A stretch of DNA of 64,000 bases. It comes from Gordonia alkaliphila (GTDB lineage: Bacteria; Actinomycetota; Actinomycetes; Mycobacteriales; Mycobacteriaceae). Both the position numbers and the translations under genes were made by a program. Numbering within the stretch: position 1 is the stretch's first letter; each line of letters begins with the position of its first letter. Shown here in pieces: positions 1 through 64,000 of this stretch. Below the pieces are notes generated by a model that was given only the letters and a program-made list of their open reading frames with translations, was not told the origin of the DNA and made no database searches. Where the stretch lies: positions 1,364,001-1,428,000 of the forward strand of contig NZ_JALKBW010000001.1 of the NCBI RefSeq assembly GCF_023017165.1, written 5' to 3'.

Positions 1-51
1 CGGGTTTTTCCTCTGCCGCAGACACCCAGAGGATCGCGATTCTCGACGGTT

Positions 52-126
52 GGTAAAACAACGGCGTCCTGACGCCCACCGATGGCATATACGCATTGGT
101 GGACGCCAGGACGCCGTTGTTCTACC
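52..126. repeat. 75-bp palindromic repeat, copy 1
   Basis: A near-perfect 75-bp inverted repeat. The outer 20-bp arms (starting GGTAAAACAACGGCGTCC) pair with a single mismatch, and the inner part pairs with a few mismatches around a short AT-rich loop near 86-92. A second copy of identical length is at 61017-61091. It lies just past the 3' end of the esterase gene that ends at 157, so it could act as a terminator. The 51 bases before it hold nothing I recognise. Confidence 0.85.
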
Positions 127-156
127 GACGGCCGGGTCGAGCCGGGCCGGAGGGAG

Positions 157-1413
157 TCAGGACAGGCCGACGAGGCCGGGCTGATCGCTCTCCGGCTCAT
201 CCGTAGCAGAAGCGACGGAGGCCACGGAGGCAACCGGGGCGACGGGTGGAGGAGTGGAGTCGGTTGGTCCGTTGAAGTCCTGGAGCCCGTCCGGGGTGTT
301 CGCGTAGTTGTGGGTCACGCCTTCCGATTCGGCGAGCTCGGCGATGGCGCGGAACACGTCCTTCGAGGCCTCCGCCCACGGCATCAGGATCGGGAAGACG
401 TGGAACATGCCCGGCTGCTCCATCGCTCGCAGGCGGACGCCGCCGTCGCGAAGTTTGTCGCAGAACTCGCGGATCCCGTCGCGGAACATCTCCTTGTCGC
501 CCCACGCGACGAAGGTGGGCGGGAACCACTCGGGTTTCGGCTGGGTGTACACCACCGAGACACGGCCGTCGTTCGGCTGGATGCCGCGCAGGTAGGCGGT
601 CACCGGGATGTTCCACGGGAGCACGTCCGATTGCGAGTTCTCTATCACCGATTCCTGGTTGAGGTCCAGGTCCACCTCGGGGGAGAAGAGTGCGAGACCG
701 GCGGGCTTCTGGAGGCCCTGCTCCTGCAGGTACACGATTAGTGACGTCGACAGTCCGCCGCCGCCCGAGTCACCGGCCACGATGATGTCGTCGGCACCGA
801 TGCCCATCTCGAGGAGGCCGCGGTAGGCGTCGGCGGCGTCGTGCAGGGCCGCCGGGAACGGGAACTCCGGCGACATCCGGTAGTCGGGGATGAAGATCTG
901 GCAGCCGGACAGTCGAACGAGGGCGGCAGCGAACGCCGTGTACATCGACGGCGTGGTACCGAAGTAGCCACCGCCGTGCAGGTACAGGATGGTCTTGTCG
1001 TGCGCCTTGGGCGGGTCCTCGTGCGCGGCGACGGCCGGCTTCTCCCGGCACCAGAAGCCTTCCTGGCCGCCGACGACGCCGGCCTCGATCTCGACGCCAC
1101 CGGCCGCGCCGACGATCGGGGGAAGGATCGTCTTGCAGATGTTGTCGAGGATCTTCTCCATCGACCGGAACTCCTCGATCGGCAGACTCACCGAGTAGCC
1201 GAGGAACGATCGGATGGTCTGGCGGGTCACCGCCTGACCGATGTTGTCGAGAACGCCGCCCGGGCCGCTCAGCGGCTTCTGGAACGGCACGCGCGCCAGC
1301 CCGTTGAGCATGGTGTCGGCCATGCCGATCACCGTCAGTGCCGCAATCGGCTTCGACGCGGTCTTCACACCTTCACGATCAGCCATAACCATGTGGTCGA
1401 CCTTATGCGACAA
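157..1413 (-). CDS. alpha/beta-hydrolase, hormone-sensitive-lipase-type esterase
   Basis: A 418-residue predicted esterase or lipase acting on acyl esters. The oxyanion-hole motif HGGGY is followed by the nucleophile motif GDSGGG. An acidic candidate lies in WGDKEMF and a histidine in GMFHVFP, giving the expected catalytic triad order. There is no signal peptide, so it is probably cytoplasmic. The last 50 or so residues are a low-complexity Pro/Ala/Ser/Thr tail that is not part of the family fold. The start at 1413 gives an N-terminus of MSHKVDH; a methionine ten residues further in is an alternative. The family is clear, the natural substrate is not. Confidence 0.85.
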   Translation of the reverse strand: MSHKVDHMVMADREGVKTASKPIAALTVIGMADTMLNGLARVPFQKPLSGPGGVLDNIGQAVTRQTIRSFLGYSVSLPIEEFRSMEKILDNICKTILPPIVGAAGGVEIEAGVVGGQEGFWCREKPAVAAHEDPPKAHDKTILYLHGGGYFGTTPSMYTAFAAALVRLSGCQIFIPDYRMSPEFPFPAALHDAADAYRGLLEMGIGADDIIVAGDSGGGGLSTSLIVYLQEQGLQKPAGLALFSPEVDLDLNQESVIENSQSDVLPWNIPVTAYLRGIQPNDGRVSVVYTQPKPEWFPPTFVAWGDKEMFRDGIREFCDKLRDGGVRLRAMEQPGMFHVFPILMPWAEASKDVFRAIAELAESEGVTHNYANTPDGLQDFNGPTDSTPPPVAPVASVASVASATDEPESDQPGLVGLS

Positions 1414-1463
1414 ACAGCCCGGGCGGCGAGGTCACGCGGCAGGAGATGGCGAGTACCGCCGGG

Positions 1464-2180
1464 TCAGTGGACGCGGCGGGCCACAAAGTCGGCGGCTCGA
1501 ATGGTGTCGCCGTTCACCGAGTACAGGACGTGCTGCGCGGTCGGTCCGCCGACGGGGCTGCCGTCGCAGACGTTGTCGCCGGCGACGCAATACCGCACGG
1601 TCTTGCCGCGATAGGCCGCGCCGACCTTCATACCGGGTGCGCCGACCTGGCGGATCCAATGGGACGACGGCGTACCGAACAGCACCACCGCGGAGATGTG
1701 CTTGGAGTACTCGGCGCCGAGCGGCTCGGGTGCGTAGGAGCGGTAACGGAAGTACTTGGCGGGGATATTGATGCGGTCGGCCACGGCGTAGGTGGCGACC
1801 ACCGCACCCTGCGAATATCCGCCGAGCACGATGTCGGTGTTCGGGCAGCGGCGAGCGATCGACTTGATCTGGCGCTGCGCATCCTTGATGCCGTCGACGA
1901 CGTTGTGGGCGAACCCCAACCGGTCGGAGAAGTTACTGCTCGCGGGATAGTTCACCGCCGAGGTGCGAACGGACTTCCCGTGCACTCTGTCGTCGAGTGC
2001 CTGGTTGAACGACAGCCCGGTGATGCCGATCGGCGGTGCCATCTCGGCGGTTCCGCGTGCGAAGACCACCTGAACACCGGCGCATCCGGGCGCCGCGGTC
2101 GCGGGAGCCCCGCTTCCGACGATCACCGCGGTCATGGTCGCGAGAGCAGTAACGGCGATCACCAGTGCGCGTCTGAGCAT
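1464..2180 (-). CDS. secreted cutinase-family serine esterase
   Basis: A 238-residue cutinase-family protein. An N-terminal signal peptide (MLRRALVIAV, hydrophobic core, cut near PATAAPG) shows export. The nucleophile motif GYSQG, an Asp within DNVCDG and a C-terminal His in QHVLYS make the Ser-Asp-His triad. Cysteine pairs are placed as in cutinases. Actinobacterial members (Culp family) hydrolyse medium-chain lipid esters or polyesters outside the cell. It is transcribed in the same direction as the Pro-rich membrane protein upstream, with a 54-bp gap that holds a small hairpin. Confidence 0.9.
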   Translation of the reverse strand: MLRRALVIAVTALATMTAVIVGSGAPATAAPGCAGVQVVFARGTAEMAPPIGITGLSFNQALDDRVHGKSVRTSAVNYPASSNFSDRLGFAHNVVDGIKDAQRQIKSIARRCPNTDIVLGGYSQGAVVATYAVADRINIPAKYFRYRSYAPEPLGAEYSKHISAVVLFGTPSSHWIRQVGAPGMKVGAAYRGKTVRYCVAGDNVCDGSPVGGPTAQHVLYSVNGDTIRAADFVARRVH

Positions 2181-2193
2181 GTGATCGATCGTA

Positions 2194-2209
2194 CGGGACT
2201 TTAGTCCCG
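2194..2209. other. small inverted repeat CGGGAC-N4-GTCCCG
   Basis: Perfect 6-bp arms around TTTA, 13 bp upstream of the cutinase start codon and downstream of the preceding minus-strand gene. It could be an operator over the cutinase promoter or a weak terminator. It has no T-tract, so an operator is a little more likely. Confidence 0.35.
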
Positions 2210-2234
2210 GTTCGCGGACAGGTTCACGCTGACG

Positions 2235-3380
2235 TCAGAGCAGAATCCACAGGTACGACAGCAAGGCCAGCAACCAGAACGCCACCCACAGCCAGCCCAG
2301 GACGATCGCCCATCGGGCGAACGGTCCGCCCTCGAGACGGTCGTCCGCGGTCTCCGAACGGCCGCGGTAGCCCAGCCAGATACCGAACGGCACGGTGATC
2401 AAGAAAAAGCCCAGGCCGGAAAGCACGAAGCCGACGATCGCCGACACGCTCAGCTTCCCGCTGCTGCCGGTGGCAGCCGTCGCCGAGGAGGTGGAGGCCG
2501 GGGGCGTCACGGGCGCCTTCCCTTCTGCAGCATCGGGGGATTTGCTCGCGGGCTCGGTGGTGCGGTCGGCCGAGTAGCTCGTGGTCTTCTCGGCGGGTGC
2601 GGCCGGATTCAGCACCGAGGTGCTCTGCGGTCCGGGTGCGCCCTGCGGTGGCAGTGCCGAGTATGCGCGCGGGGGTGCGGATTCGGGTGTGGGCGGTGTG
2701 CTCGGTCGGGGCTCCGGCGTGACCGGACCGCTCTGCACCGGATAACGGGGGGACTGACCCGGCTGCGGGCCGCCGTCCTGGGCGGGTCCGGCCGGGTTCG
2801 ACGGCCGACCGGCACCCGGAGGCGTCTGACCACCCGGCGCCTGAGCGATGGCTGCCTGACCAGCGGGAGAATGGGCACCTGCGGCCGGGCCGCGCTGGGC
2901 CGACGGCGGGGAACCGGGTGCTTGAGGTCCCGGCGCCCGCGGTCCCGGCGCTGGGGTGTTAGGCGCTGGGGTGTTCGGCATGGGGGCGCTCGATGACGGT
3001 CCCGACGGCCGCGGTGCCGGGGCCTGCGGCGCAGCAGACTGCTGCGACGGCGCCTGTGCTGCCGGGGACGGGCCTGCGGGCTGCGGCGTACCGGGGATGC
3101 GGTGCCGAGGGCCGTGACCGGATGCGGCGGGATCCGGGGGGGGCAGCTGCAGCTTGCGATGCGGGTTCGGCGGTCGCGGCGCGCTCGAGGAACTCTGCGC
3201 AGGTGATGCGGGAGGGGTCGGACTCGACGTGGTCGGTCCGCCGGCGGCCGGGGAACCGGCAGGGGCTGGAGGACGCGGTGGTGTCTGTCCGGGAGAACCG
3301 GGAGGAGGCGTAAAGCCGGCGGGACCGGCCGCACTCGGCGTCGGACCTGCCGCGGAATCGCGAGACTCTTCGGGTGCCAC
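2235..3380 (-). CDS. Pro-rich membrane protein with C-terminal DUF4190-like double helix
   Basis: A 381-residue protein. Residues 1 to about 300 are low-complexity Pro/Ala/Gly/Ser-rich with no recognisable fold. The C-terminal 75 residues contain two hydrophobic helices separated by a short charged loop (GYRGRSETADDR), the layout of DUF4190-type membrane anchors. The disordered part would lie on one side of the membrane. In mycobacteria the positions beside ppiA are held by Rv0007 (Pro-rich, membrane) and CwsA. This protein looks like a positional rather than a clear sequence counterpart. No enzymatic motif is visible. Confidence 0.7.
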   Translation of the reverse strand: MAPEESRDSAAGPTPSAAGPAGFTPPPGSPGQTPPRPPAPAGSPAAGGPTTSSPTPPASPAQSSSSAPRPPNPHRKLQLPPPDPAASGHGPRHRIPGTPQPAGPSPAAQAPSQQSAAPQAPAPRPSGPSSSAPMPNTPAPNTPAPGPRAPGPQAPGSPPSAQRGPAAGAHSPAGQAAIAQAPGGQTPPGAGRPSNPAGPAQDGGPQPGQSPRYPVQSGPVTPEPRPSTPPTPESAPPRAYSALPPQGAPGPQSTSVLNPAAPAEKTTSYSADRTTEPASKSPDAAEGKAPVTPPASTSSATAATGSSGKLSVSAIVGFVLSGLGFFLITVPFGIWLGYRGRSETADDRLEGGPFARWAIVLGWLWVAFWLLALLSYLWILL

Positions 3381-3431
3381 GAAACTAAACTACCCGCTCG
3401 GCGCCGTCGGCCCCACTTTCTCCCGCGATAC

Positions 3432-3569
3432 TCAGCGCACGTCCTCGATCCGCGGCGGCGCAGCGGCCACCGGCGGATGCACGGTGCGCGCCCGGCGCGC
3501 GGCCAGCACGATCACGGTCAGGACGGCGGCAACGGCGGACGCGGCAATGCCTGCGGCTTTGATCGACAT
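3432..3569 (-). CDS. 45-residue single-pass membrane protein
   Basis: A short frame starting at the ATG at 3567-3569 (MSIKAAGIAASA). It has one hydrophobic helix at about residues 5-23, then a basic stretch (AARRAR) and a Pro-rich tail, giving N-out/C-in topology by the positive-inside rule. It diverges from ppiA with about 50 bp between the starts. Its position matches the cwsA locus of mycobacteria, but it is only a third of CwsA's length. An upstream in-frame ATG would add an implausible 51 residues overlapping ppiA. Confidence 0.5.
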   Translation of the reverse strand: MSIKAAGIAASAVAAVLTVIVLAARRARTVHPPVAAAPPRIEDVR

Positions 3570-3618
3570 GCTTCCAGCGTGCCAGGTCACCGGGCCCGGA
3601 GCCACTTGACGTGGTTGG

Positions 3619-4149
3619 ATGGAAAGGGTGAGCGAAGAGAAGAAGACCGCGACCCTGCACACCAATCGCGGCGACATCATCATTGAACTGTTCCCGAACC
3701 ATGCGCCCAAGACGGTCGCCAACTTCGTCGGCCTGGCCGACGGCTCGCGCGACTACTCCACGGCCAACGCCAAGGGCGGTGACAGCGGCCCGTTCTACGA
3801 CGGCAGCATCTTCCACCGCGTGATCGACGGCTTCATGCTGCAGGGCGGCGACCCGACCGGCACCGGTCGCGGCGGCCCCGGCTACAAGTTCGACGACGAG
3901 TTCCACCCCGACCTGCAGTTCGATCGTCCCTACCTGCTGGCGATGGCCAATGCCGGACCGGGCACCAACGGCTCGCAGTTCTTCATCACCGTGGCCCCGA
4001 CGCCGCACCTGAACCGTCGCCACAGCATCTTCGGTGAGGTCACCGACGCCGCGTCGCGTGCCGTCGTCGATGCCATCGGAGCCACCGCTACCGATCGCGC
4101 CGATCGTCCCGTGGACGACGTGGTCATCGAGAGCATCGAACTCAGCTGA
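3619..4149 (+). CDS. ppiA: cyclophilin-type peptidyl-prolyl cis-trans isomerase PpiA
   Basis: A 176-residue single-domain cyclophilin that catalyses cis-trans isomerisation of X-Pro bonds. Diagnostic segments are FHRVI (active-site Arg), [21 protein letters not shown] and GSQFFI. There is no signal peptide, so it is cytosolic. The order ppiA - rhomboid - PH protein - crgA - trpG - pknB follows the mycobacterial chromosome. The start is uncertain: the ATG at 3619 has no ribosome-binding site (possibly leaderless), and a GTG at 3628 directly abuts GGAAAGG, which is too close for normal use. Confidence 0.95.
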
Positions 4150-4152
4150 GAA

Positions 4153-5019
4153 GTGCAGCAGTATTGCTATAGGCATCCCGACCGCCCCACCGCGCTCTCG
4201 TGTACGCGGTGCGGGCGGTCGGCTTGTCCGGAGTGTCTACGGCCCGCCCCGGTGGGCCAGCATTGCGTCGACTGCATCGCCGAGGAGGCGGGTTCAGCCC
4301 GCGTCGGCACGGCCAGCCCGGTGGAGACCGAAGACCGCCGCACGGCGACGCCGTACGTCACCTACGCGCTGATCGGCATCAACCTGGTGCTGTTCCTCGC
4401 CTGCTTGGTGCAGGCCGGCGGCACTGATCTGACCCAGTCGATGATCATGGCCGACGGCATGCTGCCGACCGGCTTCTACCTCGACTACCAGTACTGGCGT
4501 CTGCTGACCTCGGGTTTCCTGCATTGGTCGGTGACCCACGTCCTGGTCAACATGGTGTCGCTGTACATCATCGGCCGCGACCTGGAACGCCTCTTCGGCC
4601 CGGCCCGGTATCTGACGATCTACCTCACCAGTCTGGTCGGCGGTAGCGCCGCGGTGCTCGCCCTGCAGCACGAGCCGAGCCTCGCCGCAGGCGCCTCCGG
4701 CGCGGTCTACGGCTTGATGGGCGCCCTGCTGGTGGTGGTCGTCCGCATGAAGCTGCCGACCACCTCGCTGTTGGTGGTGATCGGCTTGAACGTCGTCATC
4801 TCGTGGAGCCTCCCGGGCATCTCGCTGTGGGCGCACCTGGGCGGTCTGCTGTTCGGTGCGCTCGGCGCGCTCTCGGTGGTGTGGCTGCCCGCGGTGGCGC
4901 TGAAACCCGCGCAACGCACGGCGGCGAAGGTGAATCAGGTCGGCTGGCTCGGCCTCGCCGGCCTTTTCGTGATCGCGCTCGGCGCCGGAATCGGTCTGGT
5001 GACCGCGCTCAGCGTGTGA
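4153..5019 (+). CDS. rhomboid-family intramembrane serine protease with N-terminal zinc-ribbon
   Basis: A 288-residue polytopic membrane protease. Residues 1-40 hold Cys/His pairs (CYRHP, CTRCGRSACPEC, HCVDC) typical of the B-box-like zinc finger that precedes some actinobacterial rhomboids. Six or so helices follow. The catalytic serine is in GASGAVYG and the histidine partner in WAHLGGLLFG, and a conserved HWSVTHVLVNM segment is present. It starts at a GTG three bases after the ppiA stop, so the two are probably co-transcribed. It should cleave transmembrane substrates within the membrane; the substrates are unknown. Confidence 0.92.
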   Translation: MQQYCYRHPDRPTALSCTRCGRSACPECLRPAPVGQHCVDCIAEEAGSARVGTASPVETEDRRTATPYVTYALIGINLVLFLACLVQAGGTDLTQSMIMADGMLPTGFYLDYQYWRLLTSGFLHWSVTHVLVNMVSLYIIGRDLERLFGPARYLTIYLTSLVGGSAAVLALQHEPSLAAGASGAVYGLMGALLVVVVRMKLPTTSLLVVIGLNVVISWSLPGISLWAHLGGLLFGALGALSVVWLPAVALKPAQRTAAKVNQVGWLGLAGLFVIALGAGIGLVTALSV

Positions 5020-5042
5020 CCGGCCCGGCATAAACCGCCGGA

Positions 5043-5540
5043 TCAGTCGAGATCTGGCTCCTGCGCGGCAGCGTCGCCGCGGGTTCGATCTTTCACGACG
5101 AAACCCGCGGCGACCAGTTCCTCGGCCACCGCCGCCGGATTGACGCCGAGATCCCACTGCCCGAACACCATCAGGCGATGCTCGGTGGTCTCCACCAGCA
5201 GCTGGCGTGCGCGAAAGGCGAGGCGTCGGGTCGCGAGCAGTTCGATGGACTCGATGTCGTCGGGCCCCAGGTCGAACCGACCGCGGAGCGTGCCCACGGT
5301 CAGCAGCGGTCCGGCCGCCAACGACAACCGCGGTCGACGCAGCAGTGCCGCCGCTCCGGACGCGATCACCACGGCGGCGGCGATCGCGAAGAGGATCATC
5401 GCCGCGCCCTCGGTGTACGACGCGGCCGCGGCGACCGCGAAGGCGGCACCGACACCGATCAACGCGACGCCGGCGGGGATCGGCGTCGCCCAATGCTGCA
5501 CAGGCTTGTTCACAGAGTTATCCACAGGAGTTACCCACAT
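5043..5540 (-). CDS. PH-domain-like membrane protein (Rv0010c-type)
   Basis: A 165-residue protein with two hydrophobic helices at about residues 20-67 followed by a bacterial PH-like beta domain (RPRLSLAAGPLLTVGTL, then RLMVFGQWDLG). Position and architecture match Rv0010c beside crgA in mycobacteria. The ATG at 5540 lacks a good ribosome-binding site and its first codons overlap DnaA-box-like 9-mers. A GTG ten codons in (5513) would put the protein start where the mycobacterial protein begins. It converges with the rhomboid gene, 23 bp apart. No function is established. Confidence 0.75.
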   Translation of the reverse strand: MWVTPVDNSVNKPVQHWATPIPAGVALIGVGAAFAVAAAASYTEGAAMILFAIAAAVVIASGAAALLRRPRLSLAAGPLLTVGTLRGRFDLGPDDIESIELLATRRLAFRARQLLVETTEHRLMVFGQWDLGVNPAAVAEELVAAGFVVKDRTRGDAAAQEPDLD

Positions 5541-5591
5541 GGGGATAAGTTACGCACATGTGATTTCCACACTGTGGATGAATTACACACA
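5506..5591. promoter_or_regulatory. cluster of DnaA-box-like 9-mers
   Basis: One perfect box, TTATCCACA, at 5518-5526. One-mismatch boxes follow: TTGTTCACA (5506), TTACCCACA (5531), TTATCCCCA on the minus strand (5540-5548) and TCATCCACA on the minus strand (5573-5581). Two-mismatch boxes TTACGCACA (5550) and TTACACACA (5583) begin exactly 33 bp apart and are both followed by TGT. This density within 86 bp is far above chance in DNA this GC-rich. The cluster lies between the PH-protein gene and crgA, a region close to oriC in related genomes. Binding by DnaA is an inference. Confidence 0.6.
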
Positions 5592-5627
5592 TGTCATTCA
5601 CTCTCGCTGTGACGATATTTCCGCAGG

Positions 5628-5924
5628 TCAGCGCCATCCCATGGTCATCAACAGGCCGACGACACCCAGACCGAAGCCGATCAGCAGGTTCCACGAGCCC
5701 AGATTGAACATCCAGTGGAGGATCTGGCCTTCCTTGCCGAGCGCGCTGGTGGCGCTGGAGGCGGCCAAGTAGTACACAAGCAGCCAGGCGAGGCCGGCGA
5801 GCATGAATCCGAACATGACGGTCTGGTACAGGACACCCGAGGGGCCCGCCTTGACCTTCACCGGCGTGCGGCTCGCCGTGTTGATCGTGTAGTCGGTCTT
5901 CTTCCGCACCTTTGACTTAGGCAT
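5628..5924 (-). CDS. crgA: cell-division protein CrgA
   Basis: A 98-residue membrane protein starting MPKSKVRKK, with a basic N-terminus and two transmembrane helices (about 32-55 and 73-96). This is the size and layout of CrgA, which in mycobacteria binds FtsZ, FtsQ, FtsI and PBPA and helps stabilise the septal complex. It diverges from trpG, with 54 bp between the start codons. The open frame continues far upstream, but the start at 5922-5924 matches the family's N-terminus. Confidence 0.93.
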   Translation of the reverse strand: MPKSKVRKKTDYTINTASRTPVKVKAGPSGVLYQTVMFGFMLAGLAWLLVYYLAASSATSALGKEGQILHWMFNLGSWNLLIGFGLGVVGLLMTMGWR

Positions 5925-5978
5925 ACTCCTACGGTAACCCAGCGGACCCGACCAGCGGGAACCCGCTAACCTTGCACC

Positions 5979-6623
5979 GTGCGCATTCTCGTCATCGACA
6001 ACTACGACAGCTTCGTCTACAACCTGGTGCAATACCTCGGCCAGCTTGGGGTCGACGCCGACGTCTGGCGCAACGACGACGACCGGTTGACTGACCTCGA
6101 CGCCGTCGTCGCCGAGTACGACGGGATCCTGCTCTCCCCGGGACCGGGCACGCCGCAGCGTGCGGGCGCGACCATGCCGATTATTCCGATCGCAGCCGCC
6201 GCCGGAACTCCGCTGTTGGGCGTGTGCCTGGGGCATCAGGCGATCGGGGCGGCCTTCGGGGCCACCGTCGACCGCGCACCGGAACTGTTGCACGGCAAGA
6301 CGTCGCTGGTGACCCACAATGGCGAGGGAGTCCTGGCCGGACTGTCGGATCCGTTCGTCGCCACCCGGTACCACTCGCTGACGGTGCTTCCGGAGACCAT
6401 TCCGGACGAGCTGACCGTGACCGGCCGCACCGAGACCGGCATCGTGATGGCCATGCGCCACCGCGACCTGCCGATTCACGGGGTGCAGTTCCACCCGGAG
6501 AGCGTGCTCACCGAAGGCGGGCACCGGATGCTGGCGAACTGGCTGCGGGTCTGCGGGCTGGACGTGCCGGAGGGGACGATCGCCGCCCTCGAGGCAGAGG
6601 TCGCCGGAGCCCTCGGCAATTAG
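5979..6623 (+). CDS. trpG: glutamine amidotransferase component II of anthranilate/aminodeoxychorismate synthase
   Basis: A 214-residue class I glutamine amidotransferase that hydrolyses glutamine and passes ammonia to a TrpE or PabB partner, for tryptophan or folate synthesis. The N-terminus RILVIDNYDSF is diagnostic. The nucleophile Cys lies in GVCLGHQAIG, and the His-Glu pair in VQFHPES. Translation starts at GTG 5979. The partner subunit is not in the window, so TrpG cannot be separated from PabA. It converges with pknB, 15 bp between stops. Confidence 0.92.
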   Translation: MRILVIDNYDSFVYNLVQYLGQLGVDADVWRNDDDRLTDLDAVVAEYDGILLSPGPGTPQRAGATMPIIPIAAAAGTPLLGVCLGHQAIGAAFGATVDRAPELLHGKTSLVTHNGEGVLAGLSDPFVATRYHSLTVLPETIPDELTVTGRTETGIVMAMRHRDLPIHGVQFHPESVLTEGGHRMLANWLRVCGLDVPEGTIAALEAEVAGALGN

Positions 6624-6638
6624 CGCCAGGGAGGCGGT

Positions 6639-8546
6639 CTAGCCGGGGAGCAGGCTGGATCGTCCGATCACCACGGAGACGGAGTCTTCCTTCTTCATCG
6701 GGGTGCCGGCGGCCGGCGACTGCGAGATCACCTTGCCGTCGTTGGCGGATCCGAGGCCGACGGGTCGTTGCGTCGCGGTCAGCGTGCCGTCGCGCCAGCC
6801 CGCTGCGGTGAGGGCGCTCTTGGCCTGCTCGACGGTTTTGCCGCGCAGGTCGGGCACCACGAACTGGTTGCCGCGCGAGATGGTCACCTGCACCACGCTG
6901 CCGACATCCACGGTCTGCCCGGTGTTCGGCGAGCTGGAGACCACCTGTCCGGCGGGGCGCTCCGAGTCGCCGGCTACGGCGACCATCTCCAGGCCCATCT
7001 GCTCCAGCGTGGTCCGGGCCTGAGCCTCGGTCTGGCCGGTGAGGTCCGGTACCGAGACCTCCTTGGGGCCGGTGCCGATGAAGACGACGACGGTGCTGTT
7101 GACCGCGACCGAGCTGCCGGTGGCTGGGGTGGTTCGGACCACCTTGCCCTTGAGTGCGGCGGTCGAGTCGGTCTCCTGCGTCTTCACCTCGGTGAAGCCC
7201 TGCTTGCGCAGCGTGTCGGTGGCTTCCTTGGCGCTCTTGCGCCGCAGGTCGGGAATGGTGCGCCGTTCGGGACCGGAGGAGATGTACAGCGTCACCTCCG
7301 AGCCCTTGCGGGTGGGCACGGAGTTGCCGGGTGCCGTCCGGGTGGCCTTGCCTTCGGCCACCTCCAGGCTGGCCTCCTTCAGCGTTTTGACGCGGAAGCC
7401 TGCCTGTTCCAGGTTCTCTTCCGCGGCGTCGGCCGCGAGCCCGGTGACTCCGGGCACCGCGATCTGCTCGCCCGAGCTGTTCCACGGGGACCAGGCGAAC
7501 AGCCCGATGCCGAGCACCAGCACCAGCATCAGGGCGATGGCCGCCTTCGCGCCGCGACGACGGTGCAGGGGCAGCGCGCCGTCGTACTCGGTGGCGCGGG
7601 CGTGGCGAGCATCGGCGCGCCGACGACCGCTGACCGGTGCGACGGCCCGGGTGGGCTCGTCGAGCAGGTCGTCGGCGTCGTCGAGGAGCATCGGCGCGAG
7701 CGGCTTGCCGCCGGCCAGCACCCGGATCAGGTCGGACCGGAACTCGGCGGAGGTCTGGTAGCGGTTCGCCGGGTTCTTGCTCATGGCCTTCATGACCACG
7801 GAGTCCAGTTCCGGTGCGACGTCCGGGTTCACCTGCGACGGCCGTCGAGGATCCTCGTGAACGTGCTGGTGGGCGACGGCGATCGGCGAGTCGCCGGTGA
7901 ACGGAGGTTCACCGGTGATCAGTTCGAACAGCACGCAGCCCATCGAGTAGATGTCGCTGCGCGGATCCACCTTGATGCCGCGCGCCTGCTCGGGCGAGAG
8001 GTACTGCGCGGTGCCCATCACCGCGGACGTCTGGGTCATCGTGGCCGACGTGTCGTCCATCGCGCGGGCGATGCCGAAGTCCATGACCTTCACGGCGCCG
8101 TGATGGTCGATCATCACGTTGGCCGGCTTCATGTCGCGGTGCACGATCCCGGCGCGGTGCGAGAAGTCCATCGCCGCGGCGACGTCGGCCATCCAGGTCA
8201 TCGCCTGGCGGGCGGCGATCGGACCGTTGGCGCGCAGGATGTCGCGCAGCGTCTCGCCGTCGACGTACTCCATCACGATGAACGGCAGTGGACCCTCGGG
8301 GGTGTCGGCCTCCCCGGTGTCGAAGACCTGGACGATCGTCGGATGGTTCAGCTTCGCCGCGTTCTGCGCCTCGCGTCGGAAACGCAGGTAGAACATCGGG
8401 TCGCGGGCGAGATCCGGTCGCAGGATCTTGATCGCGACGTCCCGGTGCAGGAGCAGGTCCCGGGCGAACTGGACCTCGGACATGCCGCCGAAGCCCAGCG
8501 TCTCACCGAGCTGGTAGCGATCGGAGAGCAGTTCTTCCGGATCCAT
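6639..8546 (-). CDS. pknB: Ser/Thr protein kinase PknB with four PASTA domains
   Basis: A 635-residue receptor kinase controlling peptidoglycan synthesis and division. The kinase domain (about 10-275) has a Gly loop GFGGMSE, invariant Lys40, HRDMKPAN (Asp138) and DFG (Asp156). The activation loop carries Thr171 and Thr173 in the same context as mycobacterial PknB. A transmembrane helix lies at about 334-352. Four extracellular PASTA repeats (about 362-635) bind muropeptides and lipid II in this family. Its ATG directly follows the pknA stop codon with no gap, so the two are translationally coupled. Confidence 0.97.
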   Translation of the reverse strand: MDPEELLSDRYQLGETLGFGGMSEVQFARDLLLHRDVAIKILRPDLARDPMFYLRFRREAQNAAKLNHPTIVQVFDTGEADTPEGPLPFIVMEYVDGETLRDILRANGPIAARQAMTWMADVAAAMDFSHRAGIVHRDMKPANVMIDHHGAVKVMDFGIARAMDDTSATMTQTSAVMGTAQYLSPEQARGIKVDPRSDIYSMGCVLFELITGEPPFTGDSPIAVAHQHVHEDPRRPSQVNPDVAPELDSVVMKAMSKNPANRYQTSAEFRSDLIRVLAGGKPLAPMLLDDADDLLDEPTRAVAPVSGRRRADARHARATEYDGALPLHRRRGAKAAIALMLVLVLGIGLFAWSPWNSSGEQIAVPGVTGLAADAAEENLEQAGFRVKTLKEASLEVAEGKATRTAPGNSVPTRKGSEVTLYISSGPERRTIPDLRRKSAKEATDTLRKQGFTEVKTQETDSTAALKGKVVRTTPATGSSVAVNSTVVVFIGTGPKEVSVPDLTGQTEAQARTTLEQMGLEMVAVAGDSERPAGQVVSSSPNTGQTVDVGSVVQVTISRGNQFVVPDLRGKTVEQAKSALTAAGWRDGTLTATQRPVGLGSANDGKVISQSPAAGTPMKKEDSVSVVIGRSSLLPG

Positions 8547-9868
<1,322 letters not shown>

Positions 9869-9869
<1 letters not shown>

Positions 9870-11356
9870 CAGTTACCTCCCGTATAAGCATTCAACACTG
9901 CGCGTCCAATCGGCGCGGCAATCACGCCGCCATAGGATTCGGCTCCCTGGTTTCCGTTCTCCACCACTACGGCGACGGCTATTCGGGAGTTCGAGCTGGG
10001 AGCGAAGGCGATGTACCAGGCGTACGCGCTTCCGCTTCGGTTCGGATCGGTGGTTCCGGTCTTGGAGGCGATACCCGACTGCGACTGGTACGTCTGCTGT
10101 TCGGACTTCACCATCATCTCCGCGATGGAGTCGGCCTCTTCGGCGCTGATCGGTCGATTGACCGACGACGGCGTGGTGGTCGAGACCGTCCGCAGATCGG
10201 CCGTCTGCAGCTTGTCCACCAGGTACGGCCGCATCCGGATGCCGCCGTTGGCCACCGTCGCGGCGATCACCGCGTTCTGCAGGGCCGTGACGCGGACGCT
10301 GCGCTCGCCGATGGACGACTGCGCGAGGGCGGCCTTGTCGTCGCCGAGATCGCCGACGGTGGAACTGGCGACGTGCATCGGGATGCCCGGCGGGTTCTCG
10401 CCGACCCCGAACTTCTTCGCGGTGCCGATGAAGGCGTCGAACGGATTGCCGGGCAGCTTCTCGGTCACCAACTGCGCGAACGCGGTATTGCACGAGTATT
10501 CGAAGGCCTGGGTGAGGCTCACCGTGCCGCCGGTGGAGCCCGGGCAGGCCTCGCCGTTGTTGTTCGGCAGGGAGGCGCTGGAGTCCGGGAGCGGGAAGGT
10601 GGGCGCGGCCGTCAGACGGGTGTTCGGCGAGAGTCCGGCGGCCAACCCGGTGGCGGTGGTCACCACCTTGAAGGTGGAGCCGGGCGGATACAGCTCGTCG
10701 ATCGCGCGATTGGTCATCCGCGACGGCATGTCCTCGTCGGTCAGCTCGTTCCAGCTCCGCTCGGCTGCCGCGAAATCCTGTGTGGCCAGGGAGTTCGGGT
10801 CGTAGCTGGGGGTGGAGACCATCGCCAGGATCTTGCCGGTGGCCGGCTCCAGGGCGACGACGGCACCGCGGCACACACCGTCGCATTGGCCGCTGCGCAG
10901 CGCGTCGAAGGCCGTCGTCTGCAGGCGCGGGTCGATGGTGGTCACGACGTTGCCGCCGCGCGGATCGCGGCCGGAGAACATGTCGGCGAAGCGTTGGGTG
11001 AACAGGCGGTCGTCGCTGCCGCTGAGGAACGGACCCTCGGCGGCCTCCAGGCCGCGGTCGGCGCCGTAGCGCAGCGAGTAGAAACCGGTGACCGGCGCGA
11101 ATGCGTTCGGGTTGGTCGGGTACTGCCGCTGGTACTTGAAGCGATTGCCGCTGGGCACCGATCGCGCGAGCACCGTGCCGTCGGCGGCGACGATCATGCC
11201 GCGCTGCCGGGAGTACTCGTCGAACAGGACGCGGAGGTTCCGGGGATCGTTGCGGAGGGCGTCGGCCCGAAACACCTGGACGTAGGTGGCGTTGCCGAGC
11301 AACAGCACGATGATGACGATCACCGCGATCGACACCCGTTGAATGGGACGGTTCAC
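9869..11356 (-). CDS. pbpA: class B penicillin-binding protein PbpA (transpeptidase)
   Basis: A 495-residue bitopic peptidoglycan DD-transpeptidase. An N-terminal membrane anchor (residues 9-25) precedes a dimerisation region and a transpeptidase domain. The domain has STFK (catalytic Ser227), SCN (288-290) and KTGT (432-435). It pairs functionally with the RodA glycosyltransferase encoded immediately upstream. The GTG start shares GTGA with the rodA stop codon. Its location in the kinase operon is the standard mycobacterial arrangement. Confidence 0.96.
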
Positions 11357-12768
11357 TTGCGCACCACCTGGGTGGGCAGCGCGGTGACCGGCGCCTTGGG
11401 GCGTGCCTTGGGCACGTCGGGTTCGCGGGCGGCGTTGGAGATCCGGATCAGCAGGGCCAACAGGATGTAGTTGGCCAGCAGCGACGAGCCGCCGTACGAC
11501 AGGAATGGCGAGGTGAGGCCGGTCAGCGGGATCAGCTTGGAGACGCCGCCGAAGACCACGAACAGCTGCACGATGATGGTCACCGACAGGCCGGCGGCCA
11601 GGAGCTTGCCGAAACTGTCGCGGACGCTGATCGCGGTGCGCAGGCCGCGCATCACGAAGATGAAGTACAGCATGAAGATCGCGCCGAGACCGACGAGACC
11701 GAGTTCCTCACCGAACGCGCTCATGATGAAGTCCGTGTTGGCGAAGGGCACCATGTTGGGACGACCCGAACCCAGTCCGGTCCCGAAGAGACCACCGGTG
11801 GCCAGCCCGAACAGGCTCATCGCCACCTGGTTTCCGGTGTTGTAGAAGTCCGCGAACGGGTCCAGCCACACCTGGATGCGGACCTGGAGGTGGCTGAACA
11901 GCTGGTACGCCACGATCGCGCCGACTGCGAACAGTCCGACGCCGAGCATCAGCCAACTGACGCGCTCGGTGGCGATGTACAGCATGGTCAGCACGGTCGC
12001 GAAGATCAGCAGCGAGGTGCCCAGGTCGGTTTCGAAGACGAGGACGCCGAGCGCGATGATCCAGGCGGCCAGCAGCGGTCCCATGTCGCGGGCGCGCGGG
12101 AAGTCGATGCCGAGGAACCGGCGGCCCGCATTGGTGAACAGGTCGCGGCGGGACACCAGGAACGCGGCGGTGAAGATGATGATCAGGATCTTGGAGAACT
12201 CACCGGGCTGAATGTTGAACAGCGGGGTCTTGATCCAGATCTTGGCGCCGTTGATCGACGACCCGGGCAGGATCGCGGGCAAGGCGAGGAAGATCAGGCC
12301 GGCCAGACCCAGGGTGTAGGCGTAGCGGGCCAGCGTGCGGTGATCGCGCAGCAGGATCAGGGTGGCGGCGAAGGCCAGGATGCCCACCGCCGCCCACAGC
12401 AGCTGCTGGTCGGCGTTGTAGGTGCGCTCGGTGGCTTCCATCAGCTCGTCGGTGCGGGCCGTGCCCAGGTCGAGGCGATGGATCATGACCAGGCCCATGC
12501 CGTTGAGCGCGGCCACCGCGGGCAGGAGAGTGGGATCGGCGTACGGGGCGAACCGTCGGATCACCAGGTGGGCGACGGCGAACAGCGCGGCGTAGGCCCC
12601 GACGTACTTCGCGAGGGCCCAGGAGATCTCCTGCGCCTGCGCGGCTTCCACGATCAGCAGCGCGACCGTCACCAGCACCAGGGCACACAGCAGCAGCACC
12701 AGTTCGGTGGTGCGGCTGCGATCGGCCGGTGCCGCGGCGGGCGCGTGCGGAGCGGGAGTATCGGTCAC
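11353..12768 (-). CDS. rodA: SEDS-family peptidoglycan glycosyltransferase RodA
   Basis: A 471-residue, roughly ten-helix SEDS protein that polymerises lipid II into glycan strands with PbpA as partner. The family C-terminal signature [18 protein letters not shown] and a large loop containing [12 protein letters not shown] and ETDLGTSLL are present. The GTG start (N-terminus [10 protein letters not shown]) forms GTGA with the pstP stop, which supports it over any upstream in-frame start; the frame stays open across pstP only because of GC bias. The Ala/Pro-rich N-terminus is cytoplasmic. Confidence 0.95.
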
Positions 12769-14204
12769 CGGGGCTCCCGGCAGGTCTTGCGACCTTCGTC
12801 GTCGACGGTCGGGGCGGCCGGGCTGGACTCCGGCGCACTGGTCGCGCTCGAGGTGGGGCGCTCGGAGGTGCGCGGGTTCGGTTCCGGCGAGGTGTCGTTG
12901 GGGTCCGGGACGGGCGTCGGGCTCACGCACAGCGGCAGGAACTCGAGCGTGCGCACCGTCTCGTGGATCTCGGCCCGCGGCTGATTCTTGATGCTGATGG
13001 TCTCGACGGTGGTCTGGCCGACGCCGGTGAGGTCGGCGACGCGCATGGGGTCGCAGACCGTCGCCGAATCGACGTCGACGAAGGTGACGTCGGGCTTGTC
13101 CTGATCGAGGTTGGTGACGCACACCTTCTCGGACGGCTCGTTGAAGTCGAGGAACAGGATGCCGCCGGGGGTGCCGCGGTGGATCACCACCGACGAGCCG
13201 TCGGCGGTGACGAAGTAGTTGGACAGGGCTTGCGCGCGCACCACGAAGAACGCGGTGATCAGGGCGCCCACCACGAGAAGCGTGCCGATCAGCAGCAGGG
13301 CCGGTCGCCACGGGCGGTGTCGGTCGGCGGTCGGCGGTTCGTCGTTGATCGTCGGACGCTGCGTGGGCGTGGGCGGCGGCCGGAGCGCGGCGGCGCGCCC
13401 GGCGGCGGTCGACGGGTCCGGGGTGTAGCCGGCCTGATCGTCGCCGCTCGCGGCACCGCCGAGGATCGGTCGGGAGTCGCCGAACTCGTTGTCGACGACG
13501 TCGGCCAGCACCACGGTGACGTTGTCCGGGGCGCCGCTGCGGAGGGCGAGCTCGATGAGGCGGTTCGCGCATTGGGGGAGGTCGGCCACCGACGACAGGG
13601 TTTCGGCGAGCGTCTCGTCGCTCACCACGTCGGACAGACCGTCGCTGCACAGCAGGTAGCGGTCGCCGGCGCGGGCCTCGCGCATGGTGAGGGTCGGTTC
13701 CACCTCTTGGCCGGTGAGGGCCTTCATGATCAGCGATCGCTGCGGGTGCGTGTGCGCCTGCTCGGCCGTGATGCGGCCCTCGTCGACGAGGCTCTGGACA
13801 AAGGTGTCGTCGCGGGTGATCTGCGTGAGGACGCCGTCGCGCAGCAGATAGCCGCGGGAGTCGCCGACGTGGCACAGGCCGATCTTGGTGCCGGCGAACA
13901 GGATGGCGGTGAGGGTGGTGCCCATGCCGTCGAGTTCGGGGTTGCGTGCCACCTGCGCGGCGATCGCTTCGTTGCCGTGCCGGGTCGCGGCGTCGAGCGC
14001 CTCGAGGAGGTTGCCGCCGGGCTCGTCGTCGTCGAGGGTGCGCAGGGCCTGGATCACCAGCTGGCTGGCGACCTCGCCGGCCGCGTGACCGCCCATGCCG
14101 TCGGCCAGCGCCAGCAGACGGGCGCCGGCGTAGGCGGAGTCTTCGTTGTTGGACCGGACCAGGCCGCGGTCGCTTTGCGCGATATAGCGCAGGCCGAGGG
14201 TCAC
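12765..14204 (-). CDS. pstP: PP2C-family Ser/Thr phosphatase PstP
   Basis: A 479-residue membrane-anchored phosphatase that reverses PknA and PknB phosphorylation. The metal-binding PP2C motifs ([44 protein letters not shown]) fill residues 5-240. A Pro-rich linker follows, then one helix at about 300-320 and an extracellular domain that ends in a Ser/Thr/Pro/Glu tail. It overlaps rodA and fhaB by four bases each, so the whole run from fhaB to pknB looks like one coupled operon. Confidence 0.96.
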
Positions 14205-14662
14205 GACCGGAGCTCGATCACGGTCTTGCCGATCCGAATAGGCGTGTTCAGGGGGGCTCGCACGGCGGTGGTCACCTTTCCGCGGTCGAGGAAGGTGCCG
14301 TTGGTGGACCCGAGGTCCTCCACGTACCAGTCGTCGCCGCGCTTGGAGAGTCGTGCATGGCGTTCCGAGGCGTAGTCGTCGGACAGCACCAGGGTGGAGT
14401 CGTCGGCCCGACCGATCAGGACCGGCTGGTCGCCGAGCGTGATGCGGGTGTTGGCGAGGGCGCCGGCGGTCACCACCAGGTAGCGGGCGCTACCGCGGCC
14501 GGAGGCGCGACGTCGTTCGCGGAAGCCGCCGCCGCCCGACGGACGACGCTGCCCCGCGGCCGACGACAGATCGTTGCGCATCGAGCGGATGATCGCGTAC
14601 ACGAAGAGCCACAACAGGATCAGGAACCCGAAACGGGTGAATTGAAGGACGATTCCCTGCAT
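14201..14662 (-). CDS. fhaB: FHA-domain protein FhaB (FipA)
   Basis: A 153-residue protein. The N-terminal transmembrane helix (about 8-27) precedes a basic Gly/Arg linker and a C-terminal phosphothreonine-binding FHA domain. The domain has [22 protein letters not shown] and [11 protein letters not shown]. In mycobacteria FipA binds FtsZ and FtsQ after PknA phosphorylation. The start at [10 protein letters not shown] matches the mycobacterial protein and sits nine bases after a strong GGGAGGTG ribosome-binding site. An upstream ATG at 14713 would add 17 residues without support. Confidence 0.95.
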
Positions 14663-14783
14663 TTCGCGTTTCACCTCCCGTGAAATCTGTGCTGCCGGGG
14701 GTTCCGGCGGCATGCACCAACGCTTCGATGCAGTACGCGGCCGGGGCGTCGAATGGCCCCGACCGCATTCTATGGGCTGCTGA

Positions 14784-16163
14784 CTACTGGAAGCGGACCG
14801 TGATGTCGGAGTGGCCCAGGCGGATCTGGTCGTTGTCGGCCAGGTTCCAGTCGCTGACCGGGTGGCCGTTGACAGTGGTGCCGTTGGTGGAGTTCAGATC
14901 CTTGAGCATGGCGTTCTGGCCGTCCCACCGCACCTCGACGTGGCGGCGCGAGACGCCGGTGTCCGGGAGTCGGAATTGCGCGTCCTGGCCGCGGCCGATC
15001 ACATTGGAGCCGGGGCGCAGAGCGTAGGTGCGGTTGCTGCCGTCCTCGAGGACCAGCGTGATGGTGGCCGGCGCCTGACCGCCGCCCGCGGCGGGCTGGC
15101 CGTAGCCGGGCTGCGCGTAAGCGGTCTGCTCGTACGCGGGCTGACCGTACTGGTCGTAGCCGGGCTGCTGGTCGTACTGGGGCTGCTGCTGGTCGTAGCC
15201 GCCCTGCTGCTGGTCATAGCCGGGCTGGGCGTAGGCCTGCTGGTCGTAGCCCTGCTGCTGGCCGTAGCCCTGGTCGTACTGCGGCTGCTGCGCGTAGCCC
15301 TGGTCGTAGCCGGCCTGCTGCTGGTCGTAACCGGGCTGCTGTGCGTAGCCCTGGTCGTAGCCCTGCTGCTGGTCGTATTGGGGCTGCTGGCCGTAGCCCT
15401 GGTCGTAGCCGCCCTGCTGCTGGTCGTAGCCCTGCGGCTGACCGTAGGCCGGCTGCTGGCCGTAGCCCTGCTGCTGGTCGTAACCGGGTTGCTGACCGTA
15501 TGCCGGCTGCTGGCCGTAGCCCTGGTCGTAACCCTGCTGCTGCGGCTGACCGTACTGGTCGTAGCCCTGCTGCCCGTAGCCCTGATCTCCGGCGGGCTGA
15601 CCGTACTGGGGCTGCTGTCCGTAACCCTGACCCTGCTGGTCGTACTGCTGCTGGTCGTAGCCGCCCTGCTGGCCGTAGCCCGGGTACTGGCCGTCGTTGC
15701 CGGGTGGGTTGGTCATTTCGGGAGCTCCTCGGTTCGGGCTTTCGGATGGTAGGGCCGGTTCAGGCCGCGGCGGGACCGGACGGGGGCGCACATCGGGATC
15801 GATGACCCCGCGCGTGCGGAACTGACCGGTATGGAGCGCGTCCACTTGATCGAACTCTACGACGACGGGGCCGTAAGTCTGCCACCCATTGTCACGGATG
15901 AAGTCTTCGAGGTGGCGAGAAAAGATCTTCCGGTTCAGTTCGTACTCGTCACCGACATGGTCCAGATCGGAGGAGCTGAGGGTCACGACGTAGCTGTTGG
16001 CCACCAGCGATGCACCGTCGCCGAGATCCTCGGCGGAGGCCTCGGCTTCGCGTTGCAGACTGTTCTCGATCTCCTGCGGAGCCACTTGACCGCCGAAGAC
16101 CCGCGCGAAGCCGCCGTCGACGGCGGACTCGAGCTTGCGCTCGAATCGGTCGAGAAGACCCAC
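14784..16163 (-). CDS. fhaA: FHA-domain protein FhaA with DUF3662 head and Gln/Tyr/Gly-rich linker
   Basis: A 459-residue scaffold. Residues 1-125 form the DUF3662 domain ([26 protein letters not shown]). About 150-355 is a low-complexity linker made of repeated G-Y-D/G-Q-Q units. The C-terminal FHA domain ([31 protein letters not shown]) binds phosphothreonine. In mycobacteria FhaA binds phosphorylated MviN/MurJ and tunes peptidoglycan synthesis. It is first in the operon, about 120 bp upstream of fhaB. The 258 bp between its start and tRNA-Leu hold the likely operon promoter, but I see no convincing hexamers. Confidence 0.95.
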
Positions 16164-16421
16164 GAGTGCTCCTTCCAGTCGGTCGTCAGCGTGTCCACGT
16201 GCTCGTGTTAAGGGTCAATGCTACCGGGATCAAGCTCCGACGTGCTTCTTGCGGCCTCTCAGGCGCACCGCTGGTCACTCTCGTATCGGGCTGCGGTTTC
16301 TGCGCCGCCTCACATCGTTGCTGGTCAGCGCCTGGAGCTGTCGCCGATTTTCGCTTGGGCGCTCCGCCGTGTAATCTCGGTCAAGTCGTAAGCAAGACAA
16401 CGTCGAGCGAGCGACAGCCAC

Positions 16422-16507
16422 GGGCGAGTGGCGGAATGGCAGACGCGCTGGCTTCAGGTGCCAGTGTCCTTAGGGACGTGGGGGTTCAAGTCCCCCTTCG
16501 CCCACCA
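16422..16507 (+). tRNA. leuT: tRNA-Leu (anticodon CAG)
   Basis: An 86-nt class II tRNA with encoded CCA. The acceptor arm GGGCGAG pairs with TTCGCCC. The anticodon stem CTGGC/GCCAG encloses TTCAGGT (anticodon CAG, reads CUG). A long variable arm (GTGTCCTTAGGGACGT) marks it as tRNA-Leu, and the T-arm is GGGGGTTCAAGTCCCCC. It follows fhaA as in mycobacteria. The accessory island begins right behind it. Confidence 0.97.
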
Positions 16508-16529
16508 TGAGTGGTTCAGGATGAATCAC

Positions 16530-16569
16530 ATCAAGAGGTCAGATTGCAGAAATGCAGTCTGACCTCTTT
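16530..16569 (+). repeat. left direct repeat of the island; tRNA-Leu hairpin terminator
   Basis: A 40-bp sequence matching 28950-28989 at 38 positions. It contains AGAGGTCAGATTGCAG, two bases, then a nearly complementary arm, and ends in TTTGTTTT. It is therefore a plausible intrinsic terminator for tRNA-Leu. Compared with the right copy, the hairpin has one G-T pair and one mismatch near the loop. Confidence 0.85.
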
Positions 16570-16609
16570 GTTTTCGACATGCCTTCATGGCTCACTGCAC
16601 AAGTGTGTA

Positions 16610-16643
16610 GTCAGGGGGACTCTTCGCATCGAAGTCCCCTGAC
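16610..16643. other. inverted repeat upstream of hsdM
   Basis: Arms GTCAGGGGGACT and AGTCCCCTGAC pair with one bulged G around a ten-base loop. It lies 150 bp upstream of the hsdM start in the 288-bp space after tRNA-Leu. It could be an operator or attenuator for the restriction operon. I see nothing else recognisable in that space. Confidence 0.35.
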
Positions 16644-16795
16644 GACGGCCCGTTGCCTCCGGAACGTCGCAGGGTGGTGGCATGCTCTGACTACGTGCCG
16701 ACCGTTGGCCGGCGGGTAGAGATGTGCGCTGTCGATTGGTGGGAGATGTTTCCGGCTGATCAGGTGCCGTGGACTGAAAGTGCGGTCGAAGACCT

Positions 16796-19225
16796 GTGGC
16801 GTTAAAGAAGTCGGACCTGTATTCGTCGTTGTGGGCGAGCTGTGACCAGTTGCGCGGCGGTATGGATGCCAGTCAGTACAAGGACTACATCCTGACGCTG
16901 CTGTTCGTGAAGTACGTGTCCGACAAGGCCAAGACCGACGTGAACAGCCTCATCGAGGTTCCCGCGGGGGGCTCGTTCGACGACATGCTCGCCGCCAAGG
17001 GCGACAAGGAGATCGGCGACCGCTTCAACAAGATCATCGCGCGCCTGGCCGAAGCGAACGATCTGCGCAACGTGATCGACCAGGCTGACTTCAACGATGC
17101 AGAAAAGCTCGGCAAGGGCAAGGAGATGCAGGACCGCCTCTCCAAACTCGTCACCATCTTCAACGACCTGGACTTCCGCGGGTCACGTGCGGAGGGCGAC
17201 GACCTGCTCGGCGACGCCTACGAGTACCTGATGCGCCACTTCGCCACCGAGTCGGGGAAATCCAAGGGGCAGTTCTACACGCCCGCCGAGGTCTCGCGCA
17301 TCCTCGCCAAGGTCGTCGGCATCGGTCCGGCCACCAGTCAGGACCAGACCGTCTATGACCCAGCGTGTGGCTCCGGTTCGCTGCTCCTCAAAGCCGCCGA
17401 TGAGGCGCCGCGCGGTATGACGATTTACGGCCAGGAAAAAGACAACGCGACCTGGGCGCTGGCCAGGATGAACATGATCCTGCACGGCAACGAGATCGCC
17501 GACATCGCCAAGGGCGACACCATCACCAGCCCGCAGTTCACCCGGGGCGATCAACTGCGGACGTTCGACTACATCGTCATGAACCCGCCGTTCTCGGTGA
17601 AGTCCTGGAACAACGGCCTCGAGAACGACTACGGCCGCTTCGAGTACGGCCGGCCGCCCGAGAAGAACGGTGACTACGCCTTCCTGCTGCACGCGCTCAC
17701 CTCACTGAAAAGCACCGGCAAGGCAGCGATCATCCTGCCGCACGGTGTCTTGTTCCGCGGCAACGCTGAGGCCGCCATCCGCACCCGCCTGCTCAAGCAG
17801 GGCTTCATCAAGGGCATCATCGGCCTACCGGCAAACCTGTTCTACGGCACCGGCATTCCGGCCTGCATCGTGATCCTCGACAAAGAGAACGCCCAGGCTC
17901 GCACCGGCGTCTTCATGATCGACGCATCCAAGGGCTTCATGAAAGACGGCAACAAGAACCGCCTACGCAGCCAGGACATCCACAAAATCGTCGACACCTT
18001 CAACAAGCAGATCGAGATCGACCGCTACTCGCGCATGGTGCCCATGAGCGAAATCGCCGACGCCAAAAACGACTACAACCTCAACATCCCGCGCTACATC
18101 GACTCCTCCGACCCCGAAGACCTACAAGACCTCAGCGCCCACCTGCACGGCGGCATCCCCGACCGCGACCTCGACGCACTCCAGCACTACTGGGACGCGT
18201 TCCCACAGCTCCGCAGCCAGATCTTCGCGCCGAATCGCCCCGGCTACAGCGACCTCGCTATCGACGTCAGCACCGTGCAGCAAGCCATCTTCGACGCACC
18301 CGGCTTCCATAAGCTCCGCGATGAAGCGACCAGCATTGTCGAGGACTGGTTTGCCACGCACCGCGACACGCTGGCCGGCATCACAGCCGACACGAAGCCG
18401 AACGACCTCATCGCGACCATCAGCGACGACCTGCTGGTACGTTTCAAGCCGATGCCGCTGCTCGACGAGTACGACGTCTACGAGCAACTCATGACCTACT
18501 GGCACGACACGATGCACGACGACGTCTACCTGGTTATGGCCGACGGCTGGCTGAACGCCGCCAAGCCACGCAAGACCATCGAGGATAAGGAGCGCAAGCT
18601 CTCCGAGACGCCCGACCTCGTTGTCGGCTCCGGCCGTAGCGCCACCAAGTACAAGATGGACCTCATCCCGCCAGCACTGATCGTGGCGCGCTACTTCGCC
18701 GACGAACAGACCGCCATCGACAACCTCACCGCCGCGGCCGAAAAAGCCACCCGCACCGTCGAGGAGTACGTCGAAGAACACGCCGTCGAAGACGGACTAC
18801 TTGCCGATGCCATGGACGACGACAAAATCACCAAAGCCCTCGTCACCGCACGACTGAAGGCAATCAAGACCGCCGGCGATCCCGACGAGATCAAGACACT
18901 ACAGCACGCAACCAAGTTGTACAACACCGAAGCCGCCGCCAAGAAGGCAGTCAAGGAAGCCCAGGTGGAACTCGACCTCGCCACCCTCAAAAAGTACGGC
19001 GACCTGACCGAGGAAGACGTCAAGACGCTCGTACTCGACGACAAGTGGCGGACGACCGTCGTGCACCGCGTCTCGGACGAAGTCGAAGCACTGACGCTCG
19101 ACCTGGTTGCGCGCATTCAGCAGCTCGGCGAACGATATGCCGAGACGGTTGGCGATCTTGATACTGAACTTGTGAACCTCGAAGCCAAGGTTGCGGGACA
19201 TCTCGCCGCGATGGGAGTCGAGTGA
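16796..19225 (+). CDS. hsdM: type I restriction-modification methyltransferase subunit HsdM, long form
   Basis: An 809-residue N6-adenine methyltransferase subunit. The N-terminal HsdM helical domain (about 8-150) precedes the SAM-binding motif DPACGSG (188-194) and the catalytic NPPF (263-266). Usual HsdM proteins are near 500 residues. Here the part from about 480 to 809 is an added, largely helical region (Glu/Lys/Ala-rich, coiled-coil-like near the end). The GTG start at 16796 gives MALKKSDLYSSLW, normal for the family. Its last four bases (ATGA) overlap hsdS. Confidence 0.93.
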   Translation: MALKKSDLYSSLWASCDQLRGGMDASQYKDYILTLLFVKYVSDKAKTDVNSLIEVPAGGSFDDMLAAKGDKEIGDRFNKIIARLAEANDLRNVIDQADFNDAEKLGKGKEMQDRLSKLVTIFNDLDFRGSRAEGDDLLGDAYEYLMRHFATESGKSKGQFYTPAEVSRILAKVVGIGPATSQDQTVYDPACGSGSLLLKAADEAPRGMTIYGQEKDNATWALARMNMILHGNEIADIAKGDTITSPQFTRGDQLRTFDYIVMNPPFSVKSWNNGLENDYGRFEYGRPPEKNGDYAFLLHALTSLKSTGKAAIILPHGVLFRGNAEAAIRTRLLKQGFIKGIIGLPANLFYGTGIPACIVILDKENAQARTGVFMIDASKGFMKDGNKNRLRSQDIHKIVDTFNKQIEIDRYSRMVPMSEIADAKNDYNLNIPRYIDSSDPEDLQDLSAHLHGGIPDRDLDALQHYWDAFPQLRSQIFAPNRPGYSDLAIDVSTVQQAIFDAPGFHKLRDEATSIVEDWFATHRDTLAGITADTKPNDLIATISDDLLVRFKPMPLLDEYDVYEQLMTYWHDTMHDDVYLVMADGWLNAAKPRKTIEDKERKLSETPDLVVGSGRSATKYKMDLIPPALIVARYFADEQTAIDNLTAAAEKATRTVEEYVEEHAVEDGLLADAMDDDKITKALVTARLKAIKTAGDPDEIKTLQHATKLYNTEAAAKKAVKEAQVELDLATLKKYGDLTEEDVKTLVLDDKWRTTVVHRVSDEVEALTLDLVARIQQLGERYAETVGDLDTELVNLEAKVAGHLAAMGVE

Positions 19226-20325
19226 TGACTCTTGCACCGTGGCCCGAAGAAGAGATTCGGTCGTTTGCGTCAATCGGAACTGGAGCCAAAGACACCAAGG
19301 ACCGCGTCACGAGCGGCAAGTATCCGTTCTTCGTCAGAAGTCAGAAAGTCGAGCGCATCAACTCCTGGTCGTTCGACGGTGAAGCTGTGCTGACGGCCGG
19401 CGATGGTGTCGGCACAGGCAAGGTCTTCCACTACATCGATGGCAAGTTCGACTACCACCAGAGGGTCTACCGAATCAGCGACTTCCGGTCTGACGTGTCG
19501 GGGCGGTACTTCTTCCACCAGTTCAGCCGGAACTTTCTTGCGCGGATCGAGTCGCTGACGGCCAAGTCATCGGTCGACTCCGTTCGCATGGAAACGATCG
19601 CCGGGATGCGGATCCCTCTGCCTGAGCGAGCTGAACAGGACCGCATCGTTCAAGCGGTTGACGACGTCGACGACCTGATCGCCACCCTCGAACGCCTCAT
19701 CGCCAAGAAGCAGGCGATCAAGCAGGGCATGATGCAGCAGCTCCTGAGCGGCCGCGCGCGCCTTCCTGGGTTCGCCTCGCCGTGGAGCGAGTTGTCTCTC
19801 GGCAACGTCGCACGAATCAAGACCGGCTTCAGAAACAACCAAGACAAGCAGGCTGGCGGGAAGTATCCCTTCTTCGTCAGATCTGCAACCGTCGAGCGGA
19901 TCGACTCGTACTCGTACGACTGCGAGGCCATCCTCGTTCCGGGCGAGGGCGGTATCGGGTCGATCTTCCATTACATCAACGGAAAGTTCGAAGTGCACCA
20001 GCGGGTGTACAAGATCAGCGACTTCGCGCCAAATGCGAGTGGTCGGTTCATCTACTACTTCATGCGCCAGTACTTCGGCGTGCACGCTATGGAAAACAGT
20101 GTCAAGGCGACCGTGGATTCCCTTCGGCTGCCTACCTTCAAGAACTTTCAGCTTCGGCTACCCTCTCGTGACGAGCAAGATGCCATTGTCTGCTTCCTAG
20201 ACGATGCAGAGGCGGAAGTGGCTACGCTCAAATCCCGACTCGCGAAGGCTCGAGCAATTAAGGCTGGCATGATGCAGCAGCTCCTGACTGGCCGCACGCG
20301 TTTGCCGTTGGAGGCTGTGTCATGA
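19222..20325 (+). CDS. hsdS: type I restriction-modification specificity subunit HsdS
   Basis: A 367-residue specificity subunit that chooses the DNA target for both methylation and cleavage. It has two target-recognition domains (about 8-140 and 190-325), each followed by a helical conserved region ending in GMMQQLL. The two halves are strikingly alike (GKYPFFVRS, VERI, IFHYI/VFHYI, HQRVY in both) with a period of 180 residues. The start overlaps hsdM by ATGA, and the stop overlaps the next gene by ATGA. Confidence 0.93.
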   Translation: MMTLAPWPEEEIRSFASIGTGAKDTKDRVTSGKYPFFVRSQKVERINSWSFDGEAVLTAGDGVGTGKVFHYIDGKFDYHQRVYRISDFRSDVSGRYFFHQFSRNFLARIESLTAKSSVDSVRMETIAGMRIPLPERAEQDRIVQAVDDVDDLIATLERLIAKKQAIKQGMMQQLLSGRARLPGFASPWSELSLGNVARIKTGFRNNQDKQAGGKYPFFVRSATVERIDSYSYDCEAILVPGEGGIGSIFHYINGKFEVHQRVYKISDFAPNASGRFIYYFMRQYFGVHAMENSVKATVDSLRLPTFKNFQLRLPSRDEQDAIVCFLDDAEAEVATLKSRLAKARAIKAGMMQQLLTGRTRLPLEAVS

Positions 20326-21047
20326 ATATCGAGTGGGCAATCGAGCAACTTGATGATTTTATCCAGGCCACCGCGGTGACCTACGTACCCTCTCCGCCAA
20401 GATCAATTGGATTCCATAGCTACAAAACAGCTGTCTCCGAGGACGAGATCGTCAAGCGCGCCCAAGTCGTAGAACAGATCCTTGATCGAGTCGTTCCAAC
20501 TTGGCGAACTGACGTGCAAAAGAAGGACCGACAGAAGTGGTCAGTCCACTACGAAGCATCGATTCGAGCCCGCGAGGAGCTTGTTCGCGCCGAGGAAGTT
20601 CGGGAGAACCTCGGCGAGAACGCTCCGGAACTCTCTGCTGCCAAACTTCATCCGTGGATCTGGGAGGGCGCCAAGTCGCTCTGGCAGTCTGGCCACTACC
20701 GCGAAGCAGTCGGTGGCGCGATTCGGAAAGTAAATGCCGAGACGCAGAACAAGGTCGGTCGTCGTGACGTAAGTGAGACGAACCTGTTCAAGCAGGCGTT
20801 CTCGACGGACCAACCGAAGGCTGGTGTGGCCCGACTCCGACGCATGAAAGACGACGGTAGCGACACCTACAAGTCGGTGCAGCGTGGTGCCATGGCTCTC
20901 GCTGAGGGTGTGTTCGCGGGTATTCGTAACCCGCTCAGTCATGAGGTTGACCAGGAGCTCTCTGAGCAGGAGGCGCTGGAGTACCTCGCAGCCCTCAGTG
21001 TGCTGGCTCGCTGGGTTGATCAGTCTTGCGTGGAGGCTGCCTCGTGA
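20322..21047 (+). CDS. TIGR02391-type (Ymh-like) accessory protein inside the hsd operon
   Basis: A 241-residue soluble helical protein. The C-terminal half carries the signature I associate with TIGR02391: LHPWIWEGAKSLWQSGHYREAVGGA early on, and AGIRNPLSHE near the end. This is reminiscent of HEPN-like helical bundles but lacks a clear RxxxxH ribonuclease motif. The N-terminal 90 residues are helical and charged. It overlaps hsdS by ATGA and the next gene by GTGA. The coupling implies co-expression with the restriction enzyme. No biochemical role is established. Confidence 0.7.
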   Translation: MNIEWAIEQLDDFIQATAVTYVPSPPRSIGFHSYKTAVSEDEIVKRAQVVEQILDRVVPTWRTDVQKKDRQKWSVHYEASIRAREELVRAEEVRENLGENAPELSAAKLHPWIWEGAKSLWQSGHYREAVGGAIRKVNAETQNKVGRRDVSETNLFKQAFSTDQPKAGVARLRRMKDDGSDTYKSVQRGAMALAEGVFAGIRNPLSHEVDQELSEQEALEYLAALSVLARWVDQSCVEAAS

Positions 21048-21988
21048 GCGCCGGCAAATCGGTTCGCCTGTTCCTGGCTGATGGCACGCCGGGTGGTTTG
21101 CTGACGGCCGAGATCATGAACTGGACCGGTCATGTTGTGGCTGCTCCGCGTTCGGACCTTGCAGCACTCTTGAAGCGTCCTGAGGCGACTCGCACCGGCA
21201 TCTACATCCTGCTCGGAGATGACCCAAACAGCCTCGGCGGGCAAATGGCCTATATCGGCGAAGGTGACGACGTCAGCAAGCGCCTGTATCAGCACGCTCG
21301 CTCGGAAGACCAGAACGGCAAAGACTTCTGGGATCGAGCCATCGTGCTGACCAGCAAAGACGCCAATTTGACCAAGGCGCACGCCCGCTATCTGGAAAGC
21401 CGATTCATCGAGCTCGCTCTGCAGGCTAGTCGAGCCCGGCTTACCAACGGCACCAAACCGCCGCCGATCGTCCTGCCTGAAGCTGACGTGTCGGACATGG
21501 AGTACTTCATCGAGCAAGCCAAGATCGTGCTTCCGGTGCTCGGGGTGAATCTCTTCCGATCTCCACAAACGACTTCGGTGGGATCGAGCTCCGAAGTTTC
21601 CGAAACCCGAACGGATTCGCCGCTGTTCGAGATGACACTGAAGAAGTTGGGCATCACCGCGACCGCTCAGGAGGTCGACGGCGAGTTCACGGTGTTCGAA
21701 GGCTCCAGTGCACGCCTGAAGTGGACCGGAGGAGAGAGTCACAGCTACACCAGTCTGCGGGCGAGGCTGGAGCACGACGGCACGCTCGTCCCGATACCCG
21801 ACGGCTCGGCGATGCGCTTCACTCGCAACCATGTGTTTTCTAGTCCGAGTGCGGCGGCTACCATCGTCGCCGGCCGCGCCGCCAATGGCCGCAAGGACTG
21901 GCAGGTTCAGGGCACCCAGACAAGCTATGGGCAGTGGGAAACCGAAGGAGTCGAGGAGGCAATGAGACAGGAGGTGAGCAATGAGTGA
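21044..21988 (+). CDS. GIY-YIG nuclease-domain protein with C-terminal DUF4357
   Basis: A 314-residue protein. The GIY-YIG-like core is at about 45-125: TGIYILLG, then AYIGEGDDVSKRLYQH, and an acidic candidate in YLESRFIE. The C-terminal 100 residues (ARLKWTGG, RNHVFSSPSAAA, VAGRAANG) fit DUF4357, a domain often found next to or fused with restriction proteins. The GTG start at 21044 overlaps the previous stop (GTGA); an ATG 18 bases upstream is less likely. Eight bases overlap hsdR. It may be a second nuclease or a DNA-binding accessory. Confidence 0.78.
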   Translation: MSAGKSVRLFLADGTPGGLLTAEIMNWTGHVVAAPRSDLAALLKRPEATRTGIYILLGDDPNSLGGQMAYIGEGDDVSKRLYQHARSEDQNGKDFWDRAIVLTSKDANLTKAHARYLESRFIELALQASRARLTNGTKPPPIVLPEADVSDMEYFIEQAKIVLPVLGVNLFRSPQTTSVGSSSEVSETRTDSPLFEMTLKKLGITATAQEVDGEFTVFEGSSARLKWTGGESHSYTSLRARLEHDGTLVPIPDGSAMRFTRNHVFSSPSAAATIVAGRAANGRKDWQVQGTQTSYGQWETEGVEEAMRQEVSNE

Positions 21989-24900
21989 TGTAGGGCAGAT
22001 TGAACGCAAAGCCCAAGAGCGCGTTGTAGCGCTTTTTCGCGACCATCTCGGCTATGAGTACCTCGGCAATTGGGAGTACCGCGAGCACAACTCCAACCTA
22101 GAGACCGAGCTGTTGACGCAGAATCTGCGTACCCGCGGCTACGACGACAACCTCATCAACCGTGCCCTCGATCAGCTTGACAAGGCTGCCTCGGTCGGTG
22201 CCGGCCACGACCTGTACGAGGCCAACCGCGACGTCTACGGGTTGCTGCGCTACGGCGTGAAGGTCAAGGCGGGCGTCGGTGAGCAGACCAAGACTGTCTG
22301 GCTGATCGACTGGAAGAACCCCGAGGCCAACCACTTCGCGGTCGTCGAGGAAGTCACGGTCGCGGGCCAGCACACCAAGCGCCCGGACATGGTGCTGTAT
22401 GTCAACGGTCTTGCCCTGGCCACTCTGGAACTGAAGCGTTCGAAAGTCGCGGTCTCGGAAGGTATCCGGCAGACCATCGGCAATCAGAAGCCCGAGTTCA
22501 TCCGGTCGTTCTTCTCAACCGTGCAGTTCGTCTTCGCGGGCAACGACGTCGAGGGGTTGCGCTACGGCGTCATCGACACGCCGGAGAAGTACTGGCTCGA
22601 GTGGAAGGAGGTTTCGACAGGCTCAACCGCCGCAGACGGTTCAACCGACGAGGAGAACATCGACGGCCCGCTCGATCGGGCACTGCTGCAGATGTGCAGC
22701 AAGCCGCGCCTGCTGGAACTGATCCACGACTTCATCGTCTTCGACGCGGGTGTGAAGAAGGGCCCGCGCCACAACCAGTACTTCGGCGTCAAAGCAGCGC
22801 AGGACCGCATCGCCCAGCGCGAGGGCGGCATCATCTGGCACACCCAGGGCTCGGGCAAGAGCCTGACGATGGTGTGGTTGGCGAAGTGGATCCGGGAAAA
22901 CCAACCCGACGCTCGCGTGCTGCTGATCACCGACCGCACCGAACTCGACGAACAGATCGAAAAGGTCTTCAACGGGGTCAACGAGCAGATCTATCGCACC
23001 AGCAGCGGCGCCGACCTGATCAGCACCCTCAACGCCAGTGAAGAGTGGCTGATCTGCTCGCTGGTGCACAAGTTCCGTGCCGCCGACACCGACAACGAGG
23101 ACGACGAGGCGACCGCCGAGTTCATCAAGGAACTGCACGCGCGGATCCCGAAGGACTTCAAGGCCAAGGGCAACATCTTCGTCTTCGTCGACGAAGCCCA
23201 CCGCACCCAGTCGGGCAAGATGCACACCGCGATGAAGGCCCTGCTGCCCGAGGCGATGTTCATCGGCTTCACTGGCACCCCGCTGCTGAAGGCAGACAAA
23301 GCGACCAGCATGGAGACGTTCGGTTCGTTCATCCACACCTACAAGTTCGACGAGGCCGTCGCCGACGGCGTCGTGCTGGACCTGCGGTACGAGGCCCGCA
23401 ACATCGATCAGCAGCTCGACTCGCCGCAGGCTGTGGACGAATGGTTCGACGCGAACACCCAGAACATGACCGACCTGTCCAAGGCGGAACTCAAGAAGCG
23501 GTGGGGCACCATGCAGAAGGTCCTGACCAGCAAGTCCCGGGCCGAGAAGATCGTCGCCGACATCCTTAAAGACATGGCCACGAAACCGCGGCTGGCCGAT
23601 CGTCGCGGCAATGCGATGCTGGTCGGGTCGTCGATCTCCCAGGCGTGTAAGTTCTACGAGCTGTTCGTCGCGGCAGGGTTTGCTGGGCGTTGCGCGATCG
23701 TCACCAGCTACGTCCCGAGTCCGAGTGACATCGCGGAGGAAGACTCCGGTGCTGGGAAGACGGAGATGATCCGTCAGTACGAGACGTACCGGCGGATGTT
23801 GGCGGACTACTTCGACGAGCCCGCCGACAAGGCCGTCACCCGGGTCGAGGAGTTCGAACGCGACGTCAAACGCCAGTTCATCGAGAACCCGGGCCAGATG
23901 CAGTTGTTGATCGTGGTCGACAAGCTCCTGACCGGATTCGATGCGCCCAGCGCGACCTATCTGTACATCGACAAGAAGATGCGGGACCACGGTCTGTTCC
24001 AGGCCATCTGCCGGGTCAACCGCCTCGACGGCGATGACAAGGACTACGGCTACATCGTCGACTACCAAGACCTGTTCAACTCCCTCGAAACCGCCATCAC
24101 CGACTACACCTCCGGGGCGCTCGAAGGCTACGAGAAGGAGGACATCGACGGCCTGCTCAGCGATCGGGTGACCCAGGCCCGCGAAGTCCTCGACGACGCG
24201 CTGGAAACAATCCGGGCGCTGGTGGAACCCGTCCTCCCGCCGAGGAACACGCTCCAATACCAGCAGTACTTCTGTGCGATGGAGCCCGGCAACGCCCAGC
24301 AGATCAAGGACAACGAACCCAAACGAGTCCAGCTGTACAAGGCCGTCGCGGCCGTGACCCGCGCCTACGGGAACCTCGCGAACGACATGACCGAGGCCGG
24401 CTACACCGCCACAGAAGCCGAGAAGATCAAGGCGGAGATCGCGCACTACGTGGACGTGCGGGCCGAAGTGAAACTCGGCGCCGGCGAGAACGTCGACTTC
24501 AAGCAGTACGAAGCCGGCATGCGATTCCTCCTGGACACCTACATTCAGGCCGGCGCCTCCCAGGTGGTGTCCGACTTCGCCGACACCGGACTCATCGAAC
24601 TGATCACCCAGCTGGGAGAGGGTGCCATCGATCGGCTCCCACCTGGGATCAAGAACGACCCCGAAGCCGTGGCCGAGACGATCGCCAACAACATGCGCCG
24701 GATCATCGTCGACAAGCACGCGATGAACCCGAAGTACTACGACACGATGAGCGCACTGCTGGACGCCCTCATCGAGCAGCGCCGCCAGGAAGCACTCGAC
24801 TACCAGGCATACCTCGCGAAACTACTCGAAGCAGCCAAGCAACTCGGCACCGGCGAGTCCCACGAGCAGTACCCGGACTGGGCGAGCAACGGCGCCCAGC

Positions 24901-25106
24901 GAGCACTGGTCGATTTCGGCTGGCCAGATCCGGCGATGGCAATCCAGGTCGACAACGCCGTGATGACCAGTAAGCCGCACGACTGGGTCGGCAACACGAT
25001 GAAGGAGAAACGCGTCAAACGAGCGCTCCGTCAGATCCTGCCTACCGACTTCGACCGCCTCGACGAGCTCTTCGAGCTGGTGAAAGCACGGGATGAGTAC
25101 CGCTAA
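21981..25106 (+). CDS. hsdR: type I restriction endonuclease/translocase subunit HsdR
   Basis: A 1041-residue motor and nuclease subunit. The nuclease domain has PD at 135-136 and the ELK motif at 150-152 (family PD...ExK). The SF2 helicase part has Walker A GSGKS (290-294), DEAH (404-407) and GFTGTPL. A helical C-terminal region follows. An Ala/Ser/Thr-rich insert at about 211-224 coincides with a dispersed-repeat-like DNA sequence (22611-22630). The 3' end overlaps the metallopeptidase gene by 14 bases. Confidence 0.95.
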   Translation: MSDVGQIERKAQERVVALFRDHLGYEYLGNWEYREHNSNLETELLTQNLRTRGYDDNLINRALDQLDKAASVGAGHDLYEANRDVYGLLRYGVKVKAGVGEQTKTVWLIDWKNPEANHFAVVEEVTVAGQHTKRPDMVLYVNGLALATLELKRSKVAVSEGIRQTIGNQKPEFIRSFFSTVQFVFAGNDVEGLRYGVIDTPEKYWLEWKEVSTGSTAADGSTDEENIDGPLDRALLQMCSKPRLLELIHDFIVFDAGVKKGPRHNQYFGVKAAQDRIAQREGGIIWHTQGSGKSLTMVWLAKWIRENQPDARVLLITDRTELDEQIEKVFNGVNEQIYRTSSGADLISTLNASEEWLICSLVHKFRAADTDNEDDEATAEFIKELHARIPKDFKAKGNIFVFVDEAHRTQSGKMHTAMKALLPEAMFIGFTGTPLLKADKATSMETFGSFIHTYKFDEAVADGVVLDLRYEARNIDQQLDSPQAVDEWFDANTQNMTDLSKAELKKRWGTMQKVLTSKSRAEKIVADILKDMATKPRLADRRGNAMLVGSSISQACKFYELFVAAGFAGRCAIVTSYVPSPSDIAEEDSGAGKTEMIRQYETYRRMLADYFDEPADKAVTRVEEFERDVKRQFIENPGQMQLLIVVDKLLTGFDAPSATYLYIDKKMRDHGLFQAICRVNRLDGDDKDYGYIVDYQDLFNSLETAITDYTSGALEGYEKEDIDGLLSDRVTQAREVLDDALETIRALVEPVLPPRNTLQYQQYFCAMEPGNAQQIKDNEPKRVQLYKAVAAVTRAYGNLANDMTEAGYTATEAEKIKAEIAHYVDVRAEVKLGAGENVDFKQYEAGMRFLLDTYIQAGASQVVSDFADTGLIELITQLGEGAIDRLPPGIKNDPEAVAETIANNMRRIIVDKHAMNPKYYDTMSALLDALIEQRRQEALDYQAYLAKLLEAAKQLGTGESHEQYPDWASNGAQRALVDFGWPDPAMAIQVDNAVMTSKPHDWVGNTMKEKRVKRALRQILPTDFDRLDELFELVKARDEYR
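22611..22630. repeat. GGTTTCGACAGGCTCAACC repeat-like sequence within hsdR
   Basis: This 19-mer has the form of the GGTTTCGACAAGCTCAACC-type dispersed palindromic repeats that I recall from actinobacterial genomes. It is followed at once by a partial repeat (GGTTCAACCG at 22639). Here it is in frame and encodes part of VSTGSTAADGST. Recognition is from memory, not from a search. Confidence 0.45.
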
Positions 25107-25812
25107 CGCGTATCTCACGGTCCGCGGTATAGAGGTCGACGTCGTCTACAAGGACATCAAGAACCTCCACATCACCGTGCACCCGCCGGCCGGGCGTGTT
25201 CGTGTCGCTGCGCCGACGAGGTTCGACGACGACCAAGTCCGCCTTGCTGTGGTCGGCCGGCTCGCGTGGATCAAGCGGCAGCGCGAACAGTTGCAGGCCG
25301 TGGAACGCCAGACCGAACGCGAGATGGTCACCGGAGAATCCCACTACGTGTGGGGGATCCGTCGCCGCCTCAAGATCGTTGAACGACCAGGGCGAGCGCA
25401 CTTCGAGCTCAACGGCGACCGACTGGTCCTGTACGTCCCCGCCGGAACGTCGCAGGACAAGCGACTCGACCAGCTCGACAAGTGGTACCGCGCGCAGCTC
25501 CGCGAAGCGATCCCCGGACTCATTGCCGGCTGGGAACAGAAGCTCGACGTGACTGTCCCGAAGTGGACCATCAAGCGGATGAAAACCAAGTGGGGTTCGT
25601 GCAACCGCGAAACCCGGCACATCTGGTTGAACGTCGAGCTCGCCAAGAAGCACCCCGACTGCCTCGAGTACATCGTCGTCCACGAGATGACCCACTACTT
25701 CGAACGCAACCACGGCCCGACCTTCACCGCACTCATGGACGCCCATCTGCCCGACTGGCGCAGCCGACGCGATCAGCTCAACGACGCACCGCTCGCGGAT
25801 GAGACCTGGTGA
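25093..25812 (+). CDS. YgjP-type (DUF45) zinc metallopeptidase-like protein
   Basis: A 239-residue protein. The C-terminal gluzincin-like motif VVHEMTHYFERNHGPTF provides the HExxH zinc ligands and catalytic Glu; a third ligand would be the His in NHG. KTKWGSCN, also conserved in this family, lies about 40 residues upstream. The N-terminal 100 residues are beta-rich. YgjP-family genes are commonly found beside hsdR, and this one overlaps hsdR by 14 bases. Whether it processes HsdR or another restriction subunit is unknown. Confidence 0.85.
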   Translation: MSTANAYLTVRGIEVDVVYKDIKNLHITVHPPAGRVRVAAPTRFDDDQVRLAVVGRLAWIKRQREQLQAVERQTEREMVTGESHYVWGIRRRLKIVERPGRAHFELNGDRLVLYVPAGTSQDKRLDQLDKWYRAQLREAIPGLIAGWEQKLDVTVPKWTIKRMKTKWGSCNRETRHIWLNVELAKKHPDCLEYIVVHEMTHYFERNHGPTFTALMDAHLPDWRSRRDQLNDAPLADETW

Positions 25813-26647
25813 CGGCGTAGGCGTGACGGCCCGCCCCTGCGACATGTGCGGTCGCACTGCCCCCGAAGTCCGACTCAGCAAAGAACACGTCCTACCTCGT
25901 TCACTCCGCGACACTGTCGCCGAGGCGACCGACCACACCTTCACCCAGGGCTCCGGCCCGGATGTTGCGGGCATGAAGTACACAGAACACCATCGGCCGA
26001 CCAGCCTGATGGACGTGACGGTTCGCACCGTCTGCACGGACTGCAACAACGGCTGGATGAGCGCCCTGGAAGTCCTGGCCAATCCGATCCTGCGCCGCCT
26101 CATCGCGGGCGCGGCCACGGTGACCGCCGACGAAGCCGACATCGTGCGGCTGTGGGCCGCCAAGACCGCTGCCGTAATTCAGATGGCCGAGGCCCGAGCC
26201 AGCGACAGCCCGCCCATCGCCGCAGCAGACCGCGCATCGCTGCGCAGAGGTGACGCGCCGGACGAGTGGGTCGTGACCCTGACACGGCTCGACCCGAGTT
26301 GGCGCGACCACACCCACCGCGGATATGCACCTGTCCCGCTACGACGTGTGGTCGACGACATCGAATCGATCGAGCAGTACCACTTCACCACGATTGAGAT
26401 CGGCTGCATGCTGCTGACCGTCACGGGCGGCCCACCCGAGAGCGACGCGACCCGTCACGTGTGCAGGACAGCGGTGACACACCTCTGGAACGTCGTGCCC
26501 GCGCTCCAACCACTAGTCCCGGGCGAGCCGCTCGAACTGAGGACCTGGCAGCTGCCCAGCACTGACATCCTGCGTCAACTCACGCTGTACTTCGCACGCC
26601 TGCTCCACCAGGAGGATCAGGAGCCCGTCGCTCCGTCGTCATCCTGA
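25799..26647 (+). CDS. HNH-endonuclease-like zinc protein
   Basis: A 282-residue protein with a treble-clef, HNH-type N-terminus: CDMCGR, then KEHVLPRSL, and CTDCNNGWMSALE, which pairs two CxxC knuckles around the His motif. The rest is helical and without a recognised domain. It may start at the ATG at 25799 (overlapping the metallopeptidase gene by 14 bases) or at GTG 25823, just after that gene's stop. A DNA nuclease role in the restriction operon is plausible but unproven. Confidence 0.7.
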   Translation: MRPGDGVGVTARPCDMCGRTAPEVRLSKEHVLPRSLRDTVAEATDHTFTQGSGPDVAGMKYTEHHRPTSLMDVTVRTVCTDCNNGWMSALEVLANPILRRLIAGAATVTADEADIVRLWAAKTAAVIQMAEARASDSPPIAAADRASLRRGDAPDEWVVTLTRLDPSWRDHTHRGYAPVPLRRVVDDIESIEQYHFTTIEIGCMLLTVTGGPPESDATRHVCRTAVTHLWNVVPALQPLVPGEPLELRTWQLPSTDILRQLTLYFARLLHQEDQEPVAPSSS

Positions 26648-26680
26648 AGGGCAGGGCGCATCGGCCAGTACCGTCTGAGC

Positions 26681-27337
26681 ATGACCATCGACGGCATGCG
26701 ACTCCCGCCGATCCTCGACGCCGATCACGCAGACAAGGCCGTCGACGTCCTACGAACCTACTTCGATCAAGATGGGGATCGCTTCTACAGCGGCTCCCAC
26801 TTCGAGCGATTCGCTGCCGGCGGTGACCGCCCCGAGACCGCGGACGTGTTCACTACCGACGACCTAGTGGCGATCACCCTGCTCGGTGTCACCGTCCCGG
26901 GCGACGCTGCCCTTCGGATCCTCGGAGATACCGACCCGGGCTACCGCGAACACCTAAGTGCCCTGCTACGACGGCTTCCAACCGACGTCAACCTCGTCGA
27001 TGCGGACGAGAATGTTCTTGCCGTCGCCAACGAGCTGTGGACCCACGTTCGAGGCAACCTCGGCGTCGGCCCTACGAAGACCAGCAAGCTCCTAGCGCGT
27101 AAGCGCCCGCGCCTGCTCCCGGTGATCGATTCGGTGGTGACCAGGACCGTTGGTCACGTACCGGGCCGACATTCCTTCTACCAGAACCTCCAGGCCGCAC
27201 TGAAGGCCGACGACCACTGCCTGGCCCGGCACTTGGACGAGCTCCGCAAGACCGCCAGCATCGGCGAAGACATCAGCACTATCCGAGTATTTGACGTATT
27301 GGTGTGGATGCAGGGCAGCGGTCGCGTCCGTAGCTGA
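26681..27337 (+). CDS. DUF6308-like hypothetical protein
   Basis: A 218-residue soluble protein beginning 33 bp after the HNH gene. It contains the segments TDDLVAITLLGV, GVGPTKTSKLLARKRPRLLPVIDSV and FDVLVWM, which I associate with DUF6308, a family whose role is unknown. The GxGPTKTSKLLARKRP segment resembles a helix-hairpin-helix DNA-binding element. Its position suggests it belongs to the restriction operon or is a separate cargo gene. The 272 bp between it and the transposase hold the IS left end and a short duplication (GCAGCAGACCTCGCGCA) but no gene. Confidence 0.55.
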   Translation: MTIDGMRLPPILDADHADKAVDVLRTYFDQDGDRFYSGSHFERFAAGGDRPETADVFTTDDLVAITLLGVTVPGDAALRILGDTDPGYREHLSALLRRLPTDVNLVDADENVLAVANELWTHVRGNLGVGPTKTSKLLARKRPRLLPVIDSVVTRTVGHVPGRHSFYQNLQAALKADDHCLARHLDELRKTASIGEDISTIRVFDVLVWMQGSGRVRS

Positions 27338-27482
27338 CTGGGTCTTGCTCGTGGACATCCGCCTGATAGTCGGTGGTCATGGCTGGGGCGCTCGGAGGCT
27401 AAGCGCAGCAGACCTCGCGCAGCAGACCTCGCGCAATTGCAGTCATCGAACGCGCCGCGACGGAGCGCGGCGCAGAGTAGTG

Positions 27483-28901
27483 CCCCATAGAGTGGTGTAG
27501 CCCGGTGACCGGGATCATGACGAGCAGCGTGTCGTTGCTCGTCAGCGGGAGCGGTCACCGTGTGATCCTTCGAGGAATCTCCTACAACCCACTCGAACGG
27601 AGTCATCACGATGACCGCACCACACATTGTCGACCCTTCGGGCTTGCTGAGCCAAGCCCTGAGCGATGCGTCGCCGGACTTGATGCGCGAGCTGCTGCAA
27701 GCTGTGATCAACGCCCTTCTCTCCGCTGATGCCGACGCGGTTTGCGGCGCTGAATGGGGGCAGCGATCAGCTGAGCGCACCAACCAGCGCAACGGGTATC
27801 GGCACCGCGCCCTCGATACTCGGGTCGGAACGATCGATGTCGCTGTCCCGAAACTGCGGCAGGGCACGTATTTCCCGGAATGGCTGCTCGAGCGCCGCAA
27901 ACGCGCCGAAGCAGCGTTGATCACCGTGGTCGCTGACTGCTACCTCGCCGGGGTGTCCACCCGCCGCATGGACAAACTTGTCAAGACACTGGGGATCAAC
28001 TCGCTGTCGAAGCCACAGGTCTCGCGGATGGCCGCTGATCTCGATGAGCACGTCGAGCAGTTCCGGCACCGCCCCTTGAGTGAAGCGGGCCCGTTCACGT
28101 TCGTCGCCGCGGACGCGTTGACGATGAAGGTCCGTGAAGGTGGTCGCGTGGTCAACGCGGTCGTGCTGGTCGCGACCGGGGTCAACGCCGACGGGCGCCG
28201 AGAGGTCTTGGGCCTGCAGGTAGCCACCGCGGAAATCACAGTGGCGTGGAACAGCTTCTTCGCCGACCTGGTCGCCCGCGGCCTGACCGGAGTCCGGCTG
28301 GTAACCAGCGATGCTCATGCCGGCCTCGTCGAAGCGATCGCAGCGAACCTGCCCGGGGCAGCATGGCAACGCTGCCGCACCCACTACGCGGCGAACCTGA
28401 TGAGCGTCACCCCGAAAAGTCTGTGGCCGGCAGTCAAAGCGATGCAGCACTCGGTATACGACCAGCCCGACGCCGACTCAGTCAACGCCCAGTTCGACCG
28501 ACTGCTCGACTACGTCGACACCAAACTGCCTGACGCGCACGATCACCTCGACACCGCCCGGGCCGACATCCTGGCCTTCACCGGTTTCCCCGAAGGACTC
28601 TGGCAGCAGATCTGGTCGAACAACCCCAACGAACGCCTCAACCGGGAGATCCGACGCCGCACCGACAGCGTTGGGATCTTTCCCAACCGTGACGCGATCG
28701 TCCGTCTGGTCGGCGCAGTCCTGGCCGAACAGAACGACGAATGGGCAGAAGGCCGCCGCTACCTCGGCCTGGACATCCTGGCCAAAAGCCGACTCACCCC
28801 AGTCCCCGACACCGGAATCGAGGTAAACGCCGACACCACCCACGAACTCAGCGCTTAACCAGCACCAACGAAGGATCGCAGCGCTACACCACTACTCGGG
28901 A
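27483..28901 (+). mobile_element. IS256-family insertion sequence (about 1.4 kb)
   Basis: The element contains one mutator-type transposase gene. Its likely ends are 27483-27501 and 28883-28901, which share a perfect 11-bp inverted repeat (AGTGGTGTAGC at 27491-27501 against 28883-28893) and a CCC at matching distance. I could not find a clear target-site duplication, so the exact outer limits are uncertain by several bases. Confidence 0.7.
27611..28858 (+). CDS. IS256-family (mutator-type) DDE transposase
   Basis: A 415-residue transposase. The family hallmarks are ERTNQRNGYRHRALDTRVG in the N-terminal third, VVADCYLAGVSTRRMDKL, a first Asp in FVAADALTMKVR, a second in RLVTSDAHAGL, the CRTHYAANL segment and a late Glu in NPNERLNREIRRR. 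The length is normal (about 400), and the frame is intact, so it is probably active. It lies just inside the right boundary of the tRNA-Leu island. Confidence 0.95.
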   Translation: MTAPHIVDPSGLLSQALSDASPDLMRELLQAVINALLSADADAVCGAEWGQRSAERTNQRNGYRHRALDTRVGTIDVAVPKLRQGTYFPEWLLERRKRAEAALITVVADCYLAGVSTRRMDKLVKTLGINSLSKPQVSRMAADLDEHVEQFRHRPLSEAGPFTFVAADALTMKVREGGRVVNAVVLVATGVNADGRREVLGLQVATAEITVAWNSFFADLVARGLTGVRLVTSDAHAGLVEAIAANLPGAAWQRCRTHYAANLMSVTPKSLWPAVKAMQHSVYDQPDADSVNAQFDRLLDYVDTKLPDAHDHLDTARADILAFTGFPEGLWQQIWSNNPNERLNREIRRRTDSVGIFPNRDAIVRLVGAVLAEQNDEWAEGRRYLGLDILAKSRLTPVPDTGIEVNADTTHELSA

Positions 28902-28949
28902 CTTGACCCTCCGTCATGACGCCTGGCCTCCCTGTCTGCACCACTCACC

Positions 28950-28989
28950 ATCAAGAGGTCAGATTGCAGAACTGCAATCTGACCTCTTT
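28950..28989 (+). repeat. right direct repeat of the island; perfect hairpin terminator
   Basis: This copy matches 16530-16569 at 38 of 40 bases. Here the hairpin is perfect: AGAGGTCAGATTGCAG, AA, and the exact 16-base complement, followed by six Ts. It lies 49 bp beyond the inferred IS right end. Confidence 0.85.
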
Positions 28990-29010
28990 TTTGTTCTCGT
29001 CAGCGCAACC

Positions 29011-29056
29011 GTGGGTTAATGGCCATTAACCCGCGAGCTCTCGTGGGTTAACGGCC
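29011..29056. promoter_or_regulatory. nested palindromes, operator-like
   Basis: GGGTTAATGGCCATTAACCC (29013-29032) is a perfect 20-bp palindrome. GTGGGTTAAYGGCC occurs at 29011 and again at 29043, and AACCC...GGGTT flank a CGAGCTCTCG core between them. The three half-sites over 46 bp look like a regulator binding region or a recombination target. No intact gene starts nearby. Confidence 0.45.
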
Positions 29057-29070
29057 CTGTCCGGGCACTC

Positions 29071-29111
29071 TGCCGTCTGGTGCAGTCGCCTGGTGACTGC
29101 GCCAGACGGCA
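29071..29111. terminator. 17-bp-stem hairpin
   Basis: TGCCGTCTGGTGCAGTC and its complement (one G-T pair) enclose a seven-base loop. There is no T-tract. It is a terminator or a palindromic repeat in the 440-bp gap between the island's right repeat and the Eis-like gene. Confidence 0.45.
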
Positions 29112-29155
29112 GCGCTGACTCTCCTTTACGACGGACCTGGCGGAGGCGGTGGCCG

Positions 29156-29313
29156 ACTGAGACCAATCGGATCTGGGCTCGGAACATGGTGGAGGTCATG
29201 GGCCACCCGCAGGTGGACCGCGACGCCCTCCTCGAGATCACCGAGTACGCGATCGATACATCGAGGAGAACTACATCGACCAGGGGAAGTTGGGACTGAG
29301 AATGCTCGACTGA
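29156..29313 (+). pseudogene. frameshifted remnant of a small gene
   Basis: One frame reads ETNRIWARNMVEVMGHP...LLEITEYAI. At about 29250-29257 the coding-like signal moves to the next frame and continues YIEENYIDQGKLGLRMLD to a TGA at 29311. Together they look like the C-terminal part of one protein broken by a one- or two-base indel. I do not recognise the family. Confidence 0.35.
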
Positions 29314-29429
29314 CGCCGACACTGGGCATTCAGAGCGCCCTGATCATCGCCGGATCCGCGCACCGAGGTCGCGAAGTCCGCGGGCAGTAAGGTTCACGAC
29401 CAGACGCCCGGCGGATGGAGGAGACGACG

Positions 29430-30656
29430 ATGAACCCTGGTGAACGGCGCGCACGTGGGACCGACGTCGCGGTCGTGACCGAGCCGGATCTGGTGCGCGA
29501 GGCGTACGCGGTGTTCAAGCGCGCGATGGTGGGCTTGGAGTTCGGTCCGTTCGATCCGGTCGACGTGTCCGAACCCGGCCGCTTCCTCGCCGCATTCGAC
29601 GGCGAGCAGGTCGTCGGCAGCGCCAACTCCTACGCCACGCAGCTCACGGTGCCCGGCGGCGTGCGGGTGCCGCACGCCGCGGTGAGTCAGGTGGGGGTGT
29701 TGCCGACGCATCGTCGTCGAGGCGTGGTCACCGCGCTGATGCGCACGCAGCTCGCCGCTGCCGCGGCGGCCGGGGAATCGGTGGCGACGCTGCGCGCGAG
29801 TGAGGGCGGCATCTACGGCCGCTTCGGCTACGGCATCGCCAGCCACGTGCGGTCGGCGCGGATCGACACTCAGACGGCCCGCTTCGTCGACGACGGCCCC
29901 GGCCCGGGCAACGTGCGCCTCGCCGACGACGGCGGGGTGGCGGTGATGGCCCCGATCGCGGCGCGCGCGGCTCAGAACGGGGCGGTCTCGCGCGCGGACG
30001 TCTGGTGGCGTAAGTGGGAACTGCGCGCCGCCGAATACAAGAGCCCGAGCTACCTCGTGGTGCACAGCACCGACGGCGTCGACGACGGCTACGCGATGTA
30101 CCGGCCGCTGGACACCGCGGGCTGGTTCACCAGCGACGACAAGACCATCGAGGTGACCGAGCTGGTCGCGCTGAACCCGGGTGCCCACCGCGGCTTGTGG
30201 CGGCACCTGCTGGAACTCGACCTGGTGGACACCGTCACCGTCGGCACGCTGGCGCTCGACGATCCGCTCCCGCTGCTGTTCGTCGACGAACGCGCGGTGA
30301 CGCTCGGCCCGGTGCGCGACGAGTCCTGGCTGCGACTGGCCGATGTCGCCGCCGCGCTCGCGGCGCGCACCTATGGCGACGCGGAACCCGTCCACCTCGC
30401 GGTGCACGACAGGCTGCTGCCCCAGAACGACGGCGTGTACCGCATCGGCGCCGACGGCGCGGTCCGCGTCGCCGCCGACACCCCGGCCGCGGTCACCGTG
30501 TCGGTGTCCGACTTGGCCGCGACGTACCTCGGCGGGACGCGCTGGTGGCGGTTGGCCGCCGCGGGCCGGATCGACGTGGCCGATCCGGCGGCGGTCGAGC
30601 GGCTCGACCGGCTGTTCCGCGTCGACCGCGAACCGTACGCGGGAGTGTTCTTCTAG
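29430..30656 (+). CDS. Eis-like GNAT N-acetyltransferase
   Basis: A 408-residue protein. An N-terminal GNAT domain contains the acetyl-CoA loop SQVGVLPTHRRRGVV. A second GNAT-like domain and a C-terminal SCP2-like domain end in VFF, as in Eis, whose C-terminal carboxylate acts in catalysis. Eis proteins acetylate aminoglycosides and other amines at several positions. The start is taken at 29430 because GGAGGAG precedes it; the ATG at 29415 lies upstream of that site. The stop overlaps the convergent neighbour's stop. Confidence 0.85.
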   Translation: MNPGERRARGTDVAVVTEPDLVREAYAVFKRAMVGLEFGPFDPVDVSEPGRFLAAFDGEQVVGSANSYATQLTVPGGVRVPHAAVSQVGVLPTHRRRGVVTALMRTQLAAAAAAGESVATLRASEGGIYGRFGYGIASHVRSARIDTQTARFVDDGPGPGNVRLADDGGVAVMAPIAARAAQNGAVSRADVWWRKWELRAAEYKSPSYLVVHSTDGVDDGYAMYRPLDTAGWFTSDDKTIEVTELVALNPGAHRGLWRHLLELDLVDTVTVGTLALDDPLPLLFVDERAVTLGPVRDESWLRLADVAAALAARTYGDAEPVHLAVHDRLLPQNDGVYRIGADGAVRVAADTPAAVTVSVSDLAATYLGGTRWWRLAAAGRIDVADPAAVERLDRLFRVDREPYAGVFF

Positions 30657-31738
30657 AACTTCTGGGGCGCGGTCTGCTGGGCTGCGGCCTGTGGGGTTTC
30701 ATCCGCGTGGGCTTCGCGGATCGTCGGCAGCGGCGGCAACACGACGCTGCCGAGTTCCTCGGGCACCGCTCCGGCGAGCACCGGCGGCGCGTAGTCGCGC
30801 AGCGGCGTCGGAATGTACCGGGTGAGGGAGACCTCCGCGGGCGGCACCAGCTCGGGCGCGACGGTCCGCGCGATGTCCTGGGCGACGGCGAGTACCGGCT
30901 CCAGCTCGGCGGGATTCGGCAGCACGGCGAGGTTCACCTGCACGGTCACCTCCAACGACAGCAGCGGGGCGGGCTCGCTGCCGTCGGTCGCTGCGAGGTC
31001 GACGGGTGCGCCGACGCGCGTGGGACCGGCGACGGTGTGCTCGCCGGGGACGTCGCTGACCTCGCTGCGGCGGTACCCGTGGTCGCCGGCCGCGTAGCCG
31101 AGCAGACCGTTGATCAGCGGCAGCGGATTCTCCAGCGGGTTGCCGACGTAGCAGACGAAGTCGGCGGCGGCCCGGCAGACGGAGCTGGTCGGGATGGCAC
31201 CGGCCGGCCGCGGACCGGTGTGCGTGAAGCCGGGAATCACCGAGGGCAGCTTGGCCATCGCGCCGTGGTCGGCGCGCGGATCGGCGACCAGCGTGAACGA
31301 GGTGTTCTGCCGCATCTTCGGGTCGCGGTTCCAGTCGTCGCGGACATTGCCGGCCACCAGGGCGCCGAAGCTGTAGCCGGTCACGTGGATGGCGCTCTCC
31401 GGGCAGCGCGCTCGGAACGCCCGGGCCTGCGAGTTCAGGGCACGTTCACCGCGGGCGGCGGAGACGTCGCCGGGGGTGAAGCCGACGGGGGCGAGCGAGG
31501 CCGGGTAGACGATGCCGGTCGCGTCGCGCGGGGCGCCGGGCACGTGCTGCCCGTGGGTGTCGCCGACGCCGCCGACCGCGAATTCCTTGGTGTCCGGGCA
31601 GCCACCGGCCACGGCGGATCCGGCGGTCAGGGTGCCCGCGACAGTCGCGGCGGGCGCCAGAAGCGCCAGGGCCAGCACGGCCACCCAGCGTGCGGAGGAT
31701 CGACGGTGGGGTGATTCGAGAGTCGTTGATCGAGTCAT
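30653..31738 (-). CDS. secreted serine hydrolase, cutinase/PE-PPE-like (paralogue A)
   Basis: A 361-residue exported alpha/beta-hydrolase. A signal peptide (after MTRSTTLES, hydrophobic core, cut near AVAGG) precedes FAVGGVGDT. The nucleophile motif is GYSFG and an acidic candidate lies in VADPRADHG. Two paired cysteines lie in VCRAAADFVC. The C-terminal segment SLTRYIPTPLRDY is shared with the next two genes. Substrate is unknown; cell-wall or extracellular lipid esters are likely. The start at 31738 follows GAGGAG; an upstream in-frame ATG has no support. Confidence 0.82.
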   Translation of the reverse strand: MTRSTTLESPHRRSSARWVAVLALALLAPAATVAGTLTAGSAVAGGCPDTKEFAVGGVGDTHGQHVPGAPRDATGIVYPASLAPVGFTPGDVSAARGERALNSQARAFRARCPESAIHVTGYSFGALVAGNVRDDWNRDPKMRQNTSFTLVADPRADHGAMAKLPSVIPGFTHTGPRPAGAIPTSSVCRAAADFVCYVGNPLENPLPLINGLLGYAAGDHGYRRSEVSDVPGEHTVAGPTRVGAPVDLAATDGSEPAPLLSLEVTVQVNLAVLPNPAELEPVLAVAQDIARTVAPELVPPAEVSLTRYIPTPLRDYAPPVLAGAVPEELGSVVLPPLPTIREAHADETPQAAAQQTAPQKF

Positions 31739-32005
31739 GGGCGGTATCTCCTCGGGGCGGACGGGTCGCTGAAAACCCTTGGCGGACAAGCCCATCCGCG
31801 GGAGATGAACCTTTGCCGCTATAGAGATACCGACGCCGTGTCGCCGCTGAATCGCCGTTTCGTTAACTGACAATGAACTCTGTCAGGAGCGTTGGTGAGG
31901 ACCCCCGGATGCACGGCGGCGGTCCGAGAGAATCCTCGGACCGCCGCCGTGAATGCGACGCTGTGGGTGTGGCGTCGTGGGTGTGACGCTGTGGGTGTGG
32001 CGTCG

Positions 32006-33097
32006 CTACTGCTGCGTGAGCGCGGTTCGCAGGGCCCGAAGCACGGTAGACGACGCTGCCGTGACGGGTTCGGAACGTGGTTGCGGAGACGGGGCCGAGG
32101 GGAGGGCCGGCAGCGCTGGGAGCACCACGTCGCCGATCTGCTCGGGCACCGCGTCCGCGAGCGGCGGAGGCACGTAGTCGCGCAGCGGAGTGGGGATGTA
32201 GCGGGTGAGCGACAGTTCGGCCGGCGGCACGATGCCGGGTGCCACGTCGCGCGCCACGTCCTGGGCCAGCGCCAGAACCGGCTCCACTTCGGCGGGCGAC
32301 GGGAGCACGGCGAGCGCCACCTCCACCGGCAACGGCAGTGGTAATACGGTGGCGACCTCGCCCGGTGCGCCGATCCGGGTCGGGCCCGCGACGTCGTGTG
32401 CGCCGGGCTCATCGGTCACCTCGCCGCTGCGATAGGTGTGATCGCCGAATGCATAGCCCAGCAGGCCGTTGATCAGCGGCAGCGGATTCTCCGCGGGGTT
32501 GCCGACGAAGCAGATGAAGTCGGCCGCCGAACGGCAGATGGAGCTGGTCGGGATGCTGCTCGCCGGTCGCGGACCGGTGTGGGTGAAGCCCGGAATGAGC
32601 GACGGCAGCTGGGCCATCGCGCCCTGCTCGGCGCGCGGATCGGCGATGAGCGTGAACGAGGTGTTGTTCCGCATCTTTGCGTCGTGGGTCCAGCTGTCCC
32701 GGACGTTGCCTGCCACGAGTGCGCCGAGGCTGTAACCGGTCACGTGGATGGCGCTGTCGGGGCAGCGTTTCCGGAACCCCCGCGCCGCCGAGTTCAGCGC
32801 TGCGGCGCCCTGTGCTGCGGAAGCGTCGCCCGGGCCGAAGCCGATGGGCGCGAGCGAAGCCGAGTATCCGATACGGGTGGCACCGGACGTGCCCGGCACC
32901 CAGGCGCTCCGCGTGTCGCCGACGCCGCCGACAACGAACTTCTTGGTGGCCGGGCACGTGCCGGTCGCGTGTGCGGCGCCCACCGGCGCGTTCAGCGTCA
33001 GGGCGATCGCCGACAGCAGGAGCGCGAGGGCCAGGGTCCTCGGCCGCCACGAGCGTCGATGGACATCGGCATGCCCGGGTCGGGTCGTTGTCAACAT
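32006..33097 (-). CDS. secreted serine hydrolase, cutinase/PE-PPE-like (paralogue B)
   Basis: A 363-residue paralogue of the genes on both sides. A signal peptide ends near HATGTCPA. FVVGGVGDT, the nucleophile GYSLG, IADPRAEQG and ICRSAADFIC follow in the same order, and the C-terminal SLTRYIPTPLRDY is present. The start at 33097 (MLTTTRPG) is preceded by GAGGAG at ten bases; a further ATG ten codons upstream is less likely. The 266 bp downstream of it, up to the start of paralogue A, hold only A's promoter region. Confidence 0.82.
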   Translation of the reverse strand: MLTTTRPGHADVHRRSWRPRTLALALLLSAIALTLNAPVGAAHATGTCPATKKFVVGGVGDTRSAWVPGTSGATRIGYSASLAPIGFGPGDASAAQGAAALNSAARGFRKRCPDSAIHVTGYSLGALVAGNVRDSWTHDAKMRNNTSFTLIADPRAEQGAMAQLPSLIPGFTHTGPRPASSIPTSSICRSAADFICFVGNPAENPLPLINGLLGYAFGDHTYRSGEVTDEPGAHDVAGPTRIGAPGEVATVLPLPLPVEVALAVLPSPAEVEPVLALAQDVARDVAPGIVPPAELSLTRYIPTPLRDYVPPPLADAVPEQIGDVVLPALPALPSAPSPQPRSEPVTAASSTVLRALRTALTQQ

Positions 33098-33244
33098 GGG
33101 TCGTGCGTCTCCTCGCGGGCGGGACATCGGGTGCAGTACGGGCTATCAGGGGCGGCAGGCACGACCCGGGAGTTCGACCGAGACACCTGCCGCACGCTCT
33201 GAGGGCGCTGGAGCCAATAGTCGAATTCCCTTGTCCGACAAAAT

Positions 33245-33345
33245 CATTCGAACGAATGGACCTGTCGCTACGTCATTAATAGTGGATTACTGTGAAGTAG
33301 GCAAGGATTACCTTACAAATACTTGAATACCCAACTAATGTTGGC
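33245..33345. promoter_or_regulatory. AT-rich region with three inverted repeats, including an iron-box-like site
   Basis: The region upstream of paralogue B is markedly more AT-rich than its surroundings. CATTCG-AA-CGAATG is at 33245-33258. A sequence at 33297-33315 agrees with the DtxR/IdeR iron-box consensus at 13 of 19 bases by eye, with an AAGG/CCTT core. CCAAC-TAAT-GTTGG is at 33332-33345. All could be regulator sites for the hydrolase gene. The iron-box match is weak. Confidence 0.35.
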
Positions 33346-33390
33346 GCAGTTCGACGCTTCCCGATGGCACAGATTTGCGTGCCGGCGGCG

Positions 33391-34704
33391 CTACCGGTCG
33401 TCGGTTGGGGGTCGGTAGCCCTGGGGGCCACCGCCGCTGATCACCGCGGGGGCGTTGAGGGACTGACCGCAGGATGCCTTCGGTCGGGCTCCGGCGCCGC
33501 AGCCGTCGACGGGGGCGGGTCCGGCAGTGACCGCACCGGCCTGCAGGCTCGATCGATCCCAGCGCTCGCGGGCGGTTGTGCTCTGGGCAGGGGTGGGCGC
33601 GGTGGCGCGTAGCAACCGCAGGATCGTCTCGAAGCCGGCGGTCTGGTCGCTGTCGGTGCGTGGATCGGTGGTCAGCACCCCGGGGACGACGAGGAGTAGC
33701 TGCACCAACTCATCCAAGCGAGTGGGGATCGCCGGTAGGACGATGTCGCCGATCTCGTCGGGCACCGAGTTCGCCAGCGGTGGGGGCAGGTAGTCGCGCA
33801 GCGGAGTGGGGATGTAGCGGACCAGGGACAGTTCCGCGGGCGGAACCAGGTCGGGGGCGACGGTGCGCGCGATCTCCTGCGCCACCACCAACAGCGGTTC
33901 CACTTCCTCTGGCGCCGGGAGCGCCGCCAGGACTCCGAGCAGTGGGAACTGGGGGATCAGCACGGCGAGGAGGATCCGACCGGCGCTGAGCGTCGCGGTC
34001 TCGACGAGGTGATCGCCGGGGGTGTCGGTCACTTCGCTCTTGCGATAGGTGTGATCCCCGGTGAGGTAGCCCAGGACGCCGGCGATCAGTGGGAGGGGAT
34101 TCCGCGTCGGATCGCCGACGTAGCAGATGAAGTCGCTGCCGGACCGGCACACGGAGCTGGTCGGGATGGTGCTGAAGGGTCGTCGACCCGTGTGCGTGAA
34201 GCCGGGGATGACCGAGGGCAGCTTGGCCATGGCGCCGTGGTCGGACCGGGGATCGGCGATCAGGGTGAACGACGTGTTCACGCGCATCTTCGGGTCGCGG
34301 TTCCAGCTGTCCCGCACGTTCCCCGCGACCAGCGCACCCATGCTGTAGCCGGTGACGTGGATGGCGCTCTCCGGGCAGCGGTCGCGAAACGACCGGGCCG
34401 CTGCGTTCAGGGCCGCTTCGCCCTGTCGCGCCGAGACGTCGCCCGGCGTGAGTCCGACGGGTGCCAGCGAGGCGGTGTACGCGATGCGGGTGGCCCCGGC
34501 GGCACCCGGGACGAAACGACTCTGCGTGTCGCCCACGCCGCCGACGGCGAACTCCTGCGAAGGCGGGCAGGCGCGCGCCGCCCGGGCCTCGCCGACCGGC
34601 AGCGCCAACGCCGTGATGATCAACATCGGCAGCGTCGTCAGCAGCAGGAGCCACCTGGCTCCTCGTCGGTCGCGGCCGTGCCCGGAGTCCGTGTTTCTGG
34701 ACAT
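33391..34704 (-). CDS. secreted serine hydrolase, cutinase/PE-PPE-like (paralogue C)
   Basis: A 437-residue paralogue with an extra C-terminal part of about 70 residues containing one cysteine pair (DGCGAGARPKASCG). The signal peptide ends near GEARAARAC. FAVGGVGDT, the nucleophile GYSMG, IADPRSDHG, VCRSGSDFIC and SLVRYIPTPLRDY are shared with paralogues A and B. The start at 34704 (MSRNTDSGH) is the only one that leaves a signal peptide at the N-terminus. It diverges from the thioesterase gene at 34951. Confidence 0.82.
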   Translation of the reverse strand: MSRNTDSGHGRDRRGARWLLLLTTLPMLIITALALPVGEARAARACPPSQEFAVGGVGDTQSRFVPGAAGATRIAYTASLAPVGLTPGDVSARQGEAALNAAARSFRDRCPESAIHVTGYSMGALVAGNVRDSWNRDPKMRVNTSFTLIADPRSDHGAMAKLPSVIPGFTHTGRRPFSTIPTSSVCRSGSDFICYVGDPTRNPLPLIAGVLGYLTGDHTYRKSEVTDTPGDHLVETATLSAGRILLAVLIPQFPLLGVLAALPAPEEVEPLLVVAQEIARTVAPDLVPPAELSLVRYIPTPLRDYLPPPLANSVPDEIGDIVLPAIPTRLDELVQLLLVVPGVLTTDPRTDSDQTAGFETILRLLRATAPTPAQSTTARERWDRSSLQAGAVTAGPAPVDGCGAGARPKASCGQSLNAPAVISGGGPQGYRPPTDDR

Positions 34705-34754
34705 CGGTCGTACTCTTCTCAAACTGCGCGCGCGGGCGGGGCCGTTTGCGCGGG

Positions 34755-34810
34755 GGATCTCTGTCAATCGAGATCCGGCACACAGTCGTATCTCTTTGTG
34801 ATGTAGATAC
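34755..34810. promoter_or_regulatory. inverted repeats upstream of paralogue C
   Basis: GGATCTC-N8-GAGATCC lies at 34755-34776, and GTATCT-N11-AGATAC at 34788-34810. Read on the minus strand, GGTATCTACAT here resembles GGTATCTCTAT at 31822-31832 upstream of paralogue A, both about 100 bases before their start codons. A shared regulator or sigma-factor site is possible. Confidence 0.35.
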
Positions 34811-34950
34811 CTCATGAGCGGTAGGTTTGGCGAATCCGTGCCCGTACCGGCCCTGAGCGGCACAGATTTGGCGCAAACCCATGACTTCGGACCTGCTTTT
34901 GACATGTGCGGGGTGCCGCCGGAGGGTTTGCGATGGGTAGGGTTCGACGG

Positions 34951-35760
34951 ATGAGCCATGTACTCGACGAAGCGATCGCGGTGACCGTCGGCGAGGCCGG
35001 CGTCTTCCATGCGACGACCCATGCGGCGTACGCCAACATGGTGGGTCCGTTCGGTGGCATCACCGCGGCCACGGTGGTCCACGCCCTCCAGCAGCATCCG
35101 GACGTGCTCGGCGAGCCGCTGGCGCTGACCTTGAACTATGCGGCACCCATCGCCGACGGCGACTGGGACCTGCACACCGAGATCATCCGCACCAACCGCA
35201 CCAACCAGCACTGGGTCATCCGGATCGTGCAGAACGGTACGACGGTGTCCACCGGCAGCGCGGTCTTCGGTCTGCACCGCCCCACGTGGGGCAGCACCGA
35301 GCCCCGTCCGCCGGCCGCGCCGCCCGTCGAGGAGGTGGCCGCCCAGGGGTTCCCCGACTTCATCGCGTGGGCGAACAACTACGACATGCGGTTCGTCGTC
35401 GGCGGCCTGAACGACGGCGCCAGCGACGACTCGACGTCGACGCTCTGGCTACGCGACGTGCCAGAGCGGTCGCTGGATTACCCCTCGCTGGCCTCGATCG
35501 CCGACAGCTTCTACCCGCGCGCCTTCCTGCGGCACGGCACCTTCATGCCGGCCGGGACGATCTCCCTGACCACCTACTTCCACGCCACGCCGGCCGAGTT
35601 GACCGCGCAGGGCAGCGACCACCTGTTGATCACCGCCCGCGGCGTCCGCTTCGGAAACGGTCACTTCGATCAGGACGGTCAGATCTGGTCGGGTGCAGGC
35701 GATGACGCGGTGCTGCTGGCCACCACGCACCAGCTGGTTTACTTCAAGGATCCCCAGTAG
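34951..35760 (+). CDS. acyl-CoA thioesterase-like double hotdog protein
   Basis: A 269-residue protein of the TesB-like 4HBT_3 type. The early segment NMVGPFGGITAATVV corresponds to the first hotdog helix, and the second half holds LASIADSFYPRAF. It should hydrolyse acyl-CoA esters. The start at 34951 (MSHVLDEAIAV) has a purine-rich GGGTAGGG upstream; the frame is open further up but without support. It diverges from paralogue C and is followed by the lipoprotein gene. Confidence 0.75.
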   Translation: MSHVLDEAIAVTVGEAGVFHATTHAAYANMVGPFGGITAATVVHALQQHPDVLGEPLALTLNYAAPIADGDWDLHTEIIRTNRTNQHWVIRIVQNGTTVSTGSAVFGLHRPTWGSTEPRPPAAPPVEEVAAQGFPDFIAWANNYDMRFVVGGLNDGASDDSTSTLWLRDVPERSLDYPSLASIADSFYPRAFLRHGTFMPAGTISLTTYFHATPAELTAQGSDHLLITARGVRFGNGHFDQDGQIWSGAGDDAVLLATTHQLVYFKDPQ

Positions 35761-35863
35761 CTCCGGCGGTGTGCAGTCCGGGGCGCACTGAGGCGTAGGT
35801 CATAATCACCGGGGGGCGGTGTTCAGTGGGGATGCTGCTGATCCACGGAAGAGGGGTGCCGCG

Positions 35864-36631
35864 ATGACGGTGCGTGTGCAGAAGAATCCGATCCGACGGC
35901 TCGGCGGCCTGCTGATCGCGGGAAGCGCGGTGATCGCGTTGGCCGGCTGCAGCAGCAGCGACGACTCGTCGTCGGCCGCGACCACCACCGGGTCCGATGG
36001 TGCGACCACCGCGAATACCGCGACGTCGACGAAGCTCACCGGTGATGCGAAGGAACTGGTGCTGCCCGCCGACGAGTTCCCGAAGGGCTTCGTGGCGCAG
36101 GAGATCCCGCAGGGCCAGCTGAAGGCGGCGACCGACCAGGTCCTCGCGGCGATGAAGGGCGTGAAGATCGAGCCGTCGTCGTGCGTGCAGTTGAGCCTGC
36201 TGCCGGAATCCATCGACCTGGAGACCATCGGCCTGGCCGTGGCGACCAAGGGCACGTCGAGCCTCAGCACGTCGGTGGCGCCGCAGCAGATCAGCATGGA
36301 CGATCAGCGCAAGTCGGTCACCGGCAAGTGCGCCAACCTCGAGATGATGTTCACCGAGGGGCAGACCGCCGGAGCGACGGCGACGGTGAAGCAGAAGGTG
36401 CAGAAGGCGCCCAAGACCAAGGCGGATGAGGCTCTCGTGGTGGAGCAGGAAACCACCACCAAGATCTCCGGCACCACCGTGAAGTCGTCTGCTCTGCTGG
36501 GCTTCGCCGAGGTGAACGGCTACCAGGTGTCGGTCCAGTACATGTCCGCCAATGGCGCTGAGATCGACGACGACGCGTTCAACGATGTCTTCGTTGCCGC
36601 CGTCAACCGCGTCGCGAACGGCACCGACTAG
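35864..36631 (+). CDS. exported lipoprotein
   Basis: A 255-residue lipoprotein. An Arg-containing signal (NPIRRLGGLLIAG) ends in the lipobox LAGC, followed by a Ser/Asp/Thr-rich spacer. The remaining 200 residues hold a mixed alpha/beta domain resembling mycobacterial lipoproteins of unknown role (DUF5642-like). The start at 35864 is preceded by GAAGAGGGG and gives a normal signal length. The gene ends just before a strong hairpin. Confidence 0.75.
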   Translation: MTVRVQKNPIRRLGGLLIAGSAVIALAGCSSSDDSSSAATTTGSDGATTANTATSTKLTGDAKELVLPADEFPKGFVAQEIPQGQLKAATDQVLAAMKGVKIEPSSCVQLSLLPESIDLETIGLAVATKGTSSLSTSVAPQQISMDDQRKSVTGKCANLEMMFTEGQTAGATATVKQKVQKAPKTKADEALVVEQETTTKISGTTVKSSALLGFAEVNGYQVSVQYMSANGAEIDDDAFNDVFVAAVNRVANGTD

Positions 36632-36640
36632 TCGTACCCG

Positions 36641-36684
36641 CGAAAGCGGGGGCGGCCCAGATCAGCGGGCCGCCCCCGCTTTCG
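36641..36684. terminator. 18-bp perfect hairpin
   Basis: CGAAAGCGGGGGCGGCCC pairs perfectly with 36667-36684 around an eight-base loop. It directly follows the lipoprotein gene and is a strong factor-independent terminator candidate, although its T-tract is short. Confidence 0.75.
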
Positions 36685-36753
36685 GCATCGCGGGGTACGG
36701 ACACCGCTGCCGACCGGGACTTCGCGAAAGTCGTGCACAGTAACTCTGTCTAT

Positions 36754-36759
36754 TATAGT
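36754..36759 (+). promoter_or_regulatory. candidate -10 element TATAGT before the thiolase operon
   Basis: TATAGT sits in an AT-rich stretch (CTATTATAGTAG) 47 bp upstream of the thiolase start, flanked by TGTC and GACA as a loose inverted repeat. No convincing -35 hexamer is visible at the right distance, so this is a weak call. Confidence 0.3.
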
Positions 36760-36805
36760 AGCGACAGTCACACTGCTAACTAAAGCGCTCTCGGAAGGAC
36801 TCGCT

Positions 36806-37999
36806 GTGTCTCAGTTCGCCTCGGAGGTCTTCGTCTACGACGCCGTCCGCACCCCGAAGGGGCGGGTGAAGCGCGCCGGCGGCACGCTCGCCGACGTCCC
36901 CGCCTACGAGCTGCTCGCGACGCTGCTGCGGGCGTTGCGGGAGCGCGGGCTGGATCCCGAGCAGGTCCATGACATGGTCATCGGCACCAGCACGGCGGCC
37001 GGTGAGCAGGGTGGCGACATCGCCCGCGCCGCGGCGCTGTGGGCGCAGTGGCCGGACACTGTTCCCGGCGGTGTGGTCTCGCGACTGTGCTGCTCGGGGC
37101 TGGATGCCATCGGCACCGCGACGGCCAAGGTGGCGTCGGGCATGAACGACGTGGTGCTGGCCGGCGGCGTGGAGTCGATGTCGCGGGTCCCGATGCTGTT
37201 CGATAAGCCGAGCTTCGCCTTCGAAGGCGAGCTGCAAGACGCGACCGGGTACGTCACCATCGGCGTCGCCGCCGACCTCACCGCCGCGGATGCCGGCTTC
37301 ACGCGCGAGGAGCTCGACGCCTACGCGGTGCGCTCGCACCAGCGTGCCGCGGCGGCCCCGATGTCGGATTCGGTCATCCCGATCAGGCCCGGGGACACGG
37401 TGGTCCTCGCGCGCGACGAGGGCGCCCGTCCAGACGCGGACCTGGCCGGGTTCGCCGCCTTGGCCACGCTGTTCGGCGACGATCCCTCGTGGGACCTGGT
37501 GGCCCGGCAACTCCCCGACTCGCTGCGCCCGGAGGGCGGACTGCACACCGTCGGGACGGCGCCGCAGCTGTGCGACGGCGCGTCGGCGGCCGTGCTCGGT
37601 TCCGGGTCGGCAGGCTCGACGCTGGGTACGGCGCCGATCGGCGAGATCGTCGCCGCCACCCAGACCGCGGTGCGCTCGCCGCGGCTCACCGCCGGCGTGC
37701 AGGCCGCCCGGGACGCGCTGGAGCGGGCCGGGATCACCGCCGCCGACCTGGACGTGATCGAGGCGAACGAGTCGTTCGCGGTGTCCCCGCTGCTGCTGAC
37801 CCGCGAACTCGACCTGGATCCGGCCCGGGTGAACCCGAACGGCGGATCCGTCGCGACCGGCCACCCGCTCGGCGCCAGTGGCGGGTCGCTGCTGGTCAAC
37901 GCGCTCGATCAGCTCGCGCGCGTCGACGGCGAGTTCGCCCTGCTGGCGATCCCCGGCGGCCTCGGCCTCGGCGCCGCCGTGGTGGTGCGGCGCGTGTGA
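36806..37999 (+). CDS. thiolase-family acetyl-CoA acetyl/acyltransferase, second active-site Cys missing
   Basis: A 397-residue thiolase. The nucleophile Cys is in RLCCSGLDAI, NESFAV corresponds to the NEAF motif, and the catalytic His is in GHPLGASGG. In normal thiolases a C-terminal Cys in CxGGGxG acts as the general base; here the segment reads IPGGLGLGAA, with Pro at the Cys position. The enzyme may be altered in mechanism or specialised for thiolysis of bulky substrates. GTG start at 36806; the stop overlaps the next start by GTGA. Confidence 0.88.
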   Translation: MSQFASEVFVYDAVRTPKGRVKRAGGTLADVPAYELLATLLRALRERGLDPEQVHDMVIGTSTAAGEQGGDIARAAALWAQWPDTVPGGVVSRLCCSGLDAIGTATAKVASGMNDVVLAGGVESMSRVPMLFDKPSFAFEGELQDATGYVTIGVAADLTAADAGFTREELDAYAVRSHQRAAAAPMSDSVIPIRPGDTVVLARDEGARPDADLAGFAALATLFGDDPSWDLVARQLPDSLRPEGGLHTVGTAPQLCDGASAAVLGSGSAGSTLGTAPIGEIVAATQTAVRSPRLTAGVQAARDALERAGITAADLDVIEANESFAVSPLLLTRELDLDPARVNPNGGSVATGHPLGASGGSLLVNALDQLARVDGEFALLAIPGGLGLGAAVVVRRV

Positions 38000-38844
38000 A
38001 GCCGACGCCCGTGTCTCCGCTGACCAACGCGCTCGCAGCGCTCGAGCTGACCGAGATCGACGACGACCGGTTCACCGCGGACAACATCGACCTCGGCGCC
38101 CGACGGCTATTCGGCGGGCAACTGCTGGCGCAGATGCTGGTGGCCGCCGCGCGCACCGTGCCCGAGCCCGCGCAGCCGCGTTCGCTGCACGTCTACTTCC
38201 TGGCACCCGGCAACTCCGAGGACCGCGTGGAGTTCGCGGTGACGCGCACCCGGGACGGCCGTCGACTGTCCAACCGATCGGTGACCGCCGAGCAGGCGGG
38301 CCGCGTGCTGGCGACGGCCATGGTCTCGGTCGTCGCGCCCAGCGAAGGAGTCGCCAATCAGGCGCTGATGCCGACGGTCCCGCCGCCCGAGCAGTGCCCG
38401 ACGCTGGCGGATTGGGCCGAGCAGTGGGGCGGCCTCACCGAGATCTGGTCGACGATGAACGTCGCCGACTTCCGGCTGGTCCCGGATCCGCCGGACGGCA
38501 CGACGATGGCCTGGCTGCGCGCGGCCGGTCCGCTGCCGGACCAGCCCGTCACGCACGCGGCCTGGGCGCTGCTGATGTCCGACATCACCGCCCTGGCGGC
38601 GGGACTCGCCGCACACGACGTCCCGGTCGGCGGCGAGCACCTCGGCGACCGGCCCTGGGGCGCGGTGTCGCTGGACCATGCGATGTGGTTCCACCGGCCG
38701 GCCCGCGCCGACGAGTGGCTGCTGTACGCGCAGCGCTCTCCGTCGTCGTCGGACGGTCGCGGGCTGGTGGTGGCCGACGTCTTCACCGTCGACGGCCGCT
38801 GCGTCGGATCGTTCACCCAGGAGGGTCTGTTCGCCCAGTCGTGA
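37996..38844 (+). CDS. tesB: acyl-CoA thioesterase II (TesB-type)
   Basis: A 282-residue double-hotdog thioesterase that hydrolyses acyl-CoA to free acid and CoA. The family signals are RLFGGQLLAQMLVAA, RSLHVYFLAPG, LDHAMWFHRP and DEWLLY. The GTG start at 37996 (VKPTPVSPL) overlaps the thiolase stop as GTGA, which decides it against the long upstream open frame. It is the second gene of the lipid operon. Confidence 0.9.
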   Translation: MKPTPVSPLTNALAALELTEIDDDRFTADNIDLGARRLFGGQLLAQMLVAAARTVPEPAQPRSLHVYFLAPGNSEDRVEFAVTRTRDGRRLSNRSVTAEQAGRVLATAMVSVVAPSEGVANQALMPTVPPPEQCPTLADWAEQWGGLTEIWSTMNVADFRLVPDPPDGTTMAWLRAAGPLPDQPVTHAAWALLMSDITALAAGLAAHDVPVGGEHLGDRPWGAVSLDHAMWFHRPARADEWLLYAQRSPSSSDGRGLVVADVFTVDGRCVGSFTQEGLFAQS

Positions 38845-38985
38845 GCGCACGGCGAACCCCGGGCCCTTCGGTGGTTGTGCTCCGGGTACAAAGTCCCGCC
38901 GATAGTTCGTGTCTGCAGGCCGTTTCGCCGTGCCGCAAAGCTCCATAGTGTCAATGGTCACAACCGACTACGAAAGGTGTTGACC

Positions 38986-40452
38986 GTGACAGGCACGTAT
39001 TTCGCGTGGGACCTGGCGTATCGAGGAGACGCGCCGTGTGTCCGCGACGATCGGTTGGAACTGACGTACGCGCAGTTCGCGCAGTGTGTGGAAGCGGTCG
39101 CCGAGCAACTGGCCGGACTGGGCGTCGGACCCGGCGATGTGATCGCGACGTTCCTTCCCAACCGGGCGGAACTGCTGGTGGTCCTCAGCGCGGCCTGGCG
39201 CCTTCGGGCCGTCGGCACCCCGGTCAACCCCGGCTTCACCGACCATGAGGCCGAGTACCAACTCGCCGACTCCGGCGCGAAGGTCGTGGTGGCCGCCGCG
39301 CCGGTGGGTGACGCGGCGAAGCGCACCTTTGTCGACGTCGAGACCTTGGCGACGGTGCCGAGCGCCGCCTGGACGCCTCCCACGGCGCCGACCGACGCCG
39401 ACGACGCGCTGCTGATCTACACCTCGGGGTCCACCAGGCAGCCCAAGGGCGTGCGACTGGGCCACGACAATCTGCACTTCTTCGCTCGGGCCGCCGGCGA
39501 GCACTTCCAGGTCGGCGCGGACGGGCACGCGCTGCTGATCCTGCCCCTGTTTCACGTCAACGCGATCGCGGTCAGCTGCCTGACGCCGATCATGGCCGGG
39601 GGACAGGCGAGTATCACCGGCCACTTCTCGGCGAGCCGCTTCTTCGACGACGTCGCACGCCTCAAGCCCACCTACTTCTCCGCGGTCCCCACCATCTACG
39701 CGATGCTCGTCTCGCGCGGTGACATCCCCGCGGGTGCCACCGATTCGCTGCGCTTCGCCGTCTGCGGCGCCGCGCCGATCTCCCGCGAACTGCTGGAGAA
39801 GGTCGAGGCGAGCTTCGGCATCCCGATCGTCGAGGGCTACGGGCTCACCGAGGGCACGTGCGCCTCGGCTTGCAACCCCATCGACGGCGTGCGCAAGCTC
39901 GGCACGGTGGGTCCGGCGATGCCCGGTCAGCAGATCCGGATCGTCGGCGCGACGGGCGAGGACGTGCCCACCGGCGAGCGCGGCGAGGTGCTCATCGGCG
40001 GCCCGGCGGTGATGCGCGGCTATCTCAACCGGCCCGAGGCGACCGCCGAGACGATCGTCGACGGCTGGCTGCACACCGGTGACGTCGGCACCTTCGACGA
40101 GGACGGCTACCTGCGCATCGTCGACCGGATCAAGGACATGATCATCCGCGGCGGCGAGAACATCTACCCCAAGGAGATCGAGGCCGCGCTGTCGGCGGAG
40201 CCCCGCGTCCTCGAGTGCGCGGTGATCGGCGCCCCCGATCCGTTCTTCGGTGAAGTGCCGGTCGCCTATGTGGTGACCTACCCGAACGCCGACGTCACCG
40301 CCGAGGCCCTGGCCGCGTTCGTCGAGGACCGGCTGGCCAAGGTGAAGCGGCCCGCACGGATCCACATCGTCGAGCAACTGCCGCGCAATCCGGTCGGCAA
40401 GATCGACAAGCCCGCCCTGCGGCGCCGCAGCGCCGAGGCCGCCGCCGTCTGA
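38986..40452 (+). CDS. AMP-dependent acyl-CoA synthetase/ligase
   Basis: A 488-residue ANL-superfamily enzyme that activates a carboxylic acid as an acyl-adenylate and then an acyl-CoA. The P-loop IYTSGSTRQPKGV, EGYGLTEG, the hinge GWLHTGDVGTFDEDGYL and the catalytic Lys in PRNPVGKIDK are all present. The GTG start follows GAAAGG by nine bases; the frame extends further up without support. A 141-bp gap separates it from tesB. Substrate chain length cannot be read from the sequence. Confidence 0.92.
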   Translation: MTGTYFAWDLAYRGDAPCVRDDRLELTYAQFAQCVEAVAEQLAGLGVGPGDVIATFLPNRAELLVVLSAAWRLRAVGTPVNPGFTDHEAEYQLADSGAKVVVAAAPVGDAAKRTFVDVETLATVPSAAWTPPTAPTDADDALLIYTSGSTRQPKGVRLGHDNLHFFARAAGEHFQVGADGHALLILPLFHVNAIAVSCLTPIMAGGQASITGHFSASRFFDDVARLKPTYFSAVPTIYAMLVSRGDIPAGATDSLRFAVCGAAPISRELLEKVEASFGIPIVEGYGLTEGTCASACNPIDGVRKLGTVGPAMPGQQIRIVGATGEDVPTGERGEVLIGGPAVMRGYLNRPEATAETIVDGWLHTGDVGTFDEDGYLRIVDRIKDMIIRGGENIYPKEIEAALSAEPRVLECAVIGAPDPFFGEVPVAYVVTYPNADVTAEALAAFVEDRLAKVKRPARIHIVEQLPRNPVGKIDKPALRRRSAEAAAV

Positions 40453-40581
40453 CCGCGGCGTCGTCCGACGCCAGCCCGATCAACACCCACCCGACGCCGA
40501 GCAGCTCTCGGCGCGATGACCCCTGCCCGCACCGGCTGGAAGCCGCCGGGCCGCGACAATCCGAAAGAGGAGAGCACGACA

Positions 40582-42390
40582 ATGGGTTTCACCGAAGGAG
40601 ACTTCCCGCCGGTCGATCCGGCGACGTTCCGACAGCTACCGCTGTCCGAACGGATCCGCATCCTCGCCACCCACTGGGGCGACTACGGTTTCGGCACCGC
40701 GAAGGTGGTGCACGTCATCTACCTGGTGAAGGTGGCGCTGCTGTACATCGTCTGCGGTGTGTCGCTGGCGACCCTGACCTCCGGGCTGAACCCGCTGCAC
40801 ATCAGCGAATGGTGGAACGAGCCGATCGTCTACCAGAAGCTCATCCTGTGGACGGTGTTCGTCGAGGGCGTCGGCGTCGCCGGTTCCTGGGGCCCGCTGG
40901 CCGGCAAGTTCAAGCCGATGACCGGTGGCATCCTGTTCTGGCTGCGTCCGCAGACCATCCGGCTGCCACCGTGGCCGGACACCGTGCCGGGCACTCGCGG
41001 TGACACGCGCACCGTGTTCGACGTCGTGCTGTACGCGGCCTTCCTGATTAACCTGCTGGTGGCGATCGTGCTGCCGGGTAAGGAGTCGACCAGCTTCACC
41101 GATGCGATGGCGAACTCGCCGCTGCACATCGACCCCGCGCACGGCCTGATCAACCCCGTGGTGCTCTTCCCGCTGATGGCGATCTGGGTGCTGCTGGGCC
41201 TGCGCGACAAGACGATCTTCCTGGCAGCTCGCGCCGAGCAGTACCTGCCCGCGGTGATCTTCTTCGCGTTCCTGCCGTTCGTCGACATGATCGTCGCGCT
41301 GAAGCTGCTGATCGTCATCGTGTGGATCTGCGCCGGTATCTCCAAGATCGGTCTGCACTTCACCGCCGTGATTCCGCCGATGATCTCCAATACGCCGTGG
41401 CTCACGATCAAGCGTCTCAAGCGCGCCAACTACCGCAACTTCCCGACCGATCTGCGTTCCTCGGGCGCGGCCAGCTTCCAGGGCCACGTGCTGGGCACCA
41501 TCGTCGAGATCGCGGCCCCGCTGGTCCTGCTCCTGTCGGTCAACAAGTGGCTGACGCTGGCCGCCGTCATCCTGATGGTCTGCTTCCACCTGTTCATCTT
41601 CTCGACCTTCCCGCTGGCCGTGCCGCTGGAATGGAACGTCCTGTTCGCCTTCGCCTCCGTGTTCCTGTTCTGGGGCTTCCCGGCCTGGGAGGGCTTCGGC
41701 GTCGCCGACATGAGCTCGGGCTGGCTCACCGTCGGCATCGTCATCGCGCTACTGGTGTTCCCGGTGCTGGGCAACCTGCGCCCGGATCTGGTCTCGTTCC
41801 TGCCGTCCATGCGTCAGTACGCGGGCAACTGGGCGTCGGCCCTGTGGGCCTTCACTCCGGGCGCTGAAGACAAGCTGAATCAGCACGTGGTGCGGCCCAC
41901 CGTGAACCAGATCGACCAGCTGACCGCGGACTACGGCCCCGAGGCCGCCGAGATCACCATGCAGCAGACCATCGCCTGGCGCTCGCTGCACAGCCAGGGC
42001 CGCGGCCTGTTCTCGGTGCTGTACCGAGAGTTCGGTGACGAGATCGACGCCTACACGATCCGGGAGGCGGAGTTCGCCTGCAACTCGCTGGTCGGCTTCA
42101 ACTTCGGAGAGGGCCACCTCCACAACCACCGTATGATCGAGGCGTTGCAGCGGCGCTGCAATTTCGCTCCCGGCGAGTTCACGGTTGTCTGGGTCGAGTC
42201 CCAGCCGATCCACCGATGGAAGCAGGACTACATGGTGATCGACGCTGCGTTGGGCGTGATCGAACGCGGTCGCTGGAACGTGCGCGACGCCGTCGAGGCA
42301 CAGCCGTGGCTCGCCGACGGCCCCATCCCGATCGACGTCCACTGGCGCAGTGAGAATGCTCCCCGCCGCGGCGGAGTGCGCTTGTCATGA
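40582..42390 (+). CDS. DUF3556 polytopic membrane protein
   Basis: A 602-residue protein. Residues 1-420 carry about nine hydrophobic helices. The C-terminal 170 residues are soluble (DKLNQHVVRPT..., FGEGHLHNHRMIEAL, WVESQPIHRWKQDY). The whole protein fits DUF3556, a family from mycolate-producing actinobacteria whose role is unknown. The start at 40582 (MGFTEGDFPPV) sits well behind AAAGAGGAG. Its stop overlaps the next start by ATGA, so it is coupled to the oxidoreductase, its probable functional partner. Confidence 0.82.
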   Translation: MGFTEGDFPPVDPATFRQLPLSERIRILATHWGDYGFGTAKVVHVIYLVKVALLYIVCGVSLATLTSGLNPLHISEWWNEPIVYQKLILWTVFVEGVGVAGSWGPLAGKFKPMTGGILFWLRPQTIRLPPWPDTVPGTRGDTRTVFDVVLYAAFLINLLVAIVLPGKESTSFTDAMANSPLHIDPAHGLINPVVLFPLMAIWVLLGLRDKTIFLAARAEQYLPAVIFFAFLPFVDMIVALKLLIVIVWICAGISKIGLHFTAVIPPMISNTPWLTIKRLKRANYRNFPTDLRSSGAASFQGHVLGTIVEIAAPLVLLLSVNKWLTLAAVILMVCFHLFIFSTFPLAVPLEWNVLFAFASVFLFWGFPAWEGFGVADMSSGWLTVGIVIALLVFPVLGNLRPDLVSFLPSMRQYAGNWASALWAFTPGAEDKLNQHVVRPTVNQIDQLTADYGPEAAEITMQQTIAWRSLHSQGRGLFSVLYREFGDEIDAYTIREAEFACNSLVGFNFGEGHLHNHRMIEALQRRCNFAPGEFTVVWVESQPIHRWKQDYMVIDAALGVIERGRWNVRDAVEAQPWLADGPIPIDVHWRSENAPRRGGVRLS

Positions 42391-43805
42391 CGACTGCTGT
42401 CGTGATCGGCGGCGGGCCCAACGGGCTCGCCGCCGGTCTCCGGCTCGCCCGCGCCGGCGTCGATGTCACCGTCCTGGAGGCCCGGGACGAGGTGGGTGGC
42501 GGCGCGCGCTCGGGTGAGCTCGAGGTTCCCGGTGTCATCCACGACCACTGCTCGGCCGTGCACCCGCTGGGCGTGGGCTCCCCGTTCTGGCAGGAGATCG
42601 GGCTCGACCGTTACGGCCTTCAGTGGGCGTGGCCGGAGATCGACTGCACCCACCCGCTCGACGACGGCGACATCGGCGTTCTGCACCAGTCGATCGAGGA
42701 GACCGCCGCCGGCCTCGGCGTCGACGGACGGCGCTGGAAGCTGGCCTTCGGCGACATCGTGCGGGGCTTCGACGAGCTGGCGCCGGACCTGCTGCGGCCG
42801 ATCGTCAACGTGCCACGACATCCGTTCCGGCTGGCGGCGTTCGGGCCGCGGGCGCTGCTGCCGGCCACGATGATGGCGCGGTTGTTCGCCACGCCTGCGG
42901 CGCGAGCGCTGTACGCGGGTGTGGCCGCGCACGGCTTCACCCGACTGGATACGCCGATGACGGCGGCGTTGGGCATCATGATCACCGCGAGTGGGCACCG
43001 CTTCGGCTGGCCGGTGGCCGTCGGCGGTTCCGGCGCGATCACCCGGGCGGCGGCCGATGCGCTGCTCGACCTCGGCGGCACCATCGAAACGGGCGTGATG
43101 ATCTCGGACCGCTCGCAGATTCCGGATGCCGACCTGGTGATGCTGGATCTGTCGGCATCGCAGGCGTTGTCGCTGTACGGCGACCGGATGCCGGACCGGA
43201 TCGCGAAGGCCTACGGGCGCTACCGCGTCGGGTCGTCGGCCTTCAAGGTGGACTTCGTGATCCGCGGGGACATTCCGTGGCGCAACCCGGAGTCGGCCCG
43301 GGCGGGCACCGTGCACCTGGGCGGTGACCTCGCCGAGGTCGCGTACACCGAGAAGCAGCGGGCCGCCGGGGTGCTGGTGGAGAACCCGTTCGTCCTGGTC
43401 GGGCAGCAGTATCTGGCCGATCCGAGCCGCAGCAGCGGCGACCTGAACCCGATCTGGTCGTACGCCCACGTGCCGCCGGGGTTCGACGGTGACGCCACCG
43501 AGGCGGTGATCCGGCAGATCGAACGGTTCGCGCCCGGCTTCCGCGACACCATCGTGGCGACCACCTCGACGGGCACCATGGCCCTGGAGCAGTACAACCC
43601 CAACTACGCCGCGGGCGACATCATCGGCGGCGCCAACACCGGACTGCAGACGATCCTGCGGCCGCGGCTGGCACTGGACCCGTACGCGACCGGGGTCGAC
43701 GGGGTGTACCTGTGCTCGCAGTCGGCGCCGCCGGGCGCCGGGATCCACGGCCTGTGCGGCATGCACGCCGCCGACTCCGCGCTGCGCTCGATCGGGCGCC
43801 GATGA
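42387..43805 (+). CDS. phytoene-desaturase-like FAD-dependent oxidoreductase
   Basis: A 472-residue flavoprotein. The N-terminal Rossmann motif GGGPNGLAAGLRLARAG binds FAD, and a C-terminal FAD-contact region ends CSQSAPPGAGIHGLCGMHAA. It resembles the CrtI/phytoene-dehydrogenase group, many actinobacterial members of which are not carotenoid enzymes. No other carotenoid gene lies nearby, so the substrate is more likely a lipid. It overlaps the DUF3556 gene by four bases. Confidence 0.85.
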   Translation: MTTAVVIGGGPNGLAAGLRLARAGVDVTVLEARDEVGGGARSGELEVPGVIHDHCSAVHPLGVGSPFWQEIGLDRYGLQWAWPEIDCTHPLDDGDIGVLHQSIEETAAGLGVDGRRWKLAFGDIVRGFDELAPDLLRPIVNVPRHPFRLAAFGPRALLPATMMARLFATPAARALYAGVAAHGFTRLDTPMTAALGIMITASGHRFGWPVAVGGSGAITRAAADALLDLGGTIETGVMISDRSQIPDADLVMLDLSASQALSLYGDRMPDRIAKAYGRYRVGSSAFKVDFVIRGDIPWRNPESARAGTVHLGGDLAEVAYTEKQRAAGVLVENPFVLVGQQYLADPSRSSGDLNPIWSYAHVPPGFDGDATEAVIRQIERFAPGFRDTIVATTSTGTMALEQYNPNYAAGDIIGGANTGLQTILRPRLALDPYATGVDGVYLCSQSAPPGAGIHGLCGMHAADSALRSIGRR

Positions 43806-43809
43806 CCGA

Positions 43810-45090
43810 GTGGCCCTCGTGAGTCAGCCGATCGCCGACGACGACGCCGAGTTCCGCGAGGTACTCGGCGTCGTCGCCGGCCGTCTGCGCGACGTCGAAC
43901 AGCAGATGGTCGACGACATGTCGGCACGGATGCTCGAGATCGATCACCTCGACGGCGACCCCGTCTTGGTGACGCTGCTGCGGGCCAGCGTCGAGGGCAA
44001 CATCACGACGATCAACCACGTGCTGTCCAACGACATCCCGATCAGCAATCTGCAGCCGACCACCGCGGCCGTCGAGTATGCGCTGCGGCTCGCGCAGCGC
44101 GAAGTGCCCTCGAACTCGTTGATGCGGGCCTACCGCACCGGCGAGTTCGAGTTCAACAAACTCGCGCTGGATGTTCTCTCCGAGATCGATGTGAGCGAGC
44201 GGATCGCGGTGCGGGTCGCGAAGTACGTGGCAGTGGTGCTGTTCGAGTACATCGACTGGATCACCCAGTACGTCTTCCACGCGTACGAGACCGAACGCGT
44301 GCGCTGGATCGGGGCCGAGGGCGGCGTCCTGTCGTCGGCGGTCAACCAGCTCCTCGTCGACGACGGTTCGTCGTCGATGGAAGTCGAAGCGGAGGCGTTC
44401 GAGGCGGAGACCGGATACCGCCTCGATGTCACCCACCAGGCAGTGATCCTGTGGAGCGCCGACTCGTCCGTGGTCCTCACCGAGATCGATCGTGCCGCGA
44501 GGACTCTGGCGTCAGCTGTGCGCGCGGTGGCGCCGCCGATCGTCACCGCGACCGATCGCAGCACCGTGTGGATGTGGATTCCGCTCGGGCCGGGCACACC
44601 GGCGGTGGACACCGCGACGGTCGAGTCGCGGATGACGCTGCCCGCGCATCTGCGTCTGGCGCTGGGTCTGCCGGGCCCCGGGCTCGTCGGCTTTCGTCGC
44701 TCCCACCAGCAGGCGCGGGCGGCCTACGAGGTCGCGACCGCGGTGCCGCGCGAAGAACCGGCGGTGGTCGGGTACGGCGATCGCGGGGTGGCGGTGGTCT
44801 CGATGATGGCGCGCGACCTGCCCTCCACCCGCGCGTGGGTGCGGGAGATCCTCGGCCCGCTCGCCGGGGACAACGCCGGAGCCCAGGTGCTGCGCGAGAC
44901 CATGTCCGAATACCTCAAACACGGCGAGAGCCACGTGCGCACCGCCGAGCGCATGATGCTGCACCGCAACACCGTGAAGTACCGCATCGGCAAAGCCGTC
45001 GAAATCCTCCCGGACGGACACGATCGGATGGATCTGGCGCTGGCGCTGACGGTGTGCGAGTACCTGGGCACCGAGGTGCTGGCGACCTGA
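43810..45090 (+). CDS. PucR/CdaR-family transcriptional regulator
   Basis: A 426-residue regulator. The N-terminal two thirds hold a helical sensor and a GGDEF-like middle region. The C-terminal PucR-type helix-turn-helix has the usual core SEYLKHGESHVRTAERMMLHRNTVKYRIGK split over two helices. It begins at GTG 43810, five bases after the oxidoreductase stop (GTG 43819 is an alternative). As last gene of the lipid operon it probably controls it, in response to an unknown ligand. Confidence 0.88.
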   Translation: MALVSQPIADDDAEFREVLGVVAGRLRDVEQQMVDDMSARMLEIDHLDGDPVLVTLLRASVEGNITTINHVLSNDIPISNLQPTTAAVEYALRLAQREVPSNSLMRAYRTGEFEFNKLALDVLSEIDVSERIAVRVAKYVAVVLFEYIDWITQYVFHAYETERVRWIGAEGGVLSSAVNQLLVDDGSSSMEVEAEAFEAETGYRLDVTHQAVILWSADSSVVLTEIDRAARTLASAVRAVAPPIVTATDRSTVWMWIPLGPGTPAVDTATVESRMTLPAHLRLALGLPGPGLVGFRRSHQQARAAYEVATAVPREEPAVVGYGDRGVAVVSMMARDLPSTRAWVREILGPLAGDNAGAQVLRETMSEYLKHGESHVRTAERMMLHRNTVKYRIGKAVEILPDGHDRMDLALALTVCEYLGTEVLAT

Positions 45091-45124
45091 TTGCGCGGCC
45101 TGTCGGCCGACGGGCCCGATGACA

Positions 45125-45164
45125 ACGACGACGCCCCGAGCCGTGCGGCTCGGGGCGTCGTCGT
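45125..45164. terminator. 18-bp perfect hairpin between convergent genes
   Basis: ACGACGACGCCCCGAGCC pairs perfectly with 45147-45164 around a GTGC loop. It lies between the stops of the PucR-type regulator and gdhA and could terminate both strands. Confidence 0.8.
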
Positions 45165-45178
45165 GGTGCAGTCGGATA

Positions 45179-46558
<1,380 letters not shown>

Positions 46559-46661
46559 TCACCCGGCGCAGGCCGGGCATTTCCGCTAGAACTCTATCGG
46601 CGCGGACGCCACCGGCGACAATCGGACCCCGGTCTGGGCGCGGATCGGGTGGTCGCGAGGA

Positions 46662-47225
46662 TCAGTGATGGACCAGTTCGGGGAAGCGTTCGGCCGCGGT
46701 CGGCCGTTCCCCACGGCCCAACTGCACCGACAGCACCGCGGCGATCACGCCTACCGCGGCGAGAGCGATCGCCGGGGCCCAGAAGTCGCGCGGAGATGCG
46801 CCGTCGACCGGATCGATCGCGGAGACGATGCCCAGGAGTACGGCGCCGAGGAGGGTGACGGCCGCGAGGATGCCCAGACTCAGGCTCCAGCGGTGGGCGT
46901 TGCGGTAGACCTCGTCGTTGATGAATCCGACCGGTCGCTCGCCGACGTACTCCATCCGCCAGACGTGCAGCGGACCGACGGCGCCGACGTGGTCCCAACC
47001 GCGATCCTCACGGAAGGTGTAGTAGTCGGCGGGCGCCGGATTCGCACGACGATCCACCACGTACCGGACCTGCGCCGGCTCGCCGTCGTTGAAGCGAAGC
47101 CGCAGCGGGCTCCAGACGTCGACGTCGTGCAGGTGCCGACCGCGAGCGGCCTGGTTCTCCAGGTAGCGCTCGAGCGAGCCCGGAGCGAGATGGCGTACGG
47201 ACGCCAGCCATGCCGTAGTAGTCAT
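46662..47225 (-). CDS. DUF2812-domain membrane protein
   Basis: A 187-residue protein. Residues 1-100 show the DUF2812 pattern: ERYLENQAARGRHL, YYTFREDRGWDHVGAVG, VWRMEY. Two transmembrane helices (about 113-135 and 149-168) and a short charged tail follow. In other bacteria DUF2812 genes often pair with PadR regulators; none is nearby. The start at 47225 follows a perfect GGAGGT; a longer upstream frame is spurious. Confidence 0.72.
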   Translation of the reverse strand: MTTTAWLASVRHLAPGSLERYLENQAARGRHLHDVDVWSPLRLRFNDGEPAQVRYVVDRRANPAPADYYTFREDRGWDHVGAVGPLHVWRMEYVGERPVGFINDEVYRNAHRWSLSLGILAAVTLLGAVLLGIVSAIDPVDGASPRDFWAPAIALAAVGVIAAVLSVQLGRGERPTAAERFPELVHH

Positions 47226-47367
47226 CGGAGACCTCCAAATCCACAGCGGGATAACGTGTTTCAGTTTCCACTGTCGGCTCGCTCGGTCGCCGTTGGCAAG
47301 CGAGATGAGACGAAAGGTAAGCAACGTCTCTCCCGGCCGCGGGTGTGGTGCGGCACCGCCCGCCCGG

Positions 47368-48960
47368 TCAGGACGACGGCACCGCGCCCGAGGTCGGGGC
47401 CGTTTCGCTGGTCGACGTCGACGGCTCGCTGGTCTCCGTGGTGGGGCTTTCGGTGGTCGGGGTTTCGGTCGTCGGGGTTTCGGTGGTCGGGGTTTCGGGG
47501 GTCGACGGCGCGGCAAGGGTCTGCCACTGGGCGCGCAGCACCTCGATGGACTGGGTGCGGCCGACCGGCGTGAGCTTCCAGACACGGTTGCCGTCGGCGG
47601 CCACCGCGGCGTTCACCTGGGCCGACAACAGGTCGTCCGGACTGAACATGAGCGCGCAGTCACTGTTGGTGGGTGTCACCGCGGTGCCCTCGAACTGAGC
47701 GGGCAGCTCGCACGTCACCTCGCGGCCGTCGACCTCCCGGTAGGTGAGCGAACCGATGGCGTCGCCGCTGCCGTCGAAGACGGTGGCCGCCGGGGCGTAC
47801 GGGTCGCCGGGCCGGGGTGTCGGCGGCGTCGGTCATCGGGCGTCAGTAGGTGCGGTGTCGGGTGCGCCGGAAGTCGGGGTGTTCGGATCGACCGGAGTGT
47901 TTTCGGGGTTGTTGCCGTTGCTCTCGGCGCGTTCGGTGACAGCCGGGGCCGCCGCAGTGTCGCCGGCACCGGCGAGGCCCTGCTCCTGCGCCGCCTCGTC
48001 GGATTCGAAGGAGGGGGCCGCATTGTTCTGCAGTGCCTGGGAGCGGAAGTCCGGGAGGCCGGGCGGCGGAGTGTCCGGCAGCACGATGGTGTCGCCGACC
48101 ACCTGATCGACCAGCTGGTTCACGTTCAGATCGGTCAGCGTGAGGGTCGGCGCGACGACGGTGGTCTGCTCCGGAGTCGCCTCGACGGTGGTGTTGTTGG
48201 TGACGTACGTGTTGTTGTAGGTCACGCGGTGGATGTTGTTGACGGTGTAGTCGGGCCACGGATCGCCCGTGACGCGGTACCCGCCGATCGGTGCGGCGGC
48301 CGGCGGACGCAGGGGATTGCCGCACGCGCAGACCACGCGCGGTACGCCGGCGGCGTCGACGAAGACCGCCGTGCCGGCCTGCAGCACCGCCTGGAACGGC
48401 GACGCGCCGCCGCCGCGGTAGGCGTGATTGGTGACCCAGGTGTCGGCGGTCAGCACGACGGGGCTGAGGGAGTTCAGGTACCAGGGGATGTCGACGGTCC
48501 GAATACCCTGGACCGACGCCCAGGCGCGGGCGGCCGCGGGATCGGCGGCCAGCTGATTGCCGAGTGAGGCGGTGTCGCAGGCCGCGGTGCCGGTGGTGCC
48601 GTAGAAGCCGGGGGTGGTGCCGTTCACGAGGCGGACACCGTTGCCCGGGGCGGATTGGACCGCGGGGCGTACGGGTTGGGCCCGATTGACCAGCGTCACC
48701 GGTTGGGTGAACGGATCGGGTCCGGCGTCGTTCGCGGCACGCAGCGTGAGCCCGGGAATCAGGGATTTGCCGGTCTTGGCGAAGAACACCTGATTGGCGG
48801 CGACCGCCAGGATCATCGCCAAGACCACCACCGTCGCCGCGAGGATGATGGTGAGTCGGCGGGAACTGCGTCGTCGCTCGATAGCCAGCGCCGCGGTGGT
48901 CGGATCCATCGGGCCGTGGCCGGGCTGTGGGATACCAGGTGGGATCGGCGGGTACGTCAT
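47368..48960 (-). pseudogene. DUF6777-like membrane-anchored protein interrupted by an in-frame TGA
   Basis: The first 375 codons (48960 to 47836) encode a short cytoplasmic N-terminus, one helix (about 36-57) and a DUF6777-like extracellular domain (TWVTNHAYRGG, CACGNPL). A TGA at 47833-47835 follows TDAR. Without any frame change the codons go on (YAPAATVFDGSG, YREVDGREVTCELP, MFSPDDLL) for 154 more residues to a tail of PTTE repeats, stopping at 47368. No start codon lies before the second domain. This looks like one 529-residue protein split by a nonsense mutation, by readthrough or by a sequencing error. Confidence 0.7.
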
Positions 48961-49183
48961 GGCTGGACTCCTTGTGAGCGACGGAAGAACCGGGCTGGCC
49001 TCATCTACACATCGTGTGATGCGCGTGCTGGGTTAGCGCTTCGGCGGTATTTCCCTCATTGGAGGGACACGCGACGTCGACGAATCCGGCCACGTCGGTG
49101 CTGCACATTCGCGCGACCGCGGGTCACAATGGCTGTGGCCGAAGGGCTCGCAGCATTCCGACTCGCACGCTGAAAGGGCAGAC

Positions 49184-49699
49184 ATGAGCAGTGGACCGAA
49201 GAAGATGATCAAGCGCCTCGAGGAGCAGATCCGTCGCCTCACCGAAGAAGTCATGGCACTGCGCGATGCCCTTCCGGTGGTGGGCGGCAATCGCAATTCC
49301 GAGCCGGCCGCGGCAGCCCCCGCGGTGACTCCGAAGACGTCGGAGGCGGCCGCCGAGCCCGCCGTCGAGTCGGCTCCGAAGCCGACCGCAAAGCCCGCAG
49401 TCCAGAAGGAAGCCCCGAAGAAGGAAGCTCCCAAGAAGGAGGAAGCGGCGGCCATCAGCGCGGCACCGAAGAAGCCGGCGCTGGACAAGCCGGTCGCCAA
49501 GAAGCAGGTCACCGCGGCCAAGGCCCAGGCGGCACCGAAGACCCCCGCAGCCAAGACCCCCGCGGCCAAGACCCCCGCCGCCAAGCCCGCCGGTGCGAAG
49601 GCCAAGACCGTGGCGGAACTGCGTGCAGAGGCCAAGGCCAAGGGCATCAAGGGCTACTCGAGCATGAAGAAGGCCGAGCTGCTCGCTGCCCTCGGCTGA
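49184..49699 (+). CDS. Lys/Ala-rich protein with coiled coil and Rho-N/SAP-like C-terminus
   Basis: A 171-residue protein. The N-terminal coiled coil (KKMIKRLEEQIRRLTEEV) precedes a basic Ala/Lys/Pro-rich linker with repeats (APKKE twice, KTPAA three times). The last 30 residues (TVAELRAEAKAKGIKGYSSMKKAELLAAL) form a Rho-N/SAP-like helix-extended-loop-helix, which binds nucleic acid in other proteins. A nucleoid- or RNA-binding role is likely. GAAAGGG lies before the start. The 222 bp upstream hold only a promoter region, shared divergently with the DUF6777 gene. Confidence 0.65.
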   Translation: MSSGPKKMIKRLEEQIRRLTEEVMALRDALPVVGGNRNSEPAAAAPAVTPKTSEAAAEPAVESAPKPTAKPAVQKEAPKKEAPKKEEAAAISAAPKKPALDKPVAKKQVTAAKAQAAPKTPAAKTPAAKTPAAKPAGAKAKTVAELRAEAKAKGIKGYSSMKKAELLAALG

Positions 49700-49717
49700 T
49701 AACTACCAGCTGGGGAA

Positions 49718-50107
49718 CTACGCGCGCGGGTCGTCGGCCGGAACGATCTGCGCGCCCAGGGGCAGCAGCGAGACCGGCACCATCTTGAAGCTGGCGATGC
49801 CCAGCGGAATGCCGATGATCGTGATGCACAACGCGATCCCGGTGGCGATATGGCCGAGGGCGAGCCAGATGCCGGCGAAGATCAGCCAGATCACGTTGCC
49901 GATCGTCGACGGCGCACCGGAACTCGGATCACGCACCACGGTCCGTCCGAAAGGCCAGAGCGCGTAGTTCGCGATCCGGAAGGACGCGATGCCGAACGGA
50001 ATGGTCACGATCAGAATGCAGCAGATGATTCCCGCGGCCACGTAACCGATGGCCATCCAGAATCCGCAGAGCACCAACCAGAGAATGTTCAGGATCGTCT
50101 TCATCAC
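49718..50107 (-). CDS. YccF-family inner-membrane protein
   Basis: A 129-residue protein with two copies of the YccF unit, each a hydrophobic helix ending in IPFGIASF or IPLGIASF. The WPFGR and LPLGA turns match the family. Membrane location is clear; no function is established. The start may be either of the two adjacent ATG codons at 50105-50107 and 50102-50104. It converges with the Rho-N-like gene, 18 bp apart. Confidence 0.88.
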   Translation of the reverse strand: MMKTILNILWLVLCGFWMAIGYVAAGIICCILIVTIPFGIASFRIANYALWPFGRTVVRDPSSGAPSTIGNVIWLIFAGIWLALGHIATGIALCITIIGIPLGIASFKMVPVSLLPLGAQIVPADDPRA

Positions 50108-50164
50108 TTCATTGTGCGCCGCACCCGCGATCAGCGGGTGAAGCCTGCGCGTTAGGGTGAAGCA

Positions 50165-50416
50165 ATGGGCTCACAGGTGGCGCGGGAAGCGCTGTGGTCG
50201 ACGCTTGCCACCATTGTCTTGGTACTGCGTTTCGTCGCCACCATCGTGACCGTCTTCGTAGGAATTCTGTGGGTGGTGGCCGCGGTGCGGGATTCGCTGC
50301 TGAACGGGTGGCTCTGGTGGTTCCTCGGTGCGGCGGCCACCTGGCTGGTCACCACCTACCTCTACAGCGTTCTGCGTGTCCGCTATCCCTCCCGCAGCGA
50401 GCGCTGGGAACCCTGA
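50165..50416 (+). CDS. 83-residue two-helix membrane protein
   Basis: Two hydrophobic helices (about 10-40 and 46-70), the second followed by a basic C-terminus (RVRYPSRSERW). It diverges from the YccF gene with 57 bp between starts and converges with lemA 28 bp away. I do not recognise the family. Confidence 0.6.
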   Translation: MGSQVAREALWSTLATIVLVLRFVATIVTVFVGILWVVAAVRDSLLNGWLWWFLGAAATWLVTTYLYSVLRVRYPSRSERWEP

Positions 50417-50444
50417 CGAGTAACCGGCCGGCACCGGATCCCGA

Positions 50445-51017
50445 CTAGAACTGCACGTTCGGGGCCTGGGTGTGGCCGACGGGGGCCTGGTAGAACTCGC
50501 GGGCCTTCACGCCGGACATCGGCGCGAACAGCATCCACGGCAGCGTCTTGACGGCCTGATTCAGGCGGGAGACGGCGTCGTTGTAGTACTGCCGCGCGAA
50601 GGACAGCTTGTTCTCGGTCTCGGCGAGCTCGGTCTGCAACGCCCGGAAGTTCGGGGCGGCCTGCAGCTGCGGGTAGTTCTCGGCGACGGCGAAGAGTCGG
50701 CCCAGGGCGCCGCCCATCTGCGCTTCGGCGGCGGCCTTCTCTGCGACGCTCGACCCCTGTGCCGCGTGCTGGAGGCTGGCGCGGGCAGCGGTCACCGCTT
50801 CGAGGACGCCGGCCTCGTGCGCCGCGTAGCCCTTGACCGTGTTCACCAGGTTCGGGATCAGGTCGGCGCGACGAGTCAGCTGGACGTCGATGCCGCCCAT
50901 GGCCTCTTCGCAGGTGATGTCGGCCTTGCGCAGCTTGTTGAAGCCGACGACGCCGATCACGCCCGCGAGGACGATGAGGCCGATGACGACGGCGAGCACG
51001 ATGATCACGATGACCAT
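50445..51017 (-). CDS. lemA: LemA-family protein
   Basis: A 190-residue protein. One N-terminal membrane helix (about 3-25) precedes an antiparallel helical bundle. The family pattern is visible in QLTRRADLIPNLVNTVKGYAAHE, FSFARQYYNDAV-like LSFARQYYNDAVSRLN, and a C-terminal REFYQAP. LemA genes commonly sit downstream of DUF2207 or TPM-type genes, as here. The pair is thought to act in the envelope; the mechanism is unknown. Confidence 0.93.
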   Translation of the reverse strand: MVIVIIVLAVVIGLIVLAGVIGVVGFNKLRKADITCEEAMGGIDVQLTRRADLIPNLVNTVKGYAAHEAGVLEAVTAARASLQHAAQGSSVAEKAAAEAQMGGALGRLFAVAENYPQLQAAPNFRALQTELAETENKLSFARQYYNDAVSRLNQAVKTLPWMLFAPMSGVKAREFYQAPVGHTQAPNVQF

Positions 51018-51087
51018 GGGATTCCTCTTTCGATAGGGGAGGGACTGTCAGTATGCGTGTTGTGCGCGGGTGCCCGCCGAGGCCGAC

Positions 51088-52909
51088 TCACCACGAGCCG
51101 CCGCCGCCACCGCCGCCGCCCCCGCCGGAGAAGCCGCCGCCGAAACCGCCGCCGCCACCACCACTGCCCGACGACGACTGGGAGGCGGTGTCAGGCCGAC
51201 AACGACGACGACAGGCTCGATTCGAAGCTGTCGAAGGCGGATCCGCCCGCCCCGAAGCCGCCGACGCCGTGCCCGGCGTAGAAGCCGCCGCCGAACCACA
51301 GGGGCTCGGGCGGCTCCGCGCCGGTGCTGTAGCGGTACTTGTCGGCCCAGGCGTCCGCGCAGTCGAAGGCGATCGCGTACGGGATGTACTGGGTGTAGAG
51401 CTCTTTGCGGGCGCTGAAGTCGAGCCGCTCCTGATTGGAGCGCGTCGACAGCAGGCGTTCGAAGCCCGAGGCGCGGGACCACACCTGGCGGCCGAGTCGC
51501 GTCCGACGGGTCCCGACCCCGGAGGCCCACAGTCCCGCGCCGCCGATGGCGAACGCCGCCAGCGGCAGGGCCCAGATGGTGGCCGGGACAAAGCGGAAGA
51601 CGGCCAGGACGAAGGCGATGCACAGGGCGAAGAGCACTGCGACGCGGCCGAGGTTCTCCGAGCCGCTGTGCTTCACGGTGCCGCTGGACGAGCCCCAGAT
51701 CTTGACCGTGCTGGCCAGCGACTTCTGCGCGCCGTTCAGGGCGCGGCCGGCGGACACCGAGCCGTCGGCGTCGAATGAACTGCCGGCGGTGCCGAGCCCG
51801 AGGCTCTGCAGCAGAGCGCGGTCGGCGGCGTCGAGACGGCGGTCGACCTCGGGGGAGACCGTCGACGTCACCGTCCAGTCGCTGCCGTTGCGGTCCAGGC
51901 GCACCGCGCCGATCTCGGCGAGGTGGAAGAGCGTGGCCACGAGCGCGCGCTTGGGCATGGTCTCGTTGGCGACGAAGAACGTCTGGGCGGGGCCGAGGAC
52001 GGCCCCGGAGACCTGCGGGTCCTCCGGCGGCCCGTACATGACCGGCATCAACGGTGCCGACTCCCGGCTGCGGAGGGTCCACCAGAGGCCGAGGCCGAAG
52101 GTGACCAGCGACAGCACCAGCGCGATGATCAGGCCGGTCACCGAACGGCCGAAGACCGGATCGAAGCGGATGGACCACGGCAGCACGGTCCGGTCGGGCG
52201 CGGCGAAGGGTAGGTCGGCGCGGACCGCGACACCGGTCATCGGCGCGAGCTGCCCGGTGGTGACGACGCGGGTGGTGGCATCGGGTGCGGTGATGGTGCA
52301 CTCGACGCCGCGGTTGGTGGCGCAGGTGAAGGCGAGCGGTTCGGCGGGCAGCCGGATGGTGCTCTCGGTGCGCAGCATGGTCATCTGCCAGCCGTCGGCC
52401 ACGACGCGCCAGATCAGGCGGGAGGCGTCGTCGTTGCCCCAGCTCGAGGTGTCGTTGCGGCCCGGCGGGGAGTTGCCCGGGGCCAGCACGTTCTCCACGC
52501 GGTACTTGATCACGTAGGTGTGCGAGCCGGGAGTCACGTAGCGGTCCGGGTCGCCGATCTTCGCGACCCGGAACCGGTTGCTCTGTTCCCAGCTCAGGTC
52601 GAACGGCACCGCGGTGCCGTCAACGGTGATGGAGATGTCCGTGGGCGGATACCGCACGCCCCGGTTGGCGGCGTCGGCCACGTCCCAGAAGCGGAAGATG
52701 CCGTGTCGGCCGTACGGGAATTCCGCGGTGACCGTCTCGACGGCGTCCAGCGAGCCGTCCCGGTGGACGGTGACGTCGGCCTTGTAGTCGGTCACCACCA
52801 CCGGGTCGGCGCTCACCGAATCCGACGACGACGTGAAGCCGAAGGCGGGCACGAAGATGGCGATGAAGGTGATCACGAGCGCCGCCAACGACAAGAGCAC
52901 GCGCTTCAT
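51088..52909 (-). pseudogene. DUF2207 membrane protein with frameshift before the Gly-rich tail
   Basis: The intact frame runs from 52909 to a TGA at 51191-51193 (572 residues). It has a signal or anchor helix, an extracellular DUF2207 domain (DYKADVTVHRDGSLDAVETV), two or three further helices and a cytoplasmic domain ending FDSFESSLSSSLSA. DUF2207 proteins usually end in Ser and Gly runs plus SW. That tail (TASQSSSGSGGGGG to GGSW, TGA at 51088) is present in the next frame, starting right at the stop. A one-base insertion near 51193, in a TCG-repeat region, explains it. The protein may still work without the tail. Confidence 0.7.
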
Positions 52910-52959
52910 AGACTCGCTCCTAGGTGTTCCGCCACCGGTCGGCGAACGGGAGAGTCAGA

Positions 52960-53559
52960 CTACTTGCCGCCGAGCATGCCGCCCAGGATCGACCCGAGCG
53001 GATTGTTGCCGCCGCCCTTGCCGCCGAGGACGCTGCCCAGGATGTCGCCCAGACCGCCGCCGAGGCCGCCACTGCTCTGCGTGCCGCCGCCGAGCATCCC
53101 GCCGAGGAGATCACCCAGGCCGCCGCCGGAGGCCTGACCGCTGGTCGACGACTTGCCGCCGAACTTCGACATCACGAAGCTGAGCACGATCGGAGCCAGC
53201 AGCGGAAGCAGCTTCTGCACCAGACCCTGGTCCACACCGGCGGCGGGCACGGCACCGCTGATCCCCTGGGCGACGGTGTCGGTCTGGTCGCCGAACAGCT
53301 TGCCGACGATCTTCTCGCCGTCGGCGGTGTCGACCTGCGCGAGGTCGATCTCGCCCTGGGCGAGGTCGTTGTCGTGCTGGGCCAGCGCGCCCGCGAGGTT
53401 CGCGGTGGAGGCCTCGTCGCCGGTTTGGGCGGCCAGGCCCGCGACGAGGCTCGGCAGCGCCTGGGCCGCGGCGGCGCGGATGTCGTCGGTGCTGGCGCCG
53501 GTCTGGGCGGCCAGCTGGTCCAGGGGCAGACGGTCGAGCAGTCCGTTGAGATCAGCCAT
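52960..53559 (-). CDS. DUF937-domain protein
   Basis: A 199-residue protein. Residues 1-120 are helical with the DUF937 pattern (LAAQTGASTDDIRAAAAQALPSLVAGL, LLPLLAPIVLSFV). The tail is Gly/Leu-rich (GGLGDLLGGMLGGG repeats), also usual for the family. The start at 53559 gives MADLNGLLDRL; the longer frame upstream has no support. No membrane segment is evident. No role is known. Confidence 0.82.
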   Translation of the reverse strand: MADLNGLLDRLPLDQLAAQTGASTDDIRAAAAQALPSLVAGLAAQTGDEASTANLAGALAQHDNDLAQGEIDLAQVDTADGEKIVGKLFGDQTDTVAQGISGAVPAAGVDQGLVQKLLPLLAPIVLSFVMSKFGGKSSTSGQASGGGLGDLLGGMLGGGTQSSGGLGGGLGDILGSVLGGKGGGNNPLGSILGGMLGGK

Positions 53560-53733
53560 GGCTCGGATTCTGCCACGGCGACACGGCGATTCGGTTGCAA
53601 CCGAGAGGTTCCGTGGTGGGCGTGCTCCTAGGCAGCGGGCGGCGCGGTGCGGAGAGTGAAATCGCCGGTGGCGCAACGGGTCCCCACACCTGCAGGGCAC
53701 CGTCGGCCCACGTATCGGGGTGTCTGAGCAGGG

Positions 53734-54768
53734 TCAGCGGACGTGGCGGTCGAGGAAGTCCTTCGCCTGTCGCACGGCCTTGCGCGACTCCGGCGTGAAG
53801 TACGGGAACATCTGGAACACGTGCCCCTGACCGGGCCACTGCTGCAGCTCCGAGGTTCCGCCGGCGGCCAGGATGTTCGCGTGGATGGCGCGGGCGTCGT
53901 CGGCCATCACCTCGCGGGCGCCGTACTGGATCAGCGTGTCGGGGATCGTCATGTCCGGGGTCAGCGCCACCCGCATCCGGGTGTGTGCGCCGGAAGCTCC
54001 GCCGACGTACATGCGGAGCAGCCGCTGAGCGGCGACGGCGTCGATGTGCGGGTCGCGGACACCGGTGCGTTCCAGTGCGCAGGCCATGTCGAACGACGGG
54101 TCGTACAGCGGGGAGATCAGCAGCATGGCGGCCGGCTGCGGAATCCCGTCGCGATGGTTGGCGGCGATGAGGTCCTGCGCGAGATGGCCGCCGGCCGAAT
54201 CGCCGGCGACGATGATCTGCTCGGGAGCGAAGCCCTGATTCAGCAGCCAGCGGTAGCCGCGGATGGCGTCGTCGCCGCCGGCCGGGAAGCGATGGCGGGG
54301 TCCGAGGCGGTAGTCGAGGCTGAACGCGCCGATGCCGGTGCGCCGGGTGAGGCGTGCGACGAGGCCGCGGTGGGTGCGCGGCGAGCAGATGAGGTAGCCG
54401 CTGCCGTGCAGGTAGTACAGAATGCTGCGGCCGGAGGCCGGATTCGGGAGCGCGCCGCCGTGACGGTCGGCCTCGTGAACCCACTCGCCGCGCACGTGCC
54501 CGTCGTCGTACCGGGTCTTGATCGCGGTGGTGCGGGTGCCGCGCGGCACCGGACTGATGGCGGCGAGCGAGCTGTTCAGGGCCGGCCGCACCGTGGTCAG
54601 GGCCACCGGACCCACCAGCGGTACGCGGCTGACCACCCCCATCATCGGGCGCGCTGCGCGCCAGGCGTAGCCGTTGAGAGTGCGGGCGCGCAGCGAGCCG
54701 CGCCCGGCCAGACCGTCGGAGACCTCTGTGCTGCTCACCCTTGAGACGCTACGGCGGAAATGCCTCAT
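53734..54768 (-). CDS. alpha/beta-hydrolase, HSL-type esterase
   Basis: A 344-residue predicted esterase. The oxyanion-hole motif reads YLHGSGY (usually HGGG), the nucleophile motif is GDSAGG, the acid candidate lies in YGAREVMADD and the His in GQGHVFQMFP. An N-terminal segment of 60 residues with a hydrophobic stretch (VPLVGPVALTTV) could associate with membrane. It diverges from gltB, 200 bp between starts. The HGSG variant may shift acyl preference; the substrate is unknown. Confidence 0.85.
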   Translation of the reverse strand: MRHFRRSVSRVSSTEVSDGLAGRGSLRARTLNGYAWRAARPMMGVVSRVPLVGPVALTTVRPALNSSLAAISPVPRGTRTTAIKTRYDDGHVRGEWVHEADRHGGALPNPASGRSILYYLHGSGYLICSPRTHRGLVARLTRRTGIGAFSLDYRLGPRHRFPAGGDDAIRGYRWLLNQGFAPEQIIVAGDSAGGHLAQDLIAANHRDGIPQPAAMLLISPLYDPSFDMACALERTGVRDPHIDAVAAQRLLRMYVGGASGAHTRMRVALTPDMTIPDTLIQYGAREVMADDARAIHANILAAGGTSELQQWPGQGHVFQMFPYFTPESRKAVRQAKDFLDRHVR

Positions 54769-54843
54769 TGCGGGCAGGTTTCGGCGGGATCACCAGCCGA
54801 TTTTGCGTCCGGTCGCCGCGGCGTGGCAGACTTGACCTACTGC

Positions 54844-54860
54844 GCTCGGTTCTTCCGAGC
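54844..54860. promoter_or_regulatory. hairpin GCTCGG-N5-CCGAGC upstream of gltB
   Basis: A perfect 6-bp inverted repeat 109 bp upstream of the gltB start, in the 200-bp divergent region. It may be an operator or a leader hairpin. I see no GlnR-type GTNAC pair with confidence. Confidence 0.3.
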
Positions 54861-54968
54861 GGGCCAGCAATGAAGCTGATCTCCCCGGCGGTGCGATTCG
54901 CGCTGATTCTTCCGGGACTTCTCCAGTACGTATGAGTGCGCAGCGTGGCGTACGGAGTAGGCAGATCC

Positions 54969-57900
54969 ATGATGCACTTGCCGGGGCCCGTCGGGCTCTA
55001 CGACCCCATCAACGAACACGACGCGTGCGGCGTGGCCTTCGTCGTCGACATGCACGGCCGTCGCAGCCGGGACATCGTCGAGAAGGCGATCACCGCACTG
55101 GTCAACCTCGAACATCGCGGTGCCGCGGGCGCGGAGCCGAACACCGGTGACGGCGCCGGCATCATGCTGCAGGTGCCCGACCGGTTCCTGCGCGCCGTGG
55201 TCGATTTCGAGCTGCCGCCGGAGGGCGAGTACGCCACCGGTATCGCCTTCCTGCCGCAGGCCGCCGACGATGTGGTCGACGCCGTCGCCGGTGTCGAGAA
55301 GATCGTCGACGCCGAGGGCCTGGTGCTCCTCGGCTGGCGCGAGGTCCCGGTGGACGACGCGTCGCTGGGCGCCCTGGCGCGCGACGCCATGCCGACCTTC
55401 CGCCAGGTGTTCCTCGGCGGCGCGTCGGGCATGGACCTGGAACGACGGGCCTACGTGGTGCGCAAGCGCATCCAGTACGAGCTGGGCGAGAAGGGCGCCG
55501 GACAGGACGGTCCGGGCCGCGACACCGTCTACTTCCCGAGCCTGTCCGGGCAGACCATGGTCTACAAGGGCATGCTGACCACGCCGCAGTTGCGCGACTT
55601 CTACCTGGATCTGCAGGACGACCGGGTGGAGAGCGCGCTGGGCCTGGTGCACTCGCGCTTCTCCACCAACACGTTCCCGTCGTGGCCGCTGGCCCATCCG
55701 TTCCGTCGGGTGGCGCACAACGGCGAGATCAACACCGTCACCGGCAACGAGAACTGGATGCGGGCGCGCGAAGCGCTGATCGACGCCGACGTCTTCGGCG
55801 CCGGTGCCGCCGACAAGATCTTCCCCGTGTGCACGCCGGGCGCGTCGGACACCGCGCGCTTCGACGAGGTGCTGGAACTGCTGCACCTCGGCGGCCGCAG
55901 CCTGCCGCACGCCGTCCTGATGATGGTGCCCGAGGCCTGGGAGCGGCACGAGACCATGAAGCCCGAGCACCGGGCGTTCTACGAGTACCACTCGGCGCTG
56001 ATGGAGGCCTGGGACGGACCGGCGTCGGTCTGCTTCACCGACGGCACCGTGGTCGGCGCCGTGCTCGACCGCAACGGCCTGCGGCCCTCCCGCATCTGGG
56101 TCACCCGCGACGGCCTCGTGGTGCTCGGCTCGGAGGTCGGCGTCCTCGACATCGACCCGTCCGAGGTGGTCTCCCGGCAGCGCCTGCAGCCGGGCAAGAT
56201 GTTCCTGGTCGACACCGCGCAGGGCCGCATCGTCGGCGACGAGGAGCTCAAGGACGGCCTGGCCGGCGAGCACCCGTACCAGCAGTGGCTGGACGAGAAC
56301 CAGATCCACATGGCCGATCTGCCCGAGCGCCCGAAGGTGTTCATGAACCACGACCGCGTGGCGCACCGGCAGCAGCTGTTCGGCTACACCAATGAGGACC
56401 TCCGCATGCTGGTGGCGCCGATGGCGGCCGCCGGCGCCGAAGCCATCGGTTCGATGGGCACCGACACCCCGATCGCGGTGCTGTCGGCGCGACCGCGCAT
56501 GCTGTTCGACTACTTCCAGCAGCTGTTCGCGCAGGTGACCAACCCGCCGCTGGATGCGATCCGCGAGGAGATCGTCACGTCGATCGGGCAGCGGCTCGGC
56601 GGTGAGCGCGACCTGCTCCACCCGGGCCCGGAGTCGGCCCGGCAGATCGTGCTGAGCCAGCCGATCCTGGACAACGAAGAACTGTCCCGACTGGTCGACA
56701 TCGACGGCACCGCAACGGGTTTCCCGTCGGCGCACATCCACGGCCTGTACCCGGTGGCCGAGGGCGGCGCGGGTCTGCGTCGCGCCCTCGACGATGTGCG
56801 GGCGCAGGTGTCGGCGGCCATCGCCGACGGCGCACAGATCATCGTGCTGTCCGACCGCGAGTCCAACGAGAAGCTCGCCCCGATCCCGTCGCTGCTGCTG
56901 ACCGCGGCGGTGCACCACCACCTGGTGCGCGAGCGCACGCGGACGCGGGCCGGCATCGTCGTCGAAAGCGGGGATGCCCGCGAGGTGCACCACATGGCGC
57001 TGCTGATCGCCTTCGGCGCCGTCGCCATCAACCCGTACATGGCCTTCGAGTCGATCGACGACCTGGTCGACACCGGCGTGCTGGCGATCGATTACCCGAC
57101 CGCCTGCGCCAACTACATCAAGGCTGCGGGCAAGGGCGTGCTCAAGGTGATGAGCAAGATGGGCATCTCCACCGTGCCGTCGTACAACGGGGCCCAGCTG
57201 TTCCAGGCCATCGGCCTGAGCCAGGGCCTGGTCGACGAGTTCTTCACCGGCCTGCGCAGCCAGCTCGACGGCATCGGGCTCGACGAGGTGGCCGGCGAGG
57301 TGGCCGCGCGCCACGATCTCGCCTTCACCGAGCGGGCCTCCGAGCGGGCGCACCGCGAGCTCGAGGTGGGCGGCGAGTACCAGTGGCGTCGGGAGGGGGA
57401 GTACCACCTGTTCAACCCCGACACCGTGTTCAAGCTGCAGCACTCCACCCGCACCGGGCAGTACAGCGTGTTCAAGGAGTACACCAAGATGGTCGACGAT
57501 CAGTCGACCCGCCTGGGCACGCTGCGCGGCCTGTTCGACTTCAACTTCGGCGACCGGGACCCCATCCCGATCGACAAGGTGGAGCCGGCCAGCGAGATCG
57601 TCAAGCGGTTCTCCACCGGTGCGATGAGCTACGGCTCGATCTCCGCCGAAGCCCACGAGACGCTGGCCATCGCGATGAATCGCCTTGGCGCACGGTCGAA
57701 TTCGGGTGAGGGCGGGGAGGACCCGCGCCGCTTCATCCGGGACGAGAACGGCGACTCGCGGCGCAGTGCCATCAAGCAGGTGGCGTCGGGTCGGTTCGGC
57801 GTGACCAGCCACTACCTGACCAACTGCACCGACATCCAGATCAAGATGGCGCAGGGTGCCAAGCCCGGCGAGGGCGGTCAGCTGCCCCCGCACAAGGTGT

Positions 57901-59543
57901 ACCCGTGGGTCGCCGAGGTCCGCGGCAGCACGCCGGGCGTCGGCCTGATCTCGCCGCCGCCGCACCACGACATCTACTCGATCGAGGATCTGGCTCAGCT
58001 GATCCACGACCTGAAGAATGCGAATCCGGACGCTCGGATTCACGTGAAACTCGTCTCCGAGCTGGGGGTGGGCACGGTCGCGGCCGGCGTCTCGAAGGCG
58101 CACGCCGACGTGGTGCTGATCTCCGGGCACGACGGCGGCACCGGCGCGAGCCCGTTGACCTCGCTCAAGCACGCCGGCGCGCCCTGGGAGATCGGCCTGG
58201 CCGAGACCCAGCAGACGCTGCTGCTCAACGGTCTGCGCGACCGGATCGTGGTGCAGGTCGACGGTCAGCTCAAGACCGGTCGCGACGTGATGATCGCGGC
58301 GCTGCTCGGTGGTGAGGAGTTCGGTTTCGCCACCGCTCCACTGGTGGTCTCGGGCTGCATCATGATGCGCGTGTGCCACCTCGACACCTGCCCGGTGGGC
58401 GTCGCGACGCAGAATCCGCTGCTGCGCGAACGCTTCACCGGCAAGCCGGAGTTCGTCGAGAACTTCATGCTGTACATCGCCGAGGAGGTGCGAGAGCTGT
58501 TGGCGCGCTTGGGTTTCCGCACCCTGCAGGAGGCCGTCGGGCAGGTCGAGGCACTCGACACCACCAAGGCCGTCGCGCATTGGAAGGACGCCAAGGCCGG
58601 TCGGCTCGACCTGTCGCCGATCCTGGCGCAGCCGGAGTCGCCGTTCATGAACCAGGACCTGTACTGCTCCGGCACGCAGGACCACGGTCTGGACAAGGCG
58701 CTCGACAACGAGCTCATCGCCAAGGCCCGGTCGGCCATCGAGTCGGGCACGCGCGTGCACATCGAGACGCCGATCACCAACGTGAACCGGACCGTCGGCA
58801 CCATGCTCGGGCACGAGGTCACCAAGGCCTACGGTGCGGCGGGACTGCCGGAGGGCACCATCTCGGTGGCGCTCACCGGCTCGGCGGGCAACAGCTTCGG
58901 CGCCTTCCTGCCGGCGGGCATCACCATGCGCCTGACCGGTGACGCCAACGACTTCGTCGGCAAGGGCCTGTCCGGCGGCAAGATCGTGGTCGCCCCGTCG
59001 GTGGACGCCCCCGCGGGCTTCCTCGCCGAGGAGAACATCATCGCCGGCAACGTGATCGGCTTCGGCGGCACCGCAGGCAAGATCTTCCTGCGAGGTGTGG
59101 CGGGCGAACGGTTCTGCGTGCGGAACTCGGGCGTGCAGGCCGTCGTCGAAGGCGTCGGTGACCACGGCTGCGAGTACATGACCGGTGGACGCGTGATCGT
59201 TCTCGGCACCACCGGCCGCAACTTCGCGGCCGGCATGTCCGGCGGCGTCGCCTACGTCTACGACCCGAAGGGGGAGTTGGCCGGCAACCTCAACACCGAG
59301 TTGGTGGACCGCGAGGTCCCCGACGCCGACGACCTGGCCTACCTGCAGGCCATGCTCACCGAGCACCGAGACGAGACGCGGTCGCCGGTGGCGGCCAAGA
59401 TCCTCGGCAACTGGGCCGTGGCCCAGACCAAGTTCGCGAAGGTCATGCCCCGCGACTACAAGAGAGTGCTTGTCGCCATCGACGTCGCCGAGCGCACCGG
59501 ACGAGATGTGAACGAAGCGATCATGGAGGCGGCTCGTGGCTGA
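54969..59543 (+). CDS. gltB: glutamate synthase, large (alpha) subunit
   Basis: A 1524-residue enzyme that converts glutamine and 2-oxoglutarate into two glutamates with GltD. The class II amidotransferase nucleophile is Cys20 in HDACGVAF, exposed after cleavage of a short propeptide. The central and FMN domains include [17 protein letters not shown] and [15 protein letters not shown]. The 3Fe-4S cluster cysteines lie in [13 protein letters not shown]. The C-terminal GXGXG beta-helix ends the protein. Start chosen at 54969 because GGAGTAGG lies upstream; an in-frame ATG 33 bases earlier is an alternative. Confidence 0.96.
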
Positions 59544-60990
59544 TCCGAGAGGTTTTCTCAAGTACACCGAACGGGAGACGCCCACCCGGCGTCCCGTCGA
59601 ACTTCGACTGCGCGACTTCAACGAGGTCTACAACAAGTTCGACCACGGCACCTTGCAGAAGCAGGCGAGCCGGTGCATGGACTGCGGAATCCCGTTCTGC
59701 CACAACGGATGTCCGCTCGGGAATCTGATTCCGGAGTGGAACGACCTGGTCTTCCGCGGGCGGTGGGCCGACGGCATCGAACGACTGCACGCCACCAACA
59801 ACTTCCCGGAGTTCACCGGGCGGCTGTGTCCGGCGCCGTGCGAGGCGTCGTGCGTGTTGGGCATCAACGCCCCGGCGGTGACCATCAAGCAGGTCGAGGT
59901 GGAGCTCATCGAAAAGGCCTTCGACGACGACTCGGTGGTCCCGGTGCTGCCGTCCGAGCCGACCGGTCGCAGCGTCGCGGTGATCGGTTCCGGCCCGGCC
60001 GGACTGGCCGCCGCCCAGCAGCTGACCCGGGCCGGGCATGCGGTGACCGTCTTCGAGCGCGCCGATCGGATCGGCGGGCTGCTCCGGTACGGCATCCCCG
60101 AGTTCAAGATGGAGAAGCGCATCATCGACCGTCGCCTCGAGCAGATGACGGCCGAGGGCACGGTGTTCCGCACCGGCGTCAACGTGGGCGTCGACCTCAC
60201 CGTGGAGGAGTTGCGCGCGCAGTACGACGCAGTGGTCCTGTCGGTCGGTTCCACCATCGGCCGCGATCTGCCGATCCCCGGGCGCGAGCTCACCGGGATC
60301 TACCAGGCCATGGAGTTCCTGCCGCAGGCCAACCGTGCCGCGGTGGGCGACACGGTGCCCGACCAGGTCACCGCGGAGGGCAAGAAGGTCGTCATCATCG
60401 GCGGCGGCGACACCGGCGCCGACTGCCTGGGCACCTCGCTCCGGCAGGGTGCCGAGGTGGTCCACCAGTTCGAGATCATGCCGCGCCCGCCGGCCGAGCG
60501 CGCCGACTCGACGCCGTGGCCGCTGTACCCGCTGATGTACCGGGTGTCGTCGGCGCACGAAGAGGGCGGCGAACGCGTCTTCAGCGTCAACACCGAACAG
60601 TTCCTCGGCGAGAACGGTCAGGTCACCGGCCTGCGTGCGCACGAGGTGCAGATGGTGGGCGGCCGCTTCGAGAAAGTCGAGGGCACCGACTTCGACCTGG
60701 AGTGCGACCTGGTTCTGCTCGCGATGGGCTTCGTCGGCCCGGAGCGCGGCGACCTGCTCGACAAGTTGGGCGTCACCTATGACCCGCGCGGCAATGTCGC
60801 GCGCGGCGAGGACTTCGGGGCCAACGGCGTCCCCGGAGTCTTCGTTGCCGGGGACGCCGGCCGCGGGCAGTCGCTCATCGTGTGGGCGATCGCCGAGGGC
60901 CGCGCCGCGGCCGCAGGCGTAGACAAGTACCTGATGAGCAGCACGGAGCTCCCCGCTCCGATCGTCCCGACCCAGGTGGCGCAGCGCTGA
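59536..60990 (+). CDS. gltD: glutamate synthase, small (beta) subunit
   Basis: A 484-residue NADPH-oxidising subunit that feeds electrons to GltB through flavin and 4Fe-4S centres. The N-terminal cysteine set [18 protein letters not shown] and [12 protein letters not shown] binds the clusters. The FAD motif [13 protein letters not shown] and the NADPH motif [11 protein letters not shown] follow. It starts at GTG 59536, overlapping gltB by eight bases. The 75-bp palindrome at 61017 is its likely terminator. Confidence 0.96.
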
Positions 60991-61016
60991 CCCGCACGGT
61001 CTGACCTGCCCAGCTC

Positions 61017-61091
61017 GGTAAAACAACGGCGTCCTGAGCGCCGCCGATGGATATATGCCATCGGTGGCCGCCAGGACGCCGTTGTTTTACC
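61017..61091. repeat. 75-bp palindromic repeat, copy 2
   Basis: The same length as copy 1 at 52-126, with its outer 20-base arms identical to copy 1 except one base, which restores perfect pairing here. The inner stem and loop differ (ATATAT loop) but still pair well. It fills the gap between the convergent stops of gltD and the LacI-type gene. The right arm ends in GTTGTTTTACC, so it could terminate transcription from both sides. Confidence 0.88.
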
Positions 61092-61102
61092 GTCTAGGTC
61101 TT

Positions 61103-62131
61103 CTACTGCGGTGCGGTGGAGCCGCGGGGGACCAGTTCCACCGGCAGGATCACGTCGGCGGGCCGCTCGTCCGGGTGGGCGATGTTCTCCAGCAGCAGTC
61201 GGACGCCGGCGGCGCCGATCTCGTGGGCGGGCGTGACGACGGTGGTCAGCGGGACCGGGAGCTGGGCGGCGACCGGGATGTCGTTGTAGCCCACCAGGCC
61301 GAGCTGATCCGGGATGGACAGGCCTCGGTCGCGGGCGACGCCGAGGATGCCGATCGCGATGGAGTCGCTGGCCGCGAAGATCGCGTCCGGCGGGGCGGGG
61401 GCGTCCAACAGGCGGTGGGCGGCCTCGATGCCGCCGGCCACGTCGAAGGCGGTGTGGGTGACGTGCTCGGCTTGGAGCGAGACGCCGGCGTCGGCCATCG
61501 CGGCGACGAACCCGGCGAGGCGGTCGTTGCCGGTGGTGGCGTGCGGCGGACCGCCCACCACGGCCGGGCGGCGGTAGCCGCAGTCGAGTAGGTGCCGGCC
61601 GGCGAGCACGCCGCCGAGGTGGTCGTCGCCGCCCACGTACGGCAGCCCGGAGTCGGCATGCCGGTTGAGCGCGATGGCGGGCACCGAGAGCCCGAGGTCG
61701 GCCACGAACTCGGCGGCGGGGCTGTGCAGGCTGCTGAGCAGCAGACCGTCCACCTGGCGGCCGGTCAGCAGGTCGATGGCGGCGCGCTGATCGGCCGGGT
61801 GGTCGGGCGGACTGCTCAGCAGCAGCGAGTAGCCCGCCGTGCGCGCGGCCTCCTCGGCGCCCTGATAGATGGTTGCGACCACGCCGTCGGTGAGCCGCGG
61901 CATCACCGCGCCGATGGTGGTGGTGCGTCGGGTGCGCAGGCTCGCGGCCCAGAGATTGGGGCGATAGCCGAGTTCGTCGGCCACCGCACGGATCCGGAGC
62001 GCCGAGTCCGACCAGCCGTCGACCGGCTCGGTCTGGCGCAGCACCCGCGACACCGTCGAGGTGTGCACCCCGGCGCGGTCGGCGATCTCCTTCATCGTCG
62101 GCGGCCGGGCGCTGCGCCTGGATGCGGACAT
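61103..62131 (-). CDS. LacI-family transcriptional regulator
   Basis: A 342-residue repressor. The N-terminal helix-turn-helix (TMKEIADRAGVHTSTVSRVL) and hinge helix precede a periplasmic-binding-protein-like sensor domain (GDDHLGGVLAGRHLLDCG, VGYNDIPVAAQLPVPLTTV). It diverges from an acyl-CoA dehydrogenase gene, and the shared region has a perfect operator-like palindrome. The start at 62131 (MSASRRSARPP) matches the usual distance to the helix-turn-helix; the frame beyond is open by chance. The effector is unknown, perhaps an acyl-CoA pathway intermediate. Confidence 0.93.
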   Translation of the reverse strand: MSASRRSARPPTMKEIADRAGVHTSTVSRVLRQTEPVDGWSDSALRIRAVADELGYRPNLWAASLRTRRTTTIGAVMPRLTDGVVATIYQGAEEAARTAGYSLLLSSPPDHPADQRAAIDLLTGRQVDGLLLSSLHSPAAEFVADLGLSVPAIALNRHADSGLPYVGGDDHLGGVLAGRHLLDCGYRRPAVVGGPPHATTGNDRLAGFVAAMADAGVSLQAEHVTHTAFDVAGGIEAAHRLLDAPAPPDAIFAASDSIAIGILGVARDRGLSIPDQLGLVGYNDIPVAAQLPVPLTTVVTPAHEIGAAGVRLLLENIAHPDERPADVILPVELVPRGSTAPQ

Positions 62132-62197
62132 CTCGGGGCCTTTCGGTGGTGGGGATTGACCCGATGGTGCGTGGCTGGTTAACCTCATTTCAACACG

Positions 62198-62213
62198 GCG
62201 CAATCGATTGCGC
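62198..62213. promoter_or_regulatory. LacI-type operator palindrome
   Basis: GCGCAATCGATTGCGC is a perfect 16-bp palindrome with the central CG step typical of LacI-family operators. A further half-site, GGATTGCGAG, follows at 62217. It lies 67 bp from the regulator's start and 63 bp before the dehydrogenase start, so one site could control both genes. Confidence 0.7.
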
Positions 62214-62275
62214 AAAGGATTGCGAGATCGTCGCGGCCGTGCGCTACAGCTTTCGCACCGGAGAAGGAAACCGCC

Positions 62276-63463
62276 ATGGCCGACACGCGCACCGTCACCG
62301 AACTCTTCGCCCTCGACACCCTCCTGCACGACGACGAACGGCAGATCCGGGACACCGTCCGGCAGTTCGGCAACGAGAAGATCCGTCCGCACATCGCCGA
62401 CTGGTTCGACGAGGCGCGGATCCCGGTGCGTGAGCTCGCGAAGGAGCTCGGCGGCCTCGGCGTGCTCGGCATGCACCTGGAGGGCTACGGCTGCGCCGGC
62501 ATGAGCGCGGTGTCGTACGGGCTGGCCTGCCTGGAATTGGAGGCCATCGACTCGGGTATCCGCTCGCTGGTGTCGGTGCAGGGTTCGCTCGCGATGTTCG
62601 CCATCCACCACTGGGGCAGCGAGGAGCAGAAGGAGCACTGGCTCCCGCAGATGGCGGCCGGTGACGCGATCGGCTGCTTCGGTCTCACCGAACCCGACTT
62701 CGGCTCCGATCCCGGCGGCATGCGCACCCGGGCCGTCCGCGACGGCGGCGACTGGGTGCTCAACGGCACCAAGATGTGGATCACCAACGGCTCCGTCGCC
62801 GACGTCGCCGTGGTGTGGGCCAACACCGACCTGGAGGAGGGCTCGCGGGGCATCCGCGGCTTCGTCGTGCCCACCGATACGCCGGGCTTCTCGGCGCCGG
62901 AGATCCGCGCCAAGATGTCGCTGCGCGCGTCGGTGACCTCCGAGCTGGTCCTGGAGAACGTGCGGTTGCCCGAGTCGGCGATGCTGCCGAAGGCCGCCGG
63001 TCTGCGCGGTCCGCTGTCGTGCCTGAACGAGGCGCGCTTCGGCATCATCTTCGGCGCGATCGGCGCCGCGCGCGACTGCCTGGAGACCGCCGTCGACTAC
63101 GCGTCGACCCGTCTCGTCTTCGACAAGCCGCTCGCCGCCTACCAGCTGACGCAGGCCAAGCTCGCCGACATGGCGCTGGAGGTGGGTAAGGGCCACCTGC
63201 TGGCGTACCAGCTCGGACGGCTCAAGGATGCGGGCGAGGTGGAGCCGGCACAGGTCAGCCTCGGCAAGCTGAACAACACCCGCGAGGCCATCAAGGTGGC
63301 GCGCGAATGCCGAACCATTTTGGGGGCCAACGGCATCACGCTCGCGTACCCGGCGATTCGGCACGCCAACAACCTCGAGTCGGTGCTCACCTACGAGGGC
63401 ACCTCCGAGGTGCACCAGCTGAGCATCGGCCGCGCTCTCACCGGCGCCTCGGCCTTCCGGTGA
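62276..63463 (+). CDS. acyl-CoA dehydrogenase, glutaryl-CoA-dehydrogenase-like
   Basis: A 395-residue flavoenzyme. The family motifs are CFGLTEPDFGSDPGG and MWITNGSVAD, with the catalytic base Glu in YEGTSEVHQL. The high similarity of RSLVSVQGSLAMFAI and GIRGFVVPTDTPGF to glutaryl-CoA dehydrogenases suggests oxidation and decarboxylation of glutaryl-CoA from lysine or tryptophan breakdown. The CoA transferase that follows (overlap GTGA) could supply glutaryl-CoA from glutarate. The start at 62276 is preceded by GGAGAAGG. Confidence 0.9.
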   Translation: MADTRTVTELFALDTLLHDDERQIRDTVRQFGNEKIRPHIADWFDEARIPVRELAKELGGLGVLGMHLEGYGCAGMSAVSYGLACLELEAIDSGIRSLVSVQGSLAMFAIHHWGSEEQKEHWLPQMAAGDAIGCFGLTEPDFGSDPGGMRTRAVRDGGDWVLNGTKMWITNGSVADVAVVWANTDLEEGSRGIRGFVVPTDTPGFSAPEIRAKMSLRASVTSELVLENVRLPESAMLPKAAGLRGPLSCLNEARFGIIFGAIGAARDCLETAVDYASTRLVFDKPLAAYQLTQAKLADMALEVGKGHLLAYQLGRLKDAGEVEPAQVSLGKLNNTREAIKVARECRTILGANGITLAYPAIRHANNLESVLTYEGTSEVHQLSIGRALTGASAFR

Positions 63464-64000
63464 CCGACACCGCGGGCGCGCTCGACGGCCTGGTGATCGC
63501 CGACTTCGGTCGAGTGCTGGCCGGTCCGTACGCCACCATGTTGCTCGCCGACCTCGGCGCCGAGGTGATCAAGGTGGAGCGGCCCGACGGCGGCGACGAC
63601 ACCCGCTCGTGGGGCCCGCCGTTCGCCCACGGGCAGGCCACCTACTTTCAGGCGGCCAACCGGAACAAGATCTCGCGAGCGCTGAACCTGCGCGACGACG
63701 ACGATCTCGCAGCCGCCCGGGAGCTCGCCGCGCGCGCCGACGTGGTGGTGGAGAACTTCCTGCCCGGCGCCATGGACCGGTTGGGTCTGGGTTACGCGGC
63801 GGTGGCCGAGGCCAACCCGGGAGTGGTCTACTGCTCGATCACCGGTTTCGGCGGACACAACGACCTGCCCGGCTACGACCTGCTGGTGCAGGCGGTCGGC
63901 GGCCTGATGAGCGTCACCGGGCCGTCGCCGGACGAGCCGACCAAGGTGGGCGTCGCGCTGGTCGACGTGGTGACCGGGCTGCACGCAGCGGTCGGGATCC
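63460..64000 (+). CDS. class III CoA-transferase (CaiB/BaiF type), truncated by the window end
   Basis: The first 180 residues of a family III CoA transferase, starting at GTG 63460 within GTGA. GRVLAGPYATMLLADLGAEVIKVERP is the family's N-terminal signature. The active-site Asp region is visible near GYDLLVQAVGGLMSVTG. With the dehydrogenase it probably forms a glutarate or other dicarboxylate degradation operon under the LacI-type repressor. The 3' part lies outside the window. Confidence 0.9.
   Translation, partial: MTDTAGALDGLVIADFGRVLAGPYATMLLADLGAEVIKVERPDGGDDTRSWGPPFAHGQATYFQAANRNKISRALNLRDDDDLAAARELAARADVVVENFLPGAMDRLGLGYAAVAEANPGVVYCSITGFGGHNDLPGYDLLVQAVGGLMSVTGPSPDEPTKVGVALVDVVTGLHAAVGI

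Follow-up and report, generated by a model that had tools for sequence, protein, structure and literature searches.

A dispersed palindromic element near stop codons in Gordonia genomes, with arms that depend on the species

What kind of element is represented by two long palindromes of almost the same sequence that lie at gene ends in one stretch of the Gordonia alkaliphila chromosome? The window, which is the whole stretch of 64,000 nucleotides that was analysed, corresponds to positions 1364001-1428000 of the main contig (C1) in a genome of 3.85 Mb, labelled G000 here. A first-pass annotation made from the letters alone had reported two palindromes of equal length with nearly identical arms, and this description holds, as both are 75 bp long, the left arms are identical and the right arms differ by one base (Table 1). 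Its placement of the copies is also correct. Copy 2 lies in a convergent gap between the stops of a gltD-like gene (a name inferred from its domains) and an opposite-strand LacI-type gene, and copy 1 is found at the end of a minus-strand alpha/beta-hydrolase gene. The gap that holds copy 1 is convergent as well, with a tRNA-Ala gene just outside the window that ends 95 nt before the palindrome. The stretch containing copy 1 (L014) follows tRNA-Ile and tRNA-Ala near a gyrA-like gene, the latter recognised by eye. A search of the window and five loci of the same genome against Rfam at gathering score returned tRNA alone and no match to the palindrome.

Table 1 Coordinates of the two palindromes, their parts and the adjoining genes, counted from the first letter of the window
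Feature	Position	Strand	Remarks
Palindrome copy 1, 75 bp	52..126		genome C1:1364052-1364126
Copy 1 left outer arm, 20 bp	52..71	+	same sequence in copy 2
Copy 1 left variable, weakly paired segment	72..78		ungapped alignment, pairing counts
Copy 1 core palindrome (inner hairpin, AT-rich centre)	79..99		alignment; family core
Copy 1 right variable segment	100..106		alignment
Copy 1 right outer arm	107..126	-	inverted partner of left arm
Alpha/beta-hydrolase gene (Abhydrolase_3)	157..1413	-	L014:2658-3914; stop 30 nt from copy 1
gltD-like gene (Fer4_20 and Pyr_redox_2 domains)	59536..60990	+	stop 26 nt before copy 2
Palindrome copy 2, 75 bp	61017..61091		genome C1:1425017-1425091
Copy 2 left outer arm	61017..61036	+	same sequence as in copy 1
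Copy 2 left variable segment	61037..61043		alignment, pairing counts
Copy 2 core palindrome, CCGATGGATATATGCCATCGG	61044..61064		alignment
Copy 2 right variable segment	61065..61071		alignment, pairing counts
Copy 2 right outer arm	61072..61091	-	one base different from copy 1 right arm
LacI-family regulator gene	61103..62095	-	L012:2104-3096; stop 11 nt past copy 2; predicted start (codon usage)

The palindrome had been counted as present twice, which proved to be an undercount. A whole-genome search identified ten copies in G000, each 75 bp long and all on contig 1, with E-values (better strand of each) of 3e-33 to 1e-15 that are far beyond chance, and the two in the window are thus not the only ones. 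All ten can be oriented one way, with 59-73 of the 75 positions identical between different copies. No convincing eleventh copy was recovered with a covariance model (best 150 of 12605 candidates scored), which gave one further match of 82 nt at E 0.066. Searched as a 15-mer with at most one mismatch, the arm occurs at 18 places in the genome, 17 of them within elements and one in a coding stretch. This lone arm, at C1:2092580, sits within a 536-codon open reading frame and is taken as chance. Three of the copies are clustered (C1:2923327-2924446; L013:2828-3947) in tandem units, each some 0.5 kb long and extending into the flanks. The cluster occupies a 1.1-kb stretch without a called gene, flanked by a ferredoxin-reductase-like gene and a gene whose match to MTES_1575 is sub-threshold. 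At another site, two copies separated by 3 kb enclose a DUF222 gene along with an IS3-like transposase pair (C1:1207205-1210369; L010:2206-5370).

Mean identity among the G000 copies is 0.95 in the 20-bp arms, 0.60 in the 7-nt segment and 0.81 in the core half, calculated from eight of the ten copies (one per site) in an ungapped alignment. The inner sequences had been said to differ while pairing was kept, as though the hairpin were under selection, and the ten copies do not bear this out. One pair has changed on both sides, whereas shuffles average 2.8; covariation is 0.082 against 0.089 in shuffles; and with the full symmetric stem the paired fraction of cells is 87.6%, equal to shuffles. 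The claim is therefore unsupported within G000, and the segment that differs (columns 21-27 and 49-55) is the weakest-pairing part of the element. Covariation among the genome's own copies, not being above shuffles, was rejected as proof of selection for the hairpin.

Relatives of the element are evident across the genus once the species-specific arms are left out of the search. At BLAST level (E 0.001), DNA similarity returned no relative in 58 other Gordonia species, with at most 15 best candidates per genome, and no match in 40 sampled genomes; these negatives are misleading alone because the arms are species-specific. A covariance model of the G000 copies found palindromes, mostly of 70-78 nt, in 18 of the 58 Gordonia species when E per genome was required to be 0.01 or lower, a threshold at which about one chance match is expected; the 60-nt matches in G009 and G070 could lie outside the family, as could other weak ones. 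Because member lengths differ, the consensus fold from an alignment of 48 members was poor, and centre-anchored pairing of core-selected elements was used in its place. As a structure model rewards any long hairpin, the search was moved to a sequence-only core pattern, CCGAGGGC-WWWWW-GCCCTCGG. Allowing at most two mismatches, this pattern occurs in 32 of 59 Gordonia genomes, with up to 46 matches (G045), whereas the control, the same pattern reversed and also a palindrome, occurs in 0 of 59. The 27 genomes without a match at this level include G000 and G004. The cores of G000 have at least three mismatches to the family core, and membership of G000 therefore rests on the structure-heavy model, the equal anatomy and one shared site. 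The best core match was retrieved for 30 of the 32 genomes, and four of these 30 loci have no outer stem (L132, L137, L142, L146). In total the nested layout was found in 26 core-positive genomes (G045 through its other copies) and, through the structure model, in G000 and G004.

Among 397 genomes of the order, the core pattern was detected in 37 of the 391 that are not Gordonia and the control in 3 of 397. These matches are mostly single and carry two mismatches, and they were not accepted as members, 24 of the 28 distinct ones examined falling inside genes. The arm-palindrome pattern gave 15 loci in a collection of 84,980 species, none with the G000 spacing, and viral contigs, phages and plasmids gave no match to a pattern search or to copy 2 as query. 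At the sensitivity used, these searches show a family that appears restricted to Gordonia.

Each family unit is built from an outer arm of 16-20 bp, a variable segment of 7-8 nt, a core of about 21 bp, a second variable segment and the opposite outer arm. The family core is a 21-bp palindrome, CCGAGGGC-AATAT-GCCCTCGG. An outer stem, defined as at least half of positions 9-22 paired, is present in 59 of 64 core-selected elements; duplicates and core matches with fewer than 40 nt on one side (e.g. L124, at a contig start) were dropped before this count and the core-selected counts of arms and placement below, and L132, L137, L142, L146 and L156, which have no outer stem and are probably false, were kept and scored as misses among the 64. 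Pairing is high beside the core, drops to near expectation 3-7 nt from it (0.33-0.47 against 0.28-0.40), is raised at 8-26 nt (Watson-Crick pairing of 0.52-0.88, where different elements would give 0.27-0.79) and beyond 27 nt returns to about the expected level. This profile indicates that the nested layout of G000 holds across the genus.

The outer arms depend on the species. Among 67 elements from 16 genomes, which include some elements found by the structure model, arm identity is 0.59 within species and 0.45 between, a difference reached in 0 of 2000 label shuffles, and the segment beside the core carries no species signal (0.34 within versus 0.34 between). More than one arm type occurs in some genomes, namely G004 and G045. 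When three single arms were folded with RNA parameters, those of G000 and G045 gave no structure and that of G057 reached only -1.0 kcal/mol. The motif CGTCC is found in many Gordonia arms, positioned within the paired outer stem. The copies in G006 (L113, L114, L115, L116) have common flanks and are part of a longer repeated unit of about 250 nt. In L114, L115 and L116 a second hairpin-like stretch (GGGGAAGAG...CTTCCCC) precedes the element.

Length is fixed in G000 and in one subfamily of G045. With one mismatch allowed, 58 sites in G045 match the arm GAAAATCGTCCGAATA, and arms that pair within 5 kb do so at a start-to-start distance of 53 nt in 23 of 23 cases, in a draft assembly of about 130 contigs and for the one arm type tested. 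The other 12 arms lack a partner at one mismatch or fewer; 11 of them were retrieved and read as 69-bp elements with a degenerate second arm, and the twelfth (C42:64689) has a core match beside it. In 31 such elements the arms are 0.92 alike and the inner segment 0.46, compared with 0.33 for random strings. The inner segment of this subfamily is far drifted with no change in length among the elements seen.

The elements lie near stop codons. Seven of the ten G000 copies are within 30 nt of a stop, one is at 91 nt and two, both from the cluster of three, are far from any. No copy falls within a called gene, although one extends over the final 21 bp of its neighbour, and four are in convergent and six in tandem gaps. 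Among 54 model-selected elements, own copies included, there are 26 convergent, 23 tandem, 3 divergent and 2 undetermined placements, and among 68 core-selected Gordonia matches (of 96 rows) there are 24 convergent, 25 tandem and 6 divergent, with 4 inside genes and 9 undetermined. The nearest stop is at 30 nt or less in 35 of the 55 core-selected Gordonia matches with a neighbouring stop called, and the nearest start is as close in 3 of the 33 with a neighbouring start called (genes were called with a codon-usage script). Divergent gaps make up 6 of 27 window gaps of at least 75 nt and hold 6 of 55 elements (P 0.025), a modest depletion against a background of one window's gaps, and nearness to stop codons is the stronger placement sign. 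At L009 a copy separates a CoaE gene from a convergent gene that has four S1 domains (rpsA-like).

Some gene ends carry the element in more than one species. A DEAD-box helicase gene has an element at its 3' end in G000 and also in G057, and the arms of the two elements differ. G024 and G057 share another site, a gene end where their arms resemble each other (AACGTCCCC) and are unlike those of most other G057 copies. After gltD in other Gordonia, a simple test detected a terminator-like hairpin at 8 of 25 loci, from a survey of 30 of which five had no usable stop; G000 is among the 25 and was scored negative, and since the test misses the G000 element it undercounts. In G050, a close relative (L043), a different palindromic repeat, GCTCCTTGAGCTTGTCGAAAGG, occurs in tandem directly after gltD, at the site of the G000 element, and a motif like GCTCCTTGAGCTTGTCGAAAGG also follows gltD at L061.

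No common gene family was found near the elements in an all-against-all blastp comparison of 322 predicted proteins, with few genes called in G045 in that run. Hydrolase-like proteins with 26-31% identity recur at a few loci (L014, L079, L097, L108). The origin-proximal half of the chromosome holds 21 of 27 positions in G000, G004 and G057 (KS P 0.006 together, not significant for G057 alone), a post hoc bias with inferred origin positions that is not relied on.

We consider it probable, with some reserve, that the palindromes represent a dispersed non-coding REPIN-like element of Gordonia without a detected RAYT, which in G000 probably serves as a terminator as well. Of the two identities first suggested, the REP-like dispersed element is supported by the ten copies, the genus-wide family, the species-specific arms, the fixed length, the placement at gene ends and the tandem cluster that carries flanks. 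REPINs are understood to depend on RAYT transposases. A REP-associated transposase with matching ends had been named as a thing to look for, and none was detected, as RAYT genes (IS200/IS605-type Y1 transposase, PF01797) are found in 0 of 59 Gordonia genomes by a search that was positive in 5 of 14 control genomes, and no insertion sequence with matching ends was seen in G000, nor in G045 for the one arm type examined there.

The constant length, the frozen arms and the freely varying inner segment suggest that some factor, which could be a copying enzyme or a DNA-binding protein, recognises the arms and their geometry. The arms would be kept alike within a genome and changed together between species, with the inner segment drifting freely, and the dependence of the arms on species suggests turnover of copies or concerted change. 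Copies would persist just past stop codons, where they may be harmless. A more specific version of the REPIN-like reading is that the element replicates without an IS200/IS605-type transposase, its arms re-specified in each species and its central hairpin constant, and that the factor reads the arms at a fixed distance and ignores the inner segment. This version is put forward tentatively, as a possibility that we doubt more than we believe. Several observations speak against a REPIN-like reading, including the low copy numbers (10 in G000, up to 46 core matches in G045), the failure to find a transposase (searched as PF01797) or other partner, the lack of any sign of transposition, excision or an empty site among single genomes per species, the absence of covariation among own copies, the three or more mismatches of the G000 cores to the family core, the scarcity of T-tracts outside G000, and the position of two of the three copies clustered at 2923 kb, which are not near a stop codon.

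A role in termination is suggested by the flanks of the G000 copies. The arms end in A/T tracts, so that RNA made from either side would form a long hairpin followed by a U-rich tract. All 10 of the G000 copies are flanked on either side by at least five T in eight, counted without a random control, and on this basis each G000 copy should act as a bidirectional intrinsic terminator, a function that these copies probably have in addition. In six other species a T-tract is present on both sides of 1 of 60 copies and on at least one side of 8 of 60, which makes termination through a U-tract unlikely as the purpose of the family. The second identity first suggested, a conserved bidirectional terminator class, is supported for G000, by its T-tracts and position, and not supported for the family as a whole.

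It is nevertheless conceivable, if rather unlikely in our estimate, that the elements are chiefly bidirectional terminators, kept by selection for termination and homogenised by gene conversion, without mobility. Many elements (e.g. L075, L084, L108-L111) take up the entire convergent gap, 9-25 nt beyond the stops, and in G000 all own copies have a stem with T-tracts on both sides. The gene ends shared between species also fit, since some species have terminator-like hairpins after gltD where G000 has the element, the DEAD-box helicase end keeps an element despite different arms, and the common site and similar arm in G024 and G057 look like inheritance in place. A terminator, however, requires neither a conserved core, nor a fixed length, nor species-specific arms, and the scarcity of T-tracts in the six other species counts further against this account. 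A simple terminator scan flagged copy 1 on one strand and copy 2 on none, and the second scan missed the element after gltD, although such scans restrict the accepted stem and loop.

The elements might instead be binding sites of a chromosome-organising or regulatory protein, for example gyrase or a nucleoid protein, that contacts arms and core at a fixed distance. Fixed length and free inner sequence would be expected of such a site, and the origin-half bias described above for G000 and G004 points the same way. The arms vary between species and between subfamilies of one genome, unlike the conserved site of a general protein, 27 of the 59 genomes (G000 and G004 among them) are without a core match, and there is no candidate protein, all of which leaves this explanation improbable. 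Usual MITEs have conserved ends and a variable interior. Derivation of the element as a MITE by deletion from an insertion sequence, with the outer arms as terminal inverted repeats moved by the transposase of that insertion sequence, is very improbable, as its inverted 16-20 bp arms, dispersed copies and fixed length are offset by a constant core and variable arms across species (the reverse of that behaviour), by the lack of any G045 half-site pair of one arm type within 5 kb at a distance other than 53 nt (in a draft where an insertion sequence could break at contig ends), by the confinement of the G000 arm to elements and one coding place with no insertion sequence bearing these ends, by ten flanks in which no target-site duplication is visible by eye (old copies could have lost it), and by the lack of a viral-contig, phage or plasmid match.

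If the REPIN-like reading is true, much of the REPIN signature (frozen arms, drifting spacer, fixed length) in a genus without a detected RAYT-type transposase would imply that copying can proceed by a different route, or that strong selection can imitate it. The family copies also mark where transcripts probably end in Gordonia, and gene ends whose element has other arms in another species offer a natural experiment.

A search of open-access literature for Gordonia palindromic repeats, actinobacterial REPs and the sequences themselves yielded no description of this family among the matches listed, with most subscription journals outside its scope. The element resembles bidirectional intrinsic terminators in its GC-rich stem, in the A and T tracts that flank the G000 copies and in its convergent gaps, but ordinary terminators of this kind are not known as sequence-conserved 75-mers with a conserved core. 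YPAL and ERIC are long intergenic palindromes of enterobacteria, foldable as RNA and present in tens of copies, and the Gordonia element shares these traits. It differs from them in phylum and in being shorter than their models, given as 136-168 nt for YPAL and 103-115 nt for ERIC in the accessible part of PMC2267715.

CGTC-tagged REPs are described in the portion of PMC3733652 available to us as mainly alpha-proteobacterial, with stems of 8-9 bp and an unpaired CGTC tag. According to the same portion, conv-REPs lie less than 20 bp from the 3' ends of both flanking ORFs, uni-REPs lie near the upstream 3' end and there is no dedicated transposase, all of which recalls the Gordonia element (PMC3733652), as does the presence of CGTCC in many of its arms. 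In Gordonia, however, CGTCC is paired within the outer stem of a nested unit that measures 69-77 bp. That portion gives 0 occurrences for Gordonia, Mycobacterium, Rhodococcus and Actinobacteria and mentions untagged REP-like repeats in M. tuberculosis (PMC3733652).

The closest comparison is with REPINs, which the accessible text of PMC3116915 describes in Pseudomonas fluorescens as REP doublets that form hairpins. REPINs have two invariant inverted ends of 16 bp and a spacer constrained mainly in its length and hairpin capacity, and like the Gordonia element they are dispersed extragenically, form tandem clusters with flanks and occur as several groups per genome (PMC3116915, in part). In the same text, REPINs are tied to RAYT genes, with none detected in the 59 Gordonia genomes, compensatory changes are common, with none above chance in G000, and REP doublets are random in extragenic space, whereas the Gordonia elements cluster near stop codons (PMC3116915). 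The 21-bp Gordonia core is common across species and the arms are not. A single arm of G000 or G045 forms no hairpin by itself in RNA folding, and CGTCC is paired, unlike the unpaired GTAG or CGTC tag of a REP half, which further separates the elements from REPs. G000 does have a short palindromic repeat in many extragenic copies, ten being at the low end, and inverted ends with a spacer of fixed length are present in both genomes (23 of 23 pairs at 53 nt in G045, 10 of 10 copies at 75 bp in G000). By the features tested the Gordonia element is not a REP or a REPIN, though it works like one.
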